Shown here: positions 1-37,362 of the stretch, one piece after another | How the letters are laid out: the number at the start of each line of letters is the position of its first letter | Position numbering within the stretch: the first letter of the stretch is position 1 | Source of the DNA: Clostridiales bacterium | Lineage (GTDB): Bacteria; Bacillota; Clostridia; Caldicoprobacterales; DTU083 | Direction of reading: 5' to 3' | DNA: 37,362 bases | Assembly: GCA_012838915.1 (NCBI GenBank) | Contig: DUOI01000110.1 | Location: 1-37,362, forward strand | Made by a program: the position numbers and the translations under genes | Notes under the pieces: generated by a model | What the model was told of the DNA's origin: nothing | Seen by the model: only the letters and a program-made list of their open reading frames with translations | Database searches by the model: none

Positions 1-896
1 ATAATGTGACCCCGGATCATTTGCACTTCCAGCCTACAATGGATGCATTAGAAAAGGGTAAGCATGTCATTTGTGAAAAACCCCTTGCTGTAAACAGGGA
101 AGATGCAAAGGAAATGCTTGATGCAGCCGAAAGAGCCGGAGTAAAACATTTATGCTGTTTCAATTATCGCTTTTTCCCTGCAGTCCGTCTTGCCTATGAA
201 TTAATTCACAGTGGAGAGCTGGGAAAAATTTACCACTTCTCAGGCAATTATTATCAGGATCATGGCAGCTCTGAAGATACCCATGCGGAGGATATATGGT
301 ACATAAAAGGATCCGGAGTAGCTCAGGGGATAACCTCTCATCTGATTGACATGTCAAGGTTTTTGATAGGCGAAATTGAAACAGTCAGCGGGATATCCAA
401 AACATATAATAGAAACAGAGAATCAAGGAATGGTATTATTGATGTTACAGCAGATGAAGGCTTTTTTGCATTGATGGACTTTGCAAACGATGCTACCGGT
501 GTAATACAAAGCCTGGGCGTGGCCAATGGAAAACGCAGTCAGTTTTCATTTGAGATCTATGGATCAAAGGGAAGTGTTATGTGGGATGTGCAAGAACCCA
601 ATTACTTGTATGTTTATCTTTCAGATACAGTAAATCCGAAAGTAACAGGGTTTACGAAGATATGCGTAACAGAACCGAATCATCCCTTCATGGATATTTG
701 GTGGCCGAAGGGACATGTACTTGGCTGGGAACACGGGCATATTAATATGCTGGCGCATTTCCTTGATTGTGTTGCAAATGATAAGCCTGTATCACCGCTG
801 GGAGCAACATTTGAAGATGGATATAAGGTAGCCGTTATTATTGATACGATAAATGAGTCCTCCAGAGAGGGGAGAAAACTTGACATAAGATATTAG
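1..896 (+). CDS. Gfo/Idh/MocA-family NAD(P)-dependent oxidoreductase, 5'-truncated
   Basis: The reading frame is open from base 3 and lacks its N-terminus: the GTG at 6 is an internal Val codon, so the true start lies upstream of the window. The first visible residues (NVTPDHLHF, then GKHVICEKPLA at about residues 18-28) match the end of the Rossmann fold, where the EKP motif holds the conserved Lys of this family. The remainder is the C-terminal alpha/beta substrate domain. Family members oxidise or reduce sugars, inositols and related polyols with NAD(P), in the cytoplasm. The substrate cannot be told from this fragment. The gene stands alone before a terminator, so any operon partners lie to the left. 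Confidence 0.85.
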   Translation, partial: NVTPDHLHFQPTMDALEKGKHVICEKPLAVNREDAKEMLDAAERAGVKHLCCFNYRFFPAVRLAYELIHSGELGKIYHFSGNYYQDHGSSEDTHAEDIWYIKGSGVAQGITSHLIDMSRFLIGEIETVSGISKTYNRNRESRNGIIDVTADEGFFALMDFANDATGVIQSLGVANGKRSQFSFEIYGSKGSVMWDVQEPNYLYVYLSDTVNPKVTGFTKICVTEPNHPFMDIWWPKGHVLGWEHGHINMLAHFLDCVANDKPVSPLGATFEDGYKVAVIIDTINESSREGRKLDIRY

Positions 897-937
897 TTTA
901 TCCATAAGCTGTTGTATAATTCCTATTGTATACTAAA

Positions 938-995
938 AGATGTCACCTATTTGTTGAGTTATAAGATATCTTGACAGGTGGCATCTTTCTTTTTA
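938..995 (+). terminator. Rho-independent terminator after the Gfo/Idh/MocA gene
   Basis: An 11-bp stem (AGATGTCACCT at 938-948 with AGGTGGCATCT at 976-986, one G-T wobble) encloses a 27-nt loop and is followed by a T-rich tract to 995. Confidence 0.8.
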
Positions 996-1081
996 TTCCT
1001 GCATCCTTATGGCACAAAAGGGAAATACCCGCCTTTCCGCTCAGTTATTAATAGATTATTCATATCTTGTTAAAATTTTTA

Positions 1082-1090
1082 TGTTATAAT
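1082..1090 (+). promoter_or_regulatory. Probable extended -10 promoter of the Gld-type ABC operon
   Basis: TGTTATAAT (TG-n-TATAAT) lies about 70 bases before the TTG start of the ATPase gene, in an AT-rich stretch. No good -35 is visible at the usual distance, so the call rests on the extended -10. Confidence 0.45.
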
Positions 1091-1158
1091 ACTTTTTATG
1101 ACAAATTTAAAAAATTGTAAAAGCATGTAGTTAAACTTATGAATTTGGAGGGATATTT

Positions 1159-2106
1159 TTGATCCAGGTTGACAATCTGACCAAAAAATACGGTCAGCAC
1201 CTTGCTTTGGACTCAGTTAATTTCACCGTAGGTGAAGGGGAAATTCTGGGTTTTCTCGGGCCAAATGGTGCAGGAAAGTCCACTACCATGAATATTCTAA
1301 CCGGTTATATTTCAGCTACGGACGGACATGCTCTTATTAATGGCATAGATATTCTGGAGCAGCCTGAGGAAGCCAAGAAAATGATAGGCTATCTTCCGGA
1401 ATCTCCTCCTTTATACGGTGATATGACCGTGGATGAATATCTTGATTTTGTCAGTGATATAAAAAGGGTAACCGGCACTGACAGAAAAAAGAACAGGGAA
1501 AGGATTATGGATCTGGTAAGGATCGGCGATGTAAGGGGAAGATTAATCAAAAATCTATCCAAAGGTTATAAACAGCGGGTGGGCCTGGCACAAGCCCTGA
1601 TAGGCAACCCGAAAGTTCTTATTATGGATGAGCCTACTGTTGGACTGGATCCCAAACAAATAATTGAAATCCGCAACCTCATCAAAGATCTGGGCAAGGA
1701 TCATACCGTCATTCTGAGTTCCCATATCCTGCCGGAAGTAAGTGCTGTCTGTGAGCGGGTTATAATCATTAACAAAGGCAGAATCGTTGCCAGTGATACG
1801 CCTGAAAATCTATCCAGGGGCTTGGGGGACAGCAGTAAGCTCAATCTGCGCATAGCCGGAGAGGAAAATCTAATACTCAAAGCTATACAGGAGATAGACG
1901 GAATAAACAATTTAGAATCCCTGGGGGTTAGAGAACCTGGAACCATCGATTTAATCGTGGAGGCTGATCCCGATGTCGATATTCGCAGGCCTTTGTTTCA
2001 TGCTATGAGCAAGGCGTCCTGTCCAATTCTTATGATGAAATCCTTGGATATGACTCTGGAGGATATCTTCCTGCAGGTCACTACGCAAGAAGAGGAGGTA
2101 CGCTGA
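1159..2106 (+). CDS. ABC transporter ATP-binding protein, GldA-like
   Basis: This is the 315-residue ATPase of an export-type (ABC-2) transporter. Visible motifs: Walker A GPNGAGKST (34-42), signature LSKGYKQ (133-139), Walker B VLIMDE (153-158) and H-loop His189 (SSHILPE). A C-terminal extension of about 90 residues is typical of GldA/CcmA-type ATPases. The TTG start at 1159 is chosen because GGAGGG sits at 1147-1152 with a 6-nt gap. One base separates its stop from the permease start, and the permease ribosome site lies inside its 3' end, so the two are translationally coupled. Together with the next three genes it forms the Gld-type set first described in Bacteroidetes gliding motility; the cargo in Clostridia is unknown. 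Confidence 0.93.
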   Translation: MIQVDNLTKKYGQHLALDSVNFTVGEGEILGFLGPNGAGKSTTMNILTGYISATDGHALINGIDILEQPEEAKKMIGYLPESPPLYGDMTVDEYLDFVSDIKRVTGTDRKKNRERIMDLVRIGDVRGRLIKNLSKGYKQRVGLAQALIGNPKVLIMDEPTVGLDPKQIIEIRNLIKDLGKDHTVILSSHILPEVSAVCERVIIINKGRIVASDTPENLSRGLGDSSKLNLRIAGEENLILKAIQEIDGINNLESLGVREPGTIDLIVEADPDVDIRRPLFHAMSKASCPILMMKSLDMTLEDIFLQVTTQEEEVR

Positions 2107-2107
2107 T

Positions 2108-2971
2108 ATGGTGGCAATTATTAAAAAAGAATTCCTCACCTATTTCAAATCCATGACCGGCTATGTATTTATGGCCTCGCTTTTATTCTTTGTGGGTCTT
2201 TTCTTTGTAACCAACAATCTTTTAATTTTGAACCCTCAATATAGCGGCGTGCTCTCCAGTAGTACATTTGTATTTCTATTGATTGTGCCGGTTTTAACCA
2301 TGCGTCTCATGGCAGAGGAAACCAGGCAGAAAACGGATCAACTTCTTTTGACCAGCCCTGTCAGCCTTGGCAGGATTGTTATGGGCAAATACCTGGGGGC
2401 AGTAAGTGTCTTTCTAATAACCCTGGCCATAACCTTTATCTATCCTTTGATTCTAAGCACCATGGGAACAATTTTCTGGGGGGAAATCATCGGAGGATAT
2501 ATTGGTTTCTTCCTACTTGGCAGTGCATTGATTGCAGTGGGATTATTTGTTTCATCCCTTACAGATAATCAGGTTATTGCAGCAGTTGCTACTTTTACCG
2601 TTCTACTCGTACTATGGTTAATGGATGCAATTATCGGCAGCCTTCCTGCCGACCAAACCTCCGGTTTGATTTTCGCACTTATCTTAGTGGCAGCTATTGC
2701 ATTTGTCTTTTATTCTGCCACCCGTAATTTATTCGTCAGCGGCGGTGTCTTATTGATAGGAATTCTGGCTGTGGCAGCAGGCTTTATAATAAAACCGTCT
2801 TTGTACAACGGCTTCATTGGCAGGGTATTTGGCTGGCTGGCCCTGCACAGCCACTATCAGGATTTTGCAATGGGCATTTTCAGCCTCACTCCGATTGTTT
2901 ACTATATTACTTTCTCAACGGTTTTTCTTTACCTTACGGTACGGATGCTGGAAAAGAAGAGATGGAGCTAG
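2108..2971 (+). CDS. ABC-2 type permease, GldF-like
   Basis: A 287-residue integral membrane protein with about six hydrophobic segments, starting MVAIIKKEFLTYFKSMTGY, which is the usual cytoplasmic N-terminus of ABC-2 permeases. The stretch MAEETRQKTDQLLLTSPVS is the classic coupling region of this family. The ATG at 2108 follows GAGGAGG at 2093-2099 within the ATPase gene. It should form the membrane channel for the upstream ATPase. No substrate can be assigned. Confidence 0.9.
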   Translation: MVAIIKKEFLTYFKSMTGYVFMASLLFFVGLFFVTNNLLILNPQYSGVLSSSTFVFLLIVPVLTMRLMAEETRQKTDQLLLTSPVSLGRIVMGKYLGAVSVFLITLAITFIYPLILSTMGTIFWGEIIGGYIGFFLLGSALIAVGLFVSSLTDNQVIAAVATFTVLLVLWLMDAIIGSLPADQTSGLIFALILVAAIAFVFYSATRNLFVSGGVLLIGILAVAAGFIIKPSLYNGFIGRVFGWLALHSHYQDFAMGIFSLTPIVYYITFSTVFLYLTVRMLEKKRWS

Positions 2972-2982
2972 GGGGTACAGGG

Positions 2983-4419
2983 ATGAAATTTGCTAATAAA
3001 AAAGTTTTTCAGTCTTTCAAGAGCAGAAAATTCAAATATGGCAGTTATGCCACATTGATGACACTGATAGTAATTGCTGTTCTCATTGTTGTAAACCTGG
3101 TAGTGGACATGATTCCGGTTCGTATAGATCTTACCTGGAACAAGCTGTATTCCCTATCGGAACAAACCTATAAAGTGCTGGACAATCTGGAAGATGAAAT
3201 TTGGATTTATTATATCGGTGAAGAAGGCAATACCAATCCGGCAGTGGAGGAAATTGTGCAGCGCTATGCATCCTATAGCAGCCTCATCAGTACGGGATAT
3301 ATGGATCCTGTAAGGGATCCCATAACTGCTCAGAAATACATTAAAGACGGAGATCAGCTCTCAGCAGGCAGTTTGATAGTAGAATGCGGGGATGTTTACC
3401 GTGTAATAACTCAATACGATATGTATAATTTTGTCCAAACTGCTTCCGGCCTCCAGGTTGAATCCATGGCAGTTGAGCAGAGGCTGACCTCTGCAATTAT
3501 GTTTGTAAGCGGTGCATCTATGCCGGTGGCATATCAATTGGAAGGTCACGGTGAAGCACCATTGGACGCTGCCACTGCCAGGCAGATGGAACTTGAAAAT
3601 TTCCATATGGAAAGCTTGAATCTGATAGGACTTGACAAGGTGCCGGAGGATGCCGATCTATTGATTATCAATGGACCGGAGAGGGATTTAAGCGAGGAGG
3701 AAGCCGATGTATTAAAAGCCTATCTGGAAAACAAGGGAAGGGCAATCTTTCTTATGAATCTGCGGCTGGAGGATATGGCCAACTTCCAATCAGTATTCCG
3801 GACCTATGGTTTTCAATTAAGCAACTCCCTTGTTATTGAAGGGGAGCAGGGCAATTATGTAGTCGGAAACCCGCTTTATCTGATTCCTCAGATTAATGAC
3901 CATGAAATTGTTGCTCCCATCAAAAATCAAGGCATTCCTGTGATCATACCCGGAGCACAGGCAATTGAAGTACAGGATACCGTTAGAAATACCCTCACCA
4001 TCCAGCCTTTGCTGACTACTTCAGAAAAGGCATATGCAAGATCAACTGACAGCGAAGAGACAAGCCTGGAAAAGCAGGAAGATGATGAATCCGGTTCATT
4101 TGTGTTAGCTGCAGCAATTGAGGATAATATCTATAATTATGCCGCTAATGAAACATACATGACCCGAATTGTAGTTATCGGGAGTTCTCAATTCCTGAAT
4201 ACCGGATGGGAAAGCAGTACCGATTTATTTATGAACAGCCTTAACTGGATATTTGAACGGGAGGATTCCATCAGCATACGTCCAAAAAGCCTGGGTGTTC
4301 AGCCGCTCAATGTTACCTCCACCCAATTGCGTATTTATGCTGCCCTTTCATTAATAGTGATTCCTTTGGGATGTATGATATTGGGGCTGGTTACCTGGCT
4401 GAGGAGGCGTAACCTATGA
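2983..4419 (+). CDS. GldG-family ABC transporter auxiliary protein
   Basis: A membrane-anchored protein with a TM near the N-terminus (about residues 20-42), a long extracytoplasmic domain and a second TM close to the C-terminus followed by basic residues. DMIPVRIDLTWNKLYSLSEQT is the hallmark opening of GldG/ABC_transp_aux proteins. I chose the ATG at 2983, preceded by GGGGG at 2971-2975 with a 7-nt gap. An in-frame ATG at 2962 overlaps the permease gene and would add seven residues. Its role is presumed to be an accessory extracytoplasmic subunit of the ABC exporter. The stop overlaps the start of the DUF4340 gene by ATGA. Confidence 0.88.
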   Translation: MKFANKKVFQSFKSRKFKYGSYATLMTLIVIAVLIVVNLVVDMIPVRIDLTWNKLYSLSEQTYKVLDNLEDEIWIYYIGEEGNTNPAVEEIVQRYASYSSLISTGYMDPVRDPITAQKYIKDGDQLSAGSLIVECGDVYRVITQYDMYNFVQTASGLQVESMAVEQRLTSAIMFVSGASMPVAYQLEGHGEAPLDAATARQMELENFHMESLNLIGLDKVPEDADLLIINGPERDLSEEEADVLKAYLENKGRAIFLMNLRLEDMANFQSVFRTYGFQLSNSLVIEGEQGNYVVGNPLYLIPQINDHEIVAPIKNQGIPVIIPGAQAIEVQDTVRNTLTIQPLLTTSEKAYARSTDSEETSLEKQEDDESGSFVLAAAIEDNIYNYAANETYMTRIVVIGSSQFLNTGWESSTDLFMNSLNWIFEREDSISIRPKSLGVQPLNVTSTQLRIYAALSLIVIPLGCMILGLVTWLRRRNL

Positions 4420-5888
4420 AAAGAATGCACAGCATGATTGCTCTGCTTGTGATATTGGCTGTATTGGCCGGACTGTATGCCTACCTTTCCCATTCCCGGG
4501 GAAATGAACAGGCAGAGCAGGAAGTTATTGAAATTTCGGAACTGGATGAGAATAAAATTACACAAATTGTTTTAAAAAACAAGAATACAGGGGAAGAACT
4601 GGTTTTTGAAAGACAAACCAGGGCTTCAGATAAAAAGGAACAGGATTCGGGATCAGGAGAAAATGATGAACCCGACATTGAAACAATATGGGTAGTTACG
4701 AAGCCTTATCCGGTAGAATTGATTCAATCAAAGGTTACCGAACTGGCAGGAAGCTTTTCCGACCTTACTGCTGAAATTATAGTGGAAGAGGATCCGCAGG
4801 ATCTTTCCATATACGGGTTGGAAAACCCTTCAGTAATCGGGACTGTCAGCCTGCAAGACGGTACAAAGACCACCCTGTACCTTGGTAATAAAACAGCAGA
4901 TGGTATAACCTGGTACCTGATGAAGGAAGGGGATCCGAAGGTATATACAGTAGCAGACCTTCACGGCCTGCGGCTGAGTTACTCCCTGTCGGAATTCAGG
5001 AACAGGGATTTGCCTGATATTGACCTAAGTACCATTAAGTATTTGTATATTTCCGGGGAGGACAAAAGGGAAATAGAGATTATCGGTAAGAAGAATTCAG
5101 GTGAAGAGCAGTCTGGTTATAATCAGGATATTCTTGAGATAAACAAACCATATAAGACAACCATGAGGGCAGACAGCTACAAACTAAAGAAAATCCTGGG
5201 CAATATAAACGATTTGACAATCAGGGAGTTTATAGATGACCATCCTGCAGATTACAGTGAATATGGCCTGGATCAGCCCGGATTAAGCCTGATTATCGAG
5301 GATGAAGAAAATACCTTGGAGCTGGTTTTTGGCAGCAGCCTGGAGGATGGGACAATTTACTTTAAAACCGGTGATTCCGAGGGAGTATATCTAATGGATG
5401 AGGCTTCCATTGAATTTTTAAGCTTTGAACCCTTCGATATTCTGGATAAGTATGTATTGTGGTACAATATTCAGGATATTGACGAGGTGATTATTGAAGG
5501 AAGGGGAAGGAAGCACACCCTCAGCATTACCCGGACTGATGAGGGATTGGAAGAAGGTGAGGTTCAATCAGACCAAACCTACTTCCTGGATGGTAAGGAA
5601 GTGGAGAAGAAATATTTCGAAGACTTCCACAAGAGTTTAATTGGCATTGTAATAGATGCTGAAAAGGCTCATAGTGCTCACGGAACCCCTGAATTGAAAA
5701 TCACCTATCATTTTAACAAGGATGACTTAAAGACCCGAATTATCGAATTCTACCCCTATGACGAAGGCTCCTGTTCCCTGGTTCTGGATGGTGATATGGA
5801 ATCGGAATTCCTGGTATATCACAAGCGAGTTGACTGGGTATTCAGCAGCCTGGATGAATTAATAGCAGGGCATAACCGAGATGAATAG
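4416..5888 (+). CDS. DUF4340 domain-containing membrane-anchored protein
   Basis: A 490-residue protein with one N-terminal membrane anchor (residues about 7-23) and a large exported, acidic domain. It holds two repeats of the DUF4340 pattern: YGLENPSVIGTVSLQDGTK near residue 130 and YGLDQPGLSLIIED near 285, each followed by a strand carrying LYLGNK or LVFGSS. It starts inside the GldG stop codon (ATGA overlap), so it is co-translated with the exporter genes. DUF4340 proteins very often close GldA/F/G-type operons in Firmicutes, and their biochemical role is not known. A terminator follows at 5908-5939. Confidence 0.88.
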   Translation: MKRMHSMIALLVILAVLAGLYAYLSHSRGNEQAEQEVIEISELDENKITQIVLKNKNTGEELVFERQTRASDKKEQDSGSGENDEPDIETIWVVTKPYPVELIQSKVTELAGSFSDLTAEIIVEEDPQDLSIYGLENPSVIGTVSLQDGTKTTLYLGNKTADGITWYLMKEGDPKVYTVADLHGLRLSYSLSEFRNRDLPDIDLSTIKYLYISGEDKREIEIIGKKNSGEEQSGYNQDILEINKPYKTTMRADSYKLKKILGNINDLTIREFIDDHPADYSEYGLDQPGLSLIIEDEENTLELVFGSSLEDGTIYFKTGDSEGVYLMDEASIEFLSFEPFDILDKYVLWYNIQDIDEVIIEGRGRKHTLSITRTDEGLEEGEVQSDQTYFLDGKEVEKKYFEDFHKSLIGIVIDAEKAHSAHGTPELKITYHFNKDDLKTRIIEFYPYDEGSCSLVLDGDMESEFLVYHKRVDWVFSSLDELIAGHNRDE

Positions 5889-5907
5889 CAGATAATTATA
5901 GCTCTAT

Positions 5908-5939
5908 ACAGCTCCGGCATAGTTGGAGCTGTTTTTTTT
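5908..5939 (+). terminator. Rho-independent terminator of the Gld-type operon
   Basis: A perfect 8-bp stem (ACAGCTCC 5908-5915, GGAGCTGT 5925-5932) with a 9-nt loop runs straight into eight T residues. Confidence 0.92.
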
Positions 5940-6063
5940 ACAAAGAATGGGGGAATGGATAAAATTTTGCAATATATTCTGTGAACAACTGGAAGTATCT
6001 TGCCTAATTGTATATAATGTAATCAACACTGTCTATCCGGAACAAAAAGAGTGGCAATGGAAA

Positions 6064-7002
6064 ATGGATAAATCGGTGAAAAGATTCTATGGAATAGTGA
6101 TGTTATTTTTATTAGTTTTTTCTTTTTACCCCATTGGCATGGGTGTAAGAATTTTTGTGCTTCAGTCGCAGTATGGAAATATCCTGCCTGAAGAGTATGC
6201 ACAGCATGTTATACCTTATGCAGCTGTTTGTTCATCTATCCTGGTTACCATATCCCTTTATCCGATTGTTTCGAAAATACGGCGGTTTTCTGTTCCCGCT
6301 GCTTCCATAATAGGCCTGGGGCTGTTTGCAGGGGTGGAATGGTTTATCGAAAAAAATACAATAAATACCATGGCGGCTTATTCTACCTTTCAATGGCAGC
6401 TTACTCACAGTGTCGGTATTACGGATGCAATGCATTCTTTTCATAAATTGTATGACCCCACTTACAGGATGCATCATTTATTAGTTTCTTTCTTGCTGAT
6501 TCTGCTGATAACAGGTACGGTATACAATTATGGGAATGTAATGCCCTTGAATGATCGTGCAAAAAAAGCTGTTTTTTGCATGCAAGCCATTTTTACGGCA
6601 TTATTTATTGTGTTTTGTGCCGCTGTAAATATTACCCACTTTTTTAACGGGCCTTCCGGCAGCCTGGCTCCCTTTTCTTCCGTTATCACCGGTTTCTTTT
6701 TTGTACTGGCAGGCGTGAATTTTGGTATCTATCTGGCAGTTTACTTAATTAACAAAAACATGTTGATATCAATCCTCCTGCCTGCTGCAGGAACTTGTCT
6801 GATTACATTGGTTACGTACTTAGGTGAATACAGGGCACTAAACGGGGTTTTATATCGTTTCGGTTATACAAAGCTTTTCCAAATGACGCCGTTTACTGTA
6901 ATGACATTGACGGATATGCTGATTGTGCCGGCATCCGGCTTGCTGACGGCTCTTTTGGTGTATGCTGCCCGTGAGTATGGTAAAAAAGCAGAATTTAATT
7001 AG
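6064..7002 (+). CDS. Polytopic membrane protein of unknown function
   Basis: I do not recognise the family. The 312-residue product has about eight hydrophobic segments, beginning with FYGIVMLFLLVFSFYPIGMG, and a soluble loop containing the His-rich stretch THSVGITDAMHSFHKLYDP. A longer frame runs back to 5923, but that start lies inside the terminator hairpin of the previous operon, so the ATG at 6064 is preferred. A TATAAT at 6013-6018 could serve as its -10; the -35 is poor. The 3' end overlaps the next frame at 6962-7002, suggesting the two unknown genes are co-expressed. Confidence 0.6.
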   Translation: MDKSVKRFYGIVMLFLLVFSFYPIGMGVRIFVLQSQYGNILPEEYAQHVIPYAAVCSSILVTISLYPIVSKIRRFSVPAASIIGLGLFAGVEWFIEKNTINTMAAYSTFQWQLTHSVGITDAMHSFHKLYDPTYRMHHLLVSFLLILLITGTVYNYGNVMPLNDRAKKAVFCMQAIFTALFIVFCAAVNITHFFNGPSGSLAPFSSVITGFFFVLAGVNFGIYLAVYLINKNMLISILLPAAGTCLITLVTYLGEYRALNGVLYRFGYTKLFQMTPFTVMTLTDMLIVPASGLLTALLVYAAREYGKKAEFN

Positions 7003-7855
7003 ATGGGTGTTCATTTTGAAGCCTGGAGGCCGACTCTTTAATACAGCTCTGATTTTACTGTTGTCTCTCATCCTATTGTTATCTCCCCTTTGTGCAGCCT
7101 TGCGCAGCTGTTTAATCATGCTGCCCTATAGTACCATGCATCAGGGGGACAGTGTACTGACAAAAAATCAAATAACCTTCCGCATACCGGGGGGCAGGCA
7201 TACGAAAAAAACCGACTGGTTTCCCTTCGTAATAACCTTTAACGATGATCAGGGTTTATCTTCATATCTGGGTGAATCGGTGGAATTCACCGTGCTTTAT
7301 AATTTTGGTCACTTCCAGCTAAGAGAAGGTACCTCATCCTATTATAATCCAAATTCCCCCTATTACAGCAGCTTCTATGGCGGGTATATAGTTAAGCCGG
7401 CTGCAGTGAACAGGAAGTTTGGCTTTTTGGAGGATGGCAGCATCAATGCTGAGGAGCTTGTCAAGGTTCCGGAATATGATCAGAAATACCTGGTACTGCC
7501 CTCACTGGGATGTCCGCCTGAACAAAGGGTATTCGAGGAAAAGGTAACCTCTGTCCATAAGGATGTAAAGTATGCAGGCTTTAGCGGCTGGGTCAGGGTG
7601 GATTCAGAGATTATGACCAACAGCCCGGCTCATGAATATCAGGGCTTTAAGCAGGGTTATCTTCAATATGGCAAGCCTATGGGCAGGTTTGAATACAAGG
7701 AGGATTTTCCTGTTATTGATTTAAAGGGCAGAGTATATGTTAAATATTTTGAAGAACTGCAGGCCACTATTGTGCTATATGCCATGGCTCCTTCCTGGGA
7801 GGTAATAGAGGAAGTTGACAGAGAAATACTGTCATATGCAGAACTAAGCTTTTAA
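6962..7855 (+). CDS. Unknown exported or membrane-anchored protein
   Basis: Not recognised. One strong hydrophobic segment near the N-terminus (LFNTALILLLSLILLLSPLC) is followed by about 240 residues with soluble character, including a Tyr/Ser/Asn-rich loop SSYYNPNSPYYSSFYGGY. This suggests a signal anchor and an extracytoplasmic domain. The start is uncertain: ATG 6962, ATG 6977, GTG 7007 and TTG 7016 are all in frame, and none has a strong ribosome site. It overlaps the end of the preceding membrane-protein gene in another frame, which argues for joint expression and perhaps a physical partnership. Confidence 0.6.
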   Translation: MLPVSMVKKQNLIRWVFILKPGGRLFNTALILLLSLILLLSPLCAALRSCLIMLPYSTMHQGDSVLTKNQITFRIPGGRHTKKTDWFPFVITFNDDQGLSSYLGESVEFTVLYNFGHFQLREGTSSYYNPNSPYYSSFYGGYIVKPAAVNRKFGFLEDGSINAEELVKVPEYDQKYLVLPSLGCPPEQRVFEEKVTSVHKDVKYAGFSGWVRVDSEIMTNSPAHEYQGFKQGYLQYGKPMGRFEYKEDFPVIDLKGRVYVKYFEELQATIVLYAMAPSWEVIEEVDREILSYAELSF

Positions 7856-7965
7856 TTCTGCTGGATATGCCATAACCCTCAAAATACTTACCCGAATCAT
7901 GTAATAAAATATTAACAGACGAGCCAAAATAAATAGTGATTACATGAAGCAAGGAGGAATGTAAA

Positions 7966-8391
7966 ATGGCATTGATACCATGGAATCCTTTCCGTGATCT
8001 GGATAATGTGAACAGGGACTTTGGCAGTTTTTTTGATTTTCCCAATAGATTCTTAGGAGGGATGTCAACCCCAAAGGTTGATGTGTATCAAACGGAAAAG
8101 GATGTTGTTGTAAAAGCAGAAATACCGGGAGTATCAAAGGAAGATTTGAACCTATATGTTGATGAAAACTCTGTCAGGTTGTCCGGTCAAACAAGAAAGG
8201 AAAATGAATTTAAAGAGGAAAATGCTTATAGAGCAGAAAGGATGTACGGCAGCTTTTCCAGGGTCATTCCCATGCCGACAGAAGTAAAGTCCGATGAAAC
8301 ACAAGCCGAATATAAGGATGGCATTCTTACCGTACGTATACCAAAAATGCAGCCATCCAAACCAAAAGGCAGAAGAATTGATATTCAATAA
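7966..8391 (+). CDS. Small heat shock protein, Hsp20/alpha-crystallin family
   Basis: The 141-residue product has a short N-terminus (MALIPWNPFRDLDNVNRDFG) and one alpha-crystallin domain at about residues 35-135: KVDVYQTEKDVVVKAEIPGV, later VDENSVRLSG, and the C-terminal strand DGILTVRIPK. The tail ends with KGRRIDIQ, the usual short C-terminal extension. These proteins are ATP-independent holdases that bind unfolding proteins in the cytoplasm. AAGGAGG at about 7951-7957 precedes the ATG. I see no CIRCE or CtsR-type repeat upstream. The gene is monocistronic, with its own terminator. Confidence 0.95.
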   Translation: MALIPWNPFRDLDNVNRDFGSFFDFPNRFLGGMSTPKVDVYQTEKDVVVKAEIPGVSKEDLNLYVDENSVRLSGQTRKENEFKEENAYRAERMYGSFSRVIPMPTEVKSDETQAEYKDGILTVRIPKMQPSKPKGRRIDIQ

Positions 8392-8401
8392 AACCATACT
8401 T

Positions 8402-8432
8402 AAAATGCTGACTTACAAAGTCAGCATTTTTT
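8402..8432 (+). terminator. Rho-independent terminator after hsp20
   Basis: A 13-bp perfect stem (AAAATGCTGACTT 8402-8414, AAGTCAGCATTTT 8418-8430) with a 3-nt loop ends in a T run to 8432. Confidence 0.92.
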
Positions 8433-8574
8433 ATCAACAAATCCCCTGCGGTATCACAGCCCATTATGCCTTTAATAAGGGAGCATTTCCATGTATAATA
8501 ACTATTGTAGGCAATAGAGTTATTTTCTTAAGTTTTCATGGGAAGGCAGTATCTTGGAAGACAGGTGTATATGG

Positions 8575-10746
8575 ATGCAGTCAAATAAAGTCATATCTGG
8601 GGTAATTGAGCGAATTACCTTTGTAAATCATGAAAACGGGTATACGGTAGCCAAGCTGAAAAGCAGAGGCTATTTTGACCTCATCACCATTGTCGGCAAT
8701 TTACCCTCCGTTAATGTAGGTGCGATTGTAACTTTAAAAGGCGAATGGAAGGTAGATTCCAAGTACGGCCGACAATTTATTGTTTCCTCCTATGAAGAAA
8801 AGCTGCCTGCAACCATTGCAGGAATTGAAAAATACCTGGGCAGCGGCCTTATAAAGGGAATCGGCCCGGTTAATGCAAGGCGTATTGTAAAGGCATTCAA
8901 GGAAGACACTTTAAGAATAATAGAAGAGGAAACCGAACGGCTTCTTGAGGTGGAGGGAATCGGCCCCAAACGCATTGAGATGATAAAGGCAGCCTGGGAA
9001 GAGCAGAAGGAAGTTAAGAATATCATGATTTTTCTTCAATCCCACGGTGTTTCCACCTCCTACGGTGTGAAAATTTACAAGACATATGGAAATGACAGCA
9101 TCAAAATTGTACAGGAAAACCCCTATAAATTGGCGGATGATATTTGGGGAATTGGATTTAGAACAGCAGATCGAATTGCACAAAGTCTAGGCTTCGATAC
9201 CAAATCCTATGAAAGAATCCGATCCGGAATTATGTATGTGCTCAATCAATTATCCAATGAGGGTCATTGTTTTGCATATCGGGATCAATTAATAGAAGAA
9301 GCTGATAGACTCCTGGAGGTAGAATCAGGGCCGGTGGAATCAGCCATCGAGAAAATGCTGGAAGAAGGCTCATTGATTAAGGATCAGGAGGATGCCCTGT
9401 ACCTGCCTGTTTTCTATCATAGTGAAGTGGGGGTTGCCGGAAGGATAAAGAAGATTTTGGAAACCGACTCCGTTTTTATACATAATGATGCAGGCAAATT
9501 ACTTTCATCCATAGAAGCGAAAAACAAGGTAAAGTATGAAGCAATGCAGCGGGAGGCCATTCAAAAGGCCGGTTCCTCTAAATTTACAATTCTGACCGGA
9601 GGCCCTGGCACAGGCAAGACTTTTACTACTTTGGGCATGATTTCCCTCTATAAAATGCTGGGGGCAAAAATTTTGCTGGCTGCACCCACCGGCAGGGCAG
9701 CCAAGCGCATGTCAGAAGTAACAGGTATGGAGGCAAAGACCATTCATCGGCTGCTGGAGTATAAACCGGCAAAGGGATATACGGTAAATGAGGACAATCC
9801 CCTAAAGTGTGATGTATTGATTTTAGATGAGGTTTCCATGGTGGACTTGATTCTCATGTATAATCTGCTTAAGGCTGTACCCGATGAGGCAATTGTGATT
9901 TTGGTAGGAGATATAGACCAGCTGCCATCGGTAGGTGCCGGCAATGTACTCAGGGATATCATTGATTCAGAAGCGGTGGAGGTAGTCAGGCTTACAACCA
10001 TTTTCCGTCAAGCCCGGGGTAGTATGATAATAACCAATGCCCACAGAGTGAATCAGGGCAGGTCACTTCTGTATACCGGACATAGAAACAGGGATTTTTT
10101 CTTCCTGGAAGAGCAGGATCCGGACAGGGCAGCCCAGCTAATAGTTTCACTTGTAACCCAAAGACTGCCCAATTATTACAAGGTCGATCCGGTACGGGAT
10201 ATCCAGGTGCTTTGCCCCATGCTGAAAGGCGCAACCGGAGCCCATAACATCAATGAATTACTGCAGGAAAAGCTGGCGTCCAAAGCTTGTTCTATAAAAT
10301 ATGGAGGCACCACATATTATATAGGCGATAAGGTAATGCAAATCAAAAACAATTATGATAAAAATGTATTTAACGGTGATATCGGGTTTATTGAAGCCAT
10401 AGACCGGGAGGATCGCACAATTACCATATCCTTTGATGATAGAACAGTGAAATACGATCATACGGAATTGGATGAAATTATTCTGGCTTATGCATCCACA
10501 GTGCACAAAAGCCAGGGCAGCGAGTACCCTATTGTAGTTGCACCACTATCTACCCAGCACTATATCATGCTTCAAAGAAATCTGATCTATACCTGTATTA
10601 CAAGGGCGAAAAGGATATTTGTGCTGGTCGGAACAAAACAGGCAGCTGCCATGGCTATCCGAAACAACAAGATTGCAAAAAGGAATACCATGCTGGCAGA
10701 ACGTATCAGAAACTTAGAACTCCCGTCCATTGTAGAACTTAATTGA
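8575..10746 (+). CDS. recD2: RecD2-type (SF1B) ATP-dependent 5'-3' DNA helicase
   Basis: A 723-residue RecD2/YrrC-like helicase. In order: an N-terminal OB-like domain (VISGVIERITFVNHENGYTV), helix-hairpin-helix repeats at about residues 85-190 (GLIKGIGPVNARRIV, LLEVEGIGPKRIEMI), Walker A GGPGTGKT (342-349), Walker B with DE at 418-419, and the UvrD_C2 segment STVHKSQG (641-648). RecD2 acts outside RecBCD in replication-fork and repair processes. I prefer the ATG at 8575, with AGGTG at 8563-8567; a TTG at 8554 would add seven residues. The 3' end overlaps the convergent permease gene by 33 bases. Confidence 0.94.
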   Translation: MQSNKVISGVIERITFVNHENGYTVAKLKSRGYFDLITIVGNLPSVNVGAIVTLKGEWKVDSKYGRQFIVSSYEEKLPATIAGIEKYLGSGLIKGIGPVNARRIVKAFKEDTLRIIEEETERLLEVEGIGPKRIEMIKAAWEEQKEVKNIMIFLQSHGVSTSYGVKIYKTYGNDSIKIVQENPYKLADDIWGIGFRTADRIAQSLGFDTKSYERIRSGIMYVLNQLSNEGHCFAYRDQLIEEADRLLEVESGPVESAIEKMLEEGSLIKDQEDALYLPVFYHSEVGVAGRIKKILETDSVFIHNDAGKLLSSIEAKNKVKYEAMQREAIQKAGSSKFTILTGGPGTGKTFTTLGMISLYKMLGAKILLAAPTGRAAKRMSEVTGMEAKTIHRLLEYKPAKGYTVNEDNPLKCDVLILDEVSMVDLILMYNLLKAVPDEAIVILVGDIDQLPSVGAGNVLRDIIDSEAVEVVRLTTIFRQARGSMIITNAHRVNQGRSLLYTGHRNRDFFFLEEQDPDRAAQLIVSLVTQRLPNYYKVDPVRDIQVLCPMLKGATGAHNINELLQEKLASKACSIKYGGTTYYIGDKVMQIKNNYDKNVFNGDIGFIEAIDREDRTITISFDDRTVKYDHTELDEIILAYASTVHKSQGSEYPIVVAPLSTQHYIMLQRNLIYTCITRAKRIFVLVGTKQAAAMAIRNNKIAKRNTMLAERIRNLELPSIVELN

Positions 10747-11373
10747 CAGGATGCAGGAGCCCAGCGTAAATATCAAAGTTCCTCCGGTTAATATGAGGAA
10801 AAACTGAACTTTATTCATACCACTGAGAAGGCCGGTTACTGTATTAAGCATTGCACCGGTTCCATTGATGTTCATTACTCCAAAGAGAGCCATAAGGCCA
10901 AAGAAAAAAACAAAATACAATATGAAGCTGATGATTCTGGACTTAACATAGCCTGCTTTGAAGTAAACAGGATAGTATATGCTGTTCATTACCATAATGC
11001 CGGTAAAGGCCAGGGCCATGTTTTCCGGGGTAATGGGGGAAATTTTGACGGATATGGGTATTAGGTTGATAACCAGGGAGAATGCCATGTACCCGAGGAC
11101 AGCTAATAAGCCATAGGCGATGACGGACAAGTACTTTGATATAACTATTTCCCTGCGGCTCAGGGGCAAACTGTTCATTATTATATCCGCGCCGGCCTTG
11201 TCCTCATGGCTGCCGGCTGTTACAACCAATTGATAGGTAACGGCTATGATTATTCCAATAAAAGCACCGGCACCAATGCTTTGAAAGGCAATAGACAGTA
11301 TGAGGATATACAACCCCACAAATCCAAGGGTTTTCTTCTGTATAAGAATATCCTTCAGAATCAGGTTAAGCAT
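10714..11373 (-). CDS. ABC-2 family transporter permease, YtrC/D-like
   Basis: A hydrophobic protein of about 220 residues with six predicted membrane segments, lying directly behind its ATPase. Two starts are possible: ATG ending at 11379, and ATG ending at 11373 which has GGAG at the better distance. The latter gives MLNLILKDILIQKKTLGFVG. EDKAGADIIMNSLPLSRREIV is the coupling-helix region typical of small ABC-2 permeases controlled by YtrA-type regulators. The gene overlaps the end of the ATPase gene. Substrate unknown; relatives respond to cell-envelope stress. Its 3' end runs 33 bases into recD2 on the other strand. Confidence 0.85.
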   Translation of the reverse strand: MLNLILKDILIQKKTLGFVGLYILILSIAFQSIGAGAFIGIIIAVTYQLVVTAGSHEDKAGADIIMNSLPLSRREIVISKYLSVIAYGLLAVLGYMAFSLVINLIPISVKISPITPENMALAFTGIMVMNSIYYPVYFKAGYVKSRIISFILYFVFFFGLMALFGVMNINGTGAMLNTVTGLLSGMNKVQFFLILTGGTLIFTLGSCILSIKFYNGREF

Positions 11374-12235
11374 TTCCATTCTCCTTCCTTGTATAAAACA
11401 GCATTATATCCTCCAGGACAGGCTTTTCCGCTACCGCCCCTGCTTTTACAAAAGCATTTGCCGCTTCCCTGTCCTTAGTCAGAGCCTCAAAGCCATATTT
11501 GCTTTTTCTGATGCCAATGAGGCTGCTTCTCAAGTTTGTATCCAGAAGGCACAAGGGGCCCTTTATGATCGAATGTTCCTCTACCAATTCATCCTTGCTT
11601 TTGTTAAAAAGTATTTCTCCTTGGTATATCATGATTATATAATCGGCAATCCGGTCCAGATCGGATGTTATATGGGTGGAAAAAAACACGCCCTTGTTCT
11701 CATCCTGAATTACATTGTACAGGATGTCCAGGATCTCGCTCCTCACTACAGGGTCCAACCCGGAGGTGGGCTCATCCATGATCAGCAGATCCGCATGATG
11801 GGAAAGCGCAATGGCCAGTGAGAATTTTACCTTCATGCCCCGGGATAATTCTTTTATTTTCCTGTTGAGAGGCAGCCCAAACTCCTTAATATAACTCTTA
11901 AACTGCTTCTCATCCCACTTAATGTATCTGGATGCAATGATTCGCTTCATTTCCTCTACTGTCAGCTCTTCATAAAAATGATTTTCATCATATACAAATC
12001 CAATCCGGTTTTTAATTTCCTTTTCATGCCTGATATGGTCCAGGCCGAATACAGTAATCTCACCGCTGTCCTTTTTCAAGAGATTCATGATTAACTTTAT
12101 GGTGGTGGTTTTACCGGAGCCATTGGGTCCGATAAAACCCGTTATGAAGCCCTTGGGTAGTGCAAAGCTTATATTGTTTAATGTAAAATCCGGAAAGGTC
12201 TTGTTCAGATTTCTAACCTCTAATATATTTTCCAT
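11366..12235 (-). CDS. ABC transporter ATP-binding protein, YtrB-like
   Basis: A 289-residue ATPase with Walker A GPNGSGKTT (36-44), signature LSRGM (130-134), Walker B LLIMDE (150-155) and H-loop His188 (FFSTHIT). It starts two bases after the GntR stop, with the AGGAGG site overlapping the end of that gene, so regulator and ATPase are translationally coupled. The order GntR, ATPase, ABC-2 permease is the YtrA-type arrangement, in which the regulator shuts off the transporter until an envelope-active signal appears. Confidence 0.93.
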   Translation of the reverse strand: MENILEVRNLNKTFPDFTLNNISFALPKGFITGFIGPNGSGKTTTIKLIMNLLKKDSGEITVFGLDHIRHEKEIKNRIGFVYDENHFYEELTVEEMKRIIASRYIKWDEKQFKSYIKEFGLPLNRKIKELSRGMKVKFSLAIALSHHADLLIMDEPTSGLDPVVRSEILDILYNVIQDENKGVFFSTHITSDLDRIADYIIMIYQGEILFNKSKDELVEEHSIIKGPLCLLDTNLRSSLIGIRKSKYGFEALTKDREAANAFVKAGAVAEKPVLEDIMLFYTRKENGNA

Positions 12236-12237
12236 CT

Positions 12238-12612
12238 TTAGGCCTCCTCATAGAAAAATTTCAGCATTTCTTCCAGTTCGTTTAGGGTCAGTTCTGCTGA
12301 CTTGGCTGCAATAACCGCCTCAGACAGCTTTTCCTCCACGATTTTGATGCGGCTTTCCCGCAGCAATTCCTTATTTTGAGCAGCGATATAGGAACCTTTC
12401 CCTGCAATGGTTACGATAAAGCCTTCCTTTTCCAGTTCGTCATAGGCACGTTTTGTAGTAATAACACTGATATGGAGCTCTTTTGCAAGGCTTCGAATGG
12501 AGGGCAGGGATTCAGATTCTTCCAGCAGGCCTTTCATGATATGATCTTTTATCTGCTCCGCTATCTGCCGGTAAATAGGTTTATTGTCGGAATTGGATAT
12601 AATGATGTTCAA
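12238..12612 (-). CDS. GntR-family transcriptional repressor, YtrA subfamily
   Basis: A short 124-residue GntR regulator: a winged helix at about residues 10-75 (PIYRQIAEQIKDHIMKG, LPSIRSLAKELHISVITTKRA, LEKEGFIVTIAGKGSYIAAQ) and only a short helical tail for dimerisation, which is the YtrA subfamily layout. The start is TTG at 12612, with GGAGGG 9 nt upstream. It heads the operon with the ATPase and permease. A palindrome at 12636-12657 covers the -10 of its promoter, so autorepression is likely. The inducer is unknown. Confidence 0.92.
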   Translation of the reverse strand: MNIIISNSDNKPIYRQIAEQIKDHIMKGLLEESESLPSIRSLAKELHISVITTKRAYDELEKEGFIVTIAGKGSYIAAQNKELLRESRIKIVEEKLSEAVIAAKSAELTLNELEEMLKFFYEEA

Positions 12613-12635
12613 TAGCCGGATCCCTCCATTTCGAT

Positions 12636-12657
12636 TATACTGTTAATATACAGTATA
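12636..12657 (-). promoter_or_regulatory. Candidate YtrA-type operator
   Basis: An inverted repeat with 8-bp perfect arms (TATACTGT 12636-12643, ACAGTATA 12650-12657) and a 6-bp spacer fully overlaps the -10 hexamer of the GntR/ABC promoter. A third ATACAG copy follows immediately. This is the geometry expected for an autorepressor site. Confidence 0.65.
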
Positions 12658-12680
12658 TACAGTTGAAGCGGTGTTGTCAA
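12652..12680 (-). promoter_or_regulatory. Consensus sigma-A promoter of the GntR/ABC operon
   Basis: Read on the minus strand: TTGACA (12675-12680), a 17-bp spacer, TATACT (12652-12657). Confidence 0.85.
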
Positions 12681-12767
12681 GACATTTTTTTGCAGGTCAG
12701 GTTTTTTCTCCGATGTCATGTTGAAAGCAGGCTGTTTATTTACTTCTGGCAAGGTTATCCTTTTAGG

Positions 12768-12776
12768 TGGTATAAT
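12768..12776 (+). promoter_or_regulatory. Extended -10 promoter of the FGGY kinase/threonine aldolase pair
   Basis: TGGTATAAT lies 57 bases before the kinase start. The -35 region (TGGCAA, 12747-12752) is weak, in keeping with an extended -10. Confidence 0.5.
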
Positions 12777-12832
12777 GATAGGGACGGGTATTAATTATAA
12801 TGGAAAATTACTGTTCAGAGAGGACATAAAAG

Positions 12833-14383
12833 ATGGATAGGGCTCTTATCTTAACCTATGATATCGGTACTACGGGCAACAAATGCGCGGTTTTTAACAG
12901 TCTGGGCCAGGAAGTGATGTCGACTATTGTGTCTTATGAAACCATTTTTCCAAAGCCCGGCTGGTCGGAGCAAAATCCCCATGACTTCCGGCAAAGCGTA
13001 ATAACCGGTACAAGGCGGTTAATCGAAGAACATGGGCTGAATCCTAAGGATGTTGCGGTGATAGGTATTTCCGGTCATATGAATGGATGTATTCCATTGG
13101 ATGAAGATGGAAAGGTATTATACAACAACATAATTCATTCGGACAGCAGGACGGAAGTTCAATGTAATTATATCCGGGAACGTATTGATGATGATTCCTT
13201 TTACAAAATTACCGGCAACCGGTTGGATCCCCATTACACCCTGCCAAAGGTATTATGGTTGAAGCAGCATCATCCCGAAATTTATAAAAAGACCAGGTAC
13301 TTTATCAACTCCAAAGATTATATTTCATATTGCTTAACAGGAAGAATGGGGATTACGGATTATTCCGATGCTTCCCTGACCTGTATGCTGGATTTGCATA
13401 GAAAGGACTGGTCCCACGAACTTCTTAACTCCTTGGATATAGACCGAAATAAGCTGCCTGAGTTGCATTGCTCCTATGAAATAGCAGGGGGCCTGTCCGG
13501 GGAAGCAGCAAACTTGCTTGGCCTGGCGGAAGGAACGCCGGTAACCGTGGGCGGAGGAGACGGCGCTTGTGCTACCAGGGGCTCAGGGGTTAAGACATTG
13601 GGAGATGCCTATAATAATTTTGGAAGCAGTGCCTGGATTGCTACATTAAACGACTCGCCTGTTATTGATAAAGCCGCAAGAATATTCAACTTCTTTGACC
13701 TGAACGGAAAAGACATGGTTGTTTGTGGTACTGTCCAAAGTGCTGCAGCCTCCTATAACTGGGCAGTGGACATTCTGGATAAGGGAGTTGAAGATACTTC
13801 AGATTATGGAAAGGATTTGGGCCAGGGCATTTACGATAAAATGGAATCCATGGCACGTTTGTCTTCTATTGGTGCCAATGGCATGTTCTTTCTTCCATAT
13901 CTGATGGGAGAGCGTACACCATTATGGGATCCCAATACCAGAGGAGCATTTATCGGATTTACCTTGTCTCACAATAAAAACGATATGATTCGTTCTGTTT
14001 ATGAGGGGATTGCATATGCATTGAGAACAGTATTGGATGTATATAAGGAAAACCGGCTGTACTTTGATGAAATGATCTTGATAGGCGGCGGCGCCAAAAG
14101 CAGATTGTGGAATGAAATGTTGAGCCATATCTTCAACATGCCTGTTAAAGTGCATTCTTCTCCTGAGGTGGCTACTTCTTTGGGAGCTGCCATTGCAGCA
14201 GGAATAGGCGTAGGCATTTTCAAGGATTTTGCTACAGCCGTTGATCCGGTTTTTGAAAGACAATATCCACCTGACCCTGCTCAGCATGAAGAGTATGAAA
14301 GATACTATGATATTTATCGATCCATTTATCCGAACATAAAACCGGTATATAATAAAATTGCTGAATTACAGCCAAGGCAATAA
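12833..14383 (+). CDS. FGGY-family carbohydrate kinase (xylulokinase-like)
   Basis: A 516-residue cytoplasmic sugar kinase that phosphorylates a ketose or polyol with ATP. LTYDIGTTGNKCAVFN near the N-terminus is the FGGY phosphate-1 region; NSKDYISYCLTG and ITDYSDAS at about residues 160-185 are typical of the xylulokinase branch; ILIGGGAKSRLWNEM at about 415-430 is the C-terminal FGGY signature. The length is usual for the family. GAGAGGA precedes the ATG. It is followed after 20 bases by a threonine aldolase gene, an unusual partner, so the true substrate may not be xylulose. L-fuculose, L-rhamnulose or another ketose remain possible. Confidence 0.88.
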   Translation: MDRALILTYDIGTTGNKCAVFNSLGQEVMSTIVSYETIFPKPGWSEQNPHDFRQSVITGTRRLIEEHGLNPKDVAVIGISGHMNGCIPLDEDGKVLYNNIIHSDSRTEVQCNYIRERIDDDSFYKITGNRLDPHYTLPKVLWLKQHHPEIYKKTRYFINSKDYISYCLTGRMGITDYSDASLTCMLDLHRKDWSHELLNSLDIDRNKLPELHCSYEIAGGLSGEAANLLGLAEGTPVTVGGGDGACATRGSGVKTLGDAYNNFGSSAWIATLNDSPVIDKAARIFNFFDLNGKDMVVCGTVQSAAASYNWAVDILDKGVEDTSDYGKDLGQGIYDKMESMARLSSIGANGMFFLPYLMGERTPLWDPNTRGAFIGFTLSHNKNDMIRSVYEGIAYALRTVLDVYKENRLYFDEMILIGGGAKSRLWNEMLSHIFNMPVKVHSSPEVATSLGAAIAAGIGVGIFKDFATAVDPVFERQYPPDPAQHEEYERYYDIYRSIYPNIKPVYNKIAELQPRQ

Positions 14384-14403
14384 AAGTTAAAGGAGCGGGC
14401 TAA

Positions 14404-15447
14404 ATGAAAAGATACAAAAGAAGCTTTGCCAGTGATAACAACAGCATAGTTCATCCTAAGATAATGGAAGCTTTAAATAATGTCAATAACAGCCACGTAT
14501 TATCCTATGGTGACGACCCCTATACGGAATCTGCCCGAAAGCGATTCAAGGAAGTTTTCGGGCAGGGGTGTGAGGTGTACTTTGTATTCAACGGCACCGG
14601 TGCCAATGTGACAGGCCTGGCCGCTATGGCAAGGCCTCATCAAGCTGTTATATGCACGGAAAATGCTCATATAAATGTAGATGAGTGCGGAGCTGTGGAA
14701 CGATTTGCAGGATGCAGGCTGTGGCCTCTGCCATCAAAGGACGGCAAGCTTAAACCGGAACAGATTCAGCCTGTCTTGAATGTTTTGGGAAATCAACATC
14801 ATTCCCAGCCCGGCGTTGTTTCCGTTTCTCAATGTACTGAATTGGGGACTGTGTATTCAATAGAAGAGCTGAAGAATCTGGCAGCCTACGCCCATTCAAA
14901 CAATCTGCTGGTTCATGTGGACGGAGCCAGAATTGCCAATGCTGCTGCCTTTCTTGGTGTTTCACTTAAAGGGGTTACAGCTGATACAGGAATTGATGTT
15001 TTGTCCTTTGGCGGTACCAAAAATGGTTTGATGTTTGGAGAAGCGGTTGTATTCTTTAACAGACAATTGGCGGAGAATTATAAATATATTCGTAAACAGG
15101 GCACCCAATTAGCCTCAAAAATGCGCTATATTGCAGTGCAATTTGATGCTTTGCTGTCCGATGAGCTTTGGTTGAATAATGCAAAGAAGGCTAATGCCAT
15201 GGCAGCTTTACTGGCCGGGGAAGCGGAAAAGATTCCGGGACTCAAAATCACTCAGCCGGTGCAATCCAACGGCGTATTTGTATCCATGCCCAGGGCGGCG
15301 GCTGAACGGTTGCAGCAGCAGTATTTCTTCTATCCGTGGAATGAAGAAAAAGGAGAATACCGATGGATGACCTCCTTTGACACGGAAGAGCAGGATGTCA
15401 TGGAGTTTACAGCAGCGATTAAGGCTGCAATGCATGGTCAACATTAA
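14404..15447 (+). CDS. Low-specificity L-threonine aldolase-type PLP enzyme
   Basis: A 347-residue fold-type I PLP enzyme of the threonine aldolase/beta-eliminating lyase family, which cleaves L-threonine or other beta-hydroxy amino acids to glycine and an aldehyde. FVFNGTGANVTGLAAM (about 56-71) binds the cofactor phosphate, VHVDGARIANAAA holds the Asp that pairs with the pyridine nitrogen, and Lys206 in FGGTKNG is the Schiff-base lysine. AAAGGAG lies upstream of the ATG, 20 bases after the kinase stop, so they share an operon. The aldehyde product could link it to the neighbouring sugar genes, but that is inference. Its last codons form the first unit of a 16-bp tandem repeat. Confidence 0.9.
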   Translation: MKRYKRSFASDNNSIVHPKIMEALNNVNNSHVLSYGDDPYTESARKRFKEVFGQGCEVYFVFNGTGANVTGLAAMARPHQAVICTENAHINVDECGAVERFAGCRLWPLPSKDGKLKPEQIQPVLNVLGNQHHSQPGVVSVSQCTELGTVYSIEELKNLAAYAHSNNLLVHVDGARIANAAAFLGVSLKGVTADTGIDVLSFGGTKNGLMFGEAVVFFNRQLAENYKYIRKQGTQLASKMRYIAVQFDALLSDELWLNNAKKANAMAALLAGEAEKIPGLKITQPVQSNGVFVSMPRAAAERLQQQYFFYPWNEEKGEYRWMTSFDTEEQDVMEFTAAIKAAMHGQH

Positions 15448-15498
15448 ATATGGTCAACATTAAATATGGTCAATATTAAATATGGTCAATATTAAATA
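15435..15498. repeat. Four tandem copies of a 16-bp unit at the end of the threonine aldolase gene
   Basis: The unit TGGTCAACATTAAATA occurs at 15435-15450 and 15451-15466. Two more copies with one C-to-T change are at 15467-15482 and 15483-15498. The first copy contains the last codons (Gly-Gln-His) and the TAA stop of the aldolase; the rest are noncoding. Confidence 0.97.
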
Positions 15499-15525
15499 AG
15501 AAAAAACATGAATCAGGGGAAAACA

Positions 15526-15560
15526 AGAGACGTTTGCAATCCGGAGCAAACGTCTCTTTC
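15526..15560. terminator. Bidirectional terminator between threonine aldolase and fba
   Basis: A perfect 12-bp stem (AGAGACGTTTGC 15526-15537, GCAAACGTCTCT 15546-15557) with an 8-nt loop. T-rich DNA follows on the plus strand (TTTCTTCTTT) and a shorter T-rich stretch on the minus strand. It sits between two convergent genes and can serve both. Confidence 0.88.
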
Positions 15561-15583
15561 TTCTTTAGTAAGTTCAGGCTTGA

Positions 15584-16513
15584 TTAGATTTTGTTATTGC
15601 AGCCCAATACACTTACAATCTTATGACGAACTAACTTTTTAATAGCTTCCCTTGCAGGTCTGAGATATTGCCTGGGATCAAAATCTCCGGGGTTTTCTGC
15701 AAAATGTTTACGAATACTGGCTGTCATGGCAAGCCGCAGGTCGGAGTCAATATTAATTTTGCAGACTGCCATGGAAGCTGCTTTTCTCAGCATATCCTCG
15801 GGAACACCTTGTGCACCGGGCATATCCCCGCCATATTTATTTATAATTTCAACGAATTCAGGAACAACTGAGGAAGCACCGTGCAACACGATGGGGAATC
15901 CAGGAAGGCGCTTTCCCACTTCTTCCAGGATATCGAAACGAAGTTTGGCTTCGCCTTTGAATTTATATGCACCATGGCTGGTGCCGATTGCTATTGCCAG
16001 GGAATCCACCCCTGTTCTTTCAACGAATTCCTGTACCTGATCAGGGTCGGTGTAGATGGCATCTTCTGCGCTGACATTTATGTCGTCTTCTATACCTGCC
16101 AGGCGGCCCAGTTCCCCTTCAACAACTACACCGTGGTCATGAGCATAGTCTACTACCTGTTTGGTAAGCCGGATATTCTCTTCGAAGGAATGTTTGGAAC
16201 CATCTATCATAACGGAGGTAAATCCGCCGTCAATACAGGATTTGCAGATTTCAAAGTCTTCTCCGTGGTCGAGATGGACGACTATGGGTAGATCAGTATC
16301 GATTAAAGCGGCTTCAATCAGCTTCATCAGATAGGTATGCTTGGCATATTTTCTGGCACCCGCAGATACCTGCAGAATCAAAGGGGCCTGTTCTTCTTTG
16401 GCTGCTTCAGTAATACCCTGGACAATTTCCATATTATTTACATTAAATGCACCAATAGCATAGCCGCCTTCATATGCCTTTTTAAACATTTCGGTAGAGG
16501 TAACAAGAGGCAT
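15584..16513 (-). CDS. fba: Class II fructose-1,6-bisphosphate aldolase
   Basis: A 309-residue zinc-dependent aldolase of glycolysis and gluconeogenesis (FBP to DHAP plus glyceraldehyde 3-phosphate). Catalytic Asp82 and zinc ligand His83 lie in VVHLDHGEDFE; His180 (GTSHG) and His211 (LHGASSV) match the other two zinc histidines; Glu132/Glu134 lie in VEGELG. The start is the ATG at 16513 (MPLVTSTEMF), with AAGGAG just upstream, rather than a longer frame back to 16567. It is close to FbaA/GatY-type enzymes, so tagatose-bisphosphate cannot be excluded, but the standalone promoter suits the housekeeping enzyme. Confidence 0.93.
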   Translation of the reverse strand: MPLVTSTEMFKKAYEGGYAIGAFNVNNMEIVQGITEAAKEEQAPLILQVSAGARKYAKHTYLMKLIEAALIDTDLPIVVHLDHGEDFEICKSCIDGGFTSVMIDGSKHSFEENIRLTKQVVDYAHDHGVVVEGELGRLAGIEDDINVSAEDAIYTDPDQVQEFVERTGVDSLAIAIGTSHGAYKFKGEAKLRFDILEEVGKRLPGFPIVLHGASSVVPEFVEIINKYGGDMPGAQGVPEDMLRKAASMAVCKINIDSDLRLAMTASIRKHFAENPGDFDPRQYLRPAREAIKKLVRHKIVSVLGCNNKI

Positions 16514-16571
16514 AGTCAAAATCACTCCTTTTATAGTATTAACATTAGTATGTTGAATTTTTATCATAATT

Positions 16572-16599
16572 ATTGTATCAGATAAAATCGAAAAAGCAA
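16572..16599 (-). promoter_or_regulatory. Promoter of fba
   Basis: On the minus strand: TTGCTT (16594-16599), a 16-bp spacer, and TACAAT (16572-16577) preceded by TGA, an extended -10. Confidence 0.6.
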
Positions 16600-16806
16600 G
16601 TTATATTTCCTATATTGCGTTTTGCTTCCAGATTTTAAGATCAATTAAAAAGCAGATTCCATCCCCATGATACTCCTTGCTTTTATTTGCAGTTACTCTA
16701 GAAATTGGAGATTACTTTTCCGGCGAGATGTGTTTCATACCATATAACATATAACACTTATCAAAAACCATTGGGCTAAAGGTATCTTTAGCTGATGTTA
16801 AGTGAA

Positions 16807-16838
16807 TTGTCAACCTCATTCGATTATTAGATTGACAT
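16807..16838 (+). promoter_or_regulatory. Candidate BirA (biotin) operator of bioY
   Basis: TTGTCAACC (16807-16815), a 14-bp spacer, GATTGACAT (16830-16838). The arms are near-perfect inverted repeats and match the known Firmicute BirA box pattern TTGTTAACC-N14-16-GGTTAACAA. The right arm overlaps the -35 of the bioY promoter, as expected for repression by biotinyl-AMP-loaded BirA. Confidence 0.75.
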
Positions 16839-16861
16839 TAATAATATCTGTGCTTTATAAT
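16832..16861 (+). promoter_or_regulatory. Promoter of bioY
   Basis: TTGACA (16832-16837), an 18-bp spacer, TATAAT (16856-16861): both hexamers are perfect consensus. Confidence 0.85.
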
Positions 16862-16907
16862 CAATCTGTTATTTCATATAGATAACCGTAACAAAGGGGA
16901 ATGTAAG

Positions 16908-17456
16908 TTGAAGACAAGAGATATGTTGCTAATTGCATTATTTGCTGCATTGACAGCCGTGGGAGGCTTTTTGAATATTCCCACTCCTACCGTGCCATTT
17001 TCCCTGCAATTTTTATTCTGTGCCTACGCAGGTGTACTACTGGGGTCAAGAAATGCCCTATTGTCCCAATTGCTGTATCTGGCAATAGGTTTAATCGGTG
17101 TGCCTGTTTTTACCAAAGGCGGTGGAATCGGCTATGTGTTGCAGCCCAGCTTTGGCTTTCTACTTGGATTTGCTATATGTGCCTTTATCATCGGCTTCAT
17201 TGTTGAACGGGCTTCTAAACCGGGAATTCTGCGCATATCAGCTGCTGTATTATTAGGACTGGTATCCACCTATGTAATCGGAGCATTATACTTGTATCTG
17301 ATCACCAATTACCTGGCTGCTCCGGGTAACGAAATTGACTTCAGAACAGCTGTTGCCTGGGGAGTAACACCTTTTATTGTTTTCGATTTAATCAAGGCTG
17401 CCATTGTCTCCGTTACAAGTATTAAAATATTGCCTGTTTTGCGCAGGTTTTTCTGA
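16908..17456 (+). CDS. bioY: Biotin transporter BioY (ECF S component)
   Basis: A 182-residue membrane protein with five to six hydrophobic segments that binds biotin and works with an ECF energising module or alone. NIPTPTVPFSLQFLFCAYAG at about residues 23-42 and FTKGGGIGYVLQPSFGFLLG at about 67-86 are the two BioY signature loops. The TTG start at 16908 follows AAAGGGGA. No other biotin gene is nearby; the upstream BirA-type operator supports the biotin assignment independently. Confidence 0.94.
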   Translation: MKTRDMLLIALFAALTAVGGFLNIPTPTVPFSLQFLFCAYAGVLLGSRNALLSQLLYLAIGLIGVPVFTKGGGIGYVLQPSFGFLLGFAICAFIIGFIVERASKPGILRISAAVLLGLVSTYVIGALYLYLITNYLAAPGNEIDFRTAVAWGVTPFIVFDLIKAAIVSVTSIKILPVLRRFF

Positions 17457-17539
17457 TATAAACAAACATTTCAGTCGCTTACAAATACTTTTCCCTTTTG
17501 GAATAGATAGCAATTACCCGGTTAAAATGAAATAGAAAA

Positions 17540-17568
17540 TTGATTTTTGGTTATGTTTTCTATATAAT
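17540..17568 (+). promoter_or_regulatory. Promoter of the thioesterase gene
   Basis: TTGATT (17540-17545), a 17-bp spacer, TATAAT (17563-17568), 62 bases before the chosen start. Confidence 0.7.
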
Positions 17569-17630
17569 GGTCAATGTCAAGTATCTGCCGCTGCAGCCTT
17601 GTGAAATTCGGGGAATCTGGAGGTATTCGG

Positions 17631-18101
17631 ATGGAAGGTAAAACAGTAGCACATTCCAGAGCGGTTATGTCCCAGGTTATACTGCCCAGTCAGGCTAATC
17701 CCGCTGGAAATGTACATGGTGGTGAAATTATGAAACTAATGGACACCACGGCATATGTAGCGGCTGCCAGGCATGCGCATACCAATATAGTTACGGCACG
17801 GGTGGACGAGCTGTTGTTCCACACTCCTATCTTTGTTGGAGCCCTGGTTACCTGCAGGGCAGAGCTTGTATTTGTAGGCCGTACCTCTATGGAAGTATCC
17901 GTCATGGTAGAGGCGGAATACCTTCAGCAGGAAAGAGCTCCCGAAATTGCTCTGACCGCTTTGTTTACCATGGTCGCATTGGATGACAATGGGGTTCCTT
18001 GCCCGGTTCCGCCCTTGATTCTAACCACTCCTGAAGAGAAGAAGCGCTACCTGGAGGGAGAACAGCGATACGGACTTCGCAAGTCCCGTCGTAAGCAGTA
18101 A
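17631..18101 (+). CDS. Acyl-CoA thioesterase, hotdog fold (YkhA/BACH-like)
   Basis: The 156-residue product is a single hotdog domain that hydrolyses acyl-CoA to free acid and CoA in the cytoplasm. NPAGNVHGGEIMKLMD (23-38) carries the catalytic Asn/His/Gly-Gly and Asp pattern of the YciA/YkhA group, followed by the long helix, and FHTPIFVGALVTCRAELVFV forms the next strands. The start is the ATG at 17631 with TGGAGGT 7 nt upstream; a longer frame from 17574 begins right at the predicted transcription start and is unlikely. The physiological acyl chain is unknown. Confidence 0.9.
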   Translation: MEGKTVAHSRAVMSQVILPSQANPAGNVHGGEIMKLMDTTAYVAAARHAHTNIVTARVDELLFHTPIFVGALVTCRAELVFVGRTSMEVSVMVEAEYLQQERAPEIALTALFTMVALDDNGVPCPVPPLILTTPEEKKRYLEGEQRYGLRKSRRKQ

Positions 18102-18215
18102 CTTTAGAAAGGTGACTTTTGGTTATTATTTTGCTGATACACACGAAACCGTTTGTAGACAGTAAGGCTGAAATGATATAAGGCTAAATGAGTTTACTAT
18201 AAAGGAGTATGAACT

Positions 18216-19619
18216 GTGAAAGACGCAACGATGAAAACAATTAAAGAGATGTACAGGCAGCCCGGGGAGTATTTTGGCAAAACCATTTCCCTTTGCGGCT
18301 GGATTCGAAGCAATCGGAATTCCAAAGCCTTTGGGTTCATTGAGCTCAACGATGGATCCTTTTTTAAAAATATTCAGATTGTCTTTGAGGAGGAAAAGCT
18401 GGAAAACTACAAGGAGATTGCCAGGCTGGGAGTTGGCACCGCCATCCTGGTGAAGGGGGTTCTGGTTGAGACGCCCAATGCCAAACAGCCCTTTGAAATC
18501 AAGGCAGAAAGCATCCAGGTAGAAGGCCATAGTCCCTCCGATTATCCCTTGCAGAAAAAACGGCATAGTTTTGAGTTTTTGCGTACCATCGCTCATTTGC
18601 GTCCCAGAACCAATACCTTTTCTGCAGTGTTTCGTGTACGTTCCCTTTTGTCCTATGCCATTCATAAGTTTTTTCAGGAAAGGGATTTTGTATATGTACA
18701 TACGCCCATAATAACCGGAAGTGATGCGGAGGGCGCCGGTGAGATGTTCCAGGTTACCACCTTTGATTTGAAGAATGTACCTGTTACAGAAGAAGGAAGG
18801 ATTGATTACAAAGAAGATTTCTTTGGGAGGGAAACCAATCTCACCGTAAGCGGTCAGCTGAATGCGGAAGCCTATGCCTTAGCCTTCAGAAATGTATACA
18901 CTTTTGGACCTACTTTTCGGGCGGAGAATTCCAACACAGCCCGTCATGCCGCTGAATTCTGGATGATTGAGCCGGAAATGGCCTTTGCCGACCTCAATGA
19001 TGATATGATATTAGCGGAAGATATGATCAAATACATATTTGACTATGTCCTGCAGCATGCCCCTGAAGAAATGGAATTCTTCAACAATTATATTGATAAG
19101 GGATTGCTGGAGAGGCTGGATAATGTTGTTCAGTCCGAATTCGGCCGGATTACCTATACGGAAGCTGTGGAAATACTTAAGAAGAACAATGACAAGTTTG
19201 ACTACAAGGTTGAATGGGGTACCGATCTGCAAACAGAGCATGAGCGGTATTTAACGGAGAAAATCTTCAATAAGCCGGTTTTTGTCACAGATTATCCCAA
19301 GGAAATCAAAGCTTTCTATATGCGTCTGAACGATGACGGTAAAACCGTAGCAGCGATGGATTTGCTGGTACCCGGTATAGGAGAAATCATCGGGGGCAGT
19401 CAGAGAGAAGACCGTCTGGATGTATTGGATACCAGAATTCGGGGATTGGGCATGAGGGAAGAGGATTATTGGTGGTATCGTGATTTGAGAAAATACGGCG
19501 GTACCCGTCATGCCGGTTTTGGATTGGGCTTTGAAAGGGCAATCATGTATATGACGGGTATGAGCAATATCCGCGACGTGATTCCGTTTCCGAGAACGCC
19601 CAGATCCGCGGAGTTCTGA
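18216..19619 (+). CDS. asnS: Asparaginyl-tRNA synthetase
   Basis: A 467-residue class IIb aminoacyl-tRNA synthetase that charges tRNA-Asn. The N-terminal OB fold ([20 protein letters not shown], about 22-41) binds the anticodon. Class II motif 2 is [20 protein letters not shown], and motif 3 is [20 protein letters not shown] near the C-terminus, ending [10 protein letters not shown] as in AsnRS. The GTG start at 18216 has AAAGGAG (18201-18207) 8 nt upstream; an ATG at 18231 would lose five residues. No T-box leader is visible in the 114 bases before it. The TSCPD gene follows after 20 bases. Confidence 0.96.
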
Positions 19620-19639
19620 GAAGAGGGAGACAACAGGAA

Positions 19640-19927
19640 ATGGCAACCTATAAGACAAGGGGAGTATGCTCCAGCATTATCGAATTTGAAGTTGTAGACG
19701 GGGTTTTGCACTCGGTAAGCTTCGAAAACGGCTGTGATGGAAATCTGACAGGGATCAGTCGCCTGGTGGAGGGTATGAAGGTTGAGGAGGTTATCAGCAA
19801 ACTGAAAGGGATTCCCTGTCAGGGAAACACCTCTTGCCCGGACCAATTGGCTAAGGCATTGGAGGAGTATATGGCAGGGTTGACTGCATATGAGTCAGCT
19901 GTGGAGGAAACGGCTGTAGCAGAATAG
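19640..19927 (+). CDS. TSCPD domain protein, TIGR03905 type
   Basis: A 95-residue protein made almost entirely of a TSCPD domain: GVCSSIIEFEVVDGVLHSV, then FENGCDGNLTGISRLVEGM with its conserved Cys, and CQGNTSCPDQLAKALEEY, which contains the SCPD motif itself. The same module appears at the C-terminus of some ribonucleotide reductases; the role of the free-standing form is unknown. The four Cys (including GVCSS, NGC, IPC and TSCPD) suggest metal binding. It follows asnS by 20 bases and is probably co-transcribed. Confidence 0.9.
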   Translation: MATYKTRGVCSSIIEFEVVDGVLHSVSFENGCDGNLTGISRLVEGMKVEEVISKLKGIPCQGNTSCPDQLAKALEEYMAGLTAYESAVEETAVAE

Positions 19928-19977
19928 TGGGAGTTAATAAGCATCAACGAACGGAAAAGCACAAGGGGGAATCAATC

Positions 19978-21036
19978 ATGTATAAAGAAATGCTGAAGAA
20001 CCTGGAGTATATTTCAAAGGAAGTAGGCCTTCCCATCGAGTATACACAAGGGGGCGGAGGCAATACTTCAGTGAAGCTGGATAATGAGCTGATGGCAGTA
20101 AAGGCTTCCGGATTCAAGTTAAAGCAGGTAAACGCCAAAGAGGGATATGTGGTAGTAAACTATAAGAGAATTCTGGAATACTATAACCAGGTTGACCTGA
20201 GTCAGGAAAGGGATTACGAGAAGGAAAGCGTTGAATTTGTAAACAGCAATATCGTGGAAATGGAGGGGCTTAAAACCCTCAGGCCTTCCGTAGAAGCCGG
20301 GTTTCATTCAGTATTGAAGAGATATGTAATTCATACCCATCCAGTCTATGCCAATATCCTTTGTTGCTCTCATAATGGCAGGGAATTGACGGACGAAATA
20401 TTTAAGAAAGAAAGCTTTGCGGTTGCATGGGTTCCCTATATCAACCCCGGATTCAGTCTAACACTGCGTATAAAGGAAGTGGTTGAAAAATGCCAAAGGG
20501 AAACCAACCGGTTCCCCCAGGTCATCTTTTTGGAAAACCATGGATTAATTTCAACGGCGGATGATGCTGAAGAATGCGCGTCACTTCATAACAAGGCCAA
20601 TGACTTGATAAAACAGCATTTTGGAATAAAGGAAGCCTACCCGGAAATACGGCTTTCAAGAATCGGAGAAAACAAATACGTTAGCAGAACAGGATACCTG
20701 ATTGATTACTTCAAGGCCAATGGAATTACCCCGGATTTTTTTAATCGCATTGTCTTATACCCCGACCAGCTTGTTTATCTTAATGGCAGCTTTTCGGCGG
20801 ACGGCAACGACAATAAAATGAACATCAATCCGAAAACAGGAGAGATTACTTATCTCGCTAATGAATCTGAAGCACAGACCATAGAAGAAACATTGCTGGC
20901 TTATATTTATGTTATTGATAACATTAAGAAGCTTAATCTGCGGTTAAAAACTATGAGCGATAAGGAAATAGACTTTATAATGAATTGGGAAAGTGAACGC
21001 TACCGCAAAAGCCTGGTCAAGAATCTGGAGAAATGA
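19978..21036 (+). CDS. Class II aldolase/adducin family protein
   Basis: A 352-residue protein with the zinc-dependent class II (fuculose/rhamnulose-phosphate) aldolase fold. GGGGNTSVKL (25-34) binds the substrate phosphate; His118 and His120 in IHTHPVYAN and His187 in LENHGLI form the zinc site. The start is the ATG at 19978 with AAGGGGGA upstream. Such enzymes cleave ketose 1-phosphates to DHAP and an aldehyde, or act as epimerases or decarboxylases. It resembles the aldolase half of fused aldolase/short-chain-dehydrogenase proteins; an SDR gene lies about 2.1 kb away. The 3' end overlaps the convergent DeoR gene by 20 bases. Confidence 0.87.
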   Translation: MYKEMLKNLEYISKEVGLPIEYTQGGGGNTSVKLDNELMAVKASGFKLKQVNAKEGYVVVNYKRILEYYNQVDLSQERDYEKESVEFVNSNIVEMEGLKTLRPSVEAGFHSVLKRYVIHTHPVYANILCCSHNGRELTDEIFKKESFAVAWVPYINPGFSLTLRIKEVVEKCQRETNRFPQVIFLENHGLISTADDAEECASLHNKANDLIKQHFGIKEAYPEIRLSRIGENKYVSRTGYLIDYFKANGITPDFFNRIVLYPDQLVYLNGSFSADGNDNKMNINPKTGEITYLANESEAQTIEETLLAYIYVIDNIKKLNLRLKTMSDKEIDFIMNWESERYRKSLVKNLEK

Positions 21037-21784
21037 TTCTTACGCCCTGGCCAATTATCTCTTTCTCCCAATCTTCCGGCAGTGAAACATCGGATATGAA
21101 ATGAGTGATGTCAGACAGCAATGCGGTAACAATATATCCTAATCTTTGGAATTTTGTATGATCACACAGAAAAATAACCTCTTTTGAGTGTTGAATCATC
21201 AGCTTTCGAATGGTGGATTCCTGTTCATTGGAATCGGTAGCACCCAGCTGAGGAGAAAAACCCTTACAGGAGAAGAATACCTTGTCGGCATGATAACTGC
21301 TGACAGCAGCTTCTGCAGCCCGTCCCACACAGGACAGGCTTTTTTTTCGCAAAAAACCTCCGGTGGATATAATGTTGATTTCATTGCATTGAGCCAGTTC
21401 CAGGATAATTCGTTCTGCATTGGTGATAACTGTCAATCCCTTTTTTTCCTTCAGGTGTTTGGCCACATACAGAGAGGAGGTACTGGCATCCAGAAACAGG
21501 GTATTTCCGTCCTGCACCAATGAAGCAGCCAAGCTGCCGATAGTATTCTTGCCCTCGATATTGATGCCCTCTCTTACTTCTAATGACGGTTCCATGTTTA
21601 TATCATCTGCCAGCACAGCACCGCCGTGGGTCCGAATTATCAGACCCTGGGCTTCCAAAGTCCTTAAGTCACGGCGGATGGTTTCCTCTGTTACTTTAAA
21701 CCTTACAGCTGCTTCCTGCACGGTAATGCTTTTTTTGTCATGTAAAAGGGATAAAAGATGATTTCTTCGTTCTATTCCAAACAC
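21017..21784 (-). CDS. DeoR/GlpR-family transcriptional regulator
   Basis: A 255-residue regulator: an N-terminal HTH (RRNHLLSLLHDKKSITVQEA, then TEETIRRDLRTLEAQGLI and RTHGGAV) is followed by a DeoR sugar-phosphate effector domain (DGNTLFLDASTSSLYVAKHL, ITNAERIILEL, STGGFLRKKS). Family members are usually repressors released by a phosphorylated sugar. The start is GTG at 21784, with AGGTG upstream. It is the last gene of the SDR-PHP-DeoR operon (23-base gap) and is the natural candidate to control that operon and the divergent dehydrogenase. Confidence 0.94.
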   Translation of the reverse strand: MFGIERRNHLLSLLHDKKSITVQEAAVRFKVTEETIRRDLRTLEAQGLIIRTHGGAVLADDINMEPSLEVREGINIEGKNTIGSLAASLVQDGNTLFLDASTSSLYVAKHLKEKKGLTVITNAERIILELAQCNEINIISTGGFLRKKSLSCVGRAAEAAVSSYHADKVFFSCKGFSPQLGATDSNEQESTIRKLMIQHSKEVIFLCDHTKFQRLGYIVTALLSDITHFISDVSLPEDWEKEIIGQGVRIISPDS

Positions 21785-21807
21785 GTCTACACCTGCCTGT
21801 TATTTCC

Positions 21808-23103
21808 TTATGATCTGCTTAAACTTAAGCCTATTTCCTTAAATACCTGGATTCGTTGATCCAGATCCGGATACTTAAGAATAGTCTCTTCTGAGAACAG
21901 CCCTTTACCCTGGTCTTTTGCAGCAGCCAGTTCATGGCCTATCAATGCCCAGGTGGAATCAAAAAGGTTTTGATATTTTTCGTGCCGCATGGCAGTGCAG
22001 ATAAATGACTGCCGTGAGGAATTGATGTCTTCACCGCTTATTTGGAAAAAACCATGTTTTTCGCATAGCCTCCTGATTCGATCCAGCTGTTGATGACTGT
22101 TTCTGGAGGGCATATATGTAACCGCGTTAAAATTGAGCTCCGTTATCACTTCAAAAAGCTCATCCAAATAGTCGTCCTCGAATTTTTGAGATTTTTTATC
22201 TCCGGTTACCGACTCTCCCACATCACCCAGGTATGCATAAGCTGAGATAGCACCGATTTTCTTTGACAAGGCAATAACTTCCCGTACATCAGGACATTCC
22301 TCTGTTGCATCAATATAAAAGCCGGCAACCATTTCTCCTTTCAGCAAACCCAGGAGATCGTACTCATAATGTGGGTTGGATTCATCGGATAGAAAGCCAT
22401 TGATTTTTTCGCTGATGTTCAGCTTTAATTGGTTGCGCAGGTAGTCAAGCAATGACTGTCCCTTACCGAATTGTTGAATGAGCCGCAGAGAAAGTGCATA
22501 TAGAATATGCCGCTCTGTGATGCTCCCTCCTTTGTTGTATTGAGACAGGGGTATCACATCCCGGTCAAAATCCAGTGCAAGCGCCTGCTCACTGACCAAG
22601 GCATTGATTTTATCCACCATTTTACGGTTACGACGGTTGCGGTGTTCCCGGTAAGGCCTAAAGTATTCTTCCACCGTATTAATCTGTGTATGTGGTATCC
22701 CATGAAGAGCAATATAGGCAACGGAATCCTGATCCGGATTATTGATTCGCCTGCCTGATAAAGGAGTACCGGAAAAGTCCACTCTGCATTCTATCCCGAT
22801 GGTAGTAGCCATCCCTACAATTTTACCCGCCTCAATAAACTCCTGTGCACCGCTGATGGAATCATGATCCATAATTCCGGCAGTAGCCAAACCTGCCTGG
22901 TATGCCATCCAGACAGCCTTTGTGGGGGAATAGGGGGAAAAGGAAAAAGTGGTATGAATGTGGTTGTTCACATCTTTTCCGGTTTTCGGCTTTGTCAGTT
23001 CACCGTTATTGATTTTTCTCATCAGGCAGCGCAGACTATCCAGCCGAACTTCCAGAACATCGTCATTGAGATTTTGTTTAAGTTGTGCTACGTTTTTGGC
23101 CAT
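21808..23103 (-). CDS. PHP-domain phosphoesterase-like protein
   Basis: A 431-residue protein with a polymerase-and-histidinol-phosphatase (PHP) metallohydrolase domain: VNNHIHTTFSFSPYSP (about 45-60; HxH metal ligands), GIMDHDSISGAQEF, TIGIECRVDF and YIALHGIPH, with a late GEDINSSRQSF. These sites bind two or three metals for phosphate ester hydrolysis. The protein is longer than HisK-type phosphatases because of a helical middle region. GGAGGATTAAT precedes the ATG. It lies between the SDR and DeoR genes (28- and 23-base gaps), so a sugar-phosphate substrate is plausible. The exact reaction is unknown. Confidence 0.85.
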   Translation of the reverse strand: MAKNVAQLKQNLNDDVLEVRLDSLRCLMRKINNGELTKPKTGKDVNNHIHTTFSFSPYSPTKAVWMAYQAGLATAGIMDHDSISGAQEFIEAGKIVGMATTIGIECRVDFSGTPLSGRRINNPDQDSVAYIALHGIPHTQINTVEEYFRPYREHRNRRNRKMVDKINALVSEQALALDFDRDVIPLSQYNKGGSITERHILYALSLRLIQQFGKGQSLLDYLRNQLKLNISEKINGFLSDESNPHYEYDLLGLLKGEMVAGFYIDATEECPDVREVIALSKKIGAISAYAYLGDVGESVTGDKKSQKFEDDYLDELFEVITELNFNAVTYMPSRNSHQQLDRIRRLCEKHGFFQISGEDINSSRQSFICTAMRHEKYQNLFDSTWALIGHELAAAKDQGKGLFSEETILKYPDLDQRIQVFKEIGLSLSRS

Positions 23104-23131
23104 ATTAATCCTCCGTTTAGTTAGCTGAGCC

Positions 23132-23908
23132 TTATCTCATTTCCTGACCGCCGGTTACATTGATAGCCTGTCCGGTCATATAGCTGGCTTCATCTGATGC
23201 CAGGAACACCATTACATTGGCAACGTCTTCGTAATGGCAGGTTCGTCCCAACGGTACCTGTCCCAGATACTTCTGTCTTACCTCTTCTTCTGTTAGGCCT
23301 TGATTTCTGGCATATTGCTTATACAGGCTGTTTACCCAGAGCGGTGAGTCCATCAGATTTCCGGGGCAGATTGCATTGACACGGATTCCATGTTCAGCCA
23401 ATTCCAAAGCCAGGCTCTGAGTCAGACCGATACCGCCAAATTTGGAGGCAGCATAAGCCGAATTCTTGTAAGAACCCTTCTTGCCTGATTTACTGTTAAT
23501 CTGTATAATATTTCCCCTCTTTTGAGGTATCATCACCCGGGCTGCTGCCCTGGCACACAGGAAATAACCAATCAGGTTTACCTCCATCATCTTGCGCCAT
23601 TCGTCGGGACTGAAGTCTGTTACAGGCTTTGCAATCAGGATAGCTGCATTTGCCACCAGTAAATCCAGTTTGCCGAATTTTTCAACGGCAAAGTCCACCA
23701 TTTTTTCTACCTGCACATCATTGCTGACATCCACCTGGAATGCAGCGCCGTTTGATAGGCTTGAAGCAACCTTTTCGGCGGCACCTATGTTGATATCCGC
23801 TACCACTACATTGCAGCCTTCACGATCCAATCTCTGAGCAAGAGCCTCACCCAACCCCTGAGCACCTCCGGTAATTACAGCTGTTTGTCCTTTTAATCTT
23901 TGATGCAT
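23132..23908 (-). CDS. Short-chain dehydrogenase, sorbitol-6-phosphate dehydrogenase-like
   Basis: A 258-residue classical SDR: cofactor motif TGGAQGLG (13-20), Asp38 in VVADIN which favours NAD(H), NAA (87-89), and catalytic Ser139, Tyr152 and Lys156 (YAASK). The C-terminus TGQAINVTGGQEMR resembles SrlD/SorD sorbitol-6-phosphate 2-dehydrogenases, which convert D-glucitol 6-phosphate to fructose 6-phosphate. Its position opposite an L-sorbose-1-phosphate-reductase-like gene supports a sorbose/sorbitol-type pathway. GGAGGGAAAG precedes the ATG. It is the first gene of the minus-strand operon. Confidence 0.88.
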   Translation of the reverse strand: MHQRLKGQTAVITGGAQGLGEALAQRLDREGCNVVVADINIGAAEKVASSLSNGAAFQVDVSNDVQVEKMVDFAVEKFGKLDLLVANAAILIAKPVTDFSPDEWRKMMEVNLIGYFLCARAAARVMIPQKRGNIIQINSKSGKKGSYKNSAYAASKFGGIGLTQSLALELAEHGIRVNAICPGNLMDSPLWVNSLYKQYARNQGLTEEEVRQKYLGQVPLGRTCHYEDVANVMVFLASDEASYMTGQAINVTGGQEMR

Positions 23909-24086
23909 TTCTTTCCCTCCAATTATGTTGAAATTATTTTAATCCTATTATGATGTCATTTCTGTATGGATTGATGTGGTTTAAATATTCAGTTATGCTT
24001 TAATATATTACAAATGCCGGCAGTTATTAGGACTTAATAAACCTTTATTGCGTGGATTAGTTTATTCTATATTCAAGGGGTTACTA

Positions 24087-24121
24087 ATATACATTATAGT
24101 ATATATGTTGATTTGTGTCTA
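24087..24121 (-). promoter_or_regulatory. Promoter of the SDR-PHP-DeoR operon with an inverted repeat around the -10
   Basis: On the minus strand: TAGACA (24116-24121), a 17-bp spacer, TATAAT (24093-24098). The -10 is exactly the spacer of an inverted repeat ATATAC/GTATAT (24087-24092 and 24099-24104), a likely repressor site. The leader to the SDR start is about 180 nt. Confidence 0.7.
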
Positions 24122-24148
24122 TATTTTTGTTTTTAATGTTGTAATGTG

Positions 24149-24177
24149 TTGATTTTCACCATTTAATATGATAGGAT
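24149..24177 (+). promoter_or_regulatory. Promoter of the SorE-like dehydrogenase gene
   Basis: TTGATT (24149-24154), a 17-bp spacer, TAGGAT (24172-24177). The -10 is moderate. Confidence 0.5.
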
Positions 24178-24244
24178 AGTAACGAGTCCAGGGAGCTCTC
24201 TCTGGCTATCAATACAACATCTTTAATGGAGGTGTACATTTCCT

Positions 24245-25510
24245 ATGAAAACAAAAGCAGTTCGAATGTATGGGAAAAACGACTTGAGATTAGAAGAATT
24301 TGAACTTCCTGAAATACAGGAAGATGAAATCTTGGCTCATATCATATCTGACAGCATCTGTATGTCTTCCTACAAGGCAGCAATTCAAGGAACCGACCAC
24401 AAGAGAGTTCCAAAGGATATAGATAAAAACCCGGTTATTATCGGGCATGAATTTTGCGGCGAAATCATCCAGGTAGGAAGCAAATGGAAAAACGACTTTA
24501 AACCCGGGCAGAAATTTACTGTCCAACCTGCATTGAACCAGGAAGATGATCCCTATGCGGCACCAGGTTATTCTTTCCGCTATATCGGCGGAAATGCAAC
24601 CTATATTATCATACCCAGCGTGGTAATGGAGCTGGGGTGTCTTCTGCCCTACGAGGGTGACGCCTTTTTCTACGGCTCCCTGGCCGAACCCATGTCATGT
24701 ATAGTAGGCGCTTTTCGTGCTAACTATCACACAACCCCGGGCAGTTATGATCATAAAATGGGTGTGGTTGAAGGCGGAAACATGGCTATACTGGCAGGAG
24801 TAGGCCCAATGGGATTAGGGGCTATCGATTTAGCCCTGCACAATGAAAGAAAGCCCAGGCTTCTTGTTGTAACCGATATCAATGAAGAAAGGCTTGAACG
24901 TGCAGCATCCATATATACAGTGGAAGAAGCAGCAAAGAACGGAATCAAGCTGGTATATGTCAATACTTCTGCACCCGATAAGGGCGTAGATTATCTGATG
25001 AGCCTTACTGACGGAAAAGGCTATGATGATGTATTTGTATTCGCACCGGTTAAATCGGTAATTGAAATGGGCGACCAAATTTTAGGCTATGACGGCTGCC
25101 TGAACTTTTTTGCAGGTCCCAACCAGCAAAAATTCTATGCCAATTTTAACTTCTATAATGTACATTATAATGCTACTCATATTGTGGGTACCAGCGGCGG
25201 CAACACTGAAGATATGAGAATATCCCTTGATATGATGGGAAAGGGATTAATCAGTCCGGCTTCCATGATCACCCATGTAGGAGGTCTAAATAGCGTTATC
25301 GAAACCACTTTGAATCTGCCTAATATCCCTGGAGGCAAAAAACTCGTTTATACCAACATAGATATGGAATTAACGGCAATCAAAGATTTTCGGGAGAAGG
25401 GCAAGACCGATCCGTTCTTTGCCAAACTGGCTGACATAGTAGAACAAAATAACGGATTGTGGTGTGCGGAAGCAGAAAAATATCTGCTGACAAATTCCAA
25501 ACCCATTTAG
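24245..25510 (+). CDS. Zinc-type MDR dehydrogenase, L-sorbose-1-phosphate reductase-like
   Basis: A 421-residue medium-chain dehydrogenase, longer than the usual 340-380. GHEFCGE (67-73) and SLAEPMSC (145-152) hold the catalytic zinc ligands; DSICMSSYKA (36-45) is the region that in most relatives reads C-G-S/T-D. The NAD(P) motif is GVGPMG (185-190). Overall layout, including AAPGYSFRYIGGNATYIIIP and the C-terminal NIPGGKKLVYTNI, resembles SorE L-sorbose-1-phosphate reductases. SorE makes D-glucitol 6-phosphate, which the divergent SDR could oxidise to fructose 6-phosphate. No PTS or other transporter is present, so the physiological substrate is open. Confidence 0.78.
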   Translation: MKTKAVRMYGKNDLRLEEFELPEIQEDEILAHIISDSICMSSYKAAIQGTDHKRVPKDIDKNPVIIGHEFCGEIIQVGSKWKNDFKPGQKFTVQPALNQEDDPYAAPGYSFRYIGGNATYIIIPSVVMELGCLLPYEGDAFFYGSLAEPMSCIVGAFRANYHTTPGSYDHKMGVVEGGNMAILAGVGPMGLGAIDLALHNERKPRLLVVTDINEERLERAASIYTVEEAAKNGIKLVYVNTSAPDKGVDYLMSLTDGKGYDDVFVFAPVKSVIEMGDQILGYDGCLNFFAGPNQQKFYANFNFYNVHYNATHIVGTSGGNTEDMRISLDMMGKGLISPASMITHVGGLNSVIETTLNLPNIPGGKKLVYTNIDMELTAIKDFREKGKTDPFFAKLADIVEQNNGLWCAEAEKYLLTNSKPI

Positions 25511-25523
25511 TTTTGTAGAAGCA

Positions 25524-25563
25524 ATGGATGGCAGCGCTCCGGGAACGGATTACTGCCATCCAT
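25524..25563 (+). terminator. Hairpin after the SorE-like gene, possible terminator
   Basis: A perfect 11-bp stem (ATGGATGGCAG 25524-25534, CTGCCATCCAT 25553-25563) with an 18-nt loop. Only TT follows directly; a T-rich run comes 17-26 bases later, so termination may be weak. Confidence 0.5.
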
Positions 25564-25686
25564 TTCACCGTATACAACTATTTTTCATTTTACCGGATAA
25601 AAAATATGTAAAAAATGCGTAATATTATATGCAAAGATTTTACCAAATTACGAACATGAAATTGTAATAAGTGCGGAAGGATAAGT

Positions 25687-25715
25687 TTGCACTGTATTAC
25701 AGTTTTAAATATTAT
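25687..25715 (+). promoter_or_regulatory. Promoter of the 2-oxoacid dehydrogenase operon
   Basis: TTGCAC (25687-25692), a 17-bp spacer, TATTAT (25710-25715), 33 bases before the E2 start. Confidence 0.6.
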
Positions 25716-25747
25716 TAACCAACACATGGAAGGTAAGGAGGGTTCAT

Positions 25748-27151
25748 ATGGCAGAACCGATTATTATGCCCAAACAAGGTCAATCGGTAGAAAGCTGCAT
25801 TATTTCCCAGTGGCACAAAAAGAAGGGAGATAAAGTATCGAAAGGGGACATTTTGTTTTCCTATGAGACCGACAAGGCCAGCTTTGATGAAGAAGCTCCG
25901 GTTGACGGAATTCTTCTCGACGTCTTTTTTGAAGAAGGTGATGATGTTCCCTGTCTTCTGAATGTTTGTGTAATCGGACAGGAAGGAGAGAGTACAGAGG
26001 AATTCAGGCCTAAATCGGAGGAAGAAGAAACTGCAGTGCAGGAAGAGGATACTGGCAAAGTCACTTCAGAGGATGTAGCTGCTGATGTTTCACAGGCAAC
26101 TGAAGTTCAGACGGCGGAGACTGCTGCTGTCACTCAACCCATGGACGCAGCAGATGTTAAAATATCTCCCAGGGCGAGAAATTTGGCTGAAAAGCTTGGT
26201 GTAGATATTCGCTATGCCTCACCCACAGGTCCCTACGGCAGGATCATAGAGCAGGATGTTGTTGCACTTCGTGATTCCGGTCATATGCTGACACCGGCGG
26301 CGCAGGCAGCAGCGGCTTCAGGAATGGCAAGCGGCATTACCGGCACCGGATTGGGCGGCAGAATTACTACTTCCGATCTGAAGGTACCTGCGGTTGCAGG
26401 CGAAACAACTACAGCCCAGCCCGGCCTGTCTTCAGAAGATTGGCTGGTACTTAATCCCGCTTTTGAAGAAGTTAAAGTACCCAATATCCGAAAGGTTATT
26501 GCTAAGGCAATGCATCAGTCCCTGGCAACAACAGCACAGCTTACGCTGAACACCACCTTTGATGCAACTGAACTTCTGGCATATCGTAAAAAACTGAAGG
26601 AAGCCAAGGACAGGATGGGTCTGGAGAATATCACCATCAATGACATGATTATGTTTGCCGTTTCCAGAACGCTTTTGAATCACCGTGATTTAAACGCACA
26701 TTTTCTTGGCGATACCGTGCGTTACTTCAGTAATGTCAATCTTGGATGTGCCGTTGATACTGATCGCGGGCTGATGGTTCCAACCATATTCGGCGCAGAC
26801 AGGCTTTCCCTCAACGAATTATCTCTTCGCGCAAAACAGCTGGCTGCAGAGTGCAAGGCCGGTTCCATCAATCCGGATCTTCTTCAAAACGGCAGCTTTA
26901 CCGTAACCAACCTGGGCACACTGGATATCGAGAGCTTTACACCCGTCCTGAATCCGCCTCAAACCGGTATTCTGGGAGTGAACAACATTGTGCAGCGTGT
27001 CCGTGAAGTAGACGGTGATTATGAATTCTACCCGGCTATGGGATTGTCTTTGACCTTTGATCACAGAGCGGTTGACGGGGCTCCTGCAGCCCGATTCCTG
27101 AAGGAATTGAAGATCAATCTCGAAAACTTCAGCGTATTACTTACGAGGTGA
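25748..27151 (+). CDS. 2-oxoacid dehydrogenase E2 (dihydrolipoamide acyltransferase) with two subunit-binding motifs
   Basis: A 467-residue E2 core protein that passes an acyl group from E1-TPP through lipoate to CoA. Order: one lipoyl domain (1-80) with lipoyl Lys43 in ETDKA; an acidic Ala/Glu/Thr linker; a peripheral subunit-binding domain (138-174, KISPRARNLAEKLGV to GRIIEQDV); a second, more degenerate copy (181-212, LTPAAQAAAASG to GTGLGGRITTSDLK); and the catalytic domain ending with His439 and Asp443 in DHRAVDG. AAGGAGG (25735-25741) precedes the ATG. It opens the E2-E3-E1 operon. The acyl substrate (pyruvate, acetoin or branched-chain) cannot be read from E2 alone. Confidence 0.94.
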   Translation: MAEPIIMPKQGQSVESCIISQWHKKKGDKVSKGDILFSYETDKASFDEEAPVDGILLDVFFEEGDDVPCLLNVCVIGQEGESTEEFRPKSEEEETAVQEEDTGKVTSEDVAADVSQATEVQTAETAAVTQPMDAADVKISPRARNLAEKLGVDIRYASPTGPYGRIIEQDVVALRDSGHMLTPAAQAAAASGMASGITGTGLGGRITTSDLKVPAVAGETTTAQPGLSSEDWLVLNPAFEEVKVPNIRKVIAKAMHQSLATTAQLTLNTTFDATELLAYRKKLKEAKDRMGLENITINDMIMFAVSRTLLNHRDLNAHFLGDTVRYFSNVNLGCAVDTDRGLMVPTIFGADRLSLNELSLRAKQLAAECKAGSINPDLLQNGSFTVTNLGTLDIESFTPVLNPPQTGILGVNNIVQRVREVDGDYEFYPAMGLSLTFDHRAVDGAPAARFLKELKINLENFSVLLTR

Positions 27152-27156
27152 ATAAT

Positions 27157-28521
27157 ATGACATATGAACTTATTGTAATCGGAGGCGGACCGGCAGGCTA
27201 CCTGGCTGCAGAGCGGGCAGGTCATGCTGGCTTGTCCACCCTCCTGATAGAAAAACGCAGCCTGGGCGGTGTCTGCCTCAACGAAGGCTGCATTCCCAGC
27301 AAAGCCTTGCTCTATTCGGCAAAGATTGCTGACAATGCCAGACATGGAGAGAAGTACGGTGTAAAAGCCGGCGATGTGATGCTGGATCATCCTGCAGTAA
27401 TCAAAAGGAAGAACAAAGTAGTTCGCAACCTGGTGTCCGGCGTTAAGGCAAAAATGAGGAAAAACAAGGTAACAGTAGTGGAAGACACAGCCTATATAGT
27501 TGGACGTAATGAGGAAGGCTATGAGGTTAAGGTAGGCGATACCCTATATACAGGGCGGAGGCTGTTGATTGCTTCCGGTTCCGTTCCCATTATGCCTCCC
27601 ATTCCGGGAGTCAGGGAAGGCTTTGAAGCAGGCTTTGTGCTGACCAACCGCGAAATTCTTGACCTGGAGGAAGTGCCTGAAAAGCTTGTGATTGTAGGCG
27701 GTGGTGTCATCGGTTTGGAGATGGCCTCCTATTACCAGTCTGCCGGCAGCCAGGTAACGGTAATTGAAATGCTGGATCATATTGCAGGGCCTACGGATGC
27801 AGAAATATCACAGATTCTGCTGAAGAACTACGAAAAAAAGGGAATCCGTTTCATGCTGGGTTCCAGGGTTACCAAAGTGGAAAATAATGCCGTGGTATAC
27901 GAATCCAACGGACAAACTTTCAGCGTAGAAGCGGATAAGGTATTGATGAGCATCGGCAGACGGCCGGCTACGGAAGGGCTGGGGCTGGAAAACATCGGCG
28001 TAGAGCTGGAACGAGGCAGAATCAAGGTAGACAGCAAATGTCAGACCAATGTGCCCGGAGTTTATGCAGCAGGTGACGTCAACGGGATATCCATGCTGGC
28101 TCATACTGCCTATCGTGAATCGGAGGTAGCGGTTAACAATATGCTGGGCAGAAAGGATATCATGCGATACAATGCCATTCCCTCCGTTATATATACCAAT
28201 CCGGAAGTTGCCGGGGTAGGTGAAACAGAACAAACCGCTGCGCAAAAGGGAATTGAATTTGAAACAGCCAAGCTGCCCATGATGTACAGCGGCAGGTATA
28301 TGGCGGAAAATGAAGGGGGAGACGGAATCTGCAAGATCCTGATTGATAAAAACCATAAAAAGCTGATTGGCGTTCATATGATCGGCAATTATTCATCCGA
28401 GATCATATATGGTGCCGCCCTGATGATTGAAATGGAAATGCGGGTGGATGACGTCAAAGAGCTGGTATTCCCCCATCCAACAGTCAGTGAAATAATACGA
28501 GAAACCATATTTGAATTTTAG
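27157..28521 (+). CDS. lpdA: Dihydrolipoamide dehydrogenase (E3)
   Basis: A 454-residue FAD/NAD flavoprotein that reoxidises the E2 dihydrolipoyl arm with NAD. FAD motif GGGPAG (9-14), redox cysteines Cys40 and Cys45 in [19 protein letters not shown] motif [11 protein letters not shown], second FAD contact VYAAGDVNG, and the C-terminal catalytic pair His440/Glu445 in FPHPTVSE. The ATG at 27157 is preferred because GAGGTG (27145-27150) is 6 nt upstream; a GTG at 27148 is also in frame. It begins six bases after the E2 stop. There is no N-terminal lipoyl domain. Confidence 0.95.
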
Positions 28522-28538
28522 AAAGTGAGGCTTCAACC

Positions 28539-31010
28539 ATGCCAAGATCACAATTTATTAATCCCGCAGAGGTAAGAAAGAGCGGGTATATCAAATTTAA
28601 GGACATTCCTGTAAACCAATACAACAAAACCATAGAAGAGGAAAAATCCAATTTCTCCACAGAGGATTTCCTCCGCATATACCGTGACATGGTTATCATC
28701 CGGGAGTTTGAGACCATGCTCAATACCATCAAAACCACCGGGGAGTATAATGGGGTCAAATACAATCACCCCGGACCTGCACATCTGTCCATTGGTCAGG
28801 AAGCTTCCGCTGTCGGCCAGGCGTATATCCTGGATAAGGACGATTTCATATTTGGTTCCCATAGAAGCCATGGCGAGATTCTCGCCAAGGGTTTGTCTGC
28901 CATCGAAAAGCTCAGCGATGAAGAGCTGATGGAAATCATGGAAAGCTTCTTTGATGGTGCAATCCTCCGGGTAGTGGAAGGCAGACAAAAGAATAAGAAC
29001 AATGTTAAGGAATTGGCCATAGACTTTCTGCTTTACGGAACCCTGGCTGAAATATTTGCACGGGAAACCGGATTCCATAAGGGCCTTGGCGGATCCATGC
29101 ATGCCTTCTTCACACCTTTCGGTATTTATCCCAACAATGCTATCGTAGGCGGATCTGCAGACATTTCTGTAGGTGCAGCCCTGTATAAGAAAGTCAACCA
29201 GAAGAAAGGTATTGTCATTGCCAACATCGGAGATGCTTCTCTGGGTTGTGGCCCGGTATGGGAAGCTATCTGCCTGGCTACCATGGATCAGTACAAGAAG
29301 CTTTGGGAAGAGCCCTATCGCGGCGGCCTGCCATTAATTTTCAACTTCTACAATAACCTGTACGGCATGGGCGGTCAGACATACGGTGAGACCATGGGCT
29401 ATGAAATTCTTGCCAGACTGGGTGCCGGTGTAAACCCAGAGCAGATGCATTCAGAAAGAGTGGACGGATACAATCCCCTGGCTGTCATCGATGTAATGAA
29501 GAGAAAGAAAAAGATATTGGAAGAGAAACAGGGTCCGGTACTGCTGGATACTCTTACCTATCGATTCAGCGGCCACTCTCCGTCGGATGCCTCCAGCTAC
29601 AGAACCAAGGAGGAAGTTGAAGCATGGATGGAAGTTGATTCCATACCTACCTTCCGCAGGAATCTGACAGAAGCTAAAGTTGCCAAGGATGACAAGTTTG
29701 ATGAAATTGTAGAATATGTAAAAGAATTGATTGGAAAGACATACACACTGGCTATCGATGAAAAGGTTTCCCCCAGAATGAACCTGAATGCCAACCCGGA
29801 TCAAATTGCCGATCTGATGTTCTCCAATGAAAAAGTGGAGAAAATGGAGGATCGGGAACCTGAGGTCCTCATGCCCAAGGATGAGAATCCCCGTGTCAAA
29901 CAGATCAGCAGAAAAATCCGTACCGCTTATCAGGACGGAAAGCCGGTATCTGCCAACCGGGTATTCAGCTATCGGGATGCTATATTCGAAGCCATACTGG
30001 ATAAATTCTATACCGATCCGACCTTGATTGCCTATGGTGAAGAAAACAGAGATTGGGGCGGTGCCTTCGCAGTTTACAGGGGCTTAACCGAATCCCTTCC
30101 CTATCACAGACTGTTTAACTCTCCCATTTCAGAAGGTGCTATTGTCGGTTCAGCCGTTGGCTATGGAATGTGCGGCGGAAGGGTAATTGTAGAATTGATG
30201 TATTGTGACTTCCTGGGCCGTGCAGGTGACGAAGTATTTAACCAGCTGTCCAAATGGCAGGCCATGAGTGCCGGTGTTCTGAAAATGCCTGTTGTTCTAA
30301 GGGTTTCGGTAGGATCCAAATACGGAGCACAGCACTCTCAGGATTGGACTTCCCTATGTGCCCACATACCTGGCTTAAAGGTAGTATTTCCTGCCACCCC
30401 CTATGATGCAAAAGGTTTGATGAACAGTGCATTGATGGGTACCGATCCGGTAATTTTCTTTGAAAGCCAGAGACTGTATGGCATAGGTGAAGAGTTCCGG
30501 CCGGAAGGTGTTCCCGAAGGATACTACGAAGTGCCCATTGGTGAGCCCGACATTAAGAAGGAAGGTAAGGATATTACCATACTTACGGTTGGTGCAACCC
30601 TGTACCGTGCCTTGGATGCAGCAAAGACACTGGAAGAAAAATATGGGTTTTCCGCCGAAGTGATTGACGCCCGCACTCTCGTTCCCTTCAACTACGACAA
30701 GGTATTGGAGTCAGTCAGGAAGACAGGTCGCATTCTGTTGACCAGTGACGCCAGCGAAAGAGGCTCTTTCCTCAATGATATTGCACAAAACATCAGCGAG
30801 TTGGCTTTTGATTACCTGGATGCACCGCCTGTAGTACTCGGCGCACGCAACTGGATTACACCTGCCCATGAATTGGAAGAGACCTTCTTCCCGCAGCCTG
30901 ACTGGATGATTGATGTTATCCATGAGAAGATACTTCCCCTGAAGGGGCATGTTTCAAAAAACAACTTCACTCCAAACGAACAATTGCGAAACAGCCGAAG
31001 GGGAGTATAA
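28539..31010 (+). CDS. 2-oxoacid dehydrogenase E1, fused alpha and beta subunits
   Basis: An 823-residue TPP enzyme in which E1 alpha (about 1-430) and E1 beta (about 470-810), usually separate proteins, form one chain. Alpha: [31 protein letters not shown], and the TPP motif GDA (231-233) to NN (272-273). Beta: [45 protein letters not shown] and [12 protein letters not shown]. The spacing from GDA to NN (38 residues) exceeds the usual 26 or so, and about 45-50 extra residues separate the HGEILAKG and [10 protein letters not shown] motifs. It decarboxylates a 2-oxoacid or cleaves acetoin and acylates E2; the substrate is not determined. It follows E3 after 17 bases. Confidence 0.92.
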
Positions 31011-31059
31011 TATACAGCCGGTTGATTTAATTGCTGAGGTTATAATATACCAAGACAAT

Positions 31060-31106
31060 AAGAGCGGGCATCGCTTTGCTCAATCAGCATTGCGATGCTC
31101 GCTCTT
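31060..31106 (+). terminator. Strong hairpin after the E2-E3-E1 operon, probable terminator
   Basis: A 15-bp stem (31060-31074 with 31092-31106, one G-T wobble) and 17-nt loop. The T tract is short (CTCTTTAAG), so this is an atypical intrinsic terminator or an mRNA 3'-end stabiliser. Confidence 0.6.
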
Positions 31107-31200
31107 TAAGTAATAACCATCCTGGATAGTACCTTGCTGCGAACAACCGGCGGACAAGGAAGCTTTATAGGGGAGAAAGCATATTCCTATAGGATGAATA

Positions 31201-31230
31201 TTGACTATATATTAATTTTCTGTTTATAAT
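31201..31230 (+). promoter_or_regulatory. Promoter of the ECF S component/kinase operon
   Basis: TTGACT (31201-31206), an 18-bp spacer, TATAAT (31225-31230), about 240 bases before the start codon. Confidence 0.7.
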
Positions 31231-31236
31231 ATAACC

Positions 31237-31468
31237 AATGTTGACATGAAGTCAATGTAGTTATCAAATCGCAATGCAGGCTGTTTCCCGTGTTCCGGTT
31301 ATTAGCGGCCGGTTAATCAAATTAATAGAATGATTAAGATTGCCACGAAGGGATCTGTTTTTTCAATAAAAACAAATTCTCGTGGCTTTTATTATGATTA
31401 CAGCATTGAAATAGCCCGTTTGATTACCGGCAGGCGGATGAACAGTTTTCATTAGAAGGAGGTTTCCT
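31237..31468 (+). promoter_or_regulatory. Structured leader of the ECF/kinase operon, candidate riboswitch or attenuator
   Basis: The predicted leader is about 230 nt. A terminator-like hairpin lies at 31342-31386 (outer stem GCCACGA/TCGTGGC, inner stem TGTTTTT/AAAAACA) followed by TTTTATT. CCGGTTAATCAA (31309-31320) can pair with TTGATTACCGG (31420-31430) around that hairpin with one bulged base. I could not match it to a known class such as TPP, FMN, cobalamin, THF, preQ1, lysine, purine or T-box. Confidence 0.5.
31342..31393 (+). terminator. Terminator-like hairpin inside the ECF/kinase leader
   Basis: Outer 7-bp stem 31342-31348/31380-31386, inner 7-bp stem 31356-31362/31368-31374 with a 5-nt loop, then TTTTATT. 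It lies about 75 bases before the gene it precedes, which suggests attenuation rather than an operon end. Confidence 0.6.
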
Positions 31469-31999
31469 ATGAAAAAGTCTACTACATTACAATTGGTTCT
31501 GGCTGCCCTGTTTACAGCATTGGGCATATTGCTGCCCGCTGTTTTTCATCCCTTCGGGCTGGCAGGTTCTGTCTTCTTACCTATGCACATACCGGTATTG
31601 CTTTGCGGCTTTATTGTCGGCAGTACATATGGAGCTTTAACAGGCTTCATCATTCCGTTTCTATCCAATGCCTTTACAAGTATGCCGCATCTATACCCTA
31701 CCGCGATTTCAATGGCATTGGAATTAGCCGCATATGGCTTTTTTGCAGGATTTCTTTCCAAGAGGCTTAATGTATTTGTTTCCCTGGTTGGCGCTATGCT
31801 GGCAGGCCGCATTGTAATGGGCTTTGCAAATTTCGTCCTCCTCGGTTTATCAGGTGATTCATATATATTTTCCACATTCATAACCGCAGCCTTTGTAACT
31901 GCCCTGCCCGGAATCATCATTCAGCTTATCTTAATTCCGGTTTTACTCTATGCACTTAAAAAAACCGATGTGATGAAAAGGTTGTTCACTGATGGCTGA
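31469..31999 (+). CDS. ECF transporter S component, substrate unknown
   Basis: A 176-residue membrane protein with six hydrophobic segments and the N-terminal signature of ECF S components (LQLVLAALFTALGILLPAVF). S components bind a vitamin or small metabolite and dock on a shared EcfAA'T module, which is not in this window. PLSN-like loop FIIPFLSNAFTSMPHLYPTA and the Gly-rich final helices are in line with the family. AAGGAGG (31456-31462) precedes the ATG. It overlaps the kinase gene by 8 bases, so the transported compound may be the kinase substrate. I cannot name it. Confidence 0.87.
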   Translation: MKKSTTLQLVLAALFTALGILLPAVFHPFGLAGSVFLPMHIPVLLCGFIVGSTYGALTGFIIPFLSNAFTSMPHLYPTAISMALELAAYGFFAGFLSKRLNVFVSLVGAMLAGRIVMGFANFVLLGLSGDSYIFSTFITAAFVTALPGIIIQLILIPVLLYALKKTDVMKRLFTDG

Positions 32000-32606
32000 G
32001 AAAACAACTGTCTCAAGTTCTGCAGGCATAAAAAGGATACTTGCCTTAATAGACAAGGCTGCCGCTGAAAAAGACCGATTTATACTTGCAGTTGACGGGA
32101 ACAGCGGAGCCGGGAAAAGTTACCTTGCTGATTTACTGATGAGGCATTATGACTGCAATGTTTTTCACATGGATGATTTCTTTTTGCAGCCCCATCAGAG
32201 AACAGAAAAGCGGCTGCGTGAGCCGGGCGGGAATATTGATTACGAGCGGTTCAAAAGTGAAGTTATATCCAACTTGAAAAGCAATACGGAGTTTTGTTAT
32301 CAGCTCTATGACTGCAGCAGGGCTTCATTTATCAGGCGGGTTAATGTGATACCCAAAAAATTCAATATAATAGAGGGTGTGTACAGCATGCACCCTCTAT
32401 GGAATGATATCTTTGACACCAGGATATTCCTGACTGTGCAACCGGTAATACAGCTGGAACGCATCCGGAAGCGAAGCGGGGAAGGGATGCTGGAGCGGTT
32501 CCAACGAGAATGGATTCCCCTGGAAAATCTGTATTTTCGAGCCTGCAGAATTGCGGAGCAGTGTGACTTGGTTATTGATACTTCTTTCCACTCATTTCTT
32601 CCCTGA
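31992..32606 (+). CDS. Uridine kinase-like P-loop kinase
   Basis: A 204-residue P-loop protein of the uridine kinase/phosphoribulokinase group. Walker A GNSGAGKS (36-43), substrate/metal loop FHMDDFFLQP (58-67), the family motif IIEGVYSMHPLW (126-137), and a basic lid RIRKRSGEGMLERFQREW. DDFF rather than the DDYY of true uridine kinases recalls nicotinamide-riboside-type kinases, but this is not proof of substrate. The ATG lies 8 bases inside the S-component gene, a translational coupling that suggests uptake followed by trapping through phosphorylation. Its last 35 bases overlap the convergent DUF3842 gene. Confidence 0.82.
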   Translation: MAEKTTVSSSAGIKRILALIDKAAAEKDRFILAVDGNSGAGKSYLADLLMRHYDCNVFHMDDFFLQPHQRTEKRLREPGGNIDYERFKSEVISNLKSNTEFCYQLYDCSRASFIRRVNVIPKKFNIIEGVYSMHPLWNDIFDTRIFLTVQPVIQLERIRKRSGEGMLERFQREWIPLENLYFRACRIAEQCDLVIDTSFHSFLP

Positions 32607-32994
32607 CCTTGTCAACTGCCAGGCTTACATATTCAGTAAGGCTTAAATCCTGTGTGCCTACCACATGGCTGTTGCACTTGTTGCTGGGGATCAGGAATTT
32701 GACGGCTCCTGAAGAACTGACAGCGGCAGCCATGCGGGGTGTAACCTCTCCCAACAGGGAATTGGTTATAATAATCCCAATGGGGCCGACAATTATATCT
32801 GCGTCTTTACTGTTGTATATGACAGGGTTTTCCCCCGTTGCGCCCATATCGGCACCTGCCTTGAGCATGGTAGAAGTTGCAATGCTGTTGGTACCCACGG
32901 CGATGATTTTCTGCTCAGGGAAGGCGGCTTTCAGCTGTTCTATAATGGCTTTGCCCATTTTGCCGCCCTGGCCGTCTATAACCAGCAGCTTCAT
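32572..32994 (-). CDS. DUF3842 family protein
   Basis: A 140-residue cytoplasmic protein that starts MKLLVIDGQGGKMGKAI, a Rossmann-like glycine loop (GQGGKMG, 8-14), then IIAVGTNSIATSTMLKAGAD and DIIVGPIGIIITNSLLGEVT, both characteristic of DUF3842. The function is unknown; the fold suggests binding of a nucleotide or a small ligand. GGGAGGAAT precedes the ATG at 32994; a longer frame to 33021 would include the ribosome site and is unlikely. The 3' end overlaps the kinase gene on the other strand. Confidence 0.88.
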   Translation of the reverse strand: MKLLVIDGQGGKMGKAIIEQLKAAFPEQKIIAVGTNSIATSTMLKAGADMGATGENPVIYNSKDADIIVGPIGIIITNSLLGEVTPRMAAAVSSSGAVKFLIPSNKCNSHVVGTQDLSLTEYVSLAVDKVREEMSGKKYQ

Positions 32995-33098
32995 ACTTAT
33001 TCCTCCCGAATGCCGTATCATTTTTCTTATGATATATTACGGTAAATAAAAGCGAATGAGTGCAGTTTACCATCATTAATCCATGGCTGTAAAACAGT

Positions 33099-33929
33099 TC
33101 AGGCATACATCTTTCTTAGTATTAACTCCACCAGGCGGTTTGGGAATAATCTTTTGAGTTGAACAAAAACCTTGTAAATCATTCCCACTGTGATTCGAAC
33201 AGGCGGATTTTTCTTATTCAGCAGCCTGCCGATAATCTTGGCTATGCCCGCAGGATTGGCACCGTTTCGTTCATCCTCTTCCATCCTTTTGATGGAAGAT
33301 TTGCTTTTTGGATAGGCAGTATTTTCAGACTCCGCACAATAATAACGATTATCGGTGAAGCCTGTTCGGGTGTCTCCGGGTTCTATTATTACAGCACGAA
33401 TACCCCAGTCCCGAACCTCCATGCGCAGAGCTTCCGTATAGCATTCCATCGCATATTTGCTGGCTGAATACATGGTTTGGAAGGGAATGGAGAACAGCCC
33501 TGCTACGGAACCAATGTTGATAATCAGGCCTTTTCGCTGCTTTCGCATGATGGGCAGTACGTTTCTGCACATGCGGTGCATACCGAAAAAATTGGTATTG
33601 AATTGGGAATAAGCTTCCTCCTCTGAGGTTTCTTCAATTGCCCCGGAAATACCGAAACCTGCATTGTTTATAAGAACATCTATTCGGCCTTCCTTGTCCA
33701 TTATATATTTTACAGCTTCCTTCACAGACCGGCTGTCGCAGACATCCAATTTTACTATTTCAACAAAGCCTTGAGAATTATCATCAGAAAAAACAATACG
33801 TCCATTTTCACCCTTGCGGGAGGTTCCATATACCCTGTACCCCAGGCCGGCCAGATGCTCTGCCGTAATTTTGCCGATACCGGATGAAGCACCTGTCAGC
33901 AATACCACTCTGCCATAGTAAAATTCCAT
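33099..33929 (-). CDS. Short-chain dehydrogenase/reductase
   Basis: A 276-residue classical SDR. Cofactor motif TGASSGIG (12-19) with TSRKG at 36-40 suggesting NADP(H), NNAG (88-91), catalytic Ser141, Tyr154 and Lys158 (YSASK). The basic, hydrophobic C-terminus (VGMIYKVFVQLKRLFPNRLV) is common in SDRs acting on lipid-like or membrane-bound substrates. The start is ATG 33929, with GGAGGG 8 nt upstream. The substrate is unknown. It appears to be a single gene on the minus strand. Confidence 0.9.
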   Translation of the reverse strand: MEFYYGRVVLLTGASSGIGKITAEHLAGLGYRVYGTSRKGENGRIVFSDDNSQGFVEIVKLDVCDSRSVKEAVKYIMDKEGRIDVLINNAGFGISGAIEETSEEEAYSQFNTNFFGMHRMCRNVLPIMRKQRKGLIINIGSVAGLFSIPFQTMYSASKYAMECYTEALRMEVRDWGIRAVIIEPGDTRTGFTDNRYYCAESENTAYPKSKSSIKRMEEDERNGANPAGIAKIIGRLLNKKNPPVRITVGMIYKVFVQLKRLFPNRLVELILRKMYA

Positions 33930-34033
33930 TAATATTTCCCTCCATGATTGCAATTGCTATATTTTATTGTACGAATAAGTCGAAAAAACAATGCATTAGT
34001 GTATATTTCTAGGGTTTTACATAAATTCCTGCT

Positions 34034-34062
34034 TTGCTCCGGTGCGATTTTTTTGATATAAT
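34034..34062 (+). promoter_or_regulatory. Promoter of the PAP2/LiaF-like pair
   Basis: TTGCTC (34034-34039), a 17-bp spacer, TATAAT (34057-34062) with an extended TGA before it. Confidence 0.7.
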
Positions 34063-34155
34063 ACATAAAATAGTTGAAGAATGCCGGTAATAAACTAATG
34101 ATAAGAAGTAAGCAGGCATAAGTTGCCTGTAATCAGATAGGATTGGGGGATAAAA

Positions 34156-34803
34156 TTGCTGAAAAGGTTATGGGGAAGTTACGGTCATTTTATATTTGCT
34201 TTAATTCTTGTTGTCCTTAACCTGATATTCAATTGGCTGACGAAAACTATGGCTCCCAGGTATCAGATGGCTTCCAGCCTGGATCGCTTTATTCCTTTTT
34301 CAAAGGTTTTTATAGTACCCTATTTATTGTGGTTTGCTTATATCATAGTTGTACCAGTCTACCTGGGCCTGAAATCCAAAATACAATTTATACAATTTAA
34401 TACTTTTGTGGTTTTAGGGCAGTTGGTTTGTATGCTCTTTTATTTTATTTATCCAAACGGCCAGAATCTCAGACCGGATGTCATGAGCAACGATATATTT
34501 TCCCGCACAATATTGGCAATCTACAAGAACAATCCCTTTTCCTATACAGCTCCCAGTATTCATGTGTTGTATTCTCTGGCTGCCTACATCGGATTAATGA
34601 AATATGAACCTTTCAACAAGAAAAGGATTCCTTCCGCGCTGTCCTTTATTTTCATGGTGATTTCTATTCTTTCCACACTGTTTATAAAACAGCACACTGT
34701 TACGGATATAATTTTCGGGTTGCTGCTTAGTGCCCTGCTCTATGTGTTGGTTTACAAGTTAATACCCGGAAGAAAAAACTGCAATGCAGTGAAAAGTGTA
34801 TAG
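34156..34803 (+). CDS. PAP2-superfamily membrane phosphatase
   Basis: A 215-residue protein with about six membrane segments and the three PAP2 motifs: GQNLRPD (102-108), PSIH (133-136) and KQHTVTD (178-184), the last two carrying the catalytic histidines (His136, His180) and Asp184. Such enzymes dephosphorylate lipid phosphates, for example phosphatidic acid or undecaprenyl pyrophosphate, at the outer face of the membrane. The motifs fit the phosphatidic acid phosphatase/IPC synthase-like branch more than BacA. The TTG start at 34156 follows GGGGGAT. A LiaF-like gene follows after 27 bases. Confidence 0.88.
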   Translation: MLKRLWGSYGHFIFALILVVLNLIFNWLTKTMAPRYQMASSLDRFIPFSKVFIVPYLLWFAYIIVVPVYLGLKSKIQFIQFNTFVVLGQLVCMLFYFIYPNGQNLRPDVMSNDIFSRTILAIYKNNPFSYTAPSIHVLYSLAAYIGLMKYEPFNKKRIPSALSFIFMVISILSTLFIKQHTVTDIIFGLLLSALLYVLVYKLIPGRKNCNAVKSV

Positions 34804-34830
34804 AAAAAGTTCGGAAAGGGAGGATTATAA

Positions 34831-35340
34831 ATGAAATCATTTTTTTGGGGAATTTTCCTGGTTTCTTCCGGTTTGTTTCTGATGCTGAAACATTATTTTA
34901 ATTGGAATATTCCAACAGCCCGTGTGTTGATCGGCTTGTTTTTGGTATCCCTTGGTTTATCCCTTCTCATTGGAGGTGTTGGTTACAGGGATCAATCCAA
35001 CATTATACTGAACGAGGGCAGGCTGAATATAGGTGCAAGGGCCAAGGATTACAATATTGTATTTGGTCAGGCGGTTCTTGATTTTTCAGACGTCAGCTTG
35101 GAGGAATTGGATAAGAAAATAGAGCTGAATACGGTGTTTGGATCTGCTGAGATAGTGCTGCCTAAAGATGCGGCAGTGGAAATCAAGGCAAATTCCGCAT
35201 TCTCCTCCACCCGGTTGCCTGATGGTACAAATCTATCCTTTGGTGACCGTACCTATTTATCCGATCCGCAGGGAAAGGGACAGGCTGATTTTACGCTGGA
35301 GATAAATACTGTATTTGGCAGCACCGAAATTCGGCACTAA
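34831..35340 (+). CDS. LiaF-like/cell-wall-stress membrane protein
   Basis: A 169-residue protein with two N-terminal membrane segments (about 4-20 and 32-50) and a C-terminal beta-rich domain with repeated short strands: NIVFGQAVLDFSDV, NTVFGSAEIVLPKD and NTVFGSTEIRH. This matches the C-terminal domain of LiaF, the membrane inhibitor of the LiaRS envelope-stress system, and related DUF proteins. No LiaR or LiaS gene is nearby. GGGAGGATTATAA precedes the ATG. It is probably co-transcribed with the PAP2 gene, so a role in membrane or wall homeostasis is reasonable. Confidence 0.78.
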   Translation: MKSFFWGIFLVSSGLFLMLKHYFNWNIPTARVLIGLFLVSLGLSLLIGGVGYRDQSNIILNEGRLNIGARAKDYNIVFGQAVLDFSDVSLEELDKKIELNTVFGSAEIVLPKDAAVEIKANSAFSSTRLPDGTNLSFGDRTYLSDPQGKGQADFTLEINTVFGSTEIRH

Positions 35341-35443
35341 TAGGGTCGTTTTATCAGAATACAGGCTGTAAAAAAGTGTCATTGTTATAAATATATAGTT
35401 TTTAGTAATGGACATCAGGTATCAAAGGAGCTTATAGGGGGAA

Positions 35444-37362
35444 ATGAAAAAAAAATTTCTCATACTGTTAATTTGTGTACTTCTCTTAACAGTTACTTTC
35501 AGATATGCACCTGTTTCTGCTTCATCATACAGCATAATCAGAGTAAGATTTCTGTAGGTGACAAGTCATCGATTAACATAAACGTAGATGGTGAATACAT
35601 AATAAAGGAGGAGCCCTCCATTTCAATTCCAAGGGGCTCTTATACCGTATCTGCTTCCGGAAAAAATGTAAGGCTGCGAGGCCCGAATATTGATAAAGTA
35701 ATAGGCGCAACCCTGACTTTTGTAAGGTGTGAATATAAAGGTTCGGGGAATAACCATCTGACTATTAAAGGCACAGAACACGGCAATATCAATTATCTGG
35801 GTGACTTTGTGTTTACTGTAAGTTCAGGGACGTTGAACGTTGTCAATCATGTGCCTTTGGAACAATACCTTTACGGCGTTGTGGCGTACGAGATGAGTGA
35901 CAGCTTTCCCCTGGAGGCACTCAAGGTCCAGGCAGTATGTGCCAGGAGCTATGCAGTAAAGGCCATGTCTTCATCAGGGACCTATGACATAGGTGACAAG
36001 GCCAACCATCAGGTTTATAAAGGATATAATCCATCCTATAAGAATGTAATAAAGGCCGTCGATGCCACTGCAGGTGAAGTACTCAGCTATAAAAACAAGG
36101 TTATCTCCACATACTATTCCGCCTCCAACGGCGGGCAGACAGAGCTTCCCGGAAACATGTGGGGCGGCGGGGCTGAAAAAAACAAGGAATATCCATACCT
36201 TGTTCAAAAGGATGATCCCTACGATCTTGAGAATCCCAGCAGTAAGTATCAGAAAATCTTTGTGCCCAAACAAGTAGAGGGTACAGACTATGATCCCGTA
36301 AACATACCCGGCGATCATGTTGTCAGGGTTGTACATGTGAACGAATTTGCCAACGTCAGAAAAGGCCCGGGTACAAGCTACAGCATCATCGGGCCGGCGC
36401 CTATTAATTCCGTATATGAGTGGCTGGGAACAACAGGTAATTGGAACAAGATTATATATAAAGGAGAAGAAGCATATATCAGCGGCACCTATAGTCAAAA
36501 AGTGTCCAACGGCAGATATTTATACGCAAACAGTATACTGGCCGATATTCAGAACGAGGCCCAGGCTGGTCTTGAATCACAGGGTATAAAAATTTCTTCG
36601 CCAACCGATATAAAAATTATTACTGTAAACAAGCTGGAAAACGGACAGGAGAGGTATCCGGGTACAGGCAGCAGGAATTATGTCACTGCCAAGGCCACTG
36701 CCAATGTTAAATACATAGAAGAAGGCTCATCCGAATTATCCGGCGAGACAAAGGAAGTAAATGTAGTTTTGGAACTGATGAAAAAGTCAAACGGCAAATA
36801 CACCTTGTCTCATGACTACCTTGACTCCGATTTGCGAATGCGAGGCGTGGAACAAGCTGAAAGTGAAGGCGGCTATTATATAACAAACCGCAGATACGGT
36901 CACGGTGTGGGAATGAGTCAGCGGGGAGCCCAGACCATGGCAGGCAAGTATAATATGTCATACCAGGAGATTTTGGACTTTTATTTCGAAGGTACAAAGA
37001 TTATGAAGGTGGACAGCAGTATCCCAAGCCTGCCCGACCCTGCCGATATTCCTACACTTGCCAGTAGTAAATATAATATTGGCTCGAACAGGATAACCGG
37101 TTTGACAACCAACCTGTCTGTAGAAAAGTTTCTTTCCAATCTGACTGTATCCAACGGAACGGTCAGCCTAAGCTCAGCGGGCAAATCAAAAACTTCGGGT
37201 ATAGTAGCAACAGGTGATATCCTGCAGCTTAGAAACAATACAGGCTCCATATACAAGGAATATCCGCTGGTTATTTATGGTGATGTAAATGGTGATGGAA
37301 ATATAACTGTGATAGATTTACTAAGGGTGCAAAAGCATCTGTTAGGAGTCACATCTTTGAAT
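35444..37362 (+). CDS. Secreted SpoIID/LytB-domain protein with SH3b and dockerin-like domains, frameshifted and 3'-truncated
   Basis: A signal peptide (MKKKFLILLICVLLLTVTF) begins at ATG 35444 and that frame stops at TAG 35555-35557. The same protein resumes one frame back, at TCT 35551 (SVGDKSSININVDGEY), and stays open to the window end. One extra T in TTT (35549-35551) would join the two as RVRFSVGDK. The body shows the SpoIID/LytB domain (PLEQYLYGVVAYEMSDSFPL at 35845-35904; GHGVGMSQRGAQ at 36898-36933) with a bacterial SH3 domain inside it (VRVVHVNEFANVRKGPGTSY, about 36319-36378). After a linker domain comes a dockerin-like calcium repeat GDVNGDGNITVIDLLRVQKH from 37279. SpoIID-type proteins cleave or remodel peptidoglycan glycan strands or enhance amidases. 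The frameshift may be real or a sequencing error. Confidence 0.85.

Follow-up and report, generated by a model that had tools for sequence, protein, structure and literature searches.

A SpoIID-type wall enzyme with an inserted SH3 module and an X-dockerin tail is probably held at the cell membrane by a cohesin-like partner

Results

Domain organization of the gene at the contig end

The window, that is, the whole stretch of DNA analysed, is the entire contig G000:C74 (37362 bases). Its last gene encodes, in order, an N-terminal part, the first half of a SpoIID/LytB domain, an SH3b module, the second half of the SpoIID domain, an Ig-like X module and one dockerin repeat (Table 1). Because the window is the whole contig, the gene could not be extended past 37362. 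A PAP2-family membrane protein and a LiaF-like envelope-stress protein are encoded directly upstream on the same strand (34156-35340), and this gene order upstream of the enzyme was also found in the orthologous locus L044.

Table 1. Features of the SpoIID-type gene and its start, in window coordinates
Feature	Position	Strand	Remark
Signal peptide (MKKKFLILLICVLLLTVTFRYAPVSASSYSIIRVRFL, then stop)	35444..35556	+	other frame than the enzyme
SpoIID-SH3-X-dockerin gene	35473..37362	+	open at contig end
SpoIID/LytB domain, first half	35824..36255	+	residues 91-234
Inserted SH3b module	36316..36513	+	residues 255-320; PF08239 (E 2.9e-9), model, Foldseek
SpoIID domain, second half	36793..37008	+	second match of 4rwr, residues 414-485
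GHGVGMSQ motif	36898-36921	+	within SpoIID second half
Ig-like X module	37063..37275	+	just before dockerin; conserved along with it in the X-dockerin alignment A6
First dockerin calcium repeat (GDVNGDGNITVIDLLRVQKHLLG)	37276..37344	+	PF00404, 27.9 bits

The SpoIID/LytB domain was matched by PF08486 over residues 91-179 (E 2.7e-28; 98.9 bits compared to a cut-off of 23) and by TIGR02669 in two stretches, the first covering residues 96-234 (190.2 bits compared to a cut-off of 83.3). The solved SpoIID structure 4rwr also aligned twice on the enzyme, over residues 97-237 and then over its second half. These findings bear out the split domain proposed in the initial annotation, and the GHGVGMSQ motif begins at the base given there (36898). 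Foldseek aligned the AlphaFold model of the whole enzyme, which was of only moderate confidence (pLDDT 74), with 4rwr over 420 columns for the 268-residue target. E113 (codon 35890-35892) was invariant and aligned to the SpoIID catalytic region, and both E113 and the GHG..MSQ motif were conserved in the orthologues.

Between the two SpoIID halves, the SH3_3 profile matched residues 266-313 with 37.4 bits compared to a cut-off of 27 (E 2.9e-9). The enzyme model had a pLDDT of approximately 83-96 in region 255-320, and Foldseek aligned this region with the bacterial SH3 domain 2krs at 1.1 Å over 62 columns. Profile, model and fold comparison agree, and the SH3 position proposed earlier (36310-36490) was correct to within approximately 25 bases. 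The insertion was common to all six aligned orthologues. Outside the orthologue group, three other SpoIID genes matched broadly, and no SH3 insertion was seen by eye in the two for which open frames were found (L175 and L177).

The Dockerin_1 profile matched residues 575-597 above its cut-off of 22.9 bits, confirming a dockerin-type repeat at the window end, the first of two, the number of calcium-binding repeats in a type I dockerin. The window ends before the second calcium repeat, for which a downstream search had been suggested; it is present in the complete orthologues L045 and L046, which carry both dockerin repeats (57/57 profile positions). In its own genome, the X-dockerin match lies at 37063-37359 (E 2.9e-34), the dockerin is the sole Pfam dockerin match, and the last 180 bases of the window had no second occurrence anywhere.

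Cohesin-like partner proteins

Genes for cohesin-like proteins were found downstream of the enzyme orthologues in L045, L046, L163, L164 and L183, which belong to families f1, f47 and f137. Two partner genes directly follow the enzyme gene in L045; the first partner gene also follows directly in L046, where a gene of opposite orientation separates it from the second. The partners are composed of a signal peptide, a single cohesin-like domain, a proline-rich linker, a duplicated 160-aa domain and usually a C-terminal membrane helix, which was present in 74 of 76 partners and absent from the first of the two cohesin genes in the f1 relatives. The 160-aa domain is a tandem duplication (hhalign probability 98.8). 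At L045 3405-3881, the conserved partner domain was seen as a tandem duplication of approximately 60 residues, and no Pfam name was found for it.

The partner family profile aligned with solved cohesins along the entire domain (2vn5, E 9.8e-9). The partner model had a pLDDT of approximately 96 in the cohesin-like domain, and its first 13 Foldseek matches were cohesins or cohesin complexes, with E values from 2.4e-6. The solved cohesins 2xdh and 2jh2 were among the matches, and complement and other beta-sandwich folds were also in the list. PF00963 matched 6 of 36 partner family members at E <=0.001 (best 4.6e-8), and most single partner domains, including the f1 and f47 members scanned, scored under its cut-off. 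When a single partner protein was searched against solved structures with phmmer, no cohesin was found among the weak, mostly low-complexity matches. Family profile and fold comparison together identify the partner domain as a predicted cohesin.

In the genome of the window itself, the cohesin search suggested by the initial annotation gave no match with the Pfam model but did succeed when the neighbour protein of an orthologue was used as the query. The cohesin-like partner gene found in this way (C41:16024-17214, minus strand) lies at the very end of a contig of 17215 bases. In the simplest reading, which we infer from the relatives, an assembly gap of approximately 1.2 kb, as estimated from L045, separates C74 from C41 and would contain the dockerin end and the first cohesin gene. 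Contigs of the relative G003 were broken at almost the same point. In two related genomes the assemblies stop inside the dockerin at closely similar positions, at the window end and at the end of L044.

Judged from these sequences, attachment of the enzyme through a cohesin is a well supported prediction. The idea of anchoring to a scaffold held in part: the downstream membrane partners and the copy in the own genome favour cohesin attachment, and the single cohesin-like domains speak against a multi-cohesin scaffold.

Distribution of the X-dockerin and cohesin pairing

Eighty loci were gathered by similarity to the window protein, mostly via its X-dockerin part, and a locus was scored as adjacent when a cohesin-like or C-domain gene was located <=150 bases downstream on the same strand. 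Adjacency was found in 72 of the 80 loci, a proportion that does not describe every dockerin since the sampling favoured the closest matches to the module of the window. Two more partner genes overlapped by 189-246 bases, and three loci were cut by contig ends. In a second set, with strong X-dockerin matches and no C-domain match, a cohesin-like gene was located directly downstream in approximately 9 of 12 loci.

The X-dockerin module occurred widely among Clostridia and Bacilli, in most cases on SagB-type GH73 glucosaminidases that carry SH3. When the SpoIID proteins were left out, all 65 dockerin proteins scanned matched Dockerin_1, 48 contained SH3_3 and 47 a cadherin-like domain, and their catalytic part was a SagB-type GH73 glucosaminidase (6u0o, E 3.9e-33). 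The SpoIID version, with SpoIID in the place of the glucosaminidase, was rarer. Its combination of SpoIID, SH3 and dockerin, proposed at first for the window protein, was seen in three f1 genomes, three f47 genomes and one f137 genome, and all loci that extended far enough contained two cohesin genes. In two further f137 genomes, the SpoIID-SH3 protein lacked the X module and had another kind of dockerin at its end; cohesin neighbours were absent from the stretch fetched. SpoIID-SH3 proteins with the other dockerin type (GDVNGDGxVNVSDA) were observed at L184 6447-8585 and L185 6153-8567.

The C-domain was present in 33 of 391 genomes in the class sample. Its genome-level co-occurrence with the X-dockerin was modest (odds ratio 3.2, p 0.002) because genus g69 keeps the partner without a recognisable dockerin, and adjacency is the stronger evidence. 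Dockerin and cohesin distances remained correlated once the GH73 distance was taken into account (partial r 0.26, permutation p 0.0005), which is weak evidence for the pairing. Approximately 10 sampled g69 genomes contained the duplicated domain and no X-dockerin match. In one g69 genome (G159, L165 3143-7167), a cohesin-like partner with the duplicated domain was seen beside a GH73 enzyme in which no dockerin could be recognised, so that the partner may serve a different function.

It is unlikely that the dockerin is an orphan, calcium-stabilised and perhaps binding the wall or itself, with generic, non-binding beta-sandwich modules as its cohesin-like neighbours. Single PF00963 matches under the cut-off, the lack of a Pfam cohesin in the own genome and the other beta-sandwich folds in the Foldseek list of the partner are in agreement with such an explanation. 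However, cohesins top that list and the family profile covers the whole domain, adjacency was found in both sets of loci (72/80 and approximately 9/12), and the neighbours vanish when the dockerin type changes.

Reading frame at the gene start

The signal peptide starts with an ATG at 35444 (MKKKFLILLI...) and runs into a stop at approximately 35556. Alignment of the DNA located a break in the assembled reading frame near 35548-35560, between the signal peptide and the enzyme. In the orthologue L044, the same signal peptide was continuous with the enzyme frame. The break is either a genuine one or an error in the metagenome contig, and as the dockerin is truncated and the gene seemingly frame-shifted, the window copy may be a pseudogene or the result of an assembly error. 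The signal peptide and the enzyme being out of frame would fit a decayed gene, frame-shifted at its start and without function, which we regard as quite improbable: the remaining frame is open with its conserved motifs intact, and a single-base error in a metagenome contig would look identical.

Relationship to sporulation SpoIID

The window protein scored 122.5 bits with the sporulation SpoIID model TIGR02870, compared to a cut-off of 234.75 bits, whereas a separate SpoIID in the same genome passed it with 354 bits. These scores agree with a probable role of the window protein outside sporulation. That the gene serves sporulation, as a second SpoIID during engulfment, is very improbable; the SpoIID domain itself and a genome that contains a sporulation SpoIID would be compatible with it, but these model scores and the occurrence of the same docking tail mostly on GH73 wall enzymes argue against it. 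The window protein shares the lytic transglycosylase fold and motifs with sporulation SpoIID (4rwr) and differs from it in the inserted SH3, the X-dockerin tail and the cohesin-like neighbours, besides scoring below the cut-off of the sporulation model. A paralogue in the same genome (G000:C5, L010 4041-6368) was observed to have an uninterrupted SpoIID domain followed by a C-terminal SH3 and three peptidoglycan-binding repeats that are almost identical.

Discussion

Cohesins and dockerins are usually taken to indicate the degradation of plant polymers. Judging from the gene content described here, their most likely function in this case is to anchor wall enzymes that belong to the cell itself. 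We consider it likely that the window enzyme and its partner form an enzyme/receptor pair of their own, in which the receptor keeps the peptidoglycan-cutting enzyme at the membrane, and not a cellulosome. Attachment to the membrane is probable because of the dockerin tail and the membrane protein with a cohesin, whose gene is a neighbour of the enzyme gene in relatives and lies at the end of a contig in the own genome; the link to the membrane would probably be a counterpart of the cellulosome connector that serves a wall enzyme. A cellulosome, with a many-cohesin scaffoldin and many dockerin enzymes, was rejected as there is one dockerin in the genome and the partners have single cohesins.

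Physical binding, activity, and the place and time of action would then be as follows. The gene product is predicted to be a secreted SpoIID-type peptidoglycan lytic transglycosylase, to which the inserted SH3b probably adds an extra wall contact. Its C-terminal X-dockerin, with calcium, would plug into the cohesin-like domain of one or two partners encoded downstream. Bound in this way, the cutting enzyme would be kept at the external side of the membrane, the site at which new glycan strands come out, and SpoIID would cleave glycan strands close to the membrane. The SpoIID pair would be a version of the commoner pair with a SagB-type GH73 glucosaminidase.

Cohesin/dockerin pairs are known outside cellulosomes, for example in glycoside hydrolases of Clostridium perfringens. 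Of the structures matched by the partner model, 2xdh, an Archaeoglobus cohesin, and 2jh2 are solved examples. The pairs described here resemble such non-cellulosomal pairs in having one cohesin and one dockerin, few per genome and without a scaffoldin. They differ in that the dockerin is on peptidoglycan-cutting enzymes and the cohesin is on a dedicated, usually membrane-anchored partner encoded by the adjacent gene.

In S. aureus, SagB and its membrane partner SpdC, an integral membrane protein of the CAAX-protease family, release new peptidoglycan from the membrane (PMC12272431). The commoner pair is alike in logic only, with a SagB-type GH73 enzyme and a membrane partner, and this likeness suggests that strands may be released at the membrane here as well. 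In contrast to SpdC, the partner has a cohesin-like domain and a single C-terminal helix, and the enzyme in the window is a SpoIID. Membership of the window pair in the SagB-SpdC system was ruled out by its SpoIID enzyme and cohesin-like partner.

Dockerin-bearing wall hydrolases in cellulosomes have led to the proposal of a 'lyticome' (PMC6403190). Those hydrolases also carry dockerins, but they dock on multi-enzyme scaffoldins and were proposed to lyse other bacteria; despite that precedent, such a cellulosome-like complex is very improbable here, with one dockerin in the own genome, 0 to 3 dockerin matches in each of nine surveyed genomes, and partners that usually have a membrane helix and contain only one cohesin-like domain each. 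In Christensenellales genomes from cockroaches, dockerin genes were assigned to K06381, the SpoIID orthology group (PMC10266427). The co-annotation of SpoIID and dockerin was noticed there, but in the parts of that study concerned with these genes they are listed among cellulosome components and no partner or wall role is described. No description of an adjacent wall-enzyme/membrane-cohesin pair was found in the literature searched, a scope outside of which most subscription journals lie.

We also put forward, tentatively and at somewhat less than even chances, a general wall-cutting module close to the membrane, shared by Clostridia and some Bacilli: a cohesin membrane protein would present a swappable GH73 or SpoIID enzyme to new peptidoglycan, doing the job of SagB-SpdC via another connector. 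If the proposed pairing is true, dockerin matches in many gut and digester genomes have been miscounted as parts of cellulosomes, and a widespread and apparently unstudied way of localising peptidoglycan hydrolases could be tested, also in cultured species, Roseburia faecis and [Clostridium] fimetarium among them, with two adjacent genes.
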